64,000 nucleotides of DNA. Origin: Polyangiaceae bacterium. Its GTDB lineage: Bacteria; Myxococcota_A; Polyangia; Polyangiales; Polyangiaceae. Position numbers and translations under genes: made by a program. Under the pieces are notes generated by a model that was given only the letters and a program-made list of their open reading frames with translations, was not told the origin of the DNA and did no database searches. The DNA lies in assembly GCA_025937835.1 (NCBI GenBank), contig JAICQO010000015.1, forward strand, positions 1-64,000. The letters run 5' to 3'. Positions 1 to 64,000 of this stretch are shown here, piece by piece (positions within the stretch are counted from its first letter, which is position 1; every line of letters begins with the position of its first letter).

Positions 1-1123
<1,123 letters not shown>

Positions 1124-1131
1124 ATAGCAAA

Positions 1132-1178
1132 GCGCGCCGAAGAGGGAACGGACCCGAAAGGTTCCCTCTCCGGCGCGC
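1132..1178. terminator. Long hairpin between convergent genes (likely bidirectional terminator)
   Basis: An 8-bp GC stem (GCGCGCCG/CGGCGCGC), one A-C mismatch and a further 9-bp stem (AGAGGGAAC/GTTCCCTCT) enclose an 11-nt loop. It lies just after the clpA stop and before the 3' end of the convergent beta-barrel gene. There is no clean T-run, so Rho-independent function is inferred from stem strength and position. Confidence 0.7.
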
Positions 1179-1204
1179 ACCGGGGAAAACGAAAAGATCG
1201 GCGC

Positions 1205-1810
1205 TCAGAACTTCATGCCAGCGCCGACGGTGAGCAAGATTCCATCAGCGTTCCCGTCCTCGACGAAGATGTGGTTGTAGCGAACCGCGGCCATTCCGAA
1301 GACGCTGTCGAAATCCAGCAACGCCACGGCACCGGGGGCGATCCCGAGCTTCGAATCCCCCGTGTCCTGGCAACCGCCACCGACCGAGCCAAGCCCCGGG
1401 ATATTCTGGTCTTCGACGCACGACTCGGCTTTGACGATCGAATAACCGATACCCAACACCGGCCGCAGCACCGCGCTCGGGCTAAGCCCGAGGTCGTAAC
1501 CGCCCTCGAACATGATCTGGTAGATGTTGGCGCTGACCTCGGCAATTCCGGCGACCTCTTCCTTGCCGCCCAGGTAGTACTCGAAGAGCCCTCCCAGGTA
1601 GACGTTCGCGGGCAGCGTGTAGCCGCCACGAACGCCGAAACCGATGCCGTACGGGTTGAAATCTGCACCCAGCTCGTCGCCCGTGTAGACGCCGTAGCCG
1701 ACGCCGACCCCGACCGTTGCCTTGCTGTTGGTGAAAGGTTCCTCCGCGTGCGCGACCACCGAGAGACAGAGAACCGAAGATACAATTCCAAGCGAGAGAG
1801 CGCGTTTCAC
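1205..1810 (-). CDS. Small outer-membrane beta-barrel-like protein, hypothetical
   Basis: A 201-residue exported protein. The GTG start is chosen because it has a clear AGGAG 7 nt upstream and begins a classic signal peptide (KRALS, hydrophobic core, VAHA cleavage site then EEPF). The mature part alternates glycine and aromatic residues in short strands (GVGVGYGVYTG, VRGGYTLPANVYLGGLFEYY) and ends in VGAGMKF, a C-terminal Phe as in outer-membrane beta-barrels. Two cysteines near residues 140-155 could form a loop disulfide. No specific function is recognisable. It is transcribed towards the clpA terminator. Confidence 0.75.
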   Translation of the reverse strand: MKRALSLGIVSSVLCLSVVAHAEEPFTNSKATVGVGVGYGVYTGDELGADFNPYGIGFGVRGGYTLPANVYLGGLFEYYLGGKEEVAGIAEVSANIYQIMFEGGYDLGLSPSAVLRPVLGIGYSIVKAESCVEDQNIPGLGSVGGGCQDTGDSKLGIAPGAVALLDFDSVFGMAAVRYNHIFVEDGNADGILLTVGAGMKF

Positions 1811-2038
1811 GTTGCTACTCCTATGAGTTAAGGCTGACCGCGGGTCCTTTGGGCTGGGTCCCGGGCCGCACCGTTCTGAGCACGCCACAATAGTTCCCCA
1901 GCGCTGCCAGCACCAAAAACTTTTCGTGGCGGTTTCCAAAGCATCCACCCGGATGCACGCAGACCTACGGAGCCCCTGGGGAATTTCTTCCCGGGCGGAC
2001 CCCGCCGCTTCGCGAAGCACTTATTGAAGGGCTCGCGG

Positions 2039-3085
2039 CTAGTTCGCGGGCGGAGCGGCTTCGATCTTGTTCCGGACCTCGAGAGCCAGGGCGCAGTTGT
2101 TCGCCTGCCGGCGCTGCGCCGCCTGGGTCTCGCGATCGAGGGCGGCCTGCTTGCCGACCGCGACGAGCTCCCCGCTGGCCTCGGTCCGCAGCCGGAGCAG
2201 CGGCTCACCCGTGCCCAGATCCCAGATCCCGACCCGCGCGTGGTGGGGCAGGCTCTGGAGCCGCTCTTCGGGGGTACCCGCGTTTTCGGGCGGCACGTCT
2301 TTGGGAACGGGCGGGATGCCGCCCTCGGGGTCCTCGTCCAGCACGAGCGTGAAGTACTTCGAGCGCTGCAGCACCTCGATCGTGACGGGCACGTCCCGCT
2401 TGGCGACGTTGTCGAGGTCGCGCTCGTAGGCGGAGAGCCCGAGCTCGCTCGTCGCCTCGTGCACCTCGTCGGTCCACTCGCTCGAGAGCACCCGCAAGGT
2501 GCGGTACGCGAGGCGCAGGTTGTACGGCTGGACCGGATCGGTGCAGACGTTCCACTCGTTGCAGAGCTTGCCCGACTCGCAATCACCGGCGGTGCGGCAG
2601 GCTGGCCCTTCCGTGACGGTGGCCCTGCCCGAGCTGATGAACAGACAGGAGGTGAAGCCGTCGCGCAGCGAGCTCTGCGCCGCCTTGCGGATCCCCTTCG
2701 CGTCCTTGGAGCTCACCAGGCGAAGCCGCAGGTAGACGCTCGGACCCTCCCGCAACTTTTGGAGATCGAGCCCCGGCGCCACGAAGTCGCCCGGGAACGG
2801 CGCGGCGAGCTCGCGGACCCAGCCCTCGACGCGATCGCGGAACGGGTAGAGGCGTGGCCCGAGCGCGACGGCCATCGCGCGCTGCTTGGCCATGACCTTG
2901 CTCCGCGCGCTCTCGATCTGTCCCTGGGCCAGCCGCCAATAGATGATCGCGAACGCGCTGAGCCCAACCAGCGTCCAGAGCCAGAAATGGGTCGGAACGT
3001 TGGGCATCTTCACGCGCCCGAGCACCACCGCTCGGCGTCGCTCGGCCCGCGCACTGTTGAGCGAGGGTAACCCGCGCTCCCTCAT
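2039..3085 (-). CDS. Membrane-anchored protein of the left ExbB/ExbD operon, unknown function
   Basis: A 348-residue protein. The ATG is preceded by AGGAG at good spacing, which favours it over the internal Met at residue 27. One TM helix (about residues 34-50, WLWTLVGLSAFAIIYW) anchors a large soluble, probably periplasmic domain. A short Cys cluster of the form CRTAGDCESGKLC-N-W-N-V-C lies near residues 160-180; such clusters are common in exported myxobacterial proteins. I recognise no enzyme family. It is the last gene of the leftward exbB-exbD-exbD set (about 108 nt after the second exbD), so it may be an accessory or load-bearing part of that energised complex. That role is inferred from position only. 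Confidence 0.7.
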   Translation of the reverse strand: MRERGLPSLNSARAERRRAVVLGRVKMPNVPTHFWLWTLVGLSAFAIIYWRLAQGQIESARSKVMAKQRAMAVALGPRLYPFRDRVEGWVRELAAPFPGDFVAPGLDLQKLREGPSVYLRLRLVSSKDAKGIRKAAQSSLRDGFTSCLFISSGRATVTEGPACRTAGDCESGKLCNEWNVCTDPVQPYNLRLAYRTLRVLSSEWTDEVHEATSELGLSAYERDLDNVAKRDVPVTIEVLQRSKYFTLVLDEDPEGGIPPVPKDVPPENAGTPEERLQSLPHHARVGIWDLGTGEPLLRLRTEASGELVAVGKQAALDRETQAAQRRQANNCALALEVRNKIEAAPPAN

Positions 3086-3193
3086 TCAGCTTGCTCCTGC
3101 CCGATCATCGTGAGTCCGGACGGCTATGCCACAAACTGCCGATGCCCGCCCGACTTGCGTCGTGGCGGGCATCGAACTCGGGCGATCCGAGGC

Positions 3194-3763
3194 TTACTCC
3201 GTCTTCGGAAGGCGACCCACCATGAAGCTCACGTTGGGGTACCCGGCGAAGGCGGCGGTCTGGAACACGCTCTTCACGACCAGCGCCTGAACGCGGCGAT
3301 CGACCTGGAGCACGACCACGCCCGGAAACTCCTTGGCGGGGTTCAGCTGCTTCCAGAGCTCACGCTTGTTCTTGAGGACGTTGAAGAGCTCGTCCACACG
3401 CTGCATGCGGTTCGACTCTTCGATGGCGCGGGTGCTGCCGGCGGGGTTGCCGTCCACCAGGATGTGCGTCCCGGTGATGGCCACCATCGGCGCATCCGTC
3501 ATGTCCATCACGTTCTCGGCGTTCGGCAGCTTGACGTTCTTGTCGATCGGCAGCTCGCCGCTCGCGGAGAAGCTCGCGAGCAGGAACAGCACGATGCAGA
3601 GCAAGAAGTCGATGAACGGGATCAGCGGGATCTCTTGGTTGACCGAGCGCTGACCGCCACCCGCCACCTTCTTGCGCACGAACTTCAGCGGAACGTGGTG
3701 CAGCAAGCGCCGCCCGGGGACGGCGATGGGCTGGTGGAAACGGCTGAGGGGTTTCTCTGACAT
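3194..3763 (-). CDS. ExbD/TolR-family biopolymer transport protein
   Basis: A 189-residue protein with a basic cytoplasmic N-terminus of about 45 residues, a single TM helix starting IPLIPFIDFLLCIVLF, and a periplasmic domain. The Asp of the FID motif is the family's conserved proton-carrying residue. With ExbB/TolQ partners, ExbD forms an inner-membrane channel that turns proton-motive force into mechanical work on periplasmic or outer-membrane components. It is the second of two ExbD genes 7 nt apart behind one exbB, so the complex probably has two different ExbD subunits. Confidence 0.9.
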   Translation of the reverse strand: MSEKPLSRFHQPIAVPGRRLLHHVPLKFVRKKVAGGGQRSVNQEIPLIPFIDFLLCIVLFLLASFSASGELPIDKNVKLPNAENVMDMTDAPMVAITGTHILVDGNPAGSTRAIEESNRMQRVDELFNVLKNKRELWKQLNPAKEFPGVVVLQVDRRVQALVVKSVFQTAAFAGYPNVSFMVGRLPKTE

Positions 3764-3770
3764 CGTCGGC

Positions 3771-4331
3771 TCAGTTCACCGAGAAGGTGACGTTGAACGA
3801 GGGAACCTTGTCGGTCTTCCCGCCGAAGGTGAAGTCACGCTTGGGCGTATAGATCGCGTCGATCACTGCCACGATGTCGCTGAACGGCGTGGAGTTGTCG
3901 GTGTGGAGCACCGCCTGATCGAGCTTGGTATCGGTCGGCGCGCGGTGCGAGCCGTTCGAGTTCCACTCCTCGCTGATCTTCTTGGCGAGGTCGGGGTAGC
4001 GGTAGTCGCCCTTGTCCCCGATCGGCACCTGCTTCTTGTCCAGGTCGATGGTGTTGACGACGGTGTTGCCTTCCTTCCAGATGAGCTGGAACTTTCGGTC
4101 ACCGCGCATCTCGACGTGGAGCTGCTTCTCCTTCTTGATCTCTTCCGGCGGCTCGTCCTTGGGCGGGCCTGGGACGCGGGCGTCGGCGTTGAGCCGAGCC
4201 ATCTGCGACCAGACCGCCGTCACGAGCAAGAACGCGACGAGACAGAGCAGGAAGTCGATGAAAGGGATCAGCGGGATTTCGTGGTTGGTGGCGCGCTTGC
4301 CACCGTGACCGCCAACATCGATACCGGCCAT
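3771..4331 (-). CDS. ExbD/TolR-family biopolymer transport protein
   Basis: A 186-residue ExbD-type protein. A short N-terminus leads to a TM helix, IPLIPFIDFLLCLVAFLLV, almost identical to that of the following gene and carrying the same key Asp. The C-terminal periplasmic domain includes a charged KDEPPEEIKKEKQ stretch. Conservation is confined to the TM region, as expected for paralogues that have specialised periplasmically. It lies between exbB (135 nt upstream) and the second exbD (7 nt downstream) and is surely co-transcribed with the latter. Confidence 0.9.
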   Translation of the reverse strand: MAGIDVGGHGGKRATNHEIPLIPFIDFLLCLVAFLLVTAVWSQMARLNADARVPGPPKDEPPEEIKKEKQLHVEMRGDRKFQLIWKEGNTVVNTIDLDKKQVPIGDKGDYRYPDLAKKISEEWNSNGSHRAPTDTKLDQAVLHTDNSTPFSDIVAVIDAIYTPKRDFTFGGKTDKVPSFNVTFSVN

Positions 4332-4466
4332 GAACTTCTCCTAGCTTGAGTAGCTATTGGATCGAGCTGAACCCGGAGTTCCTTGGGTGCAGCGTGCGAG
4401 GATCGGACAGACCGCAGAACGGTCCGAAAGTTCCCCGGCACGCCGCACGCCGGAACCGAGCGGGAA

Positions 4467-5120
4467 TCAGGCCTCGAGCCCCTGGAGGCTGACCTTCTGA
4501 CGGTTGGCAACGACCAGGTTCAGCACCTGCACCGACGCCTCGTTGATGTCGTCCTCGAGGGTCTGGGTCTTGCCGTTCAGGACCGCGAAGCCGACCAGCG
4601 CCGTGATGGCAGCCATCAGGCCGAACGCGGTGCAGTTCATGGCCTCGGAGATACCTTCTGCGAGGATGCGCGCCTTCTGGCTCGGATCGACGGACTCACC
4701 ACCGACCGCGCCGAACGCCTTGATCAGACCGACGATGGTCCCGAACAAGCCGCTCAACATTGCCAGGTTCGCGAACAGCGCGAGGAAGCCCGTGCGCTTG
4801 CTGATGCGCGGCATCTCGCGGAGCGCTGCCTCATCCATCGCCGCCTGCACTTCTTCGTCCGGGCGGTTGACCTTGACGAGGCCAGCCTGGACGATGCGCG
4901 CCAGCGGGGCGTTCGCGGCCGAACACATCTTCACGGCCTTGGCGATGTCACCGGCCAGGATGCACTTCTGCATCGTCGCCAGGAACACGTCTTTGTTGAT
5001 GGACGAACCGAACAGGTACACTGCGCGTTCGGCGATGACGGCAATCGAGCAGATCAGCCAAAATAGGATGATCCACATCGCCCAACCGCCGGCCTGGTAG
5101 TGGTGCCACATACTCGACAT
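4467..5120 (-). CDS. ExbB/TolQ/MotA-family proton channel protein
   Basis: A 217-residue protein with three predicted TM helices: one near residues 14-32 and two in the C-terminal half (LFANLAMLSGLFGTIVGLIKAF and GLMAAITALVGFAVLNG), the MotA_ExbB domain layout. The GLFGTIVGLI segment is typical of ExbB/TolQ. The usual cytoplasmic loop lies between TM1 and TM2. It heads the leftward operon with two exbD genes and an anchored unknown protein. One ExbB plus two ExbD-like partners is also the composition of the Myxococcus AglRQS gliding motor. The ATG has a GGAG about 11 nt upstream. Confidence 0.9.
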   Translation of the reverse strand: MSSMWHHYQAGGWAMWIILFWLICSIAVIAERAVYLFGSSINKDVFLATMQKCILAGDIAKAVKMCSAANAPLARIVQAGLVKVNRPDEEVQAAMDEAALREMPRISKRTGFLALFANLAMLSGLFGTIVGLIKAFGAVGGESVDPSQKARILAEGISEAMNCTAFGLMAAITALVGFAVLNGKTQTLEDDINEASVQVLNLVVANRQKVSLQGLEA

Positions 5121-5539
5121 TCTGGTTTACTCCGGCTACTGCTCTAAATTGGCGCTGCTGCCACCGCCCACAATTGCGATGCACAGCTCAGCGCAGCGAA
5201 AACGACCGCGGCGACCGATGCCTCGGATCCCTTCCCGCACGAGACGGCGGAATCGGACCGGGGCATTCTGTTCAAGTTGAACCCGGTCAGTCAAGAGAGA
5301 TTGGATTCCAATTCGCTGTTAGGTCACGGACAGAAAGTTCCATACAGCGCGCTCGCGACGACGACGCAACGCACCGAGCCACGCGGGCGCGTCGGCGCGG
5401 CGGCGACAGCGGTCCGACGCGCGTTGATGAGTCGAGGTGCACACAGCGCATGCGAGCCGCGTGAGACACCACCCGCTCCTCACGCCTTGGGTCATCCGCT
5501 CCCCTTCTCCTCTTTGCGTCGCAACCGGCAGCCTGGATG

Positions 5540-5649
5540 CGCGGGCGACGCCAGGCGACGCCACGCGGCGCCTCGCGGCTAGACCCGCAACGCTACGCGG
5601 CTACGGAGCCGAAAACGCGGGCGACGCTAGGCGGCGCCCCGCGGCTAGA
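5540..5649. repeat. Imperfect GC-rich direct repeat
   Basis: Two copies of a block starting CGCGGGCGACGC(C/T)AGGCG and ending CGCGGCTAGA occur at 5540-5583 and 5616-5649. The first copy has about 10 extra bases in the middle. Between them sits a shorter related CGCTACGCGGCTACGG. Function is unknown; it could be a recombination remnant or a regulatory site. Confidence 0.6.
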
Positions 5650-5691
5650 GAGGCGCGGCCCGCGGCGGAAATTCCCTGCGAAAAGCGGTGC

Positions 5692-5721
5692 TTGCGCTTG
5701 GACTTCAGCGGCGGCTATAGT
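5692..5721 (+). promoter_or_regulatory. Putative sigma-70-like promoter of right ExbB/ExbD operon
   Basis: TATAGT at 5716-5721 matches the -10 consensus in five of six positions and stands out in GC-rich surroundings. TTGCGC lies 18 bp upstream as a weak -35. It is about 90 nt upstream of the exbB start. This is a consensus match only. Confidence 0.35.
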
Positions 5722-5812
5722 GCCCCGCACAGAGAAAGCGCGGCCTTACTGGGCAACGGGTCGAGCACTCTCCAGCACTTGGGAAATCCGTAGGAAGAAG
5801 GAAGTAGGGGTG

Positions 5813-6484
5813 ATGCATTTTTTGCTCCTCGCGGCCGAAAGTCACAGCGGGACCAGCCAGTTCCTCGAAGCATTCAAGCAAAACCCGACTTTTCTGGTTC
5901 TGAACGCGTGCTGCTCGGCGGTCGTGCTCACGATCGTGATCGAGCGGTTCTGGTTTCAGTTCACGCAGTATCGCGTAAATTCGAAGGAATTCTTCGCGCA
6001 GGTGAAGAAACTGGTGGCGGCCGGAAACATCGATCGCGCCATCAAGCTGTGTGAAGCCAGCGACTACCCGATCCTGCAGCTCGTGCGCTCGGGCCTGACA
6101 CACGCCAACAAGGGCCCCGACGAGATCGACGCGGCCCTGAGCGAGAAGCTCTCGGAGCTCAAGCCGCAGGCCGAAAAACGCGTCGGAACGCTCTGGTCGC
6201 TCGCGAACATCGCGACGCTGATCGGGCTGCTCGGCACCGTCAGCGGTCTGATCCTCACCTTCTCGGCGATCTCGGATCCAGGCCTCAGCCAGGCCGACAA
6301 GCAGCGGCTGCTGTCGAACGGCATCGCCGAGGCCATGTACAACACCGCGCTCGGCCTCGGCATCGCGGTGTTCTGCATGATCATGCACATCTTGTTGCAC
6401 ACGCGCGCCAAGGCCATCCAGCACGACCTGGAAAACACCATGGAGCGCACCTTCAACCTGCTCACCATCTCGCAGCGCTCCTGA
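5813..6484 (+). CDS. ExbB/TolQ/MotA-family proton channel protein
   Basis: A 223-residue protein. The ATG follows a purine-rich AGGAAGAAGGAAGTAGGGG leader, which rules out the longer upstream frame. One TM helix lies near residues 25-43 and two in the C-terminal half: IATLIGLLGTVSGLILTFSA, then ALGLGIAVFCMIMHILL, as in ExbB/TolQ. It differs clearly from the divergent exbB paralogue, so this is not a recent duplication. It starts a second exbB-exbD-exbD operon. Two such sets back to back suggest two separate energised machines, or one with mixed subunits. Confidence 0.9.
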   Translation: MHFLLLAAESHSGTSQFLEAFKQNPTFLVLNACCSAVVLTIVIERFWFQFTQYRVNSKEFFAQVKKLVAAGNIDRAIKLCEASDYPILQLVRSGLTHANKGPDEIDAALSEKLSELKPQAEKRVGTLWSLANIATLIGLLGTVSGLILTFSAISDPGLSQADKQRLLSNGIAEAMYNTALGLGIAVFCMIMHILLHTRAKAIQHDLENTMERTFNLLTISQRS

Positions 6485-6515
6485 AGTAGCCCTGGCTGCT
6501 TCGATCGGCTGACGC

Positions 6516-7064
6516 ATGGCCTTAACTGCCGCGCAACGGAGCAAGATCCGCCGCCTCAGTCAGCCGCGCGAGCTGTCGCCCGACGAGGAGGGCGGCGAGC
6601 TCAACATCATCCCCTTCCTCGACATCATCGTGAACATCTTGATCTTCGTGCTGGCGACCGTCGCGGTCACCTTCACGTCGAGCATCGAGACCACGCCTCC
6701 GGCCAGTCGCAGCAGCGGCGTGCGAGCCACCGGCGAGTCGGAGGCGCTGAACCTGACGGTGATCATCGTCAACGACGGCTTCTCGCTGAAAGCCGCGGGC
6801 GGAAACGTCGCGCCCGGCTGTCAGGGGGTCGGGCCGGGCCTATCGATCGCCAAGAAGGACGGACAGTACGACTACGTCGGCCTGAATGCTTGCGCGGAGC
6901 AGCTCAAGAGCTCGAACGCGAAGTTCGCCGAAGAGCGCCAGTTCTACGTCTCGGCCAACCCGGGCACGGAGTACCAGGTGATCATCAACGTGATCGACGC
7001 GATGCGCCAGACCAAGGCCGGCAAGCCCCTGTTCCCCGACGTCAACTTCAAGGTGTCGAAGTGA
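6516..7064 (+). CDS. ExbD/TolR-family biopolymer transport protein
   Basis: A 182-residue protein with a basic N-terminus (RSKIRRLSQPRE) and a TM helix beginning LNIIPFLDIIVNILIFVLA, where the Asp is the conserved proton-carrying residue. A periplasmic domain of about 120 residues contains two or three cysteines. The last codons overlap the GTG start of the next exbD (GTGA), implying translational coupling. It lies 31 nt after exbB. Confidence 0.9.
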   Translation: MALTAAQRSKIRRLSQPRELSPDEEGGELNIIPFLDIIVNILIFVLATVAVTFTSSIETTPPASRSSGVRATGESEALNLTVIIVNDGFSLKAAGGNVAPGCQGVGPGLSIAKKDGQYDYVGLNACAEQLKSSNAKFAEERQFYVSANPGTEYQVIINVIDAMRQTKAGKPLFPDVNFKVSK

Positions 7065-7645
7065 CGGACAAGCGCCAGGGCTCGATCATCGCGTACAAGG
7101 CCGAGCTCCGCAAAGCCATCCGCCGCAACGCGACGGAGCCCGAGATCAACTTCCTGAACATCACCGCGATGCTCGACATCATGACGATCATCCTGGTGTT
7201 CTTGCTGAAGAGCCTGGGCGAGTCCGCGGCCGCAATTCCTCAGAGTGACGATCTGCGGCTCCCCACGTCCATCGCCAAGATCGAGCCCCACGACGAGGGC
7301 ATCGTCGTCACGGTGTCGAAGACGCAGATCCTGGTCGGGGACAACAAGATCCTGTCCCTGCCGAGCCGCGAGTCGATGTCGCAGACCGGCGTCGGCGCGC
7401 AGTACAAGCGCGGCGGCCCGTTCGACCCCTACATCGTGCCGCTCGGCAACGCGCTCCAGTCCGCGCGCCGTACCGACGTCGCAGTGCGGCGCGTCAAGGG
7501 CCAGGACACGAAGAGCTCCGCCGGAATCATCATCGCCGACGCGAGCACGCCCTACCGCCTGCTGGTCGAGGTGCTCTACACACTCGGGCAGAGCGAATTC
7601 GGCGAGTACCATTTGATGGTCATGCAGTCGCGCAGCTCTCGGTAA
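7061..7645 (+). CDS. ExbD/TolR-family biopolymer transport protein
   Basis: A 194-residue ExbD-type protein. The GTG start overlaps the preceding stop as GTGA. The TM segment is unusual for ExbD in starting INFLNITAMLDIMTIILVFL, with LNIT instead of the more usual NIxPLVD pattern but with the Asp kept. This form resembles the TolR-like subunits of myxobacterial gliding motors as I recall them; that assignment is a recollection, not a search result. A periplasmic domain of about 140 residues follows. Last gene of the operon. Confidence 0.87.
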   Translation: MTDKRQGSIIAYKAELRKAIRRNATEPEINFLNITAMLDIMTIILVFLLKSLGESAAAIPQSDDLRLPTSIAKIEPHDEGIVVTVSKTQILVGDNKILSLPSRESMSQTGVGAQYKRGGPFDPYIVPLGNALQSARRTDVAVRRVKGQDTKSSAGIIIADASTPYRLLVEVLYTLGQSEFGEYHLMVMQSRSSR

Positions 7646-7935
7646 GGGCGAGGACGAGACGAGGACGGGGTAGGGAAAAGCGGGAAGCGCTCGAGGTTTT
7701 GCGCGTGAGCCCGAACCCCGAGGCCCCACCCGAGCTCTCCCCCTCCCTGGATCCTGCTCGGCCCATTCCTCGAATCTCCCCGCTTGCCCTGCTCAGAAGA
7801 GCATGGTATCGGGTTCCCGTCTCTAAGGCTTACTGCTCCTGGGGGCACGTTCCGGTTTCGAATCCCGGTTGCCACGACCGGATCCGTTCCGCCGGACGCA
7901 CTCCTGTGAGCGGCGCGATTCGCGAGTAGAGACCC
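7646..7935. other. Intergenic region before the pseudo-pyrophosphatase gene
   Basis: About 290 nt without a convincing gene. It contains a short T-arm-like hairpin (around 7850-7868) but no full tRNA fold. The promoter of the downstream gene is presumably here; no clear -35/-10 pair was found. Confidence 0.5.
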
Positions 7936-10137
7936 GTGTGGACGCGGGTTTTTCTCGCGATCGAACTCTCGGGCGTCAGAGCCGCGCCCGCCGATCACGC
8001 CGTGACAGAACTCGCGCTGATCCTCGGGATCCAAGCAGCCAGCCTCGCGTTTGCGATGGTGGTCGGGCGTTCGCTCTTCGCAGACGACGCGGCCTTGTCG
8101 CGCTTCGAGCGCGTGGCGCGGGCGCTGGAGCGGGCCACGCGCTCGGTGTTGGCGCTCGGAGCGCGGGACATCGCGATCGGCCTCGGTCTGCTTTCGGCGT
8201 CGCTCGCGGTTGGTCACGCCCTGACTCGGAAGGCCAATGCACTGCTCTCGCCGGTCCAGGCCGGCCTGGTATCGGTGCTCGGGCTCTGGCTCGGCGCGCT
8301 GCTCACGCTGCTCGCCTGCTTCGCTGCGCTGCGGCTCGGCGTGCAAGCCGCCGTTCGCCTCACGCTGGCCGCGCGCTCGAGCCTGGATCGGGCGCTCGGG
8401 GTGTCGGTGCGTGCCGCGGGCTCCGCGGCGCTGATCGGCGACGCCCTGTCCCTGCTCGGCTTTTCCCTGTTGTTTGGGCTGTCTTTCGCGCTGAAGGGCG
8501 GCACGGCCCTGGCCGCGCCCGAGGCGTTGCGGCTCTCGCGCGAGCTCACCTCCGTGCTGCCGACCTTTGCAGTGGGCGCCGCGCTCGCAGCGCTGGTCGT
8601 CGAGCGCGCCGCCGGCACCTACCGCGCCGCGTGCGAGGTCGCCGCCAACGTCGCGGGCGAAATCGACGGCGGGCTCAGCCGCGACGACCCGCGTAACCCG
8701 GCGCTGATCGGCGCCGTGAGCGGCACGCTGCTCTCGGGCCACGCTGCGAGCATCGCGCTCGGCTTCGCGTTGTCGAGCGTGTCGCACATCGGCATGCTGG
8801 CGCTCGCCGTGCGCGCAGTGGAGAGCGGCGCGCCGGCCTCGGCGCTGTTCGTGCCGTTCGTGGTGCGCGCGTTCTTCGTGCTTGGTTCGAGCTTCGGCCT
8901 TCCCGTCGTGCGCACGGCGGAGATGGAGAGCCCGAGCACCGCCTTGCTGCGCGGACACTTGTGCAGCTTGGTGGTCGGCGGCGTCGGCATCGCCGGCAGC
9001 TTGCTGTGGCTCTTGCACGACGAGTGGCAGCGGCTGACGGTCGTCGGCTTGCTCGGCCTCGGCGCTTCGCTGGTCGGCACCCTCACGGCCGCGTTGCTCT
9101 CGCAGACCGAGTCGAAGTCGCTCGGCGTCGCGCTCGAGGGCAGCAGCGCGGCAGACAGCGGGGCTACCGGCTTGGGCGCGCTCTCGGGCGTCGGCAAGGC
9201 CTTCGGTGCCGTGCTCGTGCCGGTTCTGGTGCTCGGCGTCGGTGCGCTGTGGGCGACCCGCGTTGCCTCGGGGACGAGCCCGGCTTCGAACGCGCTCGCG
9301 ACGCTCGTGTTCTGGTCGACGCTCGCCGGCATGCTGCCGTACACGCTGGCCGCGGGCGCGGCGGGTACCACCGCGGCCTCTGCGCGCGCCGTGGCCGGGC
9401 TCGCGGGCGCGGAGCCCGACGCGCAGCGCCGCATGCAGCGCCTCGCCGAGGCGCGCTTGTCGATGATCTCGCCACGCGCCCAGCTCTTGCTCTGCGCGCT
9501 CGGCGCAGCGCTCGTGACGGCGCTGTCGCTACCGAGCCTGGCCCTTCGCAACGCCGGAGCCGCGATCGACGTGCTCGAGCCCGTCGTGCTGTGGTCGGGC
9601 GCGCTCGGCGCTGCGCTCACGCTCGGCTATGCCGGAGCCTCGGCCAAGGCCGCCGCCGCGGGGGCCCACACGCTGGCGCTCGAGGTCGGGCGTCAGTTGC
9701 GCGCGGCGCGCCGGGGCACGGGTCTCGTGCCGGAAGATTTCTCGCCGAGCTACAAGGCCTGCGTCGATCTAGCCGCAGAGTCCTCGCGAGCCCGGCGCTT
9801 GCCGCAGGTTCTGGCGGCCTTATCGTTGCCAGTGCTGCTGGTGCTCGCGGTGCGTTGGGTCGCCCAGGCACCTTCTGCGCTGGTGGTGGACGCGCTCGTT
9901 GCATTCGTCGCGGGCGCCGGCTTCGCCGGCTTCGCCGCAGCGCTCACGCTCGATGCCGCGCAGACGGCCGTAGCCGCGCGCCGACTCAAGCGCGCCGCCG
10001 ATGGCGCCGTCGCCCCGCTCGCCGCCGCGAGCGAAAGTTTGACATCCATGCTCGGCCACGCCGCAGCACCCGCCGCCCAGGCGCTAGTCCTCGCCACCGC
10101 GGGGACAGCGCTGGCCCTAGCCCCATTCCTAATTTGA
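7936..10137 (+). CDS. Degenerate membrane-integral pyrophosphatase homologue (probably catalytically inactive)
   Basis: A 733-residue multi-pass protein of about 16 hydrophobic segments, the size of H+/Na+-pumping pyrophosphatases (HppA family). Homology shows at three places. Residues 227-256 follow the family's GGGIYTKAADVG..KVEAGIPEDDPRNPA block and keep DDPRNPA exactly (250-256). YKACVDLAAES near residue 610 matches the family's Y-x-x-CVD-I segment. The C-terminal LAPFLI matches the usual LIAP end. Catalytic residues are lost: in DNVGDNVGD the three Asp align with Ala260, Thr264 and Gly268; Lys of TKAAD is Ala231; K-x-E is E-x-D; the C-terminal DTVGDPFKDTSG block is absent. It should not hydrolyse pyrophosphate and may have a scaffold, sensor or transport role. 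The GTG start is approximate. It directly precedes a SNF2 helicase gene. Confidence 0.85.
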   Translation: MWTRVFLAIELSGVRAAPADHAVTELALILGIQAASLAFAMVVGRSLFADDAALSRFERVARALERATRSVLALGARDIAIGLGLLSASLAVGHALTRKANALLSPVQAGLVSVLGLWLGALLTLLACFAALRLGVQAAVRLTLAARSSLDRALGVSVRAAGSAALIGDALSLLGFSLLFGLSFALKGGTALAAPEALRLSRELTSVLPTFAVGAALAALVVERAAGTYRAACEVAANVAGEIDGGLSRDDPRNPALIGAVSGTLLSGHAASIALGFALSSVSHIGMLALAVRAVESGAPASALFVPFVVRAFFVLGSSFGLPVVRTAEMESPSTALLRGHLCSLVVGGVGIAGSLLWLLHDEWQRLTVVGLLGLGASLVGTLTAALLSQTESKSLGVALEGSSAADSGATGLGALSGVGKAFGAVLVPVLVLGVGALWATRVASGTSPASNALATLVFWSTLAGMLPYTLAAGAAGTTAASARAVAGLAGAEPDAQRRMQRLAEARLSMISPRAQLLLCALGAALVTALSLPSLALRNAGAAIDVLEPVVLWSGALGAALTLGYAGASAKAAAAGAHTLALEVGRQLRAARRGTGLVPEDFSPSYKACVDLAAESSRARRLPQVLAALSLPVLLVLAVRWVAQAPSALVVDALVAFVAGAGFAGFAAALTLDAAQTAVAARRLKRAADGAVAPLAAASESLTSMLGHAAAPAAQALVLATAGTALALAPFLI

Positions 10138-10196
10138 ACTCCACCGTCCTTCCCGACCGGAACGCCGCTCAGCGGCCTTTGCCTCGAGACCTCACC

Positions 10197-13100
10197 TTGT
10201 CGTCTTCTCTCGCTGACGCTCTTTCCACGCTGTCCGACCGCGGCCTGCGCCGACTGCTCGGGGCTCGCACGTTTCTCCGAGGCCTCGACTACGAAAAGCG
10301 CAAGGTAGTGGACGAAGTCCACCTCAACGATTCGACGGCCGAAGGGCGCGTCAAGGGCTCGGATCCCGATCCCTACGACGTGACCATCAAGCTCGGCGGC
10401 GAGGGCATCACCTCGAACTGCACGTGTCCTGCGTTTCAGAAGACGGGGCAACACTGCAAGCACGTCGCCGCGTTGCTGATCACCGTGCGTAACAAGGCGC
10501 GTCAGGCCAATCCTCGGCGCGAGCAACCTCAGCAAGCGCAGCAGCAGCCACAGCAGCAGCCGCAGCACTCGAACGCCGGCGGCGGAGGCGACAACGGCAA
10601 GGCCGCGCGCAGGCGCGACCGCCGGCGCCGAGCCCAGGGCGGCGGCGCTCCGCCGATGCCGGTCCAGACCGCGCATCACTATTCACCTCCGCCTTCGCCC
10701 GACGCCAGCGCGCGCAGCACGGGCATCGGCGCCTGGCTCGCCCCCGAAGGCACGATCCGCGCGCTGAAGCTCGAGTTCCGCGTGCACGTGCGCCAGGGCG
10801 GCCTGACCGTCACCGTGCTCGACATGGACAATCGAGCGCCGCTCTTGCCGAGCGCCGCGCTCGGCTGGCAGTCCGTCTCCCCCACCCCGGACCGCGCCGC
10901 GCTGCGCGTGCTGTCCCGCTTCGAGAGCGGCAACCCCCGCCATCCGGCGGTCGACGTGCGCGGCGAAGATGCGGCGGAGCTCCTGCCGCTGCTGCGTGAC
11001 CGGCGCGTGCTGCTCGAGCCCGCGTTGATGCAGCTCCGCTTCGGGGAAGAGGCGCTGAAGGCGCGCTTCGACTTGGAGATGGTCGGCGAAACGATCGTGG
11101 CTCGGGCATCGTTCGAGCGGCCGGGTGACGGGCGTCGCTTCGCGCTCACGAGCGGCGGCTGGTTCGAGGGCACGCCGGGCTTCCACATCGACACCACCGA
11201 GGGCATCGCCCGGCCGATCGATCACCGCGTCTCACCGGCGGCGCTCCGGCGCCTGCTCAGGAGCCCGACCATCGCCGAGCCGTCGTCGGAGCTGATAGGC
11301 TTCATCACCTACGGCCTGCCCAAGGTCGCGCTCGAGGTCGGCAGTGAGCTGCCCGAGCTGTCCCAGGTCGCGGACGTGATCGACCTGACCCCGGAGTTCC
11401 GGATGCGCGCCTCGGGCTCGCTCACCGAGGTGCAGGTCGGCCTGCGCGCGATCTACGGCGACCGCGAGGTCGAGGTCCGCGCCGACGGCATCTCTCCGCC
11501 GATCATGATCTTGCCGCCCGACGAGGGGCAGAAGCGCGCGCGCTGCATCCGCTGCGACATCGCCGCTCAGCAAGCGGCGGTGCAGCTGCTGCTGGATCTG
11601 GGGCTGAAGGCCGACGAGGGCGGCGAGTATTTCGTCGCCGAGGGCGAGCACGCCATCAAGTTCTGGTCCGAGGGTGTCGGCTCCCTGCCCGAAGAGTGGG
11701 ACCTGTACGTGCCTGAAGAGCTGGTCGGCACGCAGGTGCGCTCCAAGCCCATCGACATGCACGCGCGCGTCTCGAGCGGGGTCGATTGGCTCAGCCTCAA
11801 GGTCAGCTACGAGAGCGAGGGCGTCGGCGTCGATCGCGAGGAGCTCGAGCGTTGTCTGCGCGAGGGCAAGAAGTACGTCCGACTGTCGGACAACTCCTTC
11901 GCGCCGCTCGACGCCGATCGCGTCCGCGCCATGATCGATCGCGAGATCGAGCTGATCCAGGCCGCCGGCAAGACGGGCAAGATCCCGCTGTCCCACGCCG
12001 GCAGGGTGCAGGAGCTGCTCCAGCAGGCCACCAACGCCAGCATCGCGGCCTCGGCCAAGCAGCTGTTCCAGAAGCTGGCCTCGATCGACGAGATCAAGCC
12101 GGCGAAGAAGCCGAAGGGCCTCAAGGCCACGCTGCGCCCGTATCAGGAGCAGGGCCTGTCCTGGTTGTCGTTCGTGCACGAGCTCGGGTCGGGCGGCGTG
12201 CTCGCCGACGACATGGGTCTCGGCAAGACGATCCAGACCATCGCGCTGATGCTGTCTCTGAAGAACGAGAAGAAAGAGAAGCCGCTGCGCACGCTGATCG
12301 TCGCCCCCACCAGCGTCGTCACCAATTGGGTGCGCGAGATCGAGCGCTTCGCCCCGGCGCTCACCACCGCGCTCTGGCACGGCGCCGGCCGCCGCGACCA
12401 GGTCGACGAGCTCGAGAACGCCAACGTCATCATCACCAGCTACGCGCTGCTGCGCCGCGACATCGACCTGTTGAAGAAGCTGCGCCTCGACTACGCGATC
12501 CTCGACGAGGCCCAGAACATCAAAAACCCGCTCAGCGCCACGGCCCACGCCGCCAAGGAGCTGAACGCCGAACGCCGGCTGGCTCTCACGGGCACCCCGA
12601 TCGAGAACCGCCTGAGCGAGATCTGGTCGATCTTCGAGTTCGTGAGCCCCGGGCTGCTCGGAACGCTGCCGAAATTCGAGGAGAAGTACGCGCGGCCGAT
12701 CGACAACGGCGACTCGAAGACGGCCGCACGGCTGCGCGCCACGATCCACCCCTTCATCCTCCGCCGCACGAAGAACGAGGTGGCCAAGGATCTGCCGCCG
12801 AAGCTCGAGGTCGACAAGCTGATCGATCTGGCGCCCGATCAGAAGGCGATCTACGCGCAGGTGCTGCGCGAGGTGCGCGCCACGGTCATGGGCGAGGTCG
12901 AGCGCAACGGCATCGCCAAGAGCCAGCTCCACATCCTGTCCGGCCTCACCAAGCTGCGCCAGGCCGCCTGCGACCCGCGCCTGCTCGGTCTGCCGAAAGA
13001 GTTCGGGGACGAGGACAGCGGCAAGCTGATGGCGGTGCGCGAGCTGATCGACGAGGTCGAGTCCGGCGGGCACAAGGTGCTGATCTTCAGCCAGTTCGTG

Positions 13101-13529
13101 TCGATGCTGAAGCTCATCAAGAACGCGCTCGACGACGACAAGATCCGCTACGAGTACCTGGACGGCAGCACCACCGACCGCGCCGAGCGCGTCGACAACT
13201 TCCAGAACGATCCGACGATCCCGGTGTTCTTGATCAGCCTGAAGGCCGGCGGCTCGGGCCTGAATTTGACGGCCGCCGACACGGTGATCCACTTCGACCC
13301 CTGGTGGAACCCCGCCGTGGAAGACCAGGCGTCCGACCGCGCCCACCGCATCGGCCAGAAGAAGGTCGTGACGGTCTATCGACTGGTTGCCGCAGGAACG
13401 ATCGAGGAGAAGATCCTCGAGCTCAAGCAGAAGAAGAAGGACCTCGTGGCCTCCGTGCTGACCGAAGACTCGGGCGGCGCGAAGACGCTGTCACGAGAAG
13501 ATCTGGATGATCTGTTCAAGCTGGATTGA
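10197..13529 (+). CDS. SWIM zinc finger / SNF2-family DEAD-like helicase
   Basis: About 1110 residues. The N-terminus carries a SWIM zinc finger (CTCPAFQKTGQHCKH, residues 75-89), then a Gln/Asn/Gly-rich low-complexity linker, a middle domain of about 500 residues, and a C-terminal SNF2 motor: Walker A LADDMGLGKT (Lys about 677), DEAQ box in LDEAQNIKN (about 771), and helicase motifs GGSGLNLTAAD and HRIGQ. SNF2 proteins are dsDNA translocases; bacterial SWIM-SNF2 proteins of the HepA/RapA-like group are thought to remodel protein-DNA or RNA-polymerase complexes. The TTG at 10197 is chosen by where sequence conservation seems to begin. A TTG overlapping the previous stop (10134) is an equal alternative; neither has a good ribosome site. 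Confidence 0.9.
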   Translation: MSSSLADALSTLSDRGLRRLLGARTFLRGLDYEKRKVVDEVHLNDSTAEGRVKGSDPDPYDVTIKLGGEGITSNCTCPAFQKTGQHCKHVAALLITVRNKARQANPRREQPQQAQQQPQQQPQHSNAGGGGDNGKAARRRDRRRRAQGGGAPPMPVQTAHHYSPPPSPDASARSTGIGAWLAPEGTIRALKLEFRVHVRQGGLTVTVLDMDNRAPLLPSAALGWQSVSPTPDRAALRVLSRFESGNPRHPAVDVRGEDAAELLPLLRDRRVLLEPALMQLRFGEEALKARFDLEMVGETIVARASFERPGDGRRFALTSGGWFEGTPGFHIDTTEGIARPIDHRVSPAALRRLLRSPTIAEPSSELIGFITYGLPKVALEVGSELPELSQVADVIDLTPEFRMRASGSLTEVQVGLRAIYGDREVEVRADGISPPIMILPPDEGQKRARCIRCDIAAQQAAVQLLLDLGLKADEGGEYFVAEGEHAIKFWSEGVGSLPEEWDLYVPEELVGTQVRSKPIDMHARVSSGVDWLSLKVSYESEGVGVDREELERCLREGKKYVRLSDNSFAPLDADRVRAMIDREIELIQAAGKTGKIPLSHAGRVQELLQQATNASIAASAKQLFQKLASIDEIKPAKKPKGLKATLRPYQEQGLSWLSFVHELGSGGVLADDMGLGKTIQTIALMLSLKNEKKEKPLRTLIVAPTSVVTNWVREIERFAPALTTALWHGAGRRDQVDELENANVIITSYALLRRDIDLLKKLRLDYAILDEAQNIKNPLSATAHAAKELNAERRLALTGTPIENRLSEIWSIFEFVSPGLLGTLPKFEEKYARPIDNGDSKTAARLRATIHPFILRRTKNEVAKDLPPKLEVDKLIDLAPDQKAIYAQVLREVRATVMGEVERNGIAKSQLHILSGLTKLRQAACDPRLLGLPKEFGDEDSGKLMAVRELIDEVESGGHKVLIFSQFVSMLKLIKNALDDDKIRYEYLDGSTTDRAERVDNFQNDPTIPVFLISLKAGGSGLNLTAADTVIHFDPWWNPAVEDQASDRAHRIGQKKVVTVYRLVAAGTIEEKILELKQKKKDLVASVLTEDSGGAKTLSREDLDDLFKLD

Positions 13530-13593
13530 GAGATCCAGGTTCTAGTTTGAACTCCACCCCGAGGTGTGCAGAATGCGCGCCGTGAGGTGGACG

Positions 13594-16506
13594 ATGAATA
13601 GACATTCGAAGTTCTTGAATTGCTTTGCGTGCGCCATGCTCGTGCTCGGGTGCGGCGCAGAGGACGCAGAGCTCGAGCAGCCGAGCGCGTCGCTGCGGCA
13701 AGCGGTGTCGACGCCGCCGGTGTCGAGCTGCGGCTACAGCCTGACGAGCGGCACGTACAGCACCTGGCCGGGCGGCTACCAGGCGTGGGTCGAGCTCAAA
13801 AACGTCTCGGGCCCGATCGCGACCACGTTCGAGGTCCTGATGGATCTCGGCGGAACCACGCTGCAGAACGGCTACGAGGCCAGCTACACGCCACAAGACG
13901 GCGGCGTCCGCGTCACCGCTCCCTCCTGGCTCAAGGATCAGAAGATCCGCGTCGGGTCGAGCTACCGCTACGGGTTCGTCGGCGCGGGCACGTACACCAG
14001 CGTCAGGCCGTACCTCGTGTCGATCAACGGCACGAAATGCGACACGACGCCGCCCACCGTGGCCCTTTCCACGAGCACGAGCTTCGTCACCTCGCCCACC
14101 ACGCTGACGCTGAGCGCGACCGCGAGCGACGACGTCGCGGTCTGGAAGGTGGTGTTCTCGGAAGACGGCGTGGTAGTCGGCGAAGATCGCACGGCGCCGT
14201 ACACGCTGACGCGCCCGCTCACGACGGCGGCGAACGGCCGTCGTCGCTACACCGCGACCGCGCTCGACCCGTCCGGTAACCCCGCCACGGCGAGCGCCAG
14301 CGTGCTCGTCGCGATCGGCAATCGCTTCTTCGGCAGCGCCACCGACAACGCCGGTGACTACGTCCATTTCATGGAGCACTTCGACCAGCTCACGCCCGGA
14401 AACGCCGGCAAATGGGGCACCGTCGAGCCGGTCCGCGACCAGATGAACTGGGAGGCGCTCGACACCGCGTACCAGTTCGCACAGGCGCAGCAGATCCCGT
14501 TCAAGCTCCACACCCTGGTCTGGGGACAGCAGCAGCCGAGCTGGCTCGCGGCGCTTTCGCCCGAAGAACAGCTCGCCGAGCTCGACCAGTTCATGGCCGC
14601 CCTGGCCGCGCGCTACCCGAACGTGGCGATGGTCGACGTCGTCAACGAGCCACTGCACGCTCCCCCGAGCTACGCCGCCGCGCTCGGCGGTGCCGGCGCC
14701 ACCGGCTGGGACTGGGTGATCCAGGCCTTCGAGATGGCGCGCGTGCACTTCCCGCGCTCCGAGCTGTTGTTGAACGACTATCAGATCGTGATCCTGGATC
14801 CGTTCACCGATCAATACCTCGAGATCATCGCGCTCTTGCAGGCGCGCGGTCTGATCGACGGCATCGGCGAGCAGGGGCACTTCCTCGAGCGCGCCGAGTT
14901 GCCCGTGGTGGCTGGGAATCTCGCGCGGCTCGCCGCGACGGGCCTGCCGATCTACATCACCGAGCTCGACGTCAACTTCGCGAACGACGCGCGCCACGCC
15001 AACGCGTTGCGCGATCTGGTCACGACCTTCTGGGCGAACCCTTCGGTGGTCGGCATCACCCATTGGGGTCATGAACAGGGCAGCACCTGGCAGCCGAACG
15101 CCTACCTCATCCGCAGCGACGGCAGCGCGCGCCCCGGCCTCGGCTGGCTCGATTGCGCACGCGCGGGCGGCAGCGATTGCAGCGTGCCGGAGTACGTCCC
15201 CGAGCCCCGCACCGGCGGTGAGTACGGGATCACGCTCGAGGCCGAAGACTACGACGCCGCGCAGGGCCTGATCGCGGCGGGCAACAGCGTGGCCTACACC
15301 GACGACGGCGATTGGTTGAGCTTCGACTCGGTCGTGCTCGCGCCGGCGTGGGACACGCTCTCGATCACCTACACGAAGGGCAACGACGTGCCGGGCAGCG
15401 TGTCGGTCCACCTCGATTCGCTCTCGAACGATCCGGTCGCGGTGGTGGAGCTCTCGCCCACGGGCGGCTGGGGCAACGAAAGCACGATCGAGGTTCCGTG
15501 GGCTCCGGTCGACGGCAGCCACGACGTGTTCGTGCGCTTCAACGGCAGCTTCGGCGTTGGAAACCTCGACTCGATCGCGATCGGCCGTGAGCCGCCGAGC
15601 GACGGCTACGGCCCGAACCTGATCGGCAGCGGCGACTTCGAAAGCGGTGTCGGCGGGTGGTTCGGCTGGGGCGGCACGCTCACGGCCTCGAGCGAGCGCG
15701 CTCATGGCGGAAACCAGAGCCTCAAGGTCTCGAACCGCAGCGACGGCGCGGGCACGGCCGCCTACGACCTCACCAGCGCCGTTCAGCCGGGCGCGAGCTA
15801 CGCGCTGCGCCTTTACGTCTCGATCGCGGGCGCCGAGACCGCACCCGTGAACATCACGCGCAAGGCAGTCTGCGCGGGCGTGGACGACAGCTACGTCTGG
15901 GTGGCCAACGACGGCGCGGTCACCGAGAGCGGCTGGACCGAGCTCAGCGGCGTCCTCGAGGTGCCGGACTGCGAGCTCACCAGCTTGCTGGTGTACGTCG
16001 AAGGCCCGCCCGCCGGCGTCGATCTGTACGTGGACGACGCTTCCGTGCGCGCTCCGCTCACGGAGAACCTGGTCGCGAACGGCGCGTTCGAAGCCAACAC
16101 CAACGGCTGGTTCGGCTGGGGTGGCACCATCAGCGCGTCGAGCGAACGCGCGCATGGCGGCGCTCAGAGCCTGAAGGTCTCGAACCGCAGCGAGGGCGCC
16201 GGCACGGCCGCTTACGACCTCACCAGCGTCGTCACGGCCGGCACCACCTACCAGACCCGGTTCTTCGTGACGATCGGCGGGGCGGCCTCCGCGCCCGTGA
16301 ACATCACGCGCAAGTTCTCGTGCGCGGGACAGGACGACTCGTACGCCTGGGTCTCGAACAGCGCCGCCGTCGTCGACGGAGTGTGGACCGAGCTGTCCGG
16401 CGCGCTTGCGGTGCCGGACTGCGAGCTGACCGGCGTGCTCGTCTACGTCGAGGGCCCGCCCGCTGGCGTGGACCTGTACGTGGACGACGTCGTCGTCAGC
16501 CCGTAA
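13594..16506 (+). CDS. Secreted or surface lipoprotein endo-1,4-beta-xylanase, GH10 with multiple carbohydrate-binding modules
   Basis: A 970-residue lipoprotein. The ATG follows a GAGGTGG site; the signal peptide ends in lipobox LVLGC. In order: a CBM2-like cellulose-binding domain (about residues 35-140), an Ig-like domain (TPPTVALS... about 145-235), the GH10 barrel (about 240-530), a CBM6-like domain (from GITLEAEDYDAA), and two tandem, very similar CBM4/9/22-like domains (FGWGGT..SSERAHGG repeated). GH10 motifs are intact: KWGTVEP, acid/base Glu352 in VVNEPLH and nucleophile Glu457 in ITELDV. It should cut xylan internally while attached to the cell surface. It stands alone, next to the BlaI/BlaR-like genes with which it has no obvious link. 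Confidence 0.92.
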   Translation: MNRHSKFLNCFACAMLVLGCGAEDAELEQPSASLRQAVSTPPVSSCGYSLTSGTYSTWPGGYQAWVELKNVSGPIATTFEVLMDLGGTTLQNGYEASYTPQDGGVRVTAPSWLKDQKIRVGSSYRYGFVGAGTYTSVRPYLVSINGTKCDTTPPTVALSTSTSFVTSPTTLTLSATASDDVAVWKVVFSEDGVVVGEDRTAPYTLTRPLTTAANGRRRYTATALDPSGNPATASASVLVAIGNRFFGSATDNAGDYVHFMEHFDQLTPGNAGKWGTVEPVRDQMNWEALDTAYQFAQAQQIPFKLHTLVWGQQQPSWLAALSPEEQLAELDQFMAALAARYPNVAMVDVVNEPLHAPPSYAAALGGAGATGWDWVIQAFEMARVHFPRSELLLNDYQIVILDPFTDQYLEIIALLQARGLIDGIGEQGHFLERAELPVVAGNLARLAATGLPIYITELDVNFANDARHANALRDLVTTFWANPSVVGITHWGHEQGSTWQPNAYLIRSDGSARPGLGWLDCARAGGSDCSVPEYVPEPRTGGEYGITLEAEDYDAAQGLIAAGNSVAYTDDGDWLSFDSVVLAPAWDTLSITYTKGNDVPGSVSVHLDSLSNDPVAVVELSPTGGWGNESTIEVPWAPVDGSHDVFVRFNGSFGVGNLDSIAIGREPPSDGYGPNLIGSGDFESGVGGWFGWGGTLTASSERAHGGNQSLKVSNRSDGAGTAAYDLTSAVQPGASYALRLYVSIAGAETAPVNITRKAVCAGVDDSYVWVANDGAVTESGWTELSGVLEVPDCELTSLLVYVEGPPAGVDLYVDDASVRAPLTENLVANGAFEANTNGWFGWGGTISASSERAHGGAQSLKVSNRSEGAGTAAYDLTSVVTAGTTYQTRFFVTIGGAASAPVNITRKFSCAGQDDSYAWVSNSAAVVDGVWTELSGALAVPDCELTGVLVYVEGPPAGVDLYVDDVVVSP

Positions 16507-16537
16507 CCAACGCCCCCGGTCATCCGCGTTTCCGCGG

Positions 16538-16579
16538 GTGCTAAGTTTTTAGCACGAGCTAGTTGCTAAATTCTTAGCA
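16538..16579. promoter_or_regulatory. Two palindromic operators of the BlaI-like repressor
   Basis: Site 1 is a perfect inverted repeat, GTGCTAA-N4-TTAGCAC (16538-16555). Site 2 (16564-16579) is TGCTAA-N4-TTAGCA, the same palindrome with shorter arms. Centres are 25 bp apart and the second ends 19 nt before the repressor ATG. Position and symmetry fit autoregulation by the adjacent BlaI-family dimer. The sequence differs from the staphylococcal bla/mec operator (TACA/TGTA core). Confidence 0.8.
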
Positions 16580-16598
16580 CCCGCGTAGCGTACGCGGC

Positions 16599-16982
16599 AT
16601 GTCTTCGAAGCGGCCGCTCACCCGCCGTGAGCGCGAGATCATGGACGTCGTCTACCGGCTGGGCCGCGCGAGCGCTCAGGACGTCCTCGATAACCTCGCG
16701 GATCCGCCCAGCTATTCCGCAGTGCGCGCGCTGCTCCGCCTGCTCGAAGAGCGCGGGCACGTGAAGCACACGCAGGACGGCACGCGCTACCTGTACGCGC
16801 CCGCCGTACCGCGTGGCGCGGCCCGCAAGAAGGCGCTCGAACACCTGATCTCGACCTTCTTCGAGGGCTCGGTCGAACAGACGCTGTTCGCGCTCGTGGA
16901 ATCCTCGAAAGACAAATTGTCCAGAGAAGAGCTCGACCGCCTCGCCGAGGTCGTCGAGCGCGCACGCAAGCGAGGGAACTGA
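16599..16982 (+). CDS. BlaI/MecI/CopY-family transcriptional repressor
   Basis: A 127-residue protein, the usual length for BlaI. It begins with the winged-helix domain (LTRREREIMDVVYRLG, recognition region YSAVRALLRLLEERGHV, wing DGTRYLYAP) and ends with the dimerisation/cleavage region. In the canonical system the cognate M56 receptor proteolyses BlaI on contact with a beta-lactam and derepresses the operon. Here the receptor gene follows after 3 nt, and two matching palindromes lie upstream, so autoregulation is likely. No beta-lactamase gene is adjacent, so the wider regulon is unknown. Confidence 0.93.
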   Translation: MSSKRPLTRREREIMDVVYRLGRASAQDVLDNLADPPSYSAVRALLRLLEERGHVKHTQDGTRYLYAPAVPRGAARKKALEHLISTFFEGSVEQTLFALVESSKDKLSREELDRLAEVVERARKRGN

Positions 16983-16985
16983 AGC

Positions 16986-18800
16986 ATGGATCTATCGTTT
17001 ATGCTCTCGATCGTGGTCCGGGTGAGCGTGGTGTTCGGCGCCGGGCTCGCCGCCGCGGCGCTGCTGCCCCGCGCGTCGGCGTCGTACCGGCGCGCGATCC
17101 TCCTGTGTGCGCTGGGCGCTGCCCTTGCGCTCGGGGGGTTCGCGCTCGCCGTGCCGGACCGCCCTGGGCTGGCCGTCGTCCCCTCGCCGCTCGATACGCG
17201 GATCTTCGCCGAGGCGGCGCTGATTGGCGCCGCGCTGCCGCGCGTGGCGAGCGCCGCTCCCGACAGCCTGCCCGCCTCCGCGTGGGATCCTGGCGCCGTG
17301 CTCGTCGCGCTGTGGCTCGCGGGCTCGTTCGCCGCATTGCTCCGGCTCGGCGTCGGGCTGTGGCGCGTCCGGCGCCTGCTGCGTCGAGTGACGCCGCTCG
17401 ACGCGGACGTCGCCGAGAGCCCCGACGTCGAGGGCCCGCTGGTCGCCGGCCTGCTAAAACCGCGGATCCTGCTGCCGCGTTCGGCGCGCGGGTGGAGCGC
17501 GGAGCGGCTGAAGTTGGTGTTCGCTCACGAACGCGCGCACCTGACCGGACGCGACGGGTTGTGGTCGTTGCTCGCGGAGCTGACGTGCGCGGCGTACTGG
17601 TTCCACCCGCTGTCCTGGCTCGTCGCCAGGCGGCTGCGCCGCGAATGCGAGCTTCTGGCGGACGAGGCCGTGGTCCGTGAAGGTGTAACGCCGAGCAGCT
17701 ATGCCGAGCACCTGCTCGGCGTGGCGCGCGCCGCGATCGCTCGGCCCGGCACGATCGCCATGGCCGCGGGGCGAAGCGAGCTCTCGCGGCGGATCCACGC
17801 GCTCGTGGCGCGCGAACGCGTGCCGGCTCGGCTCGGCGGCGTCGGCCTGTCGCTGACGTGCTCCGCGGCGCTGCTCGTGCTGGCCGCGGCCGCCTGCCTC
17901 GACACGGCGCGCCCTCCGGCGGCGCCGAGCACTCGCGCCGCGAGCGCGGGTCAGGGCACCGATCGACGCGCTCGGGCGATCGTCGATGAGGAGGTCGCAC
18001 GGGCGCGCACCGAATGGCAAGCGAGCCGCGTCGCCGTGGTCGTGCTCGCCGCCAGATCGGGCGCGGTGCTCGCCGCGCACGACGACGCCGCGGGAGCTCC
18101 GGTCGAACCGGCCTCGGCGCTGAAGCCGCTCGTGGTGTCCCTGGCGCTCGACGCCGGCCAGATCACCCCCGAATCGCGGTTCGATTGCGGCGACGGCGCG
18201 CGCGCTTACGGCGCCGAGCAGCTCCGCGACGCGCGCCCGTACGGCGAGCTCAGCGTCTCGGAAATCGTGGCCGTGTCCTCGAACGTCGGCATGTCTCGGA
18301 TCTTCGATGGGCTCGGCGGTCGCCGCCTGCACGACGGGCTCTCGCAGTTTGCGATCGAAACGCCGGAGCCCATCGATGACGGCTCGCTGCGCGGCGCCGT
18401 GCTCGCGATTGGTCACGGCGTCTCGACCACGCCGCTCGCCCTGGCCCGCGCTTACTCGGTGTTCGCGAACGGCGGCGAGTACGTCGCAGCCGGCGCACGC
18501 CGCCGCGTGATCGGCGCCGCCGCAGCGGAGCGCACGCTCGCGCTGCTCGAGGGCGCCGTGACCGCCGAGCGCGCCACGGGCCGCGCCGCGCAGATCCCTG
18601 GTGTGCGCGTGGCCGGCAAGACCGGCACCAGCGACGGCGAACCCGCGTTCGCGACGTTCGTGGGGCTGATCCCGGCCGAGCGCCCCGAATACGTGATCTA
18701 CGTCGGTATCGCGGGCGTCGATCCGAACCTCGGCGGCTCGAAGACGGCCGCGCCCGTGTTCGCGCGCATCGGCGAGCGGCTGCTCGGGAAGAGCGGCTAG
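16986..18800 (+). CDS. BlaR1-like M56 metalloprotease receptor with a class B PBP/FtsI-like transpeptidase sensor
   Basis: A 604-residue protein with an N-terminal integral-membrane M56 protease domain: TM helices, and zinc motif HERAH with His181 and His185. A further TM segment (about 280-305) leads to an exported C-terminal domain with the three serine-acylase motifs: SALK (Ser377), SSN (about 431) and KTGT (Lys545). In BlaR1 the sensor is related to class D beta-lactamases. Here it carries PBP2/FtsI hallmarks, SSNVGMSRI and a GHGVSTTPLALA-type segment followed by AYSVFANGG. It probably acylates with beta-lactams or senses peptidoglycan stems, then cleaves the neighbouring repressor. The domain reading is from motifs only. 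Confidence 0.87.
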   Translation: MDLSFMLSIVVRVSVVFGAGLAAAALLPRASASYRRAILLCALGAALALGGFALAVPDRPGLAVVPSPLDTRIFAEAALIGAALPRVASAAPDSLPASAWDPGAVLVALWLAGSFAALLRLGVGLWRVRRLLRRVTPLDADVAESPDVEGPLVAGLLKPRILLPRSARGWSAERLKLVFAHERAHLTGRDGLWSLLAELTCAAYWFHPLSWLVARRLRRECELLADEAVVREGVTPSSYAEHLLGVARAAIARPGTIAMAAGRSELSRRIHALVARERVPARLGGVGLSLTCSAALLVLAAAACLDTARPPAAPSTRAASAGQGTDRRARAIVDEEVARARTEWQASRVAVVVLAARSGAVLAAHDDAAGAPVEPASALKPLVVSLALDAGQITPESRFDCGDGARAYGAEQLRDARPYGELSVSEIVAVSSNVGMSRIFDGLGGRRLHDGLSQFAIETPEPIDDGSLRGAVLAIGHGVSTTPLALARAYSVFANGGEYVAAGARRRVIGAAAAERTLALLEGAVTAERATGRAAQIPGVRVAGKTGTSDGEPAFATFVGLIPAERPEYVIYVGIAGVDPNLGGSKTAAPVFARIGERLLGKSG

Positions 18801-18809
18801 CCTCCGCTC

Positions 18810-19415
18810 TCAGTCCTTCGAGAACACCAGCTGATCCCCGGAGCCCTGGCTGAGCCGCAGCGTGTCTCCGTCCACGCAGTAGTCCGCCTCACTGCCCGAC
18901 TCCTCGATCAGGTGTCCGTCGCGAGCGCTGAAGGTCCCTGAGTCCTCGCGCTCGAAGGGGAACAGCGCCGCGTCGCAGCTGCAGCCGCCGTCGCTCACGT
19001 CGCACACCACCTCCGAGAGCAAGAGCTCGCCTCGGCGCCGGAGGATCTCTTCCAGCGCCGAGCAACTCACGGAGCCTGGACGAAGGTCGCTGCACGAATC
19101 AGGCACGAAGATCCGAGCGGAGCCCGAATAGCTCAGACGGGAAGAGTACAGCCCGTCTCTCGAGTAGCTCTTGAAGCCCTCGATTGAAGCCGACTGCGCG
19201 CGCAACTCGATCGCGTCGCAGGGCAAGAGAGCACCGACGAAGCCGAGGTCGGTGCAGGCCGCGACGGCTTGCCAGCGCCCGAACGGCTCGCCCCCGCAAA
19301 GACTCGGCTCTTCGCAGCCCGGAGCGTTCAGCGCCCGGCTCTCGCCGAGCTCCGTTCGGCTTCCGCAGGCCCCGCTCGCGAGCGAGACCACGATCAAAAA
19401 CCAGCGCCGTCCCAT
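18810..19415 (-). CDS. Putative lipoprotein, unknown function
   Basis: A 201-residue protein with a short signal peptide ending in lipobox ASGAC (Cys about 17). The mature part has some ten cysteines, suggesting disulfides in the periplasm or on the surface. No family is recognised. It is transcribed in the same direction as, and 37 nt downstream of, rodA, so it may be the last gene of the cell-shape operon. Whether its function is linked to cell shape is unknown. Confidence 0.65.
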   Translation of the reverse strand: MGRRWFLIVVSLASGACGSRTELGESRALNAPGCEEPSLCGGEPFGRWQAVAACTDLGFVGALLPCDAIELRAQSASIEGFKSYSRDGLYSSRLSYSGSARIFVPDSCSDLRPGSVSCSALEEILRRRGELLLSEVVCDVSDGGCSCDAALFPFEREDSGTFSARDGHLIEESGSEADYCVDGDTLRLSQGSGDQLVFSKD

Positions 19416-19452
19416 TCCCGCTCCACTCCCCCGCCCGTCGTTCGGAGTGCCC

Positions 19453-20571
19453 TCAACGCCGCATCGACACGTTCATCAACAGCCCGATCCCGATCAGGCA
19501 GGTGACCGTGCTCGAGCCGCCATACGAGAACAAAGGCAGGGTGATGCCGACCACCGGCACCACGCCCACGGCCATGCCGATGTTCAGCACGGCGTGCCAG
19601 AAGATCATCGAACCGACGCCGATCGCCACGGCAGCGCCGAAGCGATCCTTGGCCTCCGACGCAACGTGGATCGACCAGATCGTCAGAAACGCATACAGCG
19701 AAATCAGCGCCACCGCCCCGACGAAGCCCCAATCTTCCGCGAACACGGAGAACGGGAAATCGGAGAACTGATCGGGCAAGAAGCCGAACTGGTTCTGGGT
19801 GCCCTGGGTGAACCCCTCTCCGAACAGCTGGCCATTGCCGATCGCGGTCTGCGATTGGAGCGCGTGCCAACCAGTGCCGGTACGATCCGCCTCCGGGTTC
19901 AAGAAGCTCGTAACGCGCGCCTTCTGGTAGTCGCGCAAGATGTAATTCCACGAGACCGGAACGAGCACGGCGATCACCGCGAAGATCGTGAGCAGGCTCT
20001 TCCGCTCGAGCTTGTTCATCGACAAGATCGAGGCCGTGATCAGCACGTAGATCACCGAGGTGCCGAGATCCGGCTGGGCCATCACGGCGATCACCGGCAG
20101 ACCGGCGATCGTCAGGGCGGGCAACAGGTGAACCAGCGTGCGCGGCTCGGTCCGCGTGTCGTTGTGCACGAAGCGCGCGATCATCAGGATGATCACGATC
20201 TTCATGAACTCGCTGGGCTGGAAGGCGAAGCGGCCGAGGTCGATCCAGCGCGAGGAGCCGCGGATGTCCGAGCCCAGGATGAACACCAGCCCGAGCATCA
20301 AGAGCCCAGCCGGGTAGAGGAAGGTCGTCAACCGCTCGAAATGCCGGTAGTCGACCGCGGCCGCGACGATCGCCAGCAGGCCACCGACCACGACCCAGTA
20401 GATCTGCGACACGTACACGTCGGCCAGGCGTGCCCGCTGCAAGCTGTCGACGTAGACGCTCGTGGCGCTGTACAGGTTGACCAGGCCGAGGGTGACGATC
20501 ACCACCGCCGAGACCAGGAGCGGCATGTCGACGCTGGGCCCGACGCGGAAAGACACTCGATCGCGCGCCAT
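19453..20571 (-). CDS. rodA: Rod-shape SEDS peptidoglycan glycosyltransferase RodA
   Basis: A 372-residue SEDS-family protein with about ten TM helices. It keeps family signatures: DIRGSSRWIDLG in the large loop region, QPDLGT with its conserved Asp, and the C-terminal GITLPLFSYGGSS. RodA polymerises lipid II into glycan strands in the elongasome and works as a pair with PBP2. The start codon shares a base with the mrdA stop (TGATG), so the two are translationally coupled, as the enzyme pair would need. Confidence 0.96.
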   Translation of the reverse strand: MARDRVSFRVGPSVDMPLLVSAVVIVTLGLVNLYSATSVYVDSLQRARLADVYVSQIYWVVVGGLLAIVAAAVDYRHFERLTTFLYPAGLLMLGLVFILGSDIRGSSRWIDLGRFAFQPSEFMKIVIILMIARFVHNDTRTEPRTLVHLLPALTIAGLPVIAVMAQPDLGTSVIYVLITASILSMNKLERKSLLTIFAVIAVLVPVSWNYILRDYQKARVTSFLNPEADRTGTGWHALQSQTAIGNGQLFGEGFTQGTQNQFGFLPDQFSDFPFSVFAEDWGFVGAVALISLYAFLTIWSIHVASEAKDRFGAAVAIGVGSMIFWHAVLNIGMAVGVVPVVGITLPLFSYGGSSTVTCLIGIGLLMNVSMRR

Positions 20572-22523
20572 CAGAGCGTCCCCCGGGTAGAGGGCGCGGC
20601 CGATTGCTGGGCGGACAGGCGCTTTTCCTTGAGCTTCTGCCAGTCGCGGACCACGCGCATCGCGACGGGCACGGCGTACTTACCGCCGCCGCCGCCGTGC
20701 TCGATGATGGCCACGATCGCGATCTCCGGCGATTTCGAGGGTGCGAAGCCGGCGAACCAGGCGTGGTCGCGGTTGAAGTACCAGACCTTGTCCGGGTCGG
20801 CACCGCGCGGCGTGACGTGCGTCACCTGGGCCGTACCGGTCTTGCCGGACATGTCGATGCCTTCGATGCGCTCCTTGTAGGCGGTGCCGTCCTTGTCGTG
20901 GACCACGCCCTCGAGGCCGCGCTTGACCATGTTCAGGTGTTCGGCATCGACCGACACCATGCGCCGCACGCGCGGCGGAAACTCCTGCACGACGGTGCCG
21001 TCGCTGGTCTCGATGCTGCGCACGAGCTGCGGCTGATAGAGCGTGCCACCGTTGGCGAGCGCCGCGTACGCGAGCGTGAGCTGCAACACCGTGACCGTCG
21101 AAGCGCCCTGGCCGATCGCCGACAGCAGCGTGAAACCGCCGCGGAAAGCCTCCTTATAGCGGCGCGTGTACCAGGCTCGCGTCGGCATACGGCCGCGGGC
21201 CTCGGGGTTCACGCCGATGCCGGTCTTGATCCCGAAGCCGTAGTCGAGGCCGATCGCCGCCAGCCGATCGATGCTGATCTTCGAGCCCAGGTCGTAAAAA
21301 TACGTGTTGCAGGACTGCGTGATCGCCTCCTGCAGGTTGACTCTCCGGTGCACGCCGGTGCAGCGGAAGTAGCGCTTGCCGTACTCGTAGCCGCCGCGGC
21401 AATCCACCTCGGTGTTGGGATCGATCAAGCCGTCGGAGAGGCCCGCCAGCGCCGTGAACGGCTTGTACGTCGAGCCCGGCGGGTACGCCGCCGAGACGGT
21501 CTTGTCGAGGGTCGGCTTGAGCGGATCCGCGAACAGCCGGCGGAAGCTGTCGACGGCGGCCGCGATGCCCTGTCCGCCGGAGACGATGTTCGGATCGAAG
21601 CTCGGCTTGCTGAGCGCCGCCAGCAGGCGCCCGGTGCGGACGTCGACGATCACGACCGCACCGGCGAGCTGGCCGCGCATGGCCCGCTCGATCGCGGCCT
21701 CGAGCTCGATGTCGATCGTCAGTGAGACGTCGCGCCCCGGCACGGGCTCGATCCGCCGCGGCTCTTCCAGGTACTTGTCCTCGAGCTCCTCGACGCTCTC
21801 GCGGCTCAGGTTGCCGCGCAGGCCGCGCAGCAGCTTGCGCATGCCGCGCTGGCCGCGCAGGTAGCTCTCCCAGCGCCGCTCGATGCCGATGGCGCCCATG
21901 CGATCCCCTGCGCGGTAGCCCTTGCCCTCGAGCCGGGACAACAGGTCCGCGTCCACCTCGCGCATGTAGCCGAGCAGGTGCGCGCCGAGCTCGCCGTACG
22001 GGTAGTAACGGACGGGCGTCGGCACCACCTCCACGCCCGACGGATCCTGTGTCTCGAGCCAGGCCACGACGTCGCGATCGACGTCGTATTTCAGGAGCAG
22101 CTGCTGCTCCGGGCGCTTGTCGCGATCCTTGGATTTTCGCTCGGCGAGCGCCTGAGCGCGGACATCGTTGATCTTGGTGAGAAACTTGGCTTTCTCGGTC
22201 TCGTCGAGGCCGACCAGCTTGCTCACCTTGGGCCAGATCGTTTCGAGGTCGATCTTGGTAGGCGTGACGTAGACCGTGTACGACGGTCGGTTCGCCGCCA
22301 GCACGCGGCCGTTGGCGTCGCGGATCACACCGCGTGTGGTGCCGAGGTTCCGCTCGCGCACGATGTTGCGGCGCGCCTGAGCGCGGTGCACGTCGCCCTC
22401 GATGATCTGGAGCTCGAGCAGGCGCACCGTCAGCGCCGCGAACACCAGCACCACGAACAGCACCAGCCAGCGGTAGCGCCGGCGGAACTCGCCGACGTCC
22501 GAGCGCTGCAGCAGGAAATTCAC
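20571..22523 (-). CDS. mrdA: Penicillin-binding protein 2 (elongasome transpeptidase)
   Basis: A 650-residue class B PBP. One TM helix near residues 20-36 is followed by the dimerisation/pedestal region and the C-terminal transpeptidase domain with STYK (active Ser near residue 347), SCN and KTGTAQV. The sequence TYFYDLG after SCN is typical of PBP2/MrdA. It crosslinks strands made by RodA during lateral wall growth. The gene overlaps mreD upstream by 4 nt and rodA downstream by 1 nt. Confidence 0.96.
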   Translation of the reverse strand: MNFLLQRSDVGEFRRRYRWLVLFVVLVFAALTVRLLELQIIEGDVHRAQARRNIVRERNLGTTRGVIRDANGRVLAANRPSYTVYVTPTKIDLETIWPKVSKLVGLDETEKAKFLTKINDVRAQALAERKSKDRDKRPEQQLLLKYDVDRDVVAWLETQDPSGVEVVPTPVRYYPYGELGAHLLGYMREVDADLLSRLEGKGYRAGDRMGAIGIERRWESYLRGQRGMRKLLRGLRGNLSRESVEELEDKYLEEPRRIEPVPGRDVSLTIDIELEAAIERAMRGQLAGAVVIVDVRTGRLLAALSKPSFDPNIVSGGQGIAAAVDSFRRLFADPLKPTLDKTVSAAYPPGSTYKPFTALAGLSDGLIDPNTEVDCRGGYEYGKRYFRCTGVHRRVNLQEAITQSCNTYFYDLGSKISIDRLAAIGLDYGFGIKTGIGVNPEARGRMPTRAWYTRRYKEAFRGGFTLLSAIGQGASTVTVLQLTLAYAALANGGTLYQPQLVRSIETSDGTVVQEFPPRVRRMVSVDAEHLNMVKRGLEGVVHDKDGTAYKERIEGIDMSGKTGTAQVTHVTPRGADPDKVWYFNRDHAWFAGFAPSKSPEIAIVAIIEHGGGGGKYAVPVAMRVVRDWQKLKEKRLSAQQSAAPSTRGTL

Positions 22524-23062
22524 GCGCTACCCGCCGCGGGCCGGACCAGCTCGCGTCCCTGGCGCAGGCGCTGCGCCAGCCTGAACAGCACCGGAGAACA
22601 CAGCGCCGTCGCCGCCGCGTGTGGCAGCACGATCGCCGACAGCTCGACGGGGCGGCGGTTGTCGTTGCCGAAGACCGCGAGCAAGACCAGCACCAGCGCG
22701 CCCTCGACGATCGCGAACACGAAGCCGAGCGAGGCGCGGGTGAGCCAGGTCTGCGCCGTGAGCCGCACGCCCGCGATCCGAGACAGCCACCACACCGACA
22801 CCGACACGAACGTGAACAGGCCGATCGGCGCGCCCGACAGCACGTCTTCGGCGTAGCCGATCGCGGCCGACAGCGCTGCGCCCTTGGCCATCGAGGGCTC
22901 GTGGACTCCCAGAAACACCACGAGCGGCAGGACCAGCCCGGGCGTGACCCCGTGCACGAAGTCCGGACCCAACCAATCCGAGAGCGGACCTATCAGCCGG
23001 TACAGGTTGGCCTGAACCAGGAGCAGCCCGATGGCCACGGCGATGTACGCGGCGCTCCGCAT
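22520..23062 (-). CDS. mreD: Rod shape-determining protein MreD
   Basis: A 180-residue inner-membrane protein with about five TM helices, the usual MreD length. Sequence conservation is weak, as in the family; the call relies on size, topology and its place between mreC (7 nt upstream) and mrdA (4-nt overlap). It bridges MreC and the PBP2-RodA synthase. Confidence 0.92.
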   Translation of the reverse strand: MRSAAYIAVAIGLLLVQANLYRLIGPLSDWLGPDFVHGVTPGLVLPLVVFLGVHEPSMAKGAALSAAIGYAEDVLSGAPIGLFTFVSVSVWWLSRIAGVRLTAQTWLTRASLGFVFAIVEGALVLVLLAVFGNDNRRPVELSAIVLPHAAATALCSPVLFRLAQRLRQGRELVRPAAGSA

Positions 23063-23069
23063 CCGATGC

Positions 23070-23942
23070 TCAACGCTGCGCGCGCGCCTTCCGCCCGCGG
23101 TTCGGATCGCACTCCTCGGAGTCGCTGAGGATGATCAGCACCTCTTCGAGGCGGGAGAAATCGACCGTCGGCTCGGCGGTCACGTTCTGGTACACGGCCA
23201 CGTCTTTCGGGCCGACGCGGGTCACGCGCGCGACCGGAATCCCCTTCGGGAAGCGGCAACCCATGCCGCTCGTGACCAGCAGATCGCCGACCTCGACCTC
23301 GTCGCCGCGCTCGACGTACTCGACGCGCACCATGTAGCGCGCGCGGTCGCCGGTGCCGCGGACGAAGCCGCGCGCGCCCGTACGCTCGACGACGACGTCG
23401 ACGCCGAAGCCGCTGTCCACGGCCAGCGAAACCGCGACCTTCTCGCCGGCGACGCGCGCGACGGTGCCGACCGTACCGTTCAAGGAAATCACCGGCATGT
23501 CCACGCGGACGCGCGGGTTCGGCGTATCGACGAGCAGGTGCGCGACGCGGAAGTACTCGGTCGTGTCCTTGCCGATCACGACCGCGCTCACCGTCTCGTC
23601 CGGCACGGTGTCGCGCAGGCCGAGCAGCCGCTTCAGGCGTCGATTTTCCGTCTCGCCGTGCTCGAGCTCGCTGATCCGCGTGCGCAGCCGCGCGTTCTCG
23701 TAGGAGAGCCGGTTGTTGTCGGCCTTCACGTCGACCAGGTACACGTACTCGCCGATCAGCGCGGAGACGCCGCGCGCCAGCGCCGCCGACACGTATTCGA
23801 GCGGCGCGGCGATGCGCAGCACGGCCTCGTCGAGCGGCGTGAGCTCGCTCGGGTTGCGCACGCTCGCGCGCAGGAAGAAGAACGGCGCTGCCAGCAGCAG
23901 CACCACGATCACGGTGTCACGGTAGCGCTTGAACGGGCTCAC
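23070..23942 (-). CDS. mreC: Rod shape-determining protein MreC
   Basis: A 290-residue protein starting with GTG. A short cytoplasmic stretch is followed by one TM helix (about 9-25), a coiled-coil segment (about 70-105, LSYENARLRTRISELE) and the periplasmic double beta-barrel with LLVTSGMGCRFPKGIPVARV, a strong MreC signature. It activates PBP2 and joins it to MreB through MreD. It lies 15 nt after mreB. Confidence 0.96.
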   Translation of the reverse strand: MSPFKRYRDTVIVVLLLAAPFFFLRASVRNPSELTPLDEAVLRIAAPLEYVSAALARGVSALIGEYVYLVDVKADNNRLSYENARLRTRISELEHGETENRRLKRLLGLRDTVPDETVSAVVIGKDTTEYFRVAHLLVDTPNPRVRVDMPVISLNGTVGTVARVAGEKVAVSLAVDSGFGVDVVVERTGARGFVRGTGDRARYMVRVEYVERGDEVEVGDLLVTSGMGCRFPKGIPVARVTRVGPKDVAVYQNVTAEPTVDFSRLEEVLIILSDSEECDPNRGRKARAQR

Positions 23943-23957
23943 GGCCTGGCCGGGGAG

Positions 23958-25327
<1,370 letters not shown>

Positions 25328-26251
25328 CTATTTGTCGTCGTCCGGGTCGCCCCAGGTTTGCCAGTTGCTACCGCCACCGCGCTCGCGTGCAGCTCCGCGC
25401 GGTTCGCGGCTGGCGCTCGGGCCTGCGCCCTTGCCCTTCTTCTTCTTCTTCTTGGCCTCTTCGGACCAGTCCGTCTCGCCGCCGGGACGGGGCCGGCGAT
25501 CGGCAGGCGGCCGGTTCTCGAACGACATCGGCGGCTCGGTCGGAAAGCGCGGCTCGTTCGGACGCGGGCCGTAGCTCGGGCGCTCCGAGAACCCACCGCC
25601 GCCGCCACCCGCACCCGGCGGACGGTCGCCGCGCGGATGAGCAATGTTCACCATCAAGCGCCGGCCGCGCACGTCGGCGTTGCGCAGCGAGAGGATCGCG
25701 GCGTTCGCCGCCTCGGCGGAAGCGAGCGTCACGAAACCGAACCCGCGCAAGCGCCCGTCGGGGCCGCTCGGCAGATGGATGCGCGCGACCGGACCGACGC
25801 CGAGCTCCCCGAACACCTGCGTCAGCTCTTGTTGCGTGGTGTCGTACGGCAAGTTGCCGACGTACAGCGTTCGATCCTCGCCGCCGCCCGCACCACCGGG
25901 ACCGCCGCGATCGCCGCCGCCCACGCTCGGTGGCCCCGGCGCGTGCGATTCGCGCCCTCGAAAATCACCGCCTTCCCCTCGGCGCGGTGGTTCTGAAGAG
26001 AACGGTCGAACGGAGATCGATCGACCTCCCTGCAATGAGCCATCGAGCGCGTCCCGCGCGCGGCTTGCTTCGTCGGCCGTGGAGAAAGTGACGAAGCCGA
26101 AGCCCCGCACTTTGCCCGTGGCGCGATCCCTCGGAAGGCTGACGTCGACAACCTTTCCTCCGGTTTCTTCGAACAACCGCCGCAGATCGTCTTCGCTCAT
26201 GGACTCCGGCAAGCCCGCAACAAAGAGCTTGCGTGCATCCTCGGTCGCCAT
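25328..26251 (-). CDS. RNA-binding protein with two RRM domains and a Gly/Arg-rich, basic tail
   Basis: A 307-residue protein. RRM1 (about residues 6-85) has RNP2 KLFVAGLP and RNP1 KVRGFGFVTF. A Gly-rich linker follows. RRM2 (about 125-205) has RNP2 TLYVGNLP and RNP1 RLRGFGFVTL. The tail is Gly/Pro/Arg-rich and contains a run of seven lysines in the form EEAKKKKKKKGKG. The start is the Met four residues before RKLFVAG; longer upstream frames have no support. Single-RRM proteins are usual in bacteria, so tandem RRMs with RGG-like spacers resemble eukaryotic hnRNPs. RNA binding is expected; targets are unknown. Confidence 0.9.
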   Translation of the reverse strand: MATEDARKLFVAGLPESMSEDDLRRLFEETGGKVVDVSLPRDRATGKVRGFGFVTFSTADEASRARDALDGSLQGGRSISVRPFSSEPPRRGEGGDFRGRESHAPGPPSVGGGDRGGPGGAGGGEDRTLYVGNLPYDTTQQELTQVFGELGVGPVARIHLPSGPDGRLRGFGFVTLASAEAANAAILSLRNADVRGRRLMVNIAHPRGDRPPGAGGGGGGFSERPSYGPRPNEPRFPTEPPMSFENRPPADRRPRPGGETDWSEEAKKKKKKGKGAGPSASREPRGAARERGGGSNWQTWGDPDDDK

Positions 26252-26555
26252 GTCGCTGATACCCTGTGTCCGCAATATCGGCCGCGATGGTCGCGACCTT
26301 GGAATAGAAAATCTGTTTTCGACGATAACTTGGGGCGTTTCGGCGTTCAAGCCCCCTGTCATGCTGGGCATGTCTCGGGGACCCGTCGGCGGGGCTGGTC
26401 CTCGCCCGGGAGGTGCCGAAAAGCTAGCGGTATTTTCTGACCTGGATGGCAATTTGTATCGCACGGCGCCCCGCACCGGCGCCGTCCGCCGCCGCTTTGG
26501 GCCGTGTTTTCCCCGAGAACTCGGCTCGAGAAAGCTGTAAGACTGCCCGCCCAAG
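26252..26555. other. Divergent intergenic region, RRM gene / lipid kinase
   Basis: About 300 nt, less GC-rich than the surroundings, separating two divergent starts. It holds a perfect 10-bp palindrome, GGTCGCGACC, at 26289-26298, about 40 nt before the RRM start, a possible regulator site. No small gene is convincing. Confidence 0.5.
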
Positions 26556-27482
26556 ATGCGGGTCCGAGTGCTCCTGAATCCCAAGGCTGGCGGCGGCAAA
26601 AACGTTCGCCGCCTCCCCCTTTTGCTGTCGGCGCTCGAGCGCGCGGGGGTCTCGGCCGACGTCGCCGAGACCCGCGCCCCCGGCGACGCGCCGCGGATCG
26701 TGCGCGAGGCGAGCCGCGAAGGCATCGAGTGCCTGGCCGTGATGGGCGGCGACGGCACCATGAACGAGGTCTGCCAGGCCTACATCGACGAACAGGGTCA
26801 GCCCGTGCCCGGTCCCGATCTGGCGGTGGTTCCCGCCGGAACCGGCGGCGATTTCCGGCGCACGTTCGGGCTCGGGACCTCGGACGCCGAAGCCGTGACG
26901 CGGCTGATCTCGAATCCGCCGCGCCCGGTCGACCTCGGCGTGCTGCGCTTTCACGACAACGACGGGCGCCCCTGCCTGCGCGCGTTCGTGAACATCGCGA
27001 GCTTCGGGCTCGGCGGCCTCACCGACAGCCTGGTGAACGCGGGCCCCAAGTGGCTCGGCGGCAAGGCCGCGTTCTTCCTCGGGACGCTGCGCGCGATGCT
27101 GGTGTACCGCCCGCAACCCGTGCGGGTCATCGTCGATGGCGAGACCTTGATCGAAGCGCCGGTTCTCAACGTGGCGATGGCGAACGGTCGCTACTTCGGC
27201 GGCGGCATGATGGTCGCGCCCGAGGCCGACCCCACCGACGGCCGGCTCGACGTGGTGGCGTTTCACGACATCTCGAACTTCGAGAGCCTCACGTTCACCC
27301 AGGACATTTATCGCGGCACGCACCTCGGCAAGAAGGGCGTGGCCTTTACACGCGGCAGCGAGATCCGCGCCGAGCCGCTGCAATCCACGGATAAAGTGCT
27401 GATCGACCTCGACGGTGAGACGCCCGGACGTCTGCCGTTGATGGCCAGCGTGCTGCCCGCAGCGGTGAAGATCCGCATCTGA
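26556..27482 (+). CDS. Diacylglycerol/lipid kinase family protein (YegS/BmrU type)
   Basis: A 308-residue protein with the DAGK catalytic domain: N-terminal NPKAGGGKN, nucleotide-binding GGDGTMNEV and PAGTGGDFRR, where most homologues have GTxNDxAR. C-terminal motifs include ANGRYFGGGM and the LDGE-type element (DLDGETPGRLP). It should phosphorylate diacylglycerol or a related lipid at the membrane, recycling lipid by-products or making signal lipids. The ATG matches the family start (a few residues before the NPKAGG strand). It stands alone. Confidence 0.92.
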   Translation: MRVRVLLNPKAGGGKNVRRLPLLLSALERAGVSADVAETRAPGDAPRIVREASREGIECLAVMGGDGTMNEVCQAYIDEQGQPVPGPDLAVVPAGTGGDFRRTFGLGTSDAEAVTRLISNPPRPVDLGVLRFHDNDGRPCLRAFVNIASFGLGGLTDSLVNAGPKWLGGKAAFFLGTLRAMLVYRPQPVRVIVDGETLIEAPVLNVAMANGRYFGGGMMVAPEADPTDGRLDVVAFHDISNFESLTFTQDIYRGTHLGKKGVAFTRGSEIRAEPLQSTDKVLIDLDGETPGRLPLMASVLPAAVKIRI

Positions 27483-27567
27483 GCGCGAGCCCGCAGCCGG
27501 CTTTCTTACTATTGCTCGGGCAATACGCCGGTCGTAGCGTCGCTTCATCGACGAAGACCGTGACCTC

Positions 27568-28113
27568 GTGTTGCGGGCAATTCGCGGCGAGCGGAGCGCA
27601 GTGGAGGAGCTCGCAGCGTACCTGGGGCCCGTGATCCAAGCGCGCCTGGCAGGCGCGCTGTGGCGGAGCCGCGGTCCGGACCTGCCACTGCGTGAGGACG
27701 TGAGCCTGCACGCGCACCAGGTGTTCGCGGCGCTGTTCGCCGGCGGCTCTCGCCTGCTTCGGAGCTGGAAACCGGAGCGTCGCCAACCGCTGCGGAGCTT
27801 CGTCGTCGACGTCTCCAACCTGTCGAGCTCGACCGACGCCGAGGAAGCGCTGCTCGAGCGCTACACACTCGGCGAGCTCACTCCTGCCGATCGACGCGAG
27901 CTCGAGCGACGCGCCTCGAGTGATCGCGACTTCGGAAGCCGCGTCGAGCTGTACCGTCCGCTCGACACCTACGAGCGGCGCGTGCTCGCCGCGCGGGTCT
28001 TCCGAGAAAGCAGCGCACCGAAGACCCGGCGGCGGCCGCTGCTGTTCACGATTGGCGCCCTGGCGAGCGCGGCGCTCGGGGTCGGGGTGATCGCGCGGGG
28101 GTGTCGGCGGTAA
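27568..28113 (+). CDS. Small protein with a C-terminal TM helix, unknown function (sigma/anti-sigma-like layout)
   Basis: A 181-residue protein from GTG; an in-frame stop 33 nt upstream limits extension. The N-terminus (LRAIRGERSAVEELAAYL) resembles helix 1 of ECF sigma factors, but no complete region 2 or 4 is seen. The middle is charged and helical, including LLERYTLGELTPADRREL, a pattern found in anti-sigma or zinc-finger-type regulators. One TM helix near residues 156-174 would anchor it. A sigma-regulating role is only a guess from this layout. Confidence 0.6.
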   Translation: MLRAIRGERSAVEELAAYLGPVIQARLAGALWRSRGPDLPLREDVSLHAHQVFAALFAGGSRLLRSWKPERRQPLRSFVVDVSNLSSSTDAEEALLERYTLGELTPADRRELERRASSDRDFGSRVELYRPLDTYERRVLAARVFRESSAPKTRRRPLLFTIGALASAALGVGVIARGCRR

Positions 28114-28114
28114 T

Positions 28115-28142
28115 TGGCCGACAGCCGACAGCCGTCAGCCGG
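28115..28142. repeat. Heptamer repeat tract after a gene end
   Basis: Reading the minus strand, units of the form GGCTGAC GGCTGTC GGCTGTC GGCC stand directly after the stop of the preceding gene and before the stop of the convergent one. The same GGCTNNC unit recurs after the enoyl-CoA hydratase gene at about 49.3 kb. Confidence 0.7.
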
Positions 28143-28145
28143 AGA

Positions 28146-29129
28146 CTAAGGGGTCGGAGGCCTGCGCGATGGGCCGACCACGATCACGTCGCGGGGGGGC
28201 TCCTCGACGCCGGCGCGCATTTCGATGCGCACGCCACGGCAGTCGCGGACGAGCAGTTGCGGGGCCACGACCTCGCGCGCGCACTCGGCCGCCGGCAGCC
28301 GCGCTTCGAGCACGTTCTCGAGCACCTGCGCCGAGCGCGCGAGGGCATCGACGCGCGCCGACAGGCTTTGCTCCGAGACGGCGCGCCGCTCGACGGCCTC
28401 CCCGAGCCGGCTCCAGAGCTCGGGCCCCGCGAGCTCCGCGTCCACGATTCGCCCGGCGTAGAGCCGGATCGAGAGCTCGAGCGCCAGGTCACGCGCCACG
28501 AACTGCGACTGACCCGGTACTGCGTACGAGAGCAAGAAGGTCTTCGAGCAGCGATCCGTCGCGCATTCGAGCTTGCCCGAAGCGTCCTTGAACTCGGAGA
28601 GCAGCGCGGGCTCGCCCTCGGCGATCGGCTTGCCGAACGAGCGCAGCGTCGAAAGCCGCTTCACGAGCTCCGAGAGCTGCCGCACGAACGCCTGGCGCGT
28701 CTCGGTCGCGTCCCCGAGCTCACGCGCGACCCGTGACAGCCGCTCCGCTTCGCGCTGCGCGTCGCGGTTCTGATAACCCTGGTAGATCTCGAGCTCGGTC
28801 AGACGCGCCTGAACGTCGGCCGCGCGCGGTCCGTCCGGCAACGCCGTCAGGTATGCGCGGAGCATGCTGGGACGATCGTGCGCGCGCTTCACGTAGCGCT
28901 GTTCGGCGCCGGGAAACCAGCCGGCCACCTCTTCGCGGTAGCGCCCGTCCGGGTGGTCTTTGAGGTAGCGGTTGGCGGCGCCGAGCCGGTCGAGCTCGGT
29001 CTCCGCGACGCGCGTCTTCCGGTACGCGACGTAGTCGCTGCGGCTACCGACCAGGCGGCTGCCCACGGCGCACGCCGGCGCCGTCGCGAGCAGCACGACG
29101 CACAGGCCCCACGAAAAGCAGCGCGTCAC
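28146..29129 (-). CDS. Putative lipoprotein, coiled-coil rich, unknown function
   Basis: A 327-residue protein. The GTG start overlaps the preceding stop (GTGA) and leads into a signal peptide with lipobox TAPAC. The mature protein is mostly helical and charged, with long Arg/Glu-rich stretches (about residues 95-155), and ends in VIVVGPSRRPPTP. Four or five cysteines are spread through the C-terminal half. It is the last of four overlapping genes that begin with pepP. No family is recognised. Confidence 0.72.
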   Translation of the reverse strand: MTRCFSWGLCVVLLATAPACAVGSRLVGSRSDYVAYRKTRVAETELDRLGAANRYLKDHPDGRYREEVAGWFPGAEQRYVKRAHDRPSMLRAYLTALPDGPRAADVQARLTELEIYQGYQNRDAQREAERLSRVARELGDATETRQAFVRQLSELVKRLSTLRSFGKPIAEGEPALLSEFKDASGKLECATDRCSKTFLLSYAVPGQSQFVARDLALELSIRLYAGRIVDAELAGPELWSRLGEAVERRAVSEQSLSARVDALARSAQVLENVLEARLPAAECAREVVAPQLLVRDCRGVRIEMRAGVEEPPRDVIVVGPSRRPPTP

Positions 29130-29515
29130 CCGCCACCTCGCGGGCAGAAGTTGCACTCCGTGGGTGTCTCGGGAGAATCGTCGCGCAAGAAGCTGCGGTA
29201 CTCGTCGCAGTCGGCGTCCAACAGCGCGCGGATGCACACGTCGCCGTCGTGCTCGACGGGATCGCAGCCGCGCGGCAGCTCGCCGGCCGGCGCCTCGTAG
29301 TCGCAAGCGACCTCGCAGGCCCGCGTGTGGACGTCGCACTCCCGACAGCGCGAGCAGTCGAGCGCCTTCTTCGATTCGAAGAAAGCCGGGCCGTCGAGGG
29401 ACACCGGATCCTTGCCGCAGCCGCCGCCGTCTCCGGGCACGGGCGCCGCGCAGAACGCGATCACGTAGGCCGCGAACCCGACGCGCAGCACGATCCTCCG
29501 AAGCTCGTGCGTCAT
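29126..29515 (-). CDS. Cysteine-rich exported small protein, unknown function
   Basis: A 129-residue protein. The ATG overlaps the upstream stop (ATGA). An N-terminal hydrophobic segment (about 9-24) is followed by a mature part of about 105 residues with about a dozen cysteines, including SRCRECD and ECNFCP. Disulfide-bonded folding in the periplasm or on the surface is likely; the CxxC pairs could instead bind metal. The gene is coupled on both sides to genes for an exported beta-barrel-like protein and a lipoprotein, so they probably act together in the envelope. Confidence 0.72.
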   Translation of the reverse strand: MTHELRRIVLRVGFAAYVIAFCAAPVPGDGGGCGKDPVSLDGPAFFESKKALDCSRCRECDVHTRACEVACDYEAPAGELPRGCDPVEHDGDVCIRALLDADCDEYRSFLRDDSPETPTECNFCPRGGG

Positions 29516-30114
29516 GGCAGCACCTCGTACTCGAACCAGGCACCGAGTTGCAGCGACGCGATCGGGACCACGCTCGGGTCGCGCTCCCAGGTCGCGGCGC
29601 CGAAAAACAAACTGCCCACGAGCTCGGCGCTGATGCCGGTGCCCGCGGTCACGAACCACACCGCCCCGCCGCCGAGCTCGAGACCGCCGGACAGATCCGG
29701 CTCGAACACGACGGGCGTGCCGGCGCGCGCGAACCCGAGCAGGTCGTCGTGGAACGGATAGAGGATCACGTACGACGGCGTCAGCACTTGCTGGCTCACG
29801 CCCTCGATCGCGATCGACAGGCGCAGGGCGGCCCCGTGGCGCAGGCCGAGCGGATCGCCGAACGCCGCGCCAGCGCCGAGATCGAGGTAGCTCGCCGTGA
29901 GCGACAAGCTGTCGGCGTCGTCGCCGAGCTGCGTCTCGAGCCGGAAGGGGTTGTTGAAGCGCATGCCGCGGCCCAGCGCGAGCCCCGCGAACGGCTCGAC
30001 ATACAGCGCCTTCTCGCGACTCGAGCTGCCGACCTGCTTCGGCTGCGCGAGCGCGCTCGGCGCGACCAGCGAAACCAGGACGCAGAGCAGCGAGGGTGGG
30101 CTCAGCCGGCGCAC
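29512..30114 (-). CDS. Outer-membrane beta-barrel-like protein, unknown function
   Basis: A 200-residue protein with a signal peptide (LLCVLVSLVAPSALA, then QPKQV). The mature part consists of short amphipathic strands with alternating small and aromatic residues, as in small outer-membrane barrels (AGLALGRGMRF, LSLTASYLDLGAGAAFG, GAWFEYEVLP). It overlaps the 3' end of pepP by 13 nt and the next gene by 4 nt. Substrate and function unknown. Confidence 0.75.
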   Translation of the reverse strand: MRRLSPPSLLCVLVSLVAPSALAQPKQVGSSSREKALYVEPFAGLALGRGMRFNNPFRLETQLGDDADSLSLTASYLDLGAGAAFGDPLGLRHGAALRLSIAIEGVSQQVLTPSYVILYPFHDDLLGFARAGTPVVFEPDLSGGLELGGGAVWFVTAGTGISAELVGSLFFGAATWERDPSVVPIASLQLGAWFEYEVLP

Positions 30115-31394
30115 GCGCGCTCGACCTCGTCCACGGTTTTGGGTACGGCGTCGCTGATCACGACCGGGCCCTCGGGGCTCACCAGCACGTCGTCCTCGAT
30201 CCGGACGCCGATCCCGCGGAAGCGCGGGTCCACCTCGGCGTCGGCGCTCACGTAGATCCCGGGCTCGACCGTCAGCACCATGCCGGCCTCGAGCTTGCGC
30301 GGCGCGCCATCCTTGAAGTAGCGACCGACGTCGTGCACGTCCATCCCCAGCCAGTGGCTGGTGCGGTGCATGTAGAAGCGCTTGTATCGGCCGTCGGCGA
30401 TCGCGGCGTCACGCGGGCCGTCGATCAGCCCGAGCGCGATCAAGCCGTCGACGATCACCTCGAGCGCGGCGCGGTGGACCTCGTCGAGCGTGCCGCCGAC
30501 CCGCGTCTTCTCGATCGCGGCGAGCTGCGAGTCGAGCACGACCTGGTACACGTCGCGCTGCGGGGGCGAGAAGCGCTTGTCCGCCGGGAACGTCCGCGTC
30601 ACGTCGGACGCGTAGTACCCGTACTCGCACCCGGCATCCACGAGCACCAGATCGCCGGGCTCGATGCGGCGGTCGTTGCGGCGGTGGTGCAGGATCGTCG
30701 CGTTCGGGCCGGACCCCACGATCGGCGAATAAGCCGGGCGCTCGGCCCCCCGTGCCCGAAACGTGCGTCGGAGCAGCCCCTCGAGCTCGTATTCGTACAT
30801 CCCGGCCCGCGTGGTCCGCATCAGCTCGATGTGCGCCTCTGCGGTAATCGCCGCCGCCTCGCGCATCAGCTCGAGCTCGGTCGCGTCCTTCTTCAAGCGC
30901 ATCTCGTGGAGCACCACGTCGGGCTCGACCAGACTGGTCGGCCACTCGAGACCGAGCCGCGCCCGGCGCCGCAGCGTGGCCAGCGCCTTGTGCACTTGCG
31001 CGTCGGCAGCCGGCTCTGCACCCACACGGTAGAAGAGGCGCGGCAAGGAGCCGAGCAAGTCGGGCAAGCGCTCGTGGAGCTCGTCGATCGGGTAGGCGGC
31101 GTCCGCGCCGAAGTCGCGCGTCGCTCCGTCGATCCCCGCGCGCGGCCCGTCCCAGGTCTCGCGCTCGGGGTTGCGGGGGCGGACGAACAGCACGAAATGC
31201 GGAGCCGTCGACTTCAGCACCAGCACGCTTTCGGGCTCGTCGAACCCGGTCAGGTAGTAAAAATCGGAGTCTTGACGGTACTCGTGCTCGACGTCGTTGT
31301 TACGCAGCGCTACGGGTGCGGAAAACAACACCAGCGCGCCGGGCTCGATGGCGTGCAGCACCCGCTCGCGTCGCTCCTTGAATCGTTCCGCCAT
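30102..31394 (-). CDS. pepP: Xaa-Pro aminopeptidase (M24B, PepP type)
   Basis: A 430-residue enzyme with the aminopeptidase-P N-terminal domain (SAPVALRNNDVEHEYRQDS, then FYYLTGF) and the pita-bread catalytic domain. Its five metal ligands can be seen: two Asp in LVDAGCEYGYYASDVTRTFP, His in HRTSHWLGMDVHDVG, Glu in LTVEPGIYV and Glu in GVRIEDDVLV. It removes an N-terminal residue from peptides with Pro in position 2, in the cytoplasm with two Mn ions. It starts a four-gene overlapping operon otherwise made of envelope proteins of unknown function. Confidence 0.95.
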   Translation of the reverse strand: MAERFKERRERVLHAIEPGALVLFSAPVALRNNDVEHEYRQDSDFYYLTGFDEPESVLVLKSTAPHFVLFVRPRNPERETWDGPRAGIDGATRDFGADAAYPIDELHERLPDLLGSLPRLFYRVGAEPAADAQVHKALATLRRRARLGLEWPTSLVEPDVVLHEMRLKKDATELELMREAAAITAEAHIELMRTTRAGMYEYELEGLLRRTFRARGAERPAYSPIVGSGPNATILHHRRNDRRIEPGDLVLVDAGCEYGYYASDVTRTFPADKRFSPPQRDVYQVVLDSQLAAIEKTRVGGTLDEVHRAALEVIVDGLIALGLIDGPRDAAIADGRYKRFYMHRTSHWLGMDVHDVGRYFKDGAPRKLEAGMVLTVEPGIYVSADAEVDPRFRGIGVRIEDDVLVSPEGPVVISDAVPKTVDEVERACAG

Positions 31395-31468
31395 TGCCGC
31401 TCAGTTCTAACACCAAACCGCCGCCGCCGTTTGACGCGGGGCACGGCCCACGGTACGAACCTGACTCC

Positions 31469-31972
31469 GTGACGACGGAACGCCCGCCCGAATCCGACGA
31501 GCGCGATCGGGAGCAGAGGCGCCTCGAACGCCTGATACCCGAGCTCGTGAAACGCGTGCTCGAGGCCGGCTACGAGAAGATCACCGAGGGCCCCGAGAGC
31601 GTGCGGCACCTGGTCTCGGAGCTGAAGCTCCCCAAAGAGGCGCTCGGGCTGTTGCTCTCTCAGATCGACGAGACGAAGAACGGCCTCTACCGCGCCGTGG
31701 CGCGCGAGGTGCGCGACTTCCTCGACCACTCGAACCTCGCCGAAGAGCTGGCGCGGGCATTGACTGCGCTGTCGTTCGAGATCAAGACCGAGGTCCGCTT
31801 CATCCCCAACGATTCGCGGGTCCGCCCGTCGCCCGAGGTTCGCACCAAGGTCAACGTGCGCCGCGAACGTGTGTCCCAGCCGCCGCCCGAGCCCGCGCCC
31901 CCGAGCGAGCAGCCATCCTCTTCTTCACCTTCTTCAGATAACGATCGTACGGCGCCGGTAGTGGAGTCTTAG
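31469..31972 (+). CDS. Hypothetical protein with helical core and Pro/Ser-rich tail
   Basis: About 167 residues from the GTG (a TTG 75 nt upstream is possible but would overlap the pepP start). A charged helical core (about 20-115, RLERLIPELVKRVLEAGYEKI) has a phasin- or coiled-coil-like pattern, followed by a basic patch with KVNVRRER and a Pro/Ser-rich disordered tail. No known family. It ends 2 nt before the zinc-ribbon gene, so the two are one operon. Confidence 0.7.
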   Translation: MTTERPPESDERDREQRRLERLIPELVKRVLEAGYEKITEGPESVRHLVSELKLPKEALGLLLSQIDETKNGLYRAVAREVRDFLDHSNLAEELARALTALSFEIKTEVRFIPNDSRVRPSPEVRTKVNVRRERVSQPPPEPAPPSEQPSSSSPSSDNDRTAPVVES

Positions 31973-31974
31973 AC

Positions 31975-32436
31975 GTGAAAGCTTTGTCCGCAGGGAAAGA
32001 AATCGATTCTTGGTGCACCAAGTGCCGGCTCGAGCTCGGGCACCGGATCGTGGCCATGGTGGGAGGCGCCCCGAAGCGGGTGATCTGTCTCACCTGCGGC
32101 TCCGAACACAACTATCGCGCCGTCAAGTCGGACGCCCGCTCGAGCGTGGCTCGCCCCCGTGGCGAAGCCGCGCCGCGCTCCCAGGCCCCGGCCGGGATCC
32201 GCGCGGCCAACCGCGCGCGCGCCGAACAAGAGCGCTACGACGGCTGGGCCTCGCGCGCGCTCGGCAAGCCGAACGACGCTTTCGCGAAGTACTCGATGGA
32301 GCGCACCTTCCGTCAGGGCGAGCTGATCCTCCACCCCAAGTTCGGCGAGGGCTACGTCGATCAGGTGCTGGAAGGCGGCAAGGTCAACGTGATGTTCCGC
32401 GACGGGCCGAAGGTGCTCGCCCACCGCCACGGCTAG
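31975..32436 (+). CDS. Zinc-ribbon protein with a C-terminal beta domain, unknown function
   Basis: A 153-residue protein. The N-terminus has a CxxC...CxxC zinc ribbon (Cys-Thr-Lys-Cys near residue 14 and Cys-Leu-Thr-Cys near 38). A basic linker of about 45 residues leads to a small C-terminal domain, RQGELILHPKFGEGYVDQV..NVMFRDGPKVLAH, which resembles the KOW/Tudor-like ends of some helicases and CarD-like proteins. Nucleic-acid binding is therefore likely but unproven. The last 53 nt overlap the 3' end of the convergent rluB-type gene. Confidence 0.75.
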   Translation: MKALSAGKEIDSWCTKCRLELGHRIVAMVGGAPKRVICLTCGSEHNYRAVKSDARSSVARPRGEAAPRSQAPAGIRAANRARAEQERYDGWASRALGKPNDAFAKYSMERTFRQGELILHPKFGEGYVDQVLEGGKVNVMFRDGPKVLAHRHG

Positions 32437-33460
32437 CGACCGACGCGCTGGCTTGGTTTTCGCGTCGCCCGCTGGTTTTCGGCTTGGGCTTCGCTTTCCC
32501 TCCAGTCCGCTGCTCACGGGATTCAGCTGATCGCGCGCCGCCACGGCTGAACGCCGATCGGTCACCGCGCGCCGGGCGATCCGCCACGGGTCGGTCGGCT
32601 CGCGGATAACCCTCGCCCGTGGAGCGCTCGGGCCGTCTCGTGCGCTCGGGCTTTTGCCGGCGCTCGGGTCGCTCGGGTCGCTCGTGGCGGTCGCGCGCCG
32701 TGCGCTCGGGCGGCGGCGCCGGTGCGTGCACGCGCTTCGGAACGCCGTAGGTCTTCTTCAACGTGACGAGCTCGTCCTTGCTGAGCGGGCGCCACTCACC
32801 GGGGCGCAGGCCCTCGGTCGTGATGCCCGCGTGCGAGAGGCGCGAAAGCCGCAGCACCGGGTGCCCGGCTTCGTCGCCGAGCCGCCGCACCTGGCGGTTC
32901 TTGCCCTCGCGCAGGATGATCGAGATCCAGGTCTTGTCGCCCTCGACACGCAGCAGGCGCACGTCCGCGGGTTGAGTGCGGCGCCCGTCGATCTCGATGC
33001 TCTCGGCGAAGCGCGCGAGCTTGCTCTCGTCGAGCACGCCGCGAACCTTGGCCACGTATTCCTTCGGCACCTTGCCGCGCGGGTGCTGGAGCTCGAGCGC
33101 GAAGTCGCCGTCGTTGGTGAGCAGCAGCGCTCCGCTCGTGTGATAGTCGAGCCGCCCGACCGGCACGACGCGGGCGCCCGCGTTCCGGACCAGCTCCTTG
33201 ATCGTCTTCCTGCCCTCGGGATCGTCGAGGGTGCACATCACCCCGCGGGGCTTGTTGAGGATCAGGTAGACCAGAGACTCCGAGACGATCTTGCGTCCGT
33301 CCACCTCGACGCGCTGGCGACGGCCGTCGGCGCGGACCCCGAGCTCGCGCACGACCTTGCCGTCGACGCTGACCCGCCCTTCGACGATCAGCTGTTCGGC
33401 GGCGCGGCGCGAGGCGATGCCGGCGCGCGCGAGTAACTTCTGCAGACGTTCTTGGGCCAT
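32384..33460 (-). CDS. rluB: 23S rRNA pseudouridine synthase, RluB/RsuA family, with long basic disordered tail
   Basis: A 358-residue protein. The S4-like RNA-binding domain (RLQKLLARAGIASRRAAEQL) is at the N-terminus; the catalytic domain has GRLDYHTSG with nucleophile Asp105, NKPRGVMCT, and KNRQVRRL. Family function: isomerise a specific uridine (in RluB, U2605) in 23S rRNA. After about residue 245 the chain becomes a tail of about 110 residues rich in Arg, Glu, Pro and Lys, much longer than E. coli RluB; it may help RNA binding. The tail coding sequence overlaps the convergent zinc-ribbon gene. Confidence 0.92.
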   Translation of the reverse strand: MAQERLQKLLARAGIASRRAAEQLIVEGRVSVDGKVVRELGVRADGRRQRVEVDGRKIVSESLVYLILNKPRGVMCTLDDPEGRKTIKELVRNAGARVVPVGRLDYHTSGALLLTNDGDFALELQHPRGKVPKEYVAKVRGVLDESKLARFAESIEIDGRRTQPADVRLLRVEGDKTWISIILREGKNRQVRRLGDEAGHPVLRLSRLSHAGITTEGLRPGEWRPLSKDELVTLKKTYGVPKRVHAPAPPPERTARDRHERPERPERRQKPERTRRPERSTGEGYPRADRPVADRPARGDRSAFSRGGARSAESREQRTGGKAKPKPKTSGRRENQASASVASRGGGRAPSARRGTSR

Positions 33461-33484
33461 GGCGTGGCCCTGCTGCTACCACGC

Positions 33485-34276
33485 TCAGGGCGTCTTGGGG
33501 GCCGCGCCGCCGGCACCAGCGGCGTTCGAGGCTTTGCCCGGGGCGCCGCCGCGTCCTCCGACACCACCCTGACCGCCCGTGGCCACGGCGTACTCGCCTT
33601 CGGGAGCGGTCACGGGCGCGCGGTTGCGCTCCGCTTCCTCCGCTTCGCGGCGCTCGCGCTCGTTCTGCTGCCGCATCAAGATCTCGTCGCGATCCCAGCG
33701 ATCGACGTGTCCGTCGAAATCGAGATCGACGCCGAGGCGCTGGAGCTGGCCCTCCGAGTAAATCTCCCAGACGTCGGGCTTGCCGTCGAAGTTGGTGTCG
33801 CGCTGGGCGCGGCTCAGCTTGCCGGCGACGTACAGGCGCGTCTCGTCGGGCGTCCCGCGGCGGGCGTTGTCGATCTGGATCTTGGACATGCGGCCGCGCG
33901 AGAACGTGATCCAGGTGTCGATGCTGCCGTCGTAGTCCGAATCGGCGAGCTCGTTCAGCGCTTCACCGCGATCGTTGTACGTGCGCACGACGTCCTTCAC
34001 GCCGTCGAGGTTCGTGTCCGCCTCACGGCACAAGAGGACGCGCTTCCGATTCTCCCCCTCCCCGACGATGCCGTAAACGCGGCGCACGCTCGGGAACTGC
34101 GCGCTCGGACCCTTGGTCTCGGACACTTCGCGATCGGGGCGGCTGATGTACGCGCAGCGAGATGCGTCGTCGTCCGGCAGGCCCTGGACCTCGCCGAGCG
34201 CACTGACAGGCTCCTTTTTCGAGCCGCCGCAGCCGAGGAGCAGCAAGCACGTCGCGAGCGCAGTGCGGAAGTTCAA
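33485..34276 (-). CDS. Lipoprotein with EF-hand-like calcium-binding repeats (paralogue 2)
   Basis: About 263 residues. The TTG start overlaps the upstream stop (TTGA); a short signal peptide ends in lipobox LLLGC. The mature part has at least four DxNxDGxxD-type loops (DTNLDGVKD, DSDYDGSID, DTNFDGKPD, DLDFDGHVD), the calcium-binding pattern of EF-hand and thrombospondin type-3 repeats, spaced about 25-35 residues. A Gly/Ala-rich tail follows. It is a diverged paralogue of the gene just upstream. The two probably bind calcium on the cell surface; role unknown. Confidence 0.8.
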   Translation of the reverse strand: MNFRTALATCLLLLGCGGSKKEPVSALGEVQGLPDDDASRCAYISRPDREVSETKGPSAQFPSVRRVYGIVGEGENRKRVLLCREADTNLDGVKDVVRTYNDRGEALNELADSDYDGSIDTWITFSRGRMSKIQIDNARRGTPDETRLYVAGKLSRAQRDTNFDGKPDVWEIYSEGQLQRLGVDLDFDGHVDRWDRDEILMRQQNERERREAEEAERNRAPVTAPEGEYAVATGGQGGVGGRGGAPGKASNAAGAGGAAPKTP

Positions 34277-35070
34277 GGCGTTTTGCCTTTCACCGGGGGT
34301 GTCGCGGCCGGCGAGGCCGAGGGGGCCGCCGGCGGCGCAGGAGCGGCAGGTGCCGCTGGAGCTGCCGCCGATGCGCTCGGCGCAGCGCTGGCGGAGCCCG
34401 TGCTCGAGCCCGCCTTGCTCTGTTCGAACGTGGGCCCGACGCGCTGCCCATCGGTGCGCTCGGGCGGCACGTAGCCGGTCTCGCGACAGTAATCGACGCT
34501 GATCTCGGGATCGGGCCGGCCGTCGCGGTTGGCGTCGGCGTGGATCATCGGGCAACCGGGCTGCCGGTACTCCCACCATTGATCGACCAAGCGATCGCCG
34601 TCGGAGTCGCGCTCGGTGCGCGCCAGCCGCCCCTTCGCGTAGTACTCCCACGTGTCGAGGCGGTTGGTCATCAGCGTGGCGAGCCGCTTCTCGACCAGCT
34701 CGCCGTTCTTGAACAACGCGATCTCGTCGATCCGTCCGTCGCGATCGTAATCGCGCTCGCGGCGCCGCATGTGCAGCCCGTTGTCTTCCAGGTAGATCCA
34801 GCTGTCGGCGATGCCGTCGAAGTTCAGATCGAGCGCGCGGCACAGCTCGCGGTTGCCGATGCGCACGATCGTGACGTCGGCCTTGCCGTCGCCGTTGGCG
34901 TCGAGGCGTTCGCTGCTGTCGGACTCGACGTCGCAGTCCTCGTGAACGATCTCCGTTTCGCGTTCGACCACGACGTCGTCGGCCGAACGTGAACCCGCCT
35001 GACTACAGCCATGCTGGAAGGTTACGACCGCCAAACCCAAGAACAGAAGCTTCGTACTCGGGCTCTTCAT
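34273..35070 (-). CDS. Lipoprotein with EF-hand-like calcium-binding repeats (paralogue 1)
   Basis: 265 residues, from the ATG that begins a signal peptide with lipobox-like QHGC (longer upstream frames have no signal peptide). Repeats of the form DANGDGKAD, DLNFDGIAD, DYDRDGRID, DSDGDRLVD and DANRDGRPD are spaced through the mature part, followed by an Ala/Pro/Ser-rich linker to the C-terminus. It is followed with TTGA overlap by its paralogue and then, 24 nt further, by the rluB-type gene. The three form a likely transcription unit. Confidence 0.82.
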   Translation of the reverse strand: MKSPSTKLLFLGLAVVTFQHGCSQAGSRSADDVVVERETEIVHEDCDVESDSSERLDANGDGKADVTIVRIGNRELCRALDLNFDGIADSWIYLEDNGLHMRRRERDYDRDGRIDEIALFKNGELVEKRLATLMTNRLDTWEYYAKGRLARTERDSDGDRLVDQWWEYRQPGCPMIHADANRDGRPDPEISVDYCRETGYVPPERTDGQRVGPTFEQSKAGSSTGSASAAPSASAAAPAAPAAPAPPAAPSASPAATPPVKGKTP

Positions 35071-35343
35071 TGCCCCAACGCCGTTCTTACTCCGACGGAG
35101 CACCGAACACCACCAACGAGACCAGGCGCGCCCCCGATTGCCGAGTGGCGCGGCCGAAGGACCGACCAGCCGACCGCTCACGCGTCACGAATGCCTAACG
35201 CGGCCTCGCGAGCGCCTGAGCGATCCGACGCAAACAATCCGTAATTTATCGAAATTATTGGAGTTTTATAACCAGATACGGGGGTTTGCCGGTTGACAGT
35301 ACACGTATGGGAATCTAGTGTCACGGCTGGTACAGGCGGCCCG
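35071..35343. promoter_or_regulatory. AT-rich divergent regulatory region with consensus -35
   Basis: A strikingly AT-rich stretch (about 35227-35280, with TTATCGAAATTATTGG and TTTTATAA) in a GC-rich genome is followed by TTGACA (35293-35298, full match to the sigma-70 -35) and TAGTGT 17 bp later (35316-35321). The AT-rich part could be an UP-element or a site for a nucleoid protein. It precedes the RHH gene; the calcium-repeat lipoprotein lies in the other direction. Confidence 0.65.
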
Positions 35344-35541
35344 ATGTCGCGGAAAAAGATCTCCACCACCGTCTACATCACACCGGAGCAGAACGAGCGG
35401 CTGCACCTGTTGCACGGCCGCACCAAGGTTCCGGTGGCCGTGTACATCCGCGAAGGCATCGACCTGGTGCTGAAGCGCTACGAGCACGAGCTCCCCGGGC
35501 AGATGAGCCTCGACGCGCTGCCCAAGGCCGCGAAGAAGTAA
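35344..35541 (+). CDS. Small ribbon-helix-helix DNA-binding protein
   Basis: A 65-residue protein. The core (KKISTTVYITPEQNERLHLL..TKVPVAVYIREGIDLVL) has the RHH pattern: a beta-strand with alternating polar residues (STTVYIT) and two helices, as in CopG/Arc/MetJ dimers. The ATG is chosen because it directly begins the basic N-terminus; an upstream frame would place the promoter inside the gene. It may bind its own AT-rich promoter. No toxin gene follows, so an antitoxin role is not supported; lepA lies about 90 nt downstream. Confidence 0.82.
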   Translation: MSRKKISTTVYITPEQNERLHLLHGRTKVPVAVYIREGIDLVLKRYEHELPGQMSLDALPKAAKK

Positions 35542-35634
35542 CCCGCGCCCCCGGCGGGCAGCCGCGGCCTCTGCCGTCGTCCGAGCGCGTCATGCTACAC
35601 CCCGCGCCCGCCTGTCGCGCGGGCCGTGCCTTCG

Positions 35635-37440
35635 ATGCCGACCGACACCCAACTGATCCGCAACTTCTCGATCATCGCTCACGTCGATCACGGCAAGAGC
35701 ACGCTCGCAGACCGCATCCTCGACAAGACCGGGGCCATCACCGACCGCGAGCGCGTCAATCAATTCCTCGACAAGCTCGAGCTCGAGCGCGAGCGCGGCA
35801 TCACGATCAAGGCGCAGTCGGTGCGGCTCAAGTACCGCGCCAAGAACGGCACGACCTACCAGCTGCAGCTGATCGACACGCCCGGACACGTCGATTTCAA
35901 CTACGAGGTCTCGAGCAGCCTGCGGGCTTGTGAAGGCGCGCTGCTGGTCGTGGATGCCACCCAGGGCGTGCAGGCCCAGACCGTCGCCAACGCCTATTTG
36001 GCCATCGAAAGCGACCTGACGGTCATCCCCGTCCTGAACAAGGTCGATCTGCCGTCCGCCGACGTCGACCGCGCGGCGGAGCAGATCGAGGAGGTGATCG
36101 GCATCGACTGCAGCGGGGCCGTGTTCGCGAGCGGCAAGACCGGCGTCGGCGTCGAAGACGTGCTCGAGGCGGTGGTCACGCACATCCCCCCGCCGAAGGG
36201 CGACGCCAGCGCGCCGCTGCGCGCGCTGTTGTTCGACAGCTGGTACGACAGCTACCGCGGCGCGGTCGTGATGGTGCGGATCATGGACGGCACGCTCAAG
36301 AAGGGCGATCGCGTGAAGTTCATGGCCACCGGCCGCGCCTACGAAGTGACCGAGATGGGTTGCTTCAGCCCGCATCCGGCGGGGCTCTCCGAGCTCGGCC
36401 CCGGCGAGGTCGGCTTCATCGCTGCCAACATCAAGAGCACCGAAGACACCAAGATCGGCGACACGATCACGCACTTCCACGGCGGGGCTACCGAACCGCT
36501 GCCGGGCTTCCGCGAGATCAAGCCGATGGTGTTCGCGGGCTTCTACCCGACGGACGCCGCCGAGTACGAGAACCTGCGTGATGCGCTGAGCAAGCTGCAC
36601 CTGAACGACTCGTCGTTCCAGTTCGAGCCGGACACCTCGGACGCGCTCGGTTTCGGCTTCCGCTGCGGCTTTTTGGGCCTGCTCCACATGGAAATCATCC
36701 AGGAGCGGCTCGAGCGCGAGTACGACCTCGACCTGATCACGACGGCGCCGAGCGTCGTCTATCGAGCCACGACCAAGACCGGCGAGCTCGTACGCGTCGA
36801 CAACCCGTCGAAGATGCCGAGCCCCGGCGACATCGAGACCATCGAGGAGCCGGTGCTGAAGCTCACCGTGCACGTGCCTTCCGAGCACGTCGGCGCAGTG
36901 GTGGCGCTGTGCGAAGAACGCCGCGGCACGCAGCTCGGCATCCACTACGCGACCAAGGACCACGTCGTCGTCACCTACGAGATCCCGCTCGCCGAGGTGA
37001 TCCTCGACTTTCACGACAAGCTGAAGAGCGTGTCGCGCGGCTACGCGAGCATGGACTACGAGATCACCGGCTACCGCGCCGACGATCTGGTCAAGCTCGA
37101 CATGATGCTGAACGGCGAGCCGCTCGACGCCCTGAGCGTGATCGTCCACCGCAGCGCCGCCTACACCCGCGGCCGCGCCCTCGCTGCCAAGCTGAAGGAG
37201 CTCGTGCCGCGCCAGCAGTACGAGATCGCGATTCAGGCCGCGCTCGGAGCCAAGGTGATCAGCCGCGAGACGGTGCGCGCGCTGCGCAAGGACGTGACCG
37301 CCAAATGCTACGGCGGCGATATTTCCCGTAAACGCAAGCTGCTCGAGAAGCAGAAAGAGGGAAAGCGACGGATGAAGTCGGTGGGCAACGTAGAATTACC
37401 GCAGGACGCCTTTTTGGCCGTCTTGAAGCTCGAGAGCTAA
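35635..37440 (+). CDS. lepA: Translation elongation factor 4 (LepA)
   Basis: 601 residues, the normal length. GTPase motifs: G1 [10 protein letters not shown]3 DTPGHVD, G4 NKVD. Domains II and III, then the elongation-factor-G-like V domain and the LepA-specific C-terminal domain ([25 protein letters not shown]). LepA acts on ribosomes, back-translocating or helping initiation and biogenesis. The ATG is preferred over the GTG 9 nt upstream because it gives the usual short leader before [13 protein letters not shown]. The M16 genes follow after 4 nt. Confidence 0.97.
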
Positions 37441-37444
37441 CCCA

Positions 37445-38803
37445 GTGCCTACCCCTCCCTGGCTCAGCAAGCTGAATGAAAAGGCCAAGCCGTACGGCAA
37501 GCTCACGGCGCTCGAGCCGGTAGCGTTCGGCCCCAACCTGCGCGTCGAGCGCTACCGGCTGGAAAATGGCCTCGAGATCTTGTTCTGCCCCGACCGCTCC
37601 GCGCCGGTGATCGCGTACCACACCTGGTTTCGCGTCGGCTCGCGCCACGAGCGCGAAGGCAAGACGGGGCTCGCGCACCTGTTCGAGCACCTGATGTTCA
37701 ACGAGCTCGAGGGCCGCAAGGCCGGCGAGTTCGATCGACTGCTCGAGGAGGCGGGCGCCGAGAGCAACGCCTCCACCTGGCTCGACTGGACCCAGTACAA
37801 CATCTCGATCCCGAAGGACCGGCTGAGCCTGGTGGTCGGGCTCGAAGCCGAGCGGATGCAGAAGCTCGTGCTGCGCGAGCCGCAGGTGGTCAGCGAAAAA
37901 GAGGTGGTGGCGAACGAGCGCCGCTACCGCGTCGACGACGACATCGAGGGCTCGGTGAGCGAGCTGCTCTGGTCCACCGCCTTCACGCGCCACGCCTACA
38001 AGGCGCCGACGATCGGCTGGATGCCCGATATCCAGGGCTTCACGACCGAGGACTGCGCGGAGTTTTACAAGACCTTCTACGCGCCGAACAACGCCGTGCT
38101 CGTCGTGGTCGGCGACGTCGGCTCGTCGCGCCTGCTCGAGCTCATCAGCCGCGCCTACGGCGACATCCCGCCGAGCCAGCTGCCGCTGGAAGACGTGCAC
38201 CCCGAGCCCGCGCAGCTCGAGCAGCGCGTGAAAGAGGTGGAGAAGCCGACGCCGACCGAGAAGGTGACGATCGGCTTTCATAGCCCCGCGTTCGGCGACT
38301 GGGACCACCCGATCTTGTCGCTCTTGATCGAGGTGTTGTTCGGCGGCCGCGCGAGCCGGCTGCACAAGCGGCTGGTGCGCGATCTCGAAATCGCCAGCGA
38401 GGTGCGCTCGTTCGTGGGTCCGTTCAAGGATCCGGGCCTGGTCGAGCTGTTCCTGTCCGCGCGAGAGGGCCACAAGGCCGAGGAGCTGGTGAAGGTGCTG
38501 GACGAGGAGCTCGAGCGCGTGAAAGAAGAGCCGATCGAGCCCGAAGAGATCGAGCGCGCGCGGGCACGCTTCGAGCTCGGCTTGCTCGCGGGCCTCGAAA
38601 CCATGGACGGCAAGGCCTCCACGCTCGGCTTTCACGAGACCTTGCTGGGCAGGCCGGGCGCGGCGTTCGACCGGCTGGACGCGATCCGGCTCGCCGACGC
38701 GAGCGAGCTGCGCCGCGTCGCCCGCCGCTACTTCGGCCTGAACACTCGCTCGATCGTGTACGTGCGCTCGCAAGCGCCGGCCGCGTCGGGGGAGGCGTCG
38801 TGA
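37445..38803 (+). CDS. M16 zinc metallopeptidase, catalytic subunit
   Basis: A 452-residue protein with two M16 halves. The inverted zinc motif HLFEH (His78, Glu81, His82) and the downstream Glu in the VVANERRYRVDDD region make it active. The GTG start lies 4 nt after lepA. No signal peptide is evident, so it may be cytoplasmic or exported by an unusual route; the exported homologues of this family usually have one. The following gene is an M16 protein without zinc ligands, so the pair should form an active/inactive heterodimer, as in mitochondrial processing peptidase and other M16B pairs. Confidence 0.93.
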   Translation: MPTPPWLSKLNEKAKPYGKLTALEPVAFGPNLRVERYRLENGLEILFCPDRSAPVIAYHTWFRVGSRHEREGKTGLAHLFEHLMFNELEGRKAGEFDRLLEEAGAESNASTWLDWTQYNISIPKDRLSLVVGLEAERMQKLVLREPQVVSEKEVVANERRYRVDDDIEGSVSELLWSTAFTRHAYKAPTIGWMPDIQGFTTEDCAEFYKTFYAPNNAVLVVVGDVGSSRLLELISRAYGDIPPSQLPLEDVHPEPAQLEQRVKEVEKPTPTEKVTIGFHSPAFGDWDHPILSLLIEVLFGGRASRLHKRLVRDLEIASEVRSFVGPFKDPGLVELFLSAREGHKAEELVKVLDEELERVKEEPIEPEEIERARARFELGLLAGLETMDGKASTLGFHETLLGRPGAAFDRLDAIRLADASELRRVARRYFGLNTRSIVYVRSQAPAASGEAS

Positions 38804-40110
38804 GCGCCGCCACCAAAGCCTCCGCAGGGCGGGCCGACGTGCTGCTCGAGGTCAGCCACGATCTGCCGCTGGTGTCGCTCACGGTCGCGACCCGCAACGG
38901 CGGCATGTTCGATCCCCCGGGCAAGGAGGGCCTGACTCGCTTGTGTGCGCGCCTGATGCGCCGCACCGGTGGCGGCCGCGATCCGCAAGAGCTCGACACG
39001 CGCGTGGACTCGATCGGCGCCTCGGTCGGGGCGGACGTGGCGCAGAGCGTGACCTTGTTCCAGGGCACGGTGATCCGGCGCTCGCTCGACGCATTCGTCG
39101 AGATCGCGTGCGACATCATCGGCCGGCCCGGGCTCGCCGAGGTCGAGTTCGAGAGGCTGCGCCGCGAGGTGTTGGCCGAGCTCGTCGAGTCGCTGGACGA
39201 CGATCGCGGCCTCGCGCGCCGCTGGTTCCGCCGCAAGATGTTCGAAGGCCACCCCTACGGGCGCGCCCTGAGCGGCACGGCGACCTCGCTCTCGGCGATA
39301 AGCCTCGACGACGTGCGCGAGCGCGCCCGCGCCCTCGCCTCGAGCGAGCCGCTGTTCGCCTTCAGCGGGGACATCGAGCGCGCGGAAGCCGAGGCGCTGA
39401 GCGATCGCGTGCTCGGGGTCTTTTCCGACTCGAAGCCGCTCTCCGATCCGACGCCCGAGCCAACCATGGCTCCAGGGCGCAGGCTCGTGATCGTCGACAA
39501 GCCCGAGCGCACGCAGACCCAGATTTTGATCGGCGGCCTCGGTACCCACGCCCACGATCCGGATCACACGGCGCTCCTGGTCGGCAACACGATCTTCGGC
39601 GGCACCTTCACGGCGCGCCTCACCGACGAGGTGCGCTCCAAGCGGGGCTGGTCCTACGGTGCGTACTCGAGCCTGCCCTTCGATCGACGCCGCCAGGCTT
39701 TCAGCATGTGGACGTTCCCTAAGGCGGACGACGCCGCGGCCTGCATCGAGCTCGAGCTCGGCATGCTCCAGGCGCTACGCGAGAAGGGCGTCACCAAGAA
39801 AGAGCTCACGGCGGCCAAGCGCTACCTCACGCGCTCCCACGCCTTCGCAATCGACACCGCCTCGAAGCGCGTCGGCCTCGAGCTCGAAGGGCGCCTCTAC
39901 GACCTGCCCCCCGGCTACCACGCGGAGTACACGAAGCGGGTCGCCGCGGTGACCCTCGACGAGGTCAACCAGGCCCTTCAGGCGCGACTGCCGGAGAAAG
40001 AACTGCTGATCGTCGTGGTCGGCACGGCCTCGGAGATCCGCTCGGCGATCGAAGCCAAGATCCCCGACCTGGGCTCGACCGAGGTCGTGCCGCACGACGC
40101 CGAGGCGTGA
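38800..40110 (+). CDS. M16 family protein, non-catalytic partner subunit
   Basis: A 436-residue M16 paralogue overlapping the previous gene by GTGA. The zinc motif position reads GLTRLCARL, so His, Glu and His are Arg47, Ala50 and Arg51; it cannot bind zinc there. The second half keeps the substrate-holding features (Tyr in RGWSYGAYSSL, as in the R-x-x-x-Y element used by active/inactive pairs). It should complete the closed chamber of its active neighbour. Confidence 0.92.
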   Translation: MSAATKASAGRADVLLEVSHDLPLVSLTVATRNGGMFDPPGKEGLTRLCARLMRRTGGGRDPQELDTRVDSIGASVGADVAQSVTLFQGTVIRRSLDAFVEIACDIIGRPGLAEVEFERLRREVLAELVESLDDDRGLARRWFRRKMFEGHPYGRALSGTATSLSAISLDDVRERARALASSEPLFAFSGDIERAEAEALSDRVLGVFSDSKPLSDPTPEPTMAPGRRLVIVDKPERTQTQILIGGLGTHAHDPDHTALLVGNTIFGGTFTARLTDEVRSKRGWSYGAYSSLPFDRRRQAFSMWTFPKADDAAACIELELGMLQALREKGVTKKELTAAKRYLTRSHAFAIDTASKRVGLELEGRLYDLPPGYHAEYTKRVAAVTLDEVNQALQARLPEKELLIVVVGTASEIRSAIEAKIPDLGSTEVVPHDAEA

Positions 40111-40120
40111 CGCGGGCGAA

Positions 40121-40531
40121 TCAGCCCGAGGCGGCCGCAGCCTTCATGGTCGTGGCGAGCAGGCCGTAGGCTTCGGTCCAGGCGGCCTTGACCTCGGGCG
40201 TGAACGCGTCCCCGAGCCCTTGTTCCAGAGTCCAGAGCAAGGCCGTGCCGACCGTGTCGTAGTCCGCGTCCTTGACGCCGTAGTCGACGTGGCGCTTGCC
40301 GAGGGCTTGCACGGCCGGGACGATCGCGTCGAGCTTGGTGAGCCCGTTGACGACGACGGTGATCATGTCCGTGAGCTTTTCCCCCTGGGCCTTGATATCC
40401 GACTTGAACATCGGGCGGAGCGCGGGGTCGAGCTCGAAGAGCTTGCCGTAGAAGAGAGCGGCGGCCTGGTCGCGGATCGGGATCACCATGCCCCACGTGG
40501 TCTGGATGCGCTTCACGTCCTCCGGCGTCAT
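40121..40531 (-). CDS. Single-domain bacterial globin
   Basis: A 136-residue globin. The ATG is chosen because GAGGAG lies 9 nt upstream; a longer GTG frame lacks this. The fold is complete, with proximal His81 in the RHVDYGV motif, Phe/Tyr in the B helix (LFYGKLF) and a distal-side Gln (about 49). The fit is to the Vitreoscilla/flavohaemoglobin-like family without a reductase domain. Roles known for this group are oxygen binding and nitric-oxide detoxification with a separate reductase. It stands alone on the minus strand after the M16 pair. Confidence 0.92.
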   Translation of the reverse strand: MTPEDVKRIQTTWGMVIPIRDQAAALFYGKLFELDPALRPMFKSDIKAQGEKLTDMITVVVNGLTKLDAIVPAVQALGKRHVDYGVKDADYDTVGTALLWTLEQGLGDAFTPEVKAAWTEAYGLLATTMKAAAASG

Positions 40532-40567
40532 CGCTTCAGCCTCCTCAGTGAAGCTCACACGATGTCA

Positions 40568-40649
40568 CGTTTCGGGCATTTACGGTGAGGGTTTCGAAAT
40601 CCGAAGCGCCGCCGCTGGCGCTTTTCGGGCATTTTCGCTGGGGTTTTTG
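40568..40649. repeat. Short direct repeat flanking the pgm terminator
   Basis: TTTCGGGCATTTACGG-TGAGGGTTT and TTTCGGGCATTTTCGC-TGGGGTTT are two similar 25-bp units on either side of the hairpin. The second runs up to about 12 nt before the pgm stop. This may be a duplicated regulatory site or a relic of a small insertion. Confidence 0.55.
40604..40623 (-). terminator. Hairpin after the pgm operon
   Basis: AAGCGCC / GGCGCTT is a perfect 7-bp stem with a 6-nt loop, about 40 nt beyond the pgm stop and before the globin start. It is flanked by AT-rich sequence. Terminator function is inferred from position and stem. Confidence 0.55.
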
Positions 40650-40661
40650 GGGCTCCACGCC

Positions 40662-42386
40662 CTACACGGACGCAGCGAGGCAGCCGGCCATGGCCTCGAG
40701 CACGGCCGCCGCGCGGCGCTGGGCGCGAGCGAGCGCGGCGCTCGGCGCTTCGCCATCGGCACACGGCTCTCGCGCGTCCGCGTAGATCTTGAGCTTGGGC
40801 TCGGTGCCGCTCGGACGCACCAGGACGCGAATCGAGGGCTCGAGCTCTAGCTCGAGGAGCGCCGCGCTCCCGAGCCAGCGCGGGCGCGACTCCGCGTCGC
40901 GGCGGTAGTCAACCAGCCGCGCCAGCCGAAAACCGGCGAGCGCGGCGGGCGGCTCGGAGCCGAGGCGCTCGACCATCGCCGCTATCTCGCGTGCGCCGGC
41001 CTGCCCCGGTCGGACGAGCGAGCGCTGTTGGCTCGCCCAAGCCCCGTGCTCGCGATGAAGGCGGTCCAGCCGCTCGAGCAGCGTGGAGCCCTGGGCCTTC
41101 TCGAGGCGCGCGAGCTCGGCGAGCCACGTTGCTGCGGCGATGCCGTCCTTGTCGCGCACGAGCTGACCTATCGAATAACCGAGCGCCTCTTCGCAGCCGA
41201 ACGCGAAGCGCACTCCGCCCTCGGCCTCGAGCGCGCGCGCGGCGAGCCAGATCCATTTGAAGCCCGTGAGTGTGCGCTCCGAGCGCGCGCCGTGCCCGCG
41301 CGCCACGGCGGCGAGCAGCGGCGTCGAGACCACGGTCGTGACCAGCAACGGCTGCGGCGCGGCAGGCGCGCGCGACAACACGAAATCGGCGAGCAACACG
41401 CCGAGCTCGTTGCCCGTCAGCTGTCGCGCCCCGCTCGGACCGGGAACCGCAGCAGCCAGGCGATCGGCGTCGGGATCGTTGGCGACGACGAGGTCGGCGC
41501 TCAGGCTTTGACCGAGCGCGACCACGCGATCCATCGTCCCCGGCTCTTCGGGGTTCGGCTTGGGCGTGGTCGGGAAGCGTCCGTCGGGGACGGCTTGCTC
41601 GGCCACGACGTCGAGCGTGATCCCTCCGCGCCGGGCGAGCGCGCGCTCGACGAGCGACAGGCCCACTCCGTGGAGCGGGCTGTAGGCGATGCGGAGCGCA
41701 GGTTCCGGCGTCTTTCCCGGTAAACCCGCCTCGAGCTCCGCGAGGTAGCGCTCCTCGAGCTCGCGCCCGAGCCAGCTGAGCCCGGGCGGAGCCGGCGCGA
41801 GAGCCGCGCACGGAATGTCGCGAGCCCCGGGCAACGCGGCGCGGCGGCGCGCGACGTCGGAGTCGTCGGGGGACGAGAGCTGGAGCGCGTGGCCGTCGTA
41901 GGCCTTGAGCCCGTTGTCTTCGCGCGGGTTGTGGCTGGCGGTGATCACCACGGCACCTGCCGCGCCGAGCACGCGCGCCGAGTAAGCGACGAGCGGCGTG
42001 GGCACCGGCTTGTCGAACGAACGCACGGCGACGCCCGCTGCGAGAAACACGCCGGCCGCAGCCTCTGCGAGCGCTCGACTCGAAGTGCGCGCGTCGTAGC
42101 CCACCACCACGCCGCGGCTGCCCGCGTCCGAGACCGCGAGCCAGTGCTCGGCGAGCGCGCGGGCGGCGCGCACCACGACGGCGCGGTTCATGCGCGCGGG
42201 CCCCGCGCCGACCGCGCCGCGCAGCCCCGCCGTGCCGAACTCGAGCTCGGGGCCGAGGCGCTCGGCGAGCTCCGTCGCGGCGCCTGTCGCGATCAAGCGC
42301 TCGATTTCGGCGCGCGTCTCGGGATCGGGGTCTTGGTCGCGCCAGGCGAGCGCGCGCGCCGTGAGCTCCGCGTCGAGCGCGATCAC
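40662..42386 (-). CDS. Phosphoglucomutase / phosphomannomutase family enzyme
   Basis: A 574-residue alpha-D-phosphohexomutase: active-site serine Ser151 in TASHNPREDNGLKAY, metal site DPDADR, sugar-specificity loop CEEALGY, phosphate-binding RPSGTEPK. Length fits the PgcA/Pgm group. It moves phosphate between C1 and C6 of glucose (or mannose/pentose relatives), feeding cell-wall sugars and glycogen. GTG start overlaps the accC stop (GTGA). It is the last gene of the operon. Confidence 0.93.
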   Translation of the reverse strand: MIALDAELTARALAWRDQDPDPETRAEIERLIATGAATELAERLGPELEFGTAGLRGAVGAGPARMNRAVVVRAARALAEHWLAVSDAGSRGVVVGYDARTSSRALAEAAAGVFLAAGVAVRSFDKPVPTPLVAYSARVLGAAGAVVITASHNPREDNGLKAYDGHALQLSSPDDSDVARRRAALPGARDIPCAALAPAPPGLSWLGRELEERYLAELEAGLPGKTPEPALRIAYSPLHGVGLSLVERALARRGGITLDVVAEQAVPDGRFPTTPKPNPEEPGTMDRVVALGQSLSADLVVANDPDADRLAAAVPGPSGARQLTGNELGVLLADFVLSRAPAAPQPLLVTTVVSTPLLAAVARGHGARSERTLTGFKWIWLAARALEAEGGVRFAFGCEEALGYSIGQLVRDKDGIAAATWLAELARLEKAQGSTLLERLDRLHREHGAWASQQRSLVRPGQAGAREIAAMVERLGSEPPAALAGFRLARLVDYRRDAESRPRWLGSAALLELELEPSIRVLVRPSGTEPKLKIYADAREPCADGEAPSAALARAQRRAAAVLEAMAGCLAASV

Positions 42387-43762
42387 GGCGCCTTTCCGGC
42401 GCGTTGGACGAGCCCGGTGTCGTAGTCCCCAGCCACGAATTCGGGATTTTTCAGCAGCTGGCGCAGCAGCGGCAGATTGGTGGCGCGCTCGCTCTTCGGT
42501 CCCACCACACGCACCTCGGTGGCGTCGAGCGCCGCCGCGAGCCGCGCGATCGCCGACGCGCGCTCGGGACCCCAGGCTACGAGCTTCGCGATCAACGGAT
42601 CGTAGTGGGACGTGATCTCGTAACCCTCGACGACGCCGCTCTCGACGCGCAGCTCGGGCGCGGCGTCCGGGAAGCGCAGCCGCTCGATGCGCCCGGGCTG
42701 GGGAATGAAGCCGCGCGCCGGATCTTCGGCGTAGAGCCGAGCCTCGATCGCCGCGCCCCGGCGCGGTGCGTGGAGCATCGCCTCCGAGAGCGGCTCGCCC
42801 GATGCGATCCGCAGCTGCGCCTCGACCAGATCGAGCCCGGTCACCATTTCGGTCACGGGGTGCTCCACCTGGATCCTCGCGTTGACCTCGAGGAAGAAGG
42901 CATTTCCCGCAGAATCCACGATGAATTCGACCGTTCCGGCGCCCTCGTAGTCCGCGGCGCGCACGATCTCGACCGCCTGGGCCTCGAGCGCGCTGCGGCG
43001 CTCGCTCGCGCCGGCGAACAACGCGCACGGTGTCTCTTCAATGATCTTCTGGTGGCGGCGCTGCACGCTGCACTCGCGCTCGCCGAGCGCCACCACGTTG
43101 CCGCGCCGGTCGGCCAGGATCTGCACCTCGACGTGGCGCGGCCGGTCGAGGTAACGCTCGAGATAAACGCGGTCGTCACCGAAGGCCTGACGGGCGCGCT
43201 CCGAAGCACTGGTCGCGGCGCGCGCGAGCTCGGACGCGTCCTTTGCGACCAACATGCCGATGCCGCCGCCACCGGCCGCGGCCTTGACGATCACGGGATA
43301 TCCGACGCCCGCGGCGAGCTGCTCGAGCTCGGCCAGGTTCTTCGGGTCGATCGCGGCAGCGCTACCCGGTGGAGGATGGACTCCGGCGCTGCGAGCCATG
43401 GCCCGCGCGCCGATCTTGTCACCGAGCCGCTCGATCGCCTCGGGCAGAGGCCCGACGAAGGCCGCGCCTGCAGCTCGCACAGCGCGCGCAAACTCCGCGT
43501 TCTCGCTGAAGAATCCGTAGCCGGGGTGCACGGCGTCCGCGCCCGTTTGCGCGAGCGCGGCGAGCAACGCGGGCTGGTTCAGGTAGCTGTCGCGCACCGG
43601 AGGCGGGCCGAGCCGCACCGCTTCGTCGGCGAGCGCCACGTGCGGCGCTTTCTCGTCGGCGTCGGAGTACACGGCCACGGAGCGAACCCCGAGCGCGCGA
43701 CAGGTACGCGCGACCCGGCAGGCGATCTCGCCGCGGTTGGCGATCAGCACCTTCCGGAACAC
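42383..43762 (-). CDS. accC: Biotin carboxylase subunit AccC-like
   Basis: A 459-residue ATP-grasp enzyme: FRKVLIANRGEIACRV at the N-terminus, Gly-rich loop KAAAGGGGIGM, biotin/bicarbonate residues in ARIQVEHPVTE, and HYDPLIAKL. No BCCP or carboxyltransferase domain is attached, so it needs partner subunits that are not in the window. It carboxylates biotin on BCCP for fatty-acid synthesis (acetyl-CoA carboxylase) or serves an acyl-CoA carboxylase. The GTG shares one base with the rlmN stop. Confidence 0.92.
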   Translation of the reverse strand: MFRKVLIANRGEIACRVARTCRALGVRSVAVYSDADEKAPHVALADEAVRLGPPPVRDSYLNQPALLAALAQTGADAVHPGYGFFSENAEFARAVRAAGAAFVGPLPEAIERLGDKIGARAMARSAGVHPPPGSAAAIDPKNLAELEQLAAGVGYPVIVKAAAGGGGIGMLVAKDASELARAATSASERARQAFGDDRVYLERYLDRPRHVEVQILADRRGNVVALGERECSVQRRHQKIIEETPCALFAGASERRSALEAQAVEIVRAADYEGAGTVEFIVDSAGNAFFLEVNARIQVEHPVTEMVTGLDLVEAQLRIASGEPLSEAMLHAPRRGAAIEARLYAEDPARGFIPQPGRIERLRFPDAAPELRVESGVVEGYEITSHYDPLIAKLVAWGPERASAIARLAAALDATEVRVVGPKSERATNLPLLRQLLKNPEFVAGDYDTGLVQRAGKAP

Positions 43763-44925
43763 TACGCCGCCCCCGAGCCCCCGCGGCGCAGCGGGATCAG
43801 ATCGCCGGCCATCGCCAGTTGGCCGCACGCCGCGTCGACGGCGTCACCGCGGCGCGTGCGCACGAAACAGCTGAACCCGGAGTCGCTCAAGATCCTCTGA
43901 AACTCGACGACGCGCGCCTCGGGCGGCGTGCGAAACGGTGAGGCTTGGATCGGGTTCATCGGGATCAGGTTGACCTTGACGGGCAGCGGCCGGAGCAGCT
44001 TGCACAGCTCACGCGCGTGCTCGGGGCCGTCGTTCACGCCGTCGATCAGCGTGTACTCGATGGTCAGGCGCCGCCGCCGCGGGAGCGGGTACTCGCGCAG
44101 CGCCGCGAGTAGCTCCGCGATCGGGTAGCGGTCGTTCATCGGCATGATCCGGCTGCGGATCGCGTCGTTCGGCGCGTGGAGCGAGACGGCGAGGCCGATT
44201 TTTCCCTGGAAATCCTGACCCAAACGCTTGATGCCGGGCACGAGCCCGACGGTGCTGACGGTGATGCGGCGCGGGCTCAGGTTGAGACCGTCCGGGTGCA
44301 TCAACAGCCGCAGCGCGCGCTCGGTCTGGTCGTAGTGGTGGAGCGGCTCGCCCATGCCCATGAACACCAGGTTCTTGAGCTCCTCGCGCGGCTCGAGGAA
44401 CGTGCGCGACACCAGCACCTGCGCGACGATCTCGTGGGCTTCGAGCCCGCGACCGAGCCCGGCCTGGCCGCTCGCGCAGAACTTACAGCCCATCGCGCAG
44501 CCGAACTGCGTCGAGATGCACAGCGTGACCTTGGTCGCGCCCGCATCGGTGTCCGGCTCTTCCGTCTCGTCCTCGACCACGGCGGCGGCGTCGGCGTCCT
44601 CCGCGAGCGGCGTCATCGGGATCAACACGCACTCGATGCGCCCTCCCCCGCCGAGCCCGAGCACGAGCTTGCGCGTGCCGTCCGGGGAGCGCCGCACGTC
44701 GAGCACCTCGAGCGGCGTCTTCACGCCGAGCTCGGTGAGGCGTTCGCGCAGCCCGAGCGACAGGTCGGACATCGACTGCGGCTCGAACACGCCGCGCTGG
44801 TGGATCCAGCGAAAGGCCTGGCGAGCGCGGTACTTCGGCTCGCCGAGCTCGGCCAGCGTCGTCTCCCACTCGCCCGGTAGTCGGCCGAGCAACGGGGGCA
44901 GCTTGCGGCTCGCGGCTTCGCTCAC
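43762..44925 (-). CDS. rlmN: Dual-specificity RNA methyltransferase RlmN (radical SAM)
   Basis: 387 residues. Radical-SAM cluster motif CAMGCKFC, GEPLHHYD, and the C-terminal methyl-carrier cysteine in VDAACGQLA, with a further Cys in FSCFVRTRRGD. It methylates C2 of adenosine in 23S rRNA (A2503) and some tRNAs. An acidic insert (EDADAAAVVEDETEEPDTDAG) between the N-terminal domain and the SAM barrel is unusual. The GTG overlaps the mazG stop (GTGA). Confidence 0.95.
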   Translation of the reverse strand: MSEAASRKLPPLLGRLPGEWETTLAELGEPKYRARQAFRWIHQRGVFEPQSMSDLSLGLRERLTELGVKTPLEVLDVRRSPDGTRKLVLGLGGGGRIECVLIPMTPLAEDADAAAVVEDETEEPDTDAGATKVTLCISTQFGCAMGCKFCASGQAGLGRGLEAHEIVAQVLVSRTFLEPREELKNLVFMGMGEPLHHYDQTERALRLLMHPDGLNLSPRRITVSTVGLVPGIKRLGQDFQGKIGLAVSLHAPNDAIRSRIMPMNDRYPIAELLAALREYPLPRRRRLTIEYTLIDGVNDGPEHARELCKLLRPLPVKVNLIPMNPIQASPFRTPPEARVVEFQRILSDSGFSCFVRTRRGDAVDAACGQLAMAGDLIPLRRGGSGAA

Positions 44926-45767
44926 GGCTCGTTCCGTTTGGCCTCTTCCCAGTAGCCGTCCATCACCTCGAGCGCGATGCCGATACCGGGTTTGCCGTCG
45001 CTGCCGCGCGGCCAACCGCCTCGCTCTTGCTTGACTCGAGCCTCGACGTGGCCGAAGCGACGCGAAAAACGATCGCACGTGCCCTTCAACGCCTCTTCGG
45101 CGTCGATGCCGTGGTGCCGCGAGAGGTTCACGAGCGCGAACAGCACGTCACCGAGCTCCGACTGGATGCGCTGCTTGTCGCCCTCGGAGATCGCGGCGTC
45201 GAGCTCGCCGAGCTCTTCACTCACCTTCTCCCGCGAGCCGCGCCCGTCGGGCCAATCGAAGCCCACGCGCGCCACCTTCTCGCTCATGCGCTGCGCTCGG
45301 TACAGGGCTGGCAGCGAGCGCGGCACGCCGTCGAGCACGCCACGGTTGGCCTTCTCGTTGGCCTTGATGCGCTCCCAGTTTTCGAGCACGTGCTCCGTGC
45401 CGGTCACGGTCTCGTCGGCGAACACGTGCGGGTGCCGGCGCACCAGCTTTTCGACGATCGCGCGCACCACGTCGTCGGGGCCGAAGCTGCTCTCGGCGTT
45501 GCCGAGCTCGGCCAAAAACACCACCTGCAGCGCCAGATCGCCGAGCTCCTCCCGCAGGTGCTCGCGATCGCCGCTGTCGATGGCGTCGATCACCTCGCAC
45601 GCCTCCTCGAGCACGTACTTGCGGAGGCTCGCCATGCTCTGCTCGCGGTCCCACGGGCAGCCGTCGGGCGCGAGCAGCCGGCGCATCAGCGCCACGAGCG
45701 ATGGAAAGGTTTGCCCGTTCTGCTCGGCGAGCGGCACGGGCGCTGGAATCTCGAAAGGTCGTCCCAT
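44922..45767 (-). CDS. mazG: Nucleoside triphosphate pyrophosphohydrolase MazG
   Basis: 281 residues with two MazG modules, as in E. coli. Both metal motifs are present: LEEACEVIDAIDSGD..EELGDLALQV and SEELGELDAAISEGD..SELGDVLFALVN. It hydrolyses NTPs/dNTPs to NMP + PPi and cleans damaged nucleotides. First gene of mazG-rlmN-accC-pgm. Confidence 0.95.
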   Translation of the reverse strand: MGRPFEIPAPVPLAEQNGQTFPSLVALMRRLLAPDGCPWDREQSMASLRKYVLEEACEVIDAIDSGDREHLREELGDLALQVVFLAELGNAESSFGPDDVVRAIVEKLVRRHPHVFADETVTGTEHVLENWERIKANEKANRGVLDGVPRSLPALYRAQRMSEKVARVGFDWPDGRGSREKVSEELGELDAAISEGDKQRIQSELGDVLFALVNLSRHHGIDAEEALKGTCDRFSRRFGHVEARVKQERGGWPRGSDGKPGIGIALEVMDGYWEEAKRNEP

Positions 45768-45836
45768 CGATGGCGGGCGTCGTTTAGCATACGCCGGGCC
45801 GGGCGGCCGAGGTCGCCCGCGATAGCCGCAAAATCC

Positions 45837-47003
45837 TCAATCCGGCTCTTCCACCGAGAGCGCGTACTGGCCGCCGTTCACCCAGCTCGACTCGACGAAG
45901 ACGAACACGGTCTGGCCGGCCTCGAGCTCGTCGTCGAGCTCGAGCGGCACGCCTTCTCCAGCGTCCCTCTGGTGCACGCAGCCGAGCTCCGAGTCTCCGG
46001 CCCGACCGAAGTTGCAAATTTTGCGAACGGACAAGCTGAGCGCCGCCTGATAGTCGGTCTCTTCGGCGCGGAAGCGGTGGGTGCCGCTGCGAGCGGCCAC
46101 GAACGTGTGTCCCTGGTCGTTGCCGAGCCGACCGCGAGTGAACGTGCAGCTCGAGTCGGTGCTGTCGGGTGAGTCGCTATTGTCGGCTTCGACCGAGCCC
46201 TCGAGCAGCGGTAGGTCGAGCGGACACGTCGGTTCGGGGATCTGACAGGTCGGCGCAACCAGCCCGGCGCCGTTCACGACGTCGCACAAAGCGCCGTCAC
46301 CGCAGCGATCGAGGACCTCGAAGGGATCGCAGAGCGCACCGTTCTCCCGCGGCTCCGGCGCAGGTTCCTCGAGCTCTGCTTCGACGGGCTCGCTGTCTTT
46401 CAGCTCTCTGTCGCGCAGCGTGACCCGCACGCGCTCGGGCCGACCCTCGAGCGACTCGTCGAGCACGCTGATGAACCCGGAAAACCCATCGCCGACCTGT
46501 TCGACTCTGCCCGCGGAGCCCTGGGGAAAGAACCGGTTCGGCCGCGCGAACCACTCGCCCCAGCCCGCGACCTGGCCGAGCTCGACGCCCGCTGCGTCGA
46601 GAAAGTCGACGTATAGCAACTGCACGGGCAACGCTCCGAGGCGCCCCTGGAACTTCACCCCGATCGCGCCCTGCTCGCCGATGAAGGCGACCACGGAATC
46701 GATCACCGCTACATCCGTGGGCTGCGGCGTGGATACAGCGCCGCCCGTGGAGCCGCCGCTAGCTCCGCCGCTCACGCCGCCGCTGTTGGCGCCAGCGCCA
46801 GCGCTGCTGCCACCCGTTCCGCCGGTGACGGCTCCGCCCGTGGTCGTCCCCCCCGTCGCGTTTCCGCTGCTTCCGGCCGTCGCGCCTCCGGTTGCGCTCG
46901 GCGCACCGCCAGAGGTCGCGCCCTTCTCCGGGTCGGACGAAGAACACGCGGCGAGAAACGACGCGAACAACAGCCCACACATCCCGAATTGCACAGCCAC
47001 CAC
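45837..47003 (-). CDS. Putative lipoprotein with TGG/SGG-rich linker, unknown function
   Basis: 388 residues from GTG. Signal peptide to lipobox LAAC (Cys about 20). Residues about 25-95 are a low-complexity Gly/Ser/Thr/Ala linker, typical of myxobacterial surface proteins. The C-terminal part (about 95-388) is acidic with several cysteines and beta-rich stretches; the end resembles a jelly-roll/PPC-like domain (THRFRAEETDYQAAL, then FVFVESSW). Probably displayed on the outer surface by the flexible linker. Confidence 0.72.
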   Translation of the reverse strand: MVAVQFGMCGLLFASFLAACSSSDPEKGATSGGAPSATGGATAGSSGNATGGTTTGGAVTGGTGGSSAGAGANSGGVSGGASGGSTGGAVSTPQPTDVAVIDSVVAFIGEQGAIGVKFQGRLGALPVQLLYVDFLDAAGVELGQVAGWGEWFARPNRFFPQGSAGRVEQVGDGFSGFISVLDESLEGRPERVRVTLRDRELKDSEPVEAELEEPAPEPRENGALCDPFEVLDRCGDGALCDVVNGAGLVAPTCQIPEPTCPLDLPLLEGSVEADNSDSPDSTDSSCTFTRGRLGNDQGHTFVAARSGTHRFRAEETDYQAALSLSVRKICNFGRAGDSELGCVHQRDAGEGVPLELDDELEAGQTVFVFVESSWVNGGQYALSVEEPD

Positions 47004-47045
47004 CCGAACAGGTTAAGGGCGGGCCGGCCCGAGGTCAAATCGCTG

Positions 47046-48410
47046 CTAGGGAGGCGGCGGCTCGGTTCCCAGCGTGCTGAAGCATCCGGGAAGCGGAAGC
47101 TCCGACGCCGGAGCCTTCTGGCAGCTCGCTTCGTCGAAGTACCAGCGCCCCGCTTCGAAGCCGACCGAGTGGGCATCGACGGACTCGAGCTTCACGTTTT
47201 GATCGCACGCCCATTGCTTCGCGTCCGTGGGCTTGGACGACGCCTCCAGCACGGGGCCGAACAGGCGGATTTCTTCCGCGCCCTGCCAGTAGTGCACGGA
47301 GAGTGCGCTCGCATCGGACCCCGCGACGCGCTCGAGCGTGCCCATCGGTGCCCCAGGCGACAGCGGCTTGAAGCGCCACCCTTCACAGACTCCGGCTGCG
47401 CGCTTGAAGTAGAGGGTCGCGCGCTCGCGGGCGCGCGCCGCGAGCGTCTCGCCCGGCAACGCACCGCAGAAGAAGTTGAGCAGCCGTTCGTTGGCGAGCA
47501 CGTCGTTGAACTCGACGGCGTCTTCGCGAAATTCTCCGGCAAACTCACGATCGAAGCGCTCGAGCTGCTGGACGAGCTTGCCCACGGAGCGAAGCGGCAT
47601 GCTCGCGCCACAGCGCTCGTCCCGCAAGAACCCGGCGGGCACGAGGCCCAGAGCCGACGCGCCCGCGCGTTGCTCGGCCGCGATCAGTGGCTCGAGGCCG
47701 CGGGTGTCGAGCTCGGCGCAGGCACAACGCGGCGCAGCCTCGGACAGCGCGGCGCGCAACGCAGGCCAGCGCTGCCGGGCGCCGAGCCCCGACGCCGACG
47801 CGACCGCGCGCTCGAATTCGGGGCACCCCGTGAGCTTCGCGTAGCCCTCCTCGGCGATCGCGCGGCGCGCCTCGGGCTCACGCTCGGACAGCAGACGCAT
47901 CGCATAATCGCTCTCGGCGGGAGCCACACCCTTTGCGTCTCGGGGCGCCACCACGGTGCCGACCAGCAACCTGAGCTCGACGGCATCAGGAACCACGCGC
48001 AGGTACTCGCGCAGCGTGCGGATCTCGGTATCGCGCGCCGCCGCCACGTACAACGCCGGCTTCGGGCCCGTGATCGGGTGAGCCGAGAGCCAGGCGCCGA
48101 GCGCCGCGCCGCGTGCCGCGGCGGTTTCGCCGCTCAGCACCTCACCCTCGATCGACGCGGCGGCGCCCGACAGCTCGAGCACGGGCGCGGTCCCCGGCAC
48201 CGCACCCAGGCTCGACTCGGGCAGGTCGATGTGGCTCGGAGCGCTCACCGAGCGCTCGGGCAAGCGCGCGAGAAACTCGACGAATGCCTGCTTCCGCTCT
48301 TCACACACGGGGCCGGGCTCGCCGGAAATTCGCGGAGCGCGCTCGGGAGCGCGGCACGCGAACGCCATCCCCACGGCTGCGCCGATTAGCACGGTGGAAC
48401 GAAGCTTCAT
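47046..48410 (-). CDS. Putative lipoprotein, unknown function
   Basis: A 454-residue protein with a signal peptide ending in GMAFAC lipobox. Mostly alpha-helical, no low-complexity linker. Around a dozen scattered cysteines in the mature part. No family recognised. Its start is separated by about 75 nt from the divergent enoyl-CoA hydratase gene. It ends 42 nt before the next minus-strand lipoprotein gene, suggesting co-transcription. Confidence 0.7.
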   Translation of the reverse strand: MKLRSTVLIGAAVGMAFACRAPERAPRISGEPGPVCEERKQAFVEFLARLPERSVSAPSHIDLPESSLGAVPGTAPVLELSGAAASIEGEVLSGETAAARGAALGAWLSAHPITGPKPALYVAAARDTEIRTLREYLRVVPDAVELRLLVGTVVAPRDAKGVAPAESDYAMRLLSEREPEARRAIAEEGYAKLTGCPEFERAVASASGLGARQRWPALRAALSEAAPRCACAELDTRGLEPLIAAEQRAGASALGLVPAGFLRDERCGASMPLRSVGKLVQQLERFDREFAGEFREDAVEFNDVLANERLLNFFCGALPGETLAARARERATLYFKRAAGVCEGWRFKPLSPGAPMGTLERVAGSDASALSVHYWQGAEEIRLFGPVLEASSKPTDAKQWACDQNVKLESVDAHSVGFEAGRWYFDEASCQKAPASELPLPGCFSTLGTEPPPP

Positions 48411-48486
48411 CGCGGGGGGACTTTATCCCACAACCCAAGCCTGCTCGAGGGCTCTCGCTTTCGGGACCCCGTGGTATCGTCGCCGC

Positions 48487-49272
48487 ATGAGCGAGGCCGT
48501 GTTGCTCGTGTCCGACGAGGGCAGCGTGCGGGTGCTGTGTTTGAACCGCCCTGCGAGCAAAAATTCGCTCGACCAGGAGCTGGTTCTGACGCTGGGCGAC
48601 GCGCTCGAGGCCATCGAAGCCGAGCCGGCTATTCGGGCCGTCGTGTTGACTGGCGCGGGCGGAGCCTTTTGCTCGGGCATCGATCTGCGCAGCGCGCGCG
48701 AAGACCTCGGGTCACCCGAGCGGCTCGCGGAGCGGTTGGAGGCGTTCCACCGGCTGATCCGCGTGCTCGCGCGCATGCCTCAGCCGGTGATCGCTGCAGT
48801 CGACGGCCCCGCCGTCGGCTTCGGAGCAGATCTGGCTTTCGCCAGCGATCTGCGGCTCGCCTCGAGCCGGGCCTATTTCGAGGAGAAGTTCGTGGCGCTC
48901 GGGCTGATGCCCGACGGCGGCGGCACCTTCCACCTGCCCCGGCTGATCGGCGTCGGGCGCGCGCTCGAGATGTTGTTGCTCGGCGAGCGGCTCGACGCGG
49001 ATTCGGCGCTGGAGCTCGGCGTCGTCAATCGCGTCGTCGAGCCCGGAGCGTTGCTGGAAACGGCGCGAGCCCTCGCGCGGAAGCTGGCCGACGGCCCGCC
49101 CCTCGCCCTCGCTCGCATCAAGCGCGCGGTGCGCGAAGGCCTCGATGGTTCGCTCGATCAGGCGCTCGAGCGCGAGCGCCTCGGTCAACTCGCGCTGCTC
49201 GCCACGGAAGATCTGCGCGAGGGCGTCACGGCGTTTTTCGAGAAGCGCGCCCCGCGCTTTCGCGGGGTGTGA
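48487..49272 (+). CDS. Enoyl-CoA hydratase/isomerase family protein
   Basis: A 261-residue crotonase-fold protein. Oxyanion-hole segments are GAGGAFCSGIDLRSA and VDGPAVGFGADLAFASDLRLAS. The two catalytic Glu of classical enoyl-CoA hydratase are not both present: one corresponding position carries Gly/Ala (GFGADLAF), and the later site is PDGGGTFHLPR. It could be an isomerase or another crotonase-fold enzyme; the substrate cannot be told. ATG start, followed by a repeat tract. Confidence 0.87.
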   Translation: MSEAVLLVSDEGSVRVLCLNRPASKNSLDQELVLTLGDALEAIEAEPAIRAVVLTGAGGAFCSGIDLRSAREDLGSPERLAERLEAFHRLIRVLARMPQPVIAAVDGPAVGFGADLAFASDLRLASSRAYFEEKFVALGLMPDGGGTFHLPRLIGVGRALEMLLLGERLDADSALELGVVNRVVEPGALLETARALARKLADGPPLALARIKRAVREGLDGSLDQALERERLGQLALLATEDLREGVTAFFEKRAPRFRGV

Positions 49273-49338
49273 GGGGCTATCGGCTATCAGCTTGGAAGGT
49301 ATTTTCCGGCTGACGTTCCCGGCTGACGGCTGACGGCC
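49273..49338. repeat. Heptamer repeat tract between convergent genes
   Basis: Contains GGCTATC GGCTATC near the hydratase stop, then GGCTGAC, and further GGCTGAC GGCTGAC GGCC. It is the same GGCTNNC unit as at about 28.1 kb, in the same position relative to genes (between two stop codons). Confidence 0.7.
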
Positions 49339-49339
49339 C

Positions 49340-50065
49340 TCAGCGGCCGCTGTTCGCCGCCTTGCCCACGCGTTCCACGTGGGGGCTCTCGGGGTGTTCG
49401 TTCAGGAACTCGCGCGCGAGGGAAGCTGCCTTCTGGCGCTCGCCGAGGCGCGCCAGGGTTTCGACGCGCAGCACGTCGGCCTCTTGCCGGAACGAGCCGC
49501 TCGGAAAGCGCCGCGCGTGCCGCTCGAGCAGGACGCGAGCGCGGGCCGGCGCGCCGCTCTTCAGCGCAGCGCGCGCTTCATCCAGCAGCTGGAGCTCTTG
49601 GCGGAGCTCGTCACCGGTGCTCGCCTTGGCACCCGGGCTCGCCTTCTTCGCGACCAGCGGCGCCTTCTCCGACGACTCCGTCAGCGGCGCTTCGGCGGGG
49701 GCGGGTTCAGCTTCGGCGGCGGGTGCAGCTTCGACGGCGGGAGCGGCTTCCGGCGGTGCCTGGACGGGGGCCGCGACGACGCTGGCCGCCGGCTCGGCTG
49801 GCGCGGGTGGAACTTGCGCCGGGCTCTGCAGAGCGACCAAGCCGGCCAGCACCGCGCCCACGCCGAGCACGGCCACCGCGACGTAGCCCGCGACACCGGA
49901 GCTGCCGGCCGCGCTCGCCATCACGCTGGTCTTGGCGCCCAAACCGAGGCCGGCCTGCATGCCCTGCACGAGCTCGAGCGGCGGCTTCTCGTGAGCCGCT
50001 GCGTCGAGCAAATAGCGCTCGACGGGCGACGCGCCGGAGTCGAGCAAGCGTTGCGGATCGTTCAC
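49340..50065 (-). CDS. Membrane-anchored partner of ECF sigma factor, with TPR-like C-terminus
   Basis: 241 residues. A cytoplasmic N-terminus of about 55 residues, one TM helix (about 57-78), an Ala/Pro/Glu-rich spacer and a periplasmic C-terminal helical repeat (LLDEARAALKSGAPARARVLL.. and LARLGERQKAASLARE), a TPR pattern. Its ATG overlaps the sigma-factor stop (ATGA), the usual layout of an anti-sigma factor, though no zinc-finger (HxxxCxxC) motif is seen. Anti-sigma or signal-relay role is inferred from position and topology. Confidence 0.75.
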   Translation of the reverse strand: MNDPQRLLDSGASPVERYLLDAAAHEKPPLELVQGMQAGLGLGAKTSVMASAAGSSGVAGYVAVAVLGVGAVLAGLVALQSPAQVPPAPAEPAASVVAAPVQAPPEAAPAVEAAPAAEAEPAPAEAPLTESSEKAPLVAKKASPGAKASTGDELRQELQLLDEARAALKSGAPARARVLLERHARRFPSGSFRQEADVLRVETLARLGERQKAASLAREFLNEHPESPHVERVGKAANSGR

Positions 50066-50685
50066 GGCAGCCTCCGCTCGGGTGCGCGAGACCGCGCGAC
50101 GCGCTCGAGCCGCTCGGTCTCTGCACGGAATGCCTCACGCGCGCGACGCAATCGCGAGGCCGTCGTGCCCTTCGGAATGTCGAGCAACATGGCGATCTCT
50201 GCAGTGGACAAACCTTCGAGCTCGAACAACACGAACACGGTCAGGAGGTCCGAGTCCAGTCGAGCGAGGACGCGGTCCATCAGCTCGACGGCGCGGCGCT
50301 GATCGGTGAGCTCTTCTGCGAGGCGCGCGCCGGAAGCGCGAAGATCCATGTCTTCGTCCAGGTCCATCCGCCGGTTGCGGCGAATCAGGGTCTGGGAGAC
50401 GCGCAGAGCGGTGCCGATCAGGAATGCTCGCTCGCTGCCGAGCCGGATATCCGTCATGCGTTCCGCAGCGATCAGGAATACTTGTTGAGTCGCATCCGCC
50501 GCCGCCTCGGCCGGTAGACCCACACGCCGGAAAGTGCGCCAGACGAGCTCGTGGTGTGCGCGGAACATTTGTTCGAGTCGCGCGCGCACCTCGGGTTCGG
50601 TCATCTCGCTCGGCGTGGGCGACGGTGTCGGGGCCGAACGCCGATCCCCGGCCTCCTCCACTCCGAGGAGCGTCGCGCTGGCCAT
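50062..50685 (-). CDS. ECF-type RNA polymerase sigma factor
   Basis: About 207 residues. Region 2: LVWRTFRRVGLP..AADATQQVFLIAAERM, with the family's D-A-x-Q-x-x-F element. Region 4: LEGLSTAEIAMLLDIPKGTTASRLRRARE, a clear DNA-binding helix-turn-helix. Two ATG starts are possible (50685 or 50604); neither has a strong ribosome site. The following membrane protein is its probable regulator. Target promoters unknown. Confidence 0.9.
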   Translation of the reverse strand: MASATLLGVEEAGDRRSAPTPSPTPSEMTEPEVRARLEQMFRAHHELVWRTFRRVGLPAEAAADATQQVFLIAAERMTDIRLGSERAFLIGTALRVSQTLIRRNRRMDLDEDMDLRASGARLAEELTDQRRAVELMDRVLARLDSDLLTVFVLFELEGLSTAEIAMLLDIPKGTTASRLRRAREAFRAETERLERVARSRAPERRLP

Positions 50686-50728
50686 CCAAGTCACGGTAAC
50701 ACTTGAATGCGCGAGGCGCCCCGGCAGA

Positions 50729-51820
50729 TCACGGGATCGAGAGGCCCACTCCGAGTGACAGCCAGCCGCCGACCGGTCCAACCTCGTGGAAAACCTCGGG
50801 ATTGAACTCGAACCGATCCCGTACCAGCGGGTGCTCGAGCCCTCCGGCAAGCGACAACTCGAGCACCGGCCAGGGCCGCAACCCGCCCCAGCCCGAGACT
50901 CCGAGCGCGCGCCACGGGCGGCCGGCCGCGCGTGAGTCCGGCAACCCCGAGCCGGCGGCTTCGAGCTCGCCGAGCTCGCCGTCGAGGCAGGCGTGGAAGA
51001 AGGCCGCGCCGAGCCGAAGCCCGACCGGGCACAGCTCGAGCCTCACGGCGTCGAGCTCGAACTCGGCGGCCCCCTGCTCGACTCGAAACCCGGAACGACG
51101 GTGGCGCGAAGCGCTGAGCCGCGCCGCAAACTCCGAGGGAAAGCCGGGCCCGAGCACCCCCGCGAACACGCCGAAGCCGGGCATCCAACCCGGTGCGGGA
51201 CCGCCGCGAACGGAACCGAACGCGCCCGCGAATGGCCGGTAGCGCGCACCGGTCCCGGATGCTTCGGGTTCACTCTCGCGCTCCCGCGCGTCGCGGTCCG
51301 CCGGCTCGCGGCTCGGCTCTGGCTTGGCCGAAGCAACAGGGCGCGCGGCGCCCGCCGACGGCGATGGGGACGGCGCTGCCTCCGTCGCGGTCGCCCCTTC
51401 CGGCTCTGCTGCCGGCGTCGCTCCGGTGGGTTCGCCGAGCTCCGCGTCGGGATCGAGACTGACCAGCAGCACCAGCGAGAGCGCTTCGAGCGCGTCGGGG
51501 CAGCGTGCCGGGCGCACCCGCCGTACGAGCTCTCGCCCCTCGTCCGTCCAGAGCGATAGCGTCGCCGCGAACAGCTCGTTGCCGGCCGCGCGGAGCTCGG
51601 CGCGCGCTCGGCGCACGCCGGGTCCCGGCTCCACGAAGCGGATCCGCGACGAGCGGCGCGCAACGCGGGCCGTGAGCTCGGCTTCTCCTCCGCAGCCCCC
51701 GCTCGAGACCACCTCCAGGTGTGCGCGCACCTCGGGAGCCTCCGCAGAGCCTTCACTTCCCCAGCACAGGACGGCGATCGCGGCGGCAGCCGAAAGGCTC
51801 TGTCGAAGCAGTCGATTCAC
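50729..51820 (-). CDS. Exported protein with beta-barrel-like C-terminus, unknown function
   Basis: About 363 residues. The GTG begins a signal peptide (RLLRQSL, hydrophobic core, GSAEA). The N-terminal domain (about 25-125) has one conserved-looking Cys pair. A Pro/Ala/Glu-rich linker with many Arg and Ser (about 130-185) leads to a C-terminal half with Gly/aromatic strand patterns (RYRPFAGAFGSVRGG..., ending VGGWLSLGVGLSIP). It lies 43 nt upstream of the sigma factor and is probably in the same operon; it could be part of the signal-input system. Confidence 0.72.
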   Translation of the reverse strand: MNRLLRQSLSAAAAIAVLCWGSEGSAEAPEVRAHLEVVSSGGCGGEAELTARVARRSSRIRFVEPGPGVRRARAELRAAGNELFAATLSLWTDEGRELVRRVRPARCPDALEALSLVLLVSLDPDAELGEPTGATPAAEPEGATATEAAPSPSPSAGAARPVASAKPEPSREPADRDARERESEPEASGTGARYRPFAGAFGSVRGGPAPGWMPGFGVFAGVLGPGFPSEFAARLSASRHRRSGFRVEQGAAEFELDAVRLELCPVGLRLGAAFFHACLDGELGELEAAGSGLPDSRAAGRPWRALGVSGWGGLRPWPVLELSLAGGLEHPLVRDRFEFNPEVFHEVGPVGGWLSLGVGLSIP

Positions 51821-52025
51821 GGGCCAAGGGGCATCGTACACGATGGCGGCCGAGGGAAAGCCCCGGGCGTTCGGTCAGCGCCGCCTGCCGCTCTTTGCGG
51901 CGCCGGCGCGCCCCGAAGCAGCGTCGCCCCGTCGCCCTTGACCCGAGCTCCAGCGATCCGCGAAACCGCGCCGTCATCGAAGCTCGCGCAGTCTCGGCCG
52001 TGGCGATCCGTTGGTGTGGCGCGAC

Positions 52026-52475
52026 ATGGCGACTTCGAGTCTTCGATACCTGCGCGGGTTGAACACGGCGCGCATCATCCTCTGGAGTTATTTGCTCTGG
52101 TATCTGTGGGTGGTGGTTCGGTACTTCGATGCGTCGCCTTCGCTGTGGCTCAACTCGCTCGGCATCAGCGCCATCATCGGCACGGGGCTGTACCTCAGCA
52201 CCTCGTTCGCCGGAGCGACGCGCACGCGGCTCGAGCCCTGGCAGGTGCTCCGCTTGTACTTGATGCCGCTCTGCGTCTCGAGCTTCGCGGCTCTGATCAA
52301 GGGCAAGGGGTTCGTTCTCATTTTTCACCCGACGCTGCGCGACAACGCGTTCGGTTTCGCGATGATCGGCGGGTTCGTGGCGGTGGTGTTACTGGCCCGT
52401 GGGAGGGCTCGCCCAGAAGCTTCGGATTTGGTACGCATGGCGCATGACTGCCCTCGGGCTCAGGCCCGCGACTGA
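52026..52475 (+). CDS. Small integral membrane protein, unknown function
   Basis: 149 residues with four likely TM helices (IILWSYLLWYLWVVV, ISAIIGTGLYLSTSF, VLRLYLMPLCVSSFAALI, FGFAMIGGFVAVVLL). Short loops are basic. Start ATG is chosen as the first Met in frame; no good ribosome site. The last 32 nt overlap the start of the carbohydrate kinase, so they share a transcript. A role in sugar-acid uptake is possible but unsupported. Confidence 0.7.
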   Translation: MATSSLRYLRGLNTARIILWSYLLWYLWVVVRYFDASPSLWLNSLGISAIIGTGLYLSTSFAGATRTRLEPWQVLRLYLMPLCVSSFAALIKGKGFVLIFHPTLRDNAFGFAMIGGFVAVVLLARGRARPEASDLVRMAHDCPRAQARD

Positions 52476-53544
52476 CTGCCGCTTCGACATGGTGGCGCTC
52501 GGCGAGGTGATGCTGCGCCTCGACCCCGGTGAGCGCCGAATTCACACCACCCGCTCTTTCGACGCCTGGGAAGGCGGCGGCGAATACAACGTCGCGCGCG
52601 GTCTGCGCCGCTGTTTCGGGCTACGCACCGCCATCGTGACCGCGCTCGCCGACAACCCCGTGGGTCGGCTGATCGAGGATCTGATGCTGCAGGGCGGGGT
52701 AGATCTGTCGTACCTGCGCTGGGAGGCCTTCGACGGGGTCGGCCGCGAGTCGCGCAACGGCCTGAACTTCACTGAACGCGGCTTCGGCCCGCGCGGGGGG
52801 GTCGGCGTCTACGACCGCGGGCACACGGCGGCGTCGCGCATGAGGCCCGGCGACGTGGATTGGCCGGTGCTGTTCGGCCCGGCTTTGGGAGCGCGCTGGT
52901 TGCACACCGGGGGCGTATACGCCGCGTTGTCCGAGACCACGCCGCTCGTGCTGAAAGAGGCGATGCAGGCCGCGCGCAGCGCGGGCACGCGTGTCTCGTA
53001 CGATCTCAACTACCGGGCCTCGCTCTGGCGTTCGTTCGGAGGCAAACAGAAGGCGCGCGAGGTGAACCGCGCGCTCGCCCCGTACGTGGACGTCCTGTTC
53101 GGCAACGAAGAGGACTTTTCGGCGGCGCTCGGCTTCGAGCTCGAAGGCGTGGACGCGGAGTTCTCGGATCTGCCGACCCACAGCTTTCGCCGCATGATCG
53201 CCGCTGTCGTAAAGGAGTACCCGAACGTGACCACCGTCGCGACCACGTTGCGCACCGCGCGCTCCGCGAGCGTCAACGGCTGGGGCGCCATCGCCTACCA
53301 CCAGGGCGAGTTCTACGAGGTGGCGCAGCGCCCGGTCGAAATCCTCGACCGCGTCGGTGGCGGCGACTCCTTCGCGTCGGGTTTCTTGTACGGCCTGTTG
53401 AGCGGCAAGGATCCCGGCTGGGCGCTCGAGTGCGGCGTCGCACACGGCGCGCTGGCGATGTCGACCCCGGGCGACACGACGATGGCCACGCTGGCCGAGG
53501 TGCTGAAGGCGATGCAAGGCCCCTCGGCGAGGATCGACCGATGA
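52444..53544 (+). CDS. kdgK: PfkB-family carbohydrate kinase, probable 2-keto-3-deoxygluconate kinase
   Basis: 366 residues. Ribokinase/PfkB fold with GEVMLRLDPGERR start, the N-terminal GGGEYNVA (GG switch) and C-terminal DRVGGGDSFASGFLYG, where Asp is the catalytic base. The next gene overlaps by 4 nt and encodes KDPG aldolase, so the likely reaction is KDG + ATP to KDPG, the last step before cleavage in the Entner-Doudoroff or hexuronate pathway. Confidence 0.9.
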   Translation: MTALGLRPATDCRFDMVALGEVMLRLDPGERRIHTTRSFDAWEGGGEYNVARGLRRCFGLRTAIVTALADNPVGRLIEDLMLQGGVDLSYLRWEAFDGVGRESRNGLNFTERGFGPRGGVGVYDRGHTAASRMRPGDVDWPVLFGPALGARWLHTGGVYAALSETTPLVLKEAMQAARSAGTRVSYDLNYRASLWRSFGGKQKAREVNRALAPYVDVLFGNEEDFSAALGFELEGVDAEFSDLPTHSFRRMIAAVVKEYPNVTTVATTLRTARSASVNGWGAIAYHQGEFYEVAQRPVEILDRVGGGDSFASGFLYGLLSGKDPGWALECGVAHGALAMSTPGDTTMATLAEVLKAMQGPSARIDR

Positions 53545-54197
53545 GCCGCGCCGAGGTCCTGAGGCGCATCGAGGAGCTGGCCGTCGTCCCGGTGGTGCGC
53601 GCGCCGAGCGCCGGACTCGCGCTGGCTGCAGTCGAGGCGTTGCTCGAGGGCGGCCTGTCGGTGTTCGAGATCACGCTGACCGTTCCGGGCGCGCTCGGCG
53701 TGATCGAGAAGCTCGTCGTAGAGCTCGGCGAGCGCGCGGTCGTGGGCGCCGGGACGGTGCTCTCGGCGGAAAGCGCGCTCGAGGCCACGCGAGCCGGCGC
53801 GGCATTCGTCGTCAGCCCGGGCCTCGATCTGCGCACGGTCGAAGTCATGCGCGCGCGAGAGATCCCGGTGTTCCCGGGAGCGCTCACGCCGACCGAAATC
53901 CTCAGCGCCTGGAGCGCCGGCGCCGACGTGGTGAAAATCTTCCCCTGCTCGGCGGTGGGCGGCGCCAGGTACCTCACGCAACTCCGCGGCCCGTTCCCGG
54001 ACATCAAGCTGATGCCGACCGGCGGTGTCAGCGTCGCCAACGCTGCAGAGTTCCTGCGAGCGGGGGCGACCGCAGTCGGGCTCGGGACGGACCTCGTGGA
54101 CGTCTCGGCCGTCGAGGCTGGGCGCGCTCACGTGTTGACGGAGCGCGCGCGCGCGCTGCTCGAGAGCCTGCGCCCCGCGCGTGCCACGCTGATCTGA
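53541..54197 (+). CDS. eda: 2-keto-3-deoxy-6-phosphogluconate (KDPG) aldolase
   Basis: 218 residues, a class I aldolase TIM barrel. Catalytic Lys132 in VVKIFPCSAVGG (Schiff base), Glu in VFEITLTVPGA, and phosphate-binding MPTGGVSVANAAEFL. It splits KDPG to pyruvate and glyceraldehyde-3-phosphate. Start overlaps the kinase stop (ATGA). A strong hairpin follows. Confidence 0.95.
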   Translation: MSRAEVLRRIEELAVVPVVRAPSAGLALAAVEALLEGGLSVFEITLTVPGALGVIEKLVVELGERAVVGAGTVLSAESALEATRAGAAFVVSPGLDLRTVEVMRAREIPVFPGALTPTEILSAWSAGADVVKIFPCSAVGGARYLTQLRGPFPDIKLMPTGGVSVANAAEFLRAGATAVGLGTDLVDVSAVEAGRAHVLTERARALLESLRPARATLI

Positions 54198-54213
54198 GCT
54201 CGAGAAAATCCGA

Positions 54214-54259
54214 GGCCCGAGCCGATCAGGGGTGGACCCTCCCGTGATCGACTCGGGCC
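54214..54259. terminator. Long hairpin after eda (bidirectional)
   Basis: GGCCCGAG..CGATCA and TGATCG.CTCGGGCC form a 15-position stem with one mismatch and a 16-nt loop. It sits between the eda stop and the convergent lipoprotein stop. No T-run. Confidence 0.75.
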
Positions 54260-54269
54260 CGGCTAAGAC

Positions 54270-54752
54270 TCAGAAACCGAAGCCTCCGGCTTTGGCCGTA
54301 GTGCCGCCCGTGCCCCCGCCCTGCCCGAACGCGGCGCGTCCGCCAGTGCTCGTCCTACCGCCAGTGGCGGTGTTCGAAGCACAATCCCAGATCATCTTGC
54401 CCGTGCTCACCGAGCGCCGGCAGGTGCAGGTCGTGGTGACCTCGTACACGCATTTCAGTGTCGTGCCGTCGGTCGGCGGCGTGCAGGCGTCACCGTAGTC
54501 CGGCTCCTCCATCGGGCACTTCGAAGAATTGGTCGATGAACGACCCCCGCTTCCACTGCCACTGTTCTTGGAGCCCCCGCTACCGCTGATGCGACCACCG
54601 CTGGCGCTGATTCCGCCCGTGTTCGAACCGCCGGTGGGAAACGGCATGTTCGGCCCGGGAACGATCTCGGGCGGCTGAGGATCATCGGCGCACGCCGAGA
54701 CCCCGACGACTCCGCCGATCACTGCGAATAGACCGAGATTCAAGGCACGCAT
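54270..54752 (-). CDS. Small Gly/Ser-rich putative lipoprotein
   Basis: 160 residues. Signal peptide and lipobox VSAC (Cys about 21). Residues about 40-75 and the C-terminus are Gly/Ser/Thr-rich. A central domain of about 50 residues carries five or six cysteines (KCPMEEPDYGDACTPP, then VYEVTTTCTCRR and DCAS). No function known. It is 3' to, and convergent with, eda. Confidence 0.72.
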   Translation of the reverse strand: MRALNLGLFAVIGGVVGVSACADDPQPPEIVPGPNMPFPTGGSNTGGISASGGRISGSGGSKNSGSGSGGRSSTNSSKCPMEEPDYGDACTPPTDGTTLKCVYEVTTTCTCRRSVSTGKMIWDCASNTATGGRTSTGGRAAFGQGGGTGGTTAKAGGFGF

Positions 54753-54894
54753 GGGGCAAGCCTAGCCCGCAGGCCGGGCTCGACCGAGGGTCAGTAGCGC
54801 GATCCGGGGAGGACAGGCAACCACACTTCGGCACTTGGGCCGAATTACCCGGCCAAGTCGCCGTTCGGCCCAGAGGCCGCCCTCCCGAGCTAGC

Positions 54895-57800
54895 TCATTC
54901 CGCGATGGGCGCGCACTCGAGCTCAGGACCCATGGTGAAATTGTTGGCGTCGTTGCACTCGAGCACGCTGTCCAGCGGATCGGCCACGCCATAAAGCGTG
55001 ACGTCCCGCGCGAGGCGCTCGAGCGAGACGCGAGCCGCCACGCTGCCCTGCGGTTCGATCGGCCCTGCGACGGTGACCTCGCCCACGACCTTGCCGCCCT
55101 GGCTCGGGTCGCCGGTGTAGATCCGCACCAGCACGTCTTCGGCGGGGACGGCCCCGTCGTTGAACACCGTGACGTCCACGACCGGGCCCGAACAGCCCTG
55201 GGCCGAGTCGATCTCGAGCCGCACGTCGGCGATGCCCTCGATCGCGTTCACGTCCTTCGTGATGGAGTTGTTGTCCTCGTTGCACTCGCGCTCGAGCCCG
55301 TGAGCGGAGGCGTCGGTGCTCGGATCCACCACCGCGCGGACCGTGTCGGGCAGCCTTCCCGTAGGCGCGTTCGTGGCGTCGTATTCGACGCTGAGCAACA
55401 CCCTCGCGTTGGGGTCCAGGCTCTTGTCGAGGGTGAATCGGATCGGCTCGCCCTGATCGTCGGTCAGCGCCGATTCGACCCCGGCCCAGCTGCCGTAAAA
55501 CTCCACCTCGATACCGGGGCCCACCCGCAAATCGCCCTGATTCCGGACCTCGATCGAAACTTCGATCCGCTCCGAGAGCGTGCCGCATTCGGCACCGGGC
55601 GACGACACCTGAATGCCGACCACGGTCAGATCGGGCGCGACGCCGTAGGAACGCGGCTGCGAGCGGTAGGTGTTGTAGTCGGCGCGCGTGGTCGTGGCGA
55701 AGCTCGGCGGCTCGTGCACGGGGATGCGTGCGCCCTCGGTGACGTTGGTGACGTGGTACGAGTGCTGGTTCCAGATCCGGCGCGCCGCCACCCAGGTGTC
55801 GTTCGCGTCACCCCAGACGTCGATGCCGTTCGGCAGAGCGTTCTGCGCCACCTTGCCGCCGCCGAACTGGTCGAGCTGCGTGAGTGTGCACTGCCGGGTC
55901 TCGTTGTTGCTGATCACGACGATCTCGGCGTTGCCGTCGTTGTCGACGTCCGCCACGACCGGGTTTTCGACCACCGTCCGGCTGAGCGAGGGCTGTGCGA
56001 ACAGCACCGCGCCGTCGGCACCGCCATACACGCGGAAATAGCACTGGTCGTTGTAGACGACCTCGGCCGAGCCGTCGCCGTTGAAGTCGAACACGCTCGA
56101 CGACGTCGCCCGGCTCGAGTCGTCCTCGGTGCGGCGCGCCCAACCGTTGTGCAGGCAGACGCACTGCTCGCTGATCGGGCTGCACACGGCGCCGTCGTTG
56201 CAATCGGAGTCCGAGGCGCAGGCGCCGCTCGCGTTGGAGGCGGGAGCGGGCGTGCGCGCCGGGTTCGCCCCGGGCGAGGCGCCGGTCGCGGTCATGATCG
56301 TCGGCCAGGCCTGGCAGGACGCCGAGGCTGCCTGTAGATCGATCACCGCATAGTAGTGAGAGAGCGCGGTGGCGACCTCGGGGAAGCCGTCGCCGTCGAA
56401 GTCGTCGATGTTCGGCGCGCCGCCGCGTGTGCCGAGCTGCGGCTCGTTGCTCACGAGCTGATCCACCTGCTGGTAGCGGAGGCGAGCGCCAGTTTCACCC
56501 TCGAGGATGATTAGATAACCGTTGGCGATCAGCACCACCTCGGGGCTGCCGTCGAGCGGGTTGTCGGGCCCCGGCGGCTGAGCCTGGTTCTGGCCCAGCA
56601 CGTCCGCCACCGCGCAGAAGCCGTCGGCCTGCGCGTTCGGAATGCCGGTGGCGGCGCTGGTGCCGTTCTTTTCCTGGGCGTCCCAGAGCAGCGTCAGCCG
56701 TCCCGCGCAGTAGTCGGATTCCGGAGCTGCCGCGCAATCCGCCGGCTCCGGCAAGCGGTAGGCGCTCGTGCCGGCCACGATCTCGAGCCCCTCCGCGTCC
56801 GCGATGTCGGCGACGCACACGGACGGCCCGAAGTAGCGCTGGTAGTTGTTCGCAGCGTCGGCGTCCTGCACGCCCTCGCGCTTCTCCCCCGTGAAGACCT
56901 GGGCGATCACGAGCTCGTCGTCTTGCTCGCCGAGCACGAGCACGCGGTTGCCGACGACGATCTCGGGGAAGCCGTCGAAGTCGAGGTTCGCAATCGCCGG
57001 GGCGGGCGAGGCCCAGGTGTCGCCGGTTTCGGCGTGCGCCGGCCACAGCTCGTCGGCGCTGCGCGTGACGAGGCGGCCCTGGTTGTCCAGGATCAACAGA
57101 CCGCCCGTAGAGGTCGGGACGACGATCTCGGGAGAGCCGTCGTCGTCGAGGTCGCCCACCGCCAGCGCACCGGCCGGGCGCGCCAGCGCCGCGGACAGAT
57201 CGGTGCCGCAGGACAGGCTGAGCGCGTCGCCCTCGAACCAACGAGCGCCGCCGGCCTCGGGATCACCGCAGACGGCGAAGTAGTCCTTGCCCTTGTCGGC
57301 TCCGCCGCCGTGGATGGCACGCACGATCCCGAGATCGCCGGGCGTATTGCCGCGGTAGCTCATGAACAGGATCTCGGGGAAGTCGCGCTCGTCGATCAAC
57401 CCGTCGCCGTTGTCGTCGTTCAGGTTCGCGACCACCGGCGTCGACACCACCTGCGCGGAGGGGCCGAAGGGCGCGGGCGCAGCGGACTTCGCGGCGCTCT
57501 CTCCGCCCCAGTGGAACTCGAGGCTCGGCAGCACGTCCGTGAAATCTGCCGGCGGGAGCGTGCAGGTCGGCGCTGCACCGGTGCCGACGCAAGCCCCGGC
57601 GTCGCACTCGGTGAACTCGGGACAGTCCCAGTCGTCTTCGCAGGTGCAGCCGGTGGCGCCGCTAGACAGCGTGGTGCACTCGCTCTCGAAGTACTCCGAA
57701 CCGGTACAGCCGTAGCGCTTGACCTGGGCCGCGCCGTTCGGTTCGCAGACCAGCACGTCGTCGCCTTCGCAGCTCTGCTCGCCGGGCTGACAGACGTCGT

Positions 57801-58167
57801 CGACGCACACCTTGCCGTCGCAGTGCTTGGTCTCGGGGCAGTCGACGTCGGAATCACAGGCGATGCGCACGCACTCGAAATCTCCGCTCGCGTTCTGCTG
57901 GCACTCCTCGAGCGCGCCGCACACGAAACGGCCGCACAGCCCCGGATTGCTGGCATCCCCACCGGTCGCTCCGTTGGACGGCTCGCCGCCCTGCGGCAGC
58001 ATCACGCCCGGTCCGCCGCCCATATTCGGCGGCGGCGGTTGGGTCATGTCTCCGCCGGTCGAGTTCATGCCCTCGACCTCGTTGGGCTTCTCTTCCTCGC
58101 TACAGCTCGATGTCCCCATCCCTGCCAGCGCGGCAAGGAATGCAAGCGGTATCCAAGGCCGATTCAT
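54895..58167 (-). CDS. Large surface lipoprotein with FG-GAP/VCBS-like repeats and C-terminal CARDB domains
   Basis: 1090 residues. Signal peptide with lipobox GTSSC, a short Gly-rich linker, then a cysteine-rich N-terminal region of repeated small motifs (CDSDVDCPETKHC, CEDDWDCPEFTEC). Residues about 210-820 contain repeated FG-GAP-type units, recognised by D-x-D-x-D/N-G-x-x-E/D loops (LDDDGSPEIVV, LDFDGFPEIVVGN, FDGDGFPEVA, FNGDGSAEVVY, VDNDGNAEIVV), the pattern of integrin-like beta-propellers with calcium. The last ~250 residues carry two CARDB-like modules (PDLTVVGIQVSSP, then VDVTVFNDGAVPAEDV). Likely a surface protein for adhesion or binding. Confidence 0.87.
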   Translation of the reverse strand: MNRPWIPLAFLAALAGMGTSSCSEEEKPNEVEGMNSTGGDMTQPPPPNMGGGPGVMLPQGGEPSNGATGGDASNPGLCGRFVCGALEECQQNASGDFECVRIACDSDVDCPETKHCDGKVCVDDVCQPGEQSCEGDDVLVCEPNGAAQVKRYGCTGSEYFESECTTLSSGATGCTCEDDWDCPEFTECDAGACVGTGAAPTCTLPPADFTDVLPSLEFHWGGESAAKSAAPAPFGPSAQVVSTPVVANLNDDNGDGLIDERDFPEILFMSYRGNTPGDLGIVRAIHGGGADKGKDYFAVCGDPEAGGARWFEGDALSLSCGTDLSAALARPAGALAVGDLDDDGSPEIVVPTSTGGLLILDNQGRLVTRSADELWPAHAETGDTWASPAPAIANLDFDGFPEIVVGNRVLVLGEQDDELVIAQVFTGEKREGVQDADAANNYQRYFGPSVCVADIADAEGLEIVAGTSAYRLPEPADCAAAPESDYCAGRLTLLWDAQEKNGTSAATGIPNAQADGFCAVADVLGQNQAQPPGPDNPLDGSPEVVLIANGYLIILEGETGARLRYQQVDQLVSNEPQLGTRGGAPNIDDFDGDGFPEVATALSHYYAVIDLQAASASCQAWPTIMTATGASPGANPARTPAPASNASGACASDSDCNDGAVCSPISEQCVCLHNGWARRTEDDSSRATSSSVFDFNGDGSAEVVYNDQCYFRVYGGADGAVLFAQPSLSRTVVENPVVADVDNDGNAEIVVISNNETRQCTLTQLDQFGGGKVAQNALPNGIDVWGDANDTWVAARRIWNQHSYHVTNVTEGARIPVHEPPSFATTTRADYNTYRSQPRSYGVAPDLTVVGIQVSSPGAECGTLSERIEVSIEVRNQGDLRVGPGIEVEFYGSWAGVESALTDDQGEPIRFTLDKSLDPNARVLLSVEYDATNAPTGRLPDTVRAVVDPSTDASAHGLERECNEDNNSITKDVNAIEGIADVRLEIDSAQGCSGPVVDVTVFNDGAVPAEDVLVRIYTGDPSQGGKVVGEVTVAGPIEPQGSVAARVSLERLARDVTLYGVADPLDSVLECNDANNFTMGPELECAPIAE

Positions 58168-58301
58168 CGCGAAAGCGTATCAGTCCGGTTTGGGGCGTTC
58201 ACCAAAAAATTCCAGACACAACCGCCACGCTAGGCCACGCCGATCAGCGATTTTTCCCCACTTGGGCTTACACGCAGCGCCCCTCTGCCGCTGCGCGGGG
58301 C

Positions 58302-59258
58302 TCAGAAGAGGTAGCGCTCGCCCGAGTCACACAGGATCGTCACGACGTTGCCGGTTCCGATCCGAGACGCCACTTCGCACGCGGCGTGAACGTTGGCACC
58401 CGAGGACGGGCCGACCAACAGCCCTTCCTCGCGAGCCAGCCGCCGCGCCATGCGTTCGGCGGTCACGTCGCTGACCTCGAGGATCTCGTCCACCAGACTG
58501 CGGTCGAAGATTTCGGGGACGAACCCCGCGCCGAGCCCCTGGATGCCGTGCATGCCCGGCGGCTTGCCGCCGAGCACCGCGCTGTTTTGCGGCTCGACCG
58601 CGACGATGCGCACCCGGTTACCGAGCGCGGCGCGCAGCGTGCGCGCGACGCCGGTGATCGTGCCGCTCGTGCCCACGCCCGCGACGAAGGCCGCGATGTT
58701 GCCGTCGAGCTGCTCGAGGATCTCGTGACCCGTGCCGCGCTCGTGAGATTCGGCGTTCGCCGCGTTGGAGAACTGACTGGGCATGAACGCCGAGGGCGTC
58801 TCTTCCAGCAATGCGCGCGCGCGCTTGACCGCACCGGTCATGCCGTCTGCGGCGGGAGTGAGCACGATGTCCGCCCCGTAGGCGCGCAGGATGTAGCGGC
58901 GCTCGAGGCTCATGTCCTCGGGCATCACCAGCATGCAGCGGTAGCCTCGCACGGCGGCGATCATGGCCAGGCTGATGCCGGTATTGCCGCTGGTGGCCTC
59001 GATCAGCGTCGAGCCCGCCTTCAGCGCGCCGGACTGCTCGGCCGCGACGATCATCGACAAGGCCGGGCGATCCTTGACGCTGCCGCCCGGGTTCATGAAC
59101 TCGGCCTTGGCGAACACGTTCGTGGACGGCTGCGCGACGCGACCGAGCCGCACCAGCGGCGTCTTTTCGATCAACGCCAGGGCGTCGTCCGCGACGCGCA
59201 GGCCCGACCGAGTGAAACGATTTCCGGAGACTCGTGCCGACGGCTCGCCAGATTTCAT
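58302..59258 (-). CDS. cysK: Cysteine synthase / PLP-dependent beta-substituting lyase
   Basis: 318 residues. PLP-binding Lys62 in GGSVKDRPA, substrate loop EATSGNTG, PLP-phosphate loop GVGTSGTITG, and C-terminal LCDSGERYL. It uses O-acetylserine and sulfide (or related donors) to make cysteine. The ATG is chosen for the normal N-terminal length. It is the last gene of the minus-strand set with ygfZ and the PDZ lipoprotein, 23 nt after ygfZ. Confidence 0.93.
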   Translation of the reverse strand: MKSGEPSARVSGNRFTRSGLRVADDALALIEKTPLVRLGRVAQPSTNVFAKAEFMNPGGSVKDRPALSMIVAAEQSGALKAGSTLIEATSGNTGISLAMIAAVRGYRCMLVMPEDMSLERRYILRAYGADIVLTPAADGMTGAVKRARALLEETPSAFMPSQFSNAANAESHERGTGHEILEQLDGNIAAFVAGVGTSGTITGVARTLRAALGNRVRIVAVEPQNSAVLGGKPPGMHGIQGLGAGFVPEIFDRSLVDEILEVSDVTAERMARRLAREEGLLVGPSSGANVHAACEVASRIGTGNVVTILCDSGERYLF

Positions 59259-59281
59259 TCGATCCGGGACGCTAGCACCAT

Positions 59282-60217
59282 TCACGGCAGGGGGAGCGTA
59301 ACAATCCGCGCCGCCCGACCCTGAACCGAAAAACGTGTGGGCGCGCCTCCGTCGACGTGGGGGTCGAAGTAAGGCGCCTTCAAGCGCGCGAAGGCCAGCA
59401 CCGTCGTGGCAGCACCGGGAGCCACGCCGCGCACCGCGGCCGAACGGATGGCGCCGACCGACTCGTCGTGCCCCGCAACGGCGACCGGCGAATCCGGGGC
59501 CGGTAAATCCGCCCCCGCGATCTCGAGCACGGCGAGACGTCGTTTCACCTTGCCGCGCAGGTCCTGCATGCACACGACCTCTTGGCCGAGATAGCAGCCC
59601 TTGTCCCAGGACACCGCTCGCCGGTCGAGGGCCGCCTCGTGCGGGTTGTCGTCAGTGCCGTAGTCGACGCCAAACTCCGGGAAGCCGTGCCGGAGCCGCA
59701 GCAACCTCCACCCCTCGGGGTCGAGCGCCACGGCGCCCGGATCGAGCTCCGCGAGTCGCGCGAGCGCAGCGCCGAGCGCGCGTTCCTCTACCGAAAGCGC
59801 CGCGCCGCTGCCCGTACCCAGCCAGTCGATCGCGCCGTGAGCGAGCGCTTGCTCGGATAGCGCCAGGGACAGCCGCGCTGCACCCTCGCCGCTCAGCCGC
59901 AGCCAGGCGACATCCGGCGCGCGCTCGAGCTCGACGTCCTCCATCACCAAATGCGCGTCGAGCACCTCTCGCACTGCCTCACCGGTGCCGCGCGCGACGC
60001 CGATCAGGAGCCCGTCGCGCGTCGCGAGCACATCCATGTCGGTCCGGATCTTGCCGGTCTTGGTCAACAGCAACGCGTACGCGCCGCGCCCGGGCGCGAC
60101 GCCGCGCAGGTCGGCGCTGACCAATCCGTTCAGCCACGACACTGCATCCGGGCCGCGCGCGCGCAGCGTCTCGCGCGCCGAGTCCACGAAGAACGAGACC
60201 GAGCTCGCGGAGGTCAT
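59282..60217 (-). CDS. ygfZ: Folate-binding iron-sulfur cluster assembly protein YgfZ
   Basis: 311 residues with GcvT/YgfZ fold. The diagnostic motif K-G-C-Y-x-G-Q-E is present as DKGCYLGQEVV with Cys208. In other bacteria YgfZ supports assembly or repair of [4Fe-4S] enzymes (e.g. MiaB) with folate. The ATG overlaps the upstream stop (ATGA). The neighbour cysK makes cysteine, the sulfur source for clusters. Confidence 0.94.
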   Translation of the reverse strand: MTSASSVSFFVDSARETLRARGPDAVSWLNGLVSADLRGVAPGRGAYALLLTKTGKIRTDMDVLATRDGLLIGVARGTGEAVREVLDAHLVMEDVELERAPDVAWLRLSGEGAARLSLALSEQALAHGAIDWLGTGSGAALSVEERALGAALARLAELDPGAVALDPEGWRLLRLRHGFPEFGVDYGTDDNPHEAALDRRAVSWDKGCYLGQEVVCMQDLRGKVKRRLAVLEIAGADLPAPDSPVAVAGHDESVGAIRSAAVRGVAPGAATTVLAFARLKAPYFDPHVDGGAPTRFSVQGRAARIVTLPLP

Positions 60218-61008
60218 TCGTCGAGCGTGGCGTAGATCGGGCCGTCGCGCAGCTCGACGTCGCGCGTGGCGCCGTCCTTGCGGCGGACGCCGAGCTTGAG
60301 CCCGGTGCTGGCGTTGGCGTTGATCAGGCTGCGCACCCGCTTTTCATCCATGGTCTTCACGGGTTCGCCCATCAGGCTCACGATCTGGTCGCCGCGCTGG
60401 AGCTTGGCCCGCGCCGCCGGTGACTCGCGCCAGACCTTGGTGATGAATACCGCGTCGGTGCGAAGCTCGTAGGACATGCCGACGCCGATCGTCCCGTGCG
60501 CGGGCTCGACCTCGAGCACGACGAACGCGCCGCTGTCGCAGCTCACCTCGAGCCGCCCCTCGCCCGACGCCGACTCGTGGAGGTCGCGGACCCGCTCCAT
60601 GCAGATCGGCCGGTCGTTGATCGGGTTACTGTCCCAGAGCTCGACCGTGACCTGTGCCTTCGGCGAGATCCGATAATTACCGCGCTTCTGGTTGGGCCAG
60701 GTCGGTTGCAGGGTGTTGCCTTGAACCGGCGTCACGACCACCTCCACCTTGTCCACGAGCAGCTTGCCGACGACGTCGGGCAAGGACCCACCCACCGAGT
60801 CCCAGTCCCGCCCGTCCCGGGTGCGCGCGGGGATCGACGCCTTGGCGAACGCCAAGTAGAGCAGGTCGGGCGGCGGCGGCGGATCGAAGCGAAAGCCCGT
60901 AGGCACCTGACGCACCGGCGTCGACAGCTCCGGATACACCGCACTGCAGCCCGACATCGCGAACAAAAGTCCCGCCGCGAAAATTCGCGACAATCCACGC
61001 AATCCCAT
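60214..61008 (-). CDS. Lipoprotein with C-terminal PDZ domain
   Basis: 264 residues. Signal peptide with lipobox AMSGC (Cys about 21). A central beta-rich domain has two Cys (about 130 and 155). The C-terminal PDZ (about 170-260) has the GMSYELRTDAVFITKVWRES start and LQRGDQIVSLMGEPVKTMD. PDZ domains bind C-terminal peptides; without a protease domain this is probably an adaptor in the envelope. An upstream ATG 18 nt earlier is possible. Confidence 0.82.
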   Translation of the reverse strand: MGLRGLSRIFAAGLLFAMSGCSAVYPELSTPVRQVPTGFRFDPPPPPDLLYLAFAKASIPARTRDGRDWDSVGGSLPDVVGKLLVDKVEVVVTPVQGNTLQPTWPNQKRGNYRISPKAQVTVELWDSNPINDRPICMERVRDLHESASGEGRLEVSCDSGAFVVLEVEPAHGTIGVGMSYELRTDAVFITKVWRESPAARAKLQRGDQIVSLMGEPVKTMDEKRVRSLINANASTGLKLGVRRKDGATRDVELRDGPIYATLDE

Positions 61009-61053
61009 GATTTCGCAGCGTAACATCGCCGCTCGCGCGACGCAGCATTCGGC

Positions 61054-61800
61054 TCAGCTGGCGGACAGGACCGGCTCGCCCGCCGGTCCGCGGCCAAGGC
61101 CGCAGGCCCGCGCCACGGCGTCGCGATAGCCCAGCCAGGCCGCATGGGTCTTTTCGAGGGCCTCGACCGCGATCGGGCGCGCGCCTTCCGGGACCGCGTC
61201 GAGGATCACCTTCCAGGCGGCTTTTCGGTGGTCGCCTTCGACGCTGCGGTGAGCCTTGGTGAGCGCCAGGTGCTCGACCGGCAAGCCATAATGGCGCACC
61301 AAGGGGTGCTGCTCGAGGGGCGGAGGCGGAACCCGAACGCCCTCGAGCTCGCGCCGCTCGTTGGCCGTGCCCTCCAGAAACAGGGTCGTGACCACCGCCG
61401 CGGCCTCCCAGCCCTCGCGCAGCGTGAAATGGTCGATGATGTCGCGTAAGTGTCGGGACTCAGGGAGGAGCTCGACGGCCTCGAACCGCGACACGTCCAT
61501 GCCGAGCCCCCTCGGGTACTCGAGGAACAGCTCGGGATGTGGGCGCCCTGCGGCAAGGCCGCCCGTCTCCTCTTCGTACACGTTGGCGATCAGCTCGCGA
61601 CGCGCCTCGGCGACCGGGCAAGCCACGTAGGCGCGCGCCACGAGCACTGGGAAGTCGCGCACGTACACCGCGTACTCTTGCTCCAGATGAACGTGCAGTC
61701 GCTCGCGCGGCACGAGCCCCGAGGTGAACCCGGGCCAGGCCCAGTGGATCTTGCGATCCATCACGGCCAAGAGCGCCTCGCGGAACTCCGAGCGGTTCAT
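61054..61800 (-). CDS. Haem-oxygenase-fold protein of the PqqC/TenA-like group
   Basis: 248 residues, helical throughout. Candidate iron-ligand residues lie at typical places: Glu in LHVHLEQEYAVYVRD, EEETGG after IANVY, and His/Asp in KAHRSVEGDHRKAAW. This matches iron-containing PqqC-like or CADD-like redox enzymes of the haem-oxygenase fold, which act on a wide range of substrates. No PQQ genes are adjacent. It is the first gene of the set leading to the PDZ lipoprotein, ygfZ and cysK (45 nt upstream of the lipoprotein). Confidence 0.8.
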   Translation of the reverse strand: MNRSEFREALLAVMDRKIHWAWPGFTSGLVPRERLHVHLEQEYAVYVRDFPVLVARAYVACPVAEARRELIANVYEEETGGLAAGRPHPELFLEYPRGLGMDVSRFEAVELLPESRHLRDIIDHFTLREGWEAAAVVTTLFLEGTANERRELEGVRVPPPPLEQHPLVRHYGLPVEHLALTKAHRSVEGDHRKAAWKVILDAVPEGARPIAVEALEKTHAAWLGYRDAVARACGLGRGPAGEPVLSAS

Positions 61801-61960
61801 GCGTGCCTCTTGCTCTACCTCGACGACTCGGCAGAACGAAATTTTGGTCTCGCAACGTGACCCTCGGCTCCCGTCGAGCGGCCCCCGAGCCAGGGCGTCT
61901 CGCGCGAGTGCGATGATCCAACGTGCCGAAGTGCGCGGTCGGCGTTATCCTTGAGGTTAG
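61801..61960. promoter_or_regulatory. Divergent intergenic region
   Basis: 160 nt between the starts of the PqqC-like gene (minus) and the amidotransferase-like gene (plus). It must contain both promoters; no consensus pair was clear. Confidence 0.4.
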
Positions 61961-62791
61961 ATGGCGCGACTGTTCGGCTTCATCGGCAATCGCTCGGACC
62001 TCGGTGCGAGGGTGCTCAAGTCGAATGTGGACATCCTGCGAGTCACTCGGAAACCCGATGACCCGCTGGGGTGGGGCATTGGCTTCTACCAGGCCGGCGA
62101 AATCCTCCTCAGGCGGCGACCGATCGACGAACGCGAGGAAATCGATCTCACCGAAGCCGCCGAGGACATCCGCACGGACGTGTTGATCGGCCACGTGCGG
62201 CGCGCGAGCGTCGGCGCGCTGCGCACGGAAAACACCCACCCGTTCCGCTATCGGTCGTGGGTGTTCGCGCAGACCGGCACAATCGACGGTTTCGAGGGGC
62301 TGCGCGAGCGGCTGCTCGCCTCGCAGCCGGAGTTTCTGCGACGCAACGTGCGCGGCGAGACCGACAGCGAGTGCTTCTTCTACCTGTTCCTGTCGTTCCT
62401 TCACGACGCCGGACACCTCGACGACTCACACGTCTCGGGCGAGCACATCGCCGCGGCGCTGCGCGCCTCCATCGCGCTCGTCGATCGGCTCTCGGCCGAA
62501 GAAGGCTACGGCCCGAACACCGGCAATATCCTGGTGACCAACGGCGAGACCATGCTGGCGGTGCACCGCGACGGGCTGATGGCTCACCGCGTGGTTCGCG
62601 GCAAGTTCGACGTCGAAGAGCTGCTCGGCGAGGACGGCGCCCGCCAGGCGCGGATCCCGAGCATCGACAGCACGCACTTCACGATCATCGCGTCCGAGCT
62701 CGAGGCTTTGCCCGCGGGCTGGACGTCCGTCGAGGGGCGGTCGATCGTGACTCTGTCGCGCACCGAAGACCCCGTCGTCGAACCGATCTGA
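61961..62791 (+). CDS. Class II glutamine amidotransferase-like protein lacking the catalytic Cys
   Basis: 276 residues. Resembles the YafJ-type Ntn amidotransferases (GWGIGFYQAGE, GHVRRAS..ENTHPFRY, GETDSECFFYLFLSF). The family begins Met-Cys, and the Cys is freed as the N-terminal nucleophile. Here the second codon is GCG (Ala): MARLFGF. A TAG stop is directly in frame before the ATG and GAGG lies just upstream, so the start is secure. The oxyanion-hole H-N-G segment reads AQTGTIDGF, losing the Asn. Glutamine hydrolysis is not expected; it may bind a ligand or act as a regulatory partner. The ATG of the next gene overlaps the stop. Confidence 0.85.
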   Translation: MARLFGFIGNRSDLGARVLKSNVDILRVTRKPDDPLGWGIGFYQAGEILLRRRPIDEREEIDLTEAAEDIRTDVLIGHVRRASVGALRTENTHPFRYRSWVFAQTGTIDGFEGLRERLLASQPEFLRRNVRGETDSECFFYLFLSFLHDAGHLDDSHVSGEHIAAALRASIALVDRLSAEEGYGPNTGNILVTNGETMLAVHRDGLMAHRVVRGKFDVEELLGEDGARQARIPSIDSTHFTIIASELEALPAGWTSVEGRSIVTLSRTEDPVVEPI

Positions 62792-63417
62792 TGCGCAGCT
62801 TCGGCGCGGGGGTGCTGGTCGCGATCGCCGTGGGCTCGTGCGCCCCGAGCGCTGCGCGCTTTCCCACGAGTGAGGCGAGAGAATCGGACGCGCCGCGCCG
62901 CGCGCCGGGCGTCGCGGTGGACCCGGAGCTCGAGCTACCCGAGGCCGCGCCGCGTGGCTCCACGGAGTCGTTGCTGATGGTGCTGTCGACGCCACGCGAC
63001 CTGAAACGCGCCACGGAGATGGTCGCCGCCTATTTCCGGGCGATCACCCGGGAGTCGGGCGAAGCGCTCGAGCTCGTGCTGTCGAGCGAAGCCTCGCTCG
63101 AATCGAGCTCCGGCCGCTCTCCGGCGCGCGCCGCCTGGCGCTCGCGCTTCGCTCAGTTCGACTACCAGTCGCTGCGCAGCGCGTCCCTTTACCGCGACGC
63201 GGATCTCGAGACCTACCGCGGCAGCGATCAGCCAGAGCTCGCGTTGCAGCGGCACCTGCCCGAGATGCGGGACGACGAGGTGTTCGTCCGCGTGCGGCTC
63301 GACGTGACCCGGGTACAGAAGACCCGGCTGTTCGCGGACGAGATCGGCTTTTTGATGCGCCCGCGGGGCGCCGGCTATCAGATCGTGAAGATCAGCGAAG
63401 ACTTCACGGCGCCGTGA
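62791..63417 (+). CDS. Putative lipoprotein, unknown function
   Basis: 208 residues. Signal peptide ends in lipobox AVGSC. A charged N-terminal part is followed by an alpha/beta domain (about 80-205, YFRAITRESGEALELVLSS... and ending YQIVKISEDF) that looks like an NTF2-like or SnoaL-type fold. Its ATG overlaps the previous stop (TGATG). The convergent neighbour has a similar-looking NTF2-like protein, so the two may be distantly related. Confidence 0.72.
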   Translation: MRSFGAGVLVAIAVGSCAPSAARFPTSEARESDAPRRAPGVAVDPELELPEAAPRGSTESLLMVLSTPRDLKRATEMVAAYFRAITRESGEALELVLSSEASLESSSGRSPARAAWRSRFAQFDYQSLRSASLYRDADLETYRGSDQPELALQRHLPEMRDDEVFVRVRLDVTRVQKTRLFADEIGFLMRPRGAGYQIVKISEDFTAP

Positions 63418-63418
63418 C

Positions 63419-63898
63419 TCACATGCCGGCGACGATCTTGAACGTTTCGCCGGAGCGCACGAGCTCGAGGCGATTGTCCGCGACCTCGCGCCGCCACACG
63501 TCTTCCCCGCCCTCGGTCGTCGGGACCTTGTAGCTCGCGGTGTACGTGTAATCGACGAAGATGCTGTCGTTGCGGCGGCCGGGCGTGACCTGGCGGTAGC
63601 GGATCTCGTAGCGGATCGCCTTGGCCTTCCGGAACTGGCCCTCGAGGAACTCTTTCAGGCCGGCGTAGTCGTGGTCGTCGCTGGTATCCACGCTGCCGCC
63701 GTCCTCGTAATAAGAGGCATCTGCGAACTTCATCAGCTGCCCGACGTTGCGGAGCTCGACCGCGCGCCGGTACCGCTCGCAAAACTCGATCACGCTGCGA
63801 TTCAGGTCCGTCTCTTCGACGTCCGTGTTCGGGATGTAATGCTTGGCGCAGCCGAGGGGCAGCACGGACAGGGCGAGAGCAACGAGCAGGGACCGCAT
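63419..63898 (-). CDS. Putative lipoprotein with NTF2-like domain
   Basis: 159 residues. Lipobox LPLGC, then a domain with features of an NTF2-like fold: a helix FCERYRRAVELRNVGQLMKF, the DASYYEDGG segment and late strands (YTYTASYKVP, RLELVRSGETFKIVAGM). Such domains bind small ligands or dimerise. The stop is 1 nt from the convergent gene's stop. The window ends about 100 nt beyond its start. Confidence 0.75.
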   Translation of the reverse strand: MRSLLVALALSVLPLGCAKHYIPNTDVEETDLNRSVIEFCERYRRAVELRNVGQLMKFADASYYEDGGSVDTSDDHDYAGLKEFLEGQFRKAKAIRYEIRYRQVTPGRRNDSIFVDYTYTASYKVPTTEGGEDVWRREVADNRLELVRSGETFKIVAGM

Positions 63899-64000
63899 GG
63901 AAAGGCTGAGGGGAGCTGAGTCGGGAGGGGGAACGCCGAGCCGGGCCGGCCGATTCCCGCGGACGTTATGAGAGCTTCGGGGCCGCTAGCAAGCGGCTTG

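Follow-up and report, generated by a model that had tools for sequence, protein, structure and literature searches.

The window, that is, the whole 64,000-nucleotide stretch of DNA that was analysed, carries a gene for a stand-alone protein of the class II amidotransferase fold that lacks the catalytic Cys and belongs to a strongly supported Myxococcota clade in which this Cys is absent throughout; the best explanation is that it belongs to a family of pseudo-amidotransferases that is ancient in these soil bacteria and has been kept by vertical descent. The gene (61,961–62,791, + strand) encodes 276 amino acids and a stop codon, and its product begins with Met-Ala-Arg (start codons ATG GCG), where the second codon (GCG, 61,964–61,966) specifies Ala at the position that, by alignment, is occupied by the nucleophile Cys in all Cys-bearing relatives. 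The sequence-only reading had pointed out this Met-Ala start, together with the family motifs GWGIGFY, ENTHPF, and GETDSE and the string AQTGTI in place of His-Asn-Gly (H-N-G), and all of these were found in the protein: Gln104-Thr105-Gly106 (62,270–62,278, + strand) stands where H-N-G is expected, with the Gly kept and the oxyanion Asn lost. The in-frame TAG immediately 5' of the ATG (61,958–61,960, + strand), which had been taken to exclude a missed N-terminus, was also confirmed and rules out a longer form. In addition, the protein keeps Arg80 (62,198–62,200, + strand), which is equivalent to the substrate-carboxylate Arg (Arg73 of PurF and Arg48 of human asparagine synthetase), and Asp135 of GETDSE (62,363–62,365, + strand), which is equivalent to Asp96 in the substrate-recognition network of human asparagine synthetase.

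The family assignment was supported by profile searches, in which residues 35–257 matched Pfam GATase_4 (PF13230; 4.5e-16, 59 bits against a cut-off of 23) and the protein also matched GATase_6 (2e-10). With respect to the features of class II (Ntn) amidotransferases, the protein has the GATase_4 profile, the predicted Ntn alpha-beta-beta-alpha fold, and, by alignment, the substrate-binding Arg and Asp, and it fails in the N-terminal Cys nucleophile (Ala2) and in the oxyanion Asn of H-N-G (Thr105). An AlphaFold model built from the family alignment (pLDDT 92.9, pTM 0.90) predicted, with high confidence, that the fold is intact. The closest structural matches were 3mdn (Z 23.5), the YafJ-type protein 1te5 (Z 21.8), the C1A mutant of GlmS with glutamate (3ooj, Z 21.6), EgtC (Z 21.5), and the C2A mutant of EgtC with its natural substrate (4zfl, Z 20.8). 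The stand-alone YafJ-type/GATase_4 amidotransferases, represented by 1te5, 3mdn, and E. coli YafJ, have the same length, fold, and single-domain architecture and share the motifs GWG, NTHPF, and G-x-T-D-S-E; however, the window protein lacks their Cys2 and H-N-G Asn, and its clade has its own conserved Leu49, Pro54, Arg96, and Pro123. EgtC, the amidohydrolase of ergothioneine biosynthesis (4zfj/4zfk), is alike in fold and in the N-terminal position, but the score of the window protein with the EgtC equivalog model (TIGR03442) was 65 bits, below the cut-off of 218.65, and the neighbouring genes that were examined included no recognisable Egt gene. The structural alignment starts at residue 2 of the model, which is placed opposite residue 2 of the C2A mutant of EgtC and residue 1 of the C1A mutant of GlmS. 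In these laboratory mutants, Cys was changed to Ala at the same position, and they were solved with substrate or glutamate. The window protein thus carries by nature the change that was made in the laboratory to trap ligands, and it may be a natural version of such substrate traps, except that it additionally lacks the H-N-G Asn, which is still present in the two mutants, as they are single point mutants. Class II Ntn-type domains that do not act as glutaminases are present in the beta-lactam and carbapenam synthetases. These domains (1jgt and 1q15) matched the model with Z values of 10.9 and 8.4, respectively, and are fused to the synthetase, whereas the window protein stands alone.

The lack of the Cys was then found to be a property of a whole lineage. 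We extracted 131 distinct Myxococcota proteins of the window lineage, 65 of which constitute the window subclade, together with 19 Cys-bearing relatives as controls (13 Myxococcota paralogues and 6 from other groups, drawn from E. coli (YafJ), Actinomycetota, a Roseobacteraceae, Legionella, and a haloarchaeon). In the alignment, Cys2 was present in 0 of the 131 lineage proteins and in 19 of the 19 controls, and the oxyanion Asn105 was kept in 9 of the 131, compared with 19 of 19 controls with H-N-G, so that the loss of both residues, noted originally for a single protein, is clade-wide. Residue 2 was Ala in 66 proteins, Ser in 32, Gly in 14, Thr in 5, Arg in 4, Pro in 3, Lys in 3, and Glu, Phe, Asn, or Tyr in one each; in 120 of the 131 it is a small residue that would allow removal of the Met. 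Four of the Ser2 proteins retain the full H-N-G and both Arg80 and Asp135. The question raised from the sequence, whether Ala2 is conserved in a clade, can be answered for the window subclade, where Ala2 was found in 60 of 65 members, Arg80 and Asp135 in 63 each, Gly106 in all 65, and Thr105, which mostly replaces the oxyanion Asn there, in 59. In a careful tree of 99 representatives including Cys-bearing outgroups, the 77 Myxococcota non-Cys proteins formed one clade (bootstrap 100, SH-aLRT 98, 200 of 200 bootstrap trees) and all Cys-bearing proteins lay outside it, the outgroup proteins themselves not falling on one side of a branch. Because the clade is single and strongly supported, the lack of Cys in the lineage is, as judged from the aligned sequences, far beyond chance. 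The simplest reading would be that the Cys was lost once before the sampled Myxococcota classes diverged and was never regained. Ser2 is scattered over deep branches, Ala2 marks the window subclade, and Gly2 is concentrated in neighbouring families of the order; a path from Cys to Ser and then to Ala or Gly is plausible. Matches were present in 37 of 39 related genomes and, with both the Cys-bearing and the non-Cys type counted, in 306 of 378 genomes across the phylum.

The non-Cys amidotransferase is under strong purifying selection, since dN/dS was 0.04–0.16 between close pairs, and the selection was stronger than that on the neighbouring lipoprotein gene (about 0.17–0.48). A loss of catalytic residues common to one clade is thus combined with purifying selection, as in a pseudoenzyme clade. 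A sequencing error, a missed N-terminus, or a decaying pseudogene, for which no supporting evidence was found, can be regarded as refuted by the TAG before the ATG, by dozens of independently assembled genomes in which the frame is intact and the residue state is the same, and by the dN/dS values. Nor were there close homologues with Cys at this site, which would have pointed to such an error; within the genome, the most similar protein with Cys is a paralogue of 33% identity. When 273 columns of the non-Cys clade were ranked by conservation, position 2 dropped to rank 112 and Asn105 to rank 211, whereas Gly106 (9), Asn91 (16), Thr134 (18), Arg80 (36), and Asp135 (47) stayed high and Pro94 and Glu137 were invariant. 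Pro54, Leu49, Arg96, Pro123, Gln44, and Phe125 are fixed in the non-Cys clade and freer in the Cys-bearing relatives; the first four reach 100%, 99%, 99%, and 99%, compared with 41%, 23%, 31%, and 34% for the commonest residue in the Cys-bearing relatives at the same columns.

The retained Arg80 and Asp135 may represent anchors for a ligand. Arg73 of PurF contacts the substrate amino acid (PMC7953260), as do Arg48, Asn74, Gly75, and Asp96 of human asparagine synthetase (PMC6748925), and the correspondence of Arg80 and Asp135 to these residues was made through shared motifs rather than through superposition of side chains. Arg80 is kept in 113 of the 131 proteins, and both residues together in 107 of the 131 and in 61 of the 65 members of the window subclade. 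At least one of the two was lost in 24 of the 131, on about nine occasions on the tree, and in several subclades both are gone, the gene being kept nevertheless; therefore, the family as a whole cannot have ligand binding as its function. Small residues at position 2 go together with kept anchors in the raw counts (Fisher p 5e-5), but this association was dropped as support, as independent pairs on the tree showed no effect and it was not significant once relatedness was considered.

The window protein is very probably dead as a glutaminase, as had been predicted, given that the nucleophile and the oxyanion Asn are lost clade-wide and the pocket would be unable to attack an amide. As for its function, we give an even chance to a pseudoenzyme that serves as a ligand binder or sensor, binding but not hydrolysing glutamine or an amino-acid ligand similar to it. 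Glutamine, or an amino acid or gamma-glutamyl compound related to it, would still occupy the old active site, and surfaces that only this family conserves (Leu49, Pro54, Arg96, Pro123, and Gln44) could convey to a partner whether the ligand is bound. The retained Arg80/Asp135 pair lends indirect support to the ligand-binding role proposed earlier. The main rival, which is possible though we consider it rather unlikely, is that the fold is kept only as a protein-binding platform and that the remaining pocket residues are structural leftovers. Such a scaffold would agree with the newly conserved Pro54, Leu49, Arg96, and Pro123, which lie outside the catalytic set, and with the subclades that have dispensed with one or both anchors; however, it does not readily account for the presence of each anchor in 63 of the 65 proteins of the window subclade, even though these proteins are often only 43–55% identical to the window protein. 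It is improbable that the same pocket has been repurposed for other chemistry, with Ser2 or Thr2 as the nucleophile or by non-hydrolytic catalysis with Ala2 or Gly2. Other Ntn hydrolases use Ser or Thr as the nucleophile, and the 32 Ser2 and 5 Thr2 proteins, above all the four Ser2 proteins with an otherwise complete site, could in principle use the residue in this way, but Ala or Gly, which have no nucleophilic side chain, account for 80 of the 131, and in the window protein Ala2 is accompanied by the loss of the oxyanion Asn.

The 33%-identical paralogue mentioned above (L002, G000:C2:27983-28585) begins with Met-Cys-Arg and has A-H-N-G, and both proteins are present in the window genome and its genus, which raises the question of whether the window protein is a regulatory subunit of this active enzyme. 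This reading is very unlikely. The two genes are not adjacent, and their distributions do not support an obligate partnership: one genome (G305; 13.3 Mb, 2 contigs) has the non-Cys gene (4.5e-95) with only weak matches to the Cys paralogue (1.4e-27 at best), and in family f16, where the Cys paralogue is present (about 1e-83 to 1e-96), the window protein gives matches only at the level of that paralogue.

The sequence-only reading had further proposed that a ligand sensor is coupled to the lipoprotein encoded next, and in this respect the gene pair proved to be conserved. The lipoprotein gene (62,791–63,417, + strand) overlaps the amidotransferase gene by one base, the stop codon of the latter and the ATG of the former sharing the sequence TGATG (62,789–62,793, + strand), and encodes 208 amino acids with a lipobox V-G-S-C containing Cys17 (62,839–62,841) and an NTF2/SnoaL-like domain at residues 67–208. 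Cys17 was the sole invariant column among 44 relatives. The model of the mature domain (pLDDT 86) is NTF2-like in fold, matching NTF2-like proteins and CaMKII hub domains with Z 11.5–13.6 over about 106–128 residues at 2.5–3.9 Å, and 887 of 1000 candidates in the structure search reached a Z of at least 8; Pfam support from SnoaL_2/DUF4440 was weak (5 of 44 members). The gene lies directly downstream in 61 of the 64 subclade loci with room for it, as well as in 12 more loci within the order, and in no locus outside it. An obligate pair was nevertheless rejected, as each gene was found without the other. In one genome (G092, 99% complete), the lipoprotein is present, but no amidotransferase of the lineage could be recognised, either within 550 bases upstream or in the rest of the genome (best match 5.5e-14); the contig ends nearby there, and an assembly gap may be responsible in part. 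Conversely, at least two genomes (G019 and G173) have the amidotransferase and gave no match to the lipoprotein. Moreover, the lipoprotein, being lipidated and exported, and the amidotransferase, which has no signal peptide, should lie on opposite sides of the inner membrane. Because the genes occur apart and the products should lie in different compartments, direct coupling is doubtful. In three loci (L049, L050, and L079), the amidotransferase frame is without its usual stop, with TTA for TGA, and continues for about 410–480 codons, crossing the lipoprotein gene out of frame; the reading frame of the lipoprotein itself is intact. The long frames in L049 and L050 (761 and 687 amino acids) were rejected as domain fusions, as TTA replaces the expected TGA there.

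Other neighbours varied among the lineages, and among those examined no partner gene common to the whole non-Cys clade was found. A divergently oriented gene for a haem-oxygenase/TENA-like protein (61,054–61,800, − strand) adjoins the amidotransferase gene in nine subclade loci. In five loci of family f5 (L030, L057, L109, L111, and L113), the lipoprotein gene is replaced by a CutA-like gene directly 3' of the amidotransferase gene, at a distance of −4 to +13 bases; CutA has a PII-like fold. A gene named from its sequence as asparaginyl-tRNA synthetase lies directly upstream on the same strand, 39–586 bases away, in 12 subclade loci (L013, L015, L023, L039, L071, L072, L077, L081, L086, L095, L096, and L119); six more distant loci have it downstream, at about 2 kb. 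Another small ORF of lipoprotein-like type (63,419–63,898, − strand), convergent with the first lipoprotein gene and near the amidotransferase gene in 15 loci, may also be NTF2-like.

We tentatively suggest, as a possibility of rather low probability, that a single early loss of the nucleophile in Myxococcota gave rise to stand-alone sensors of glutamine or gamma-glutamyl compounds, which would hold the ligand unhydrolysed and report nitrogen or amino-acid status to lineage-specific cell-envelope or nitrogen-related partners, such as the NTF2-like lipoprotein in much of the order and CutA in one family. Non-glutaminase class II domains within synthetases are already known, whereas a stand-alone clade without the nucleophile is apparently new; no description of such a phylum-wide, single-origin family was found in the literature searched, which covered few subscription papers. 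Public annotation names the family glutamine amidotransferases, yet a lineage across the phylum cannot use the chemistry of that family. If its members bind without cutting, they would offer a natural series (Cys, Ser, Gly, Ala, and a fully lost pocket) for studying the change of an enzyme into a sensor or scaffold and, in bacteria whose regulation is unusual, a candidate sensor of amino acids.

A related state was observed in a group reached through a KSB1 record, in which a GATase_4 relative is present in all six sampled genomes (L062 and L169–L173). The Cys was lost in five of the six proteins, with the starts of L171 and L172 placed by alignment, and the Asn of H-N-G in all six; L170 still has Met-Cys. 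Since these proteins branch outside the Myxococcota non-Cys clade, the tree suggests a second, probably independent loss of Cys, which is perhaps ongoing and, if independent, would allow comparison of the evolutionary path. An origin of the window lineage from mobile elements was rejected, as 37 plasmid records and 1 phage record gave distant matches only, all below 60% identity. In a Natrinema plasmid record (L177, 601–1440), a Cys-bearing amidotransferase frame contains an in-frame stop 35 codons past the conserved Met-Cys start, and the annotation of the record places the start later, which would take away the Cys.
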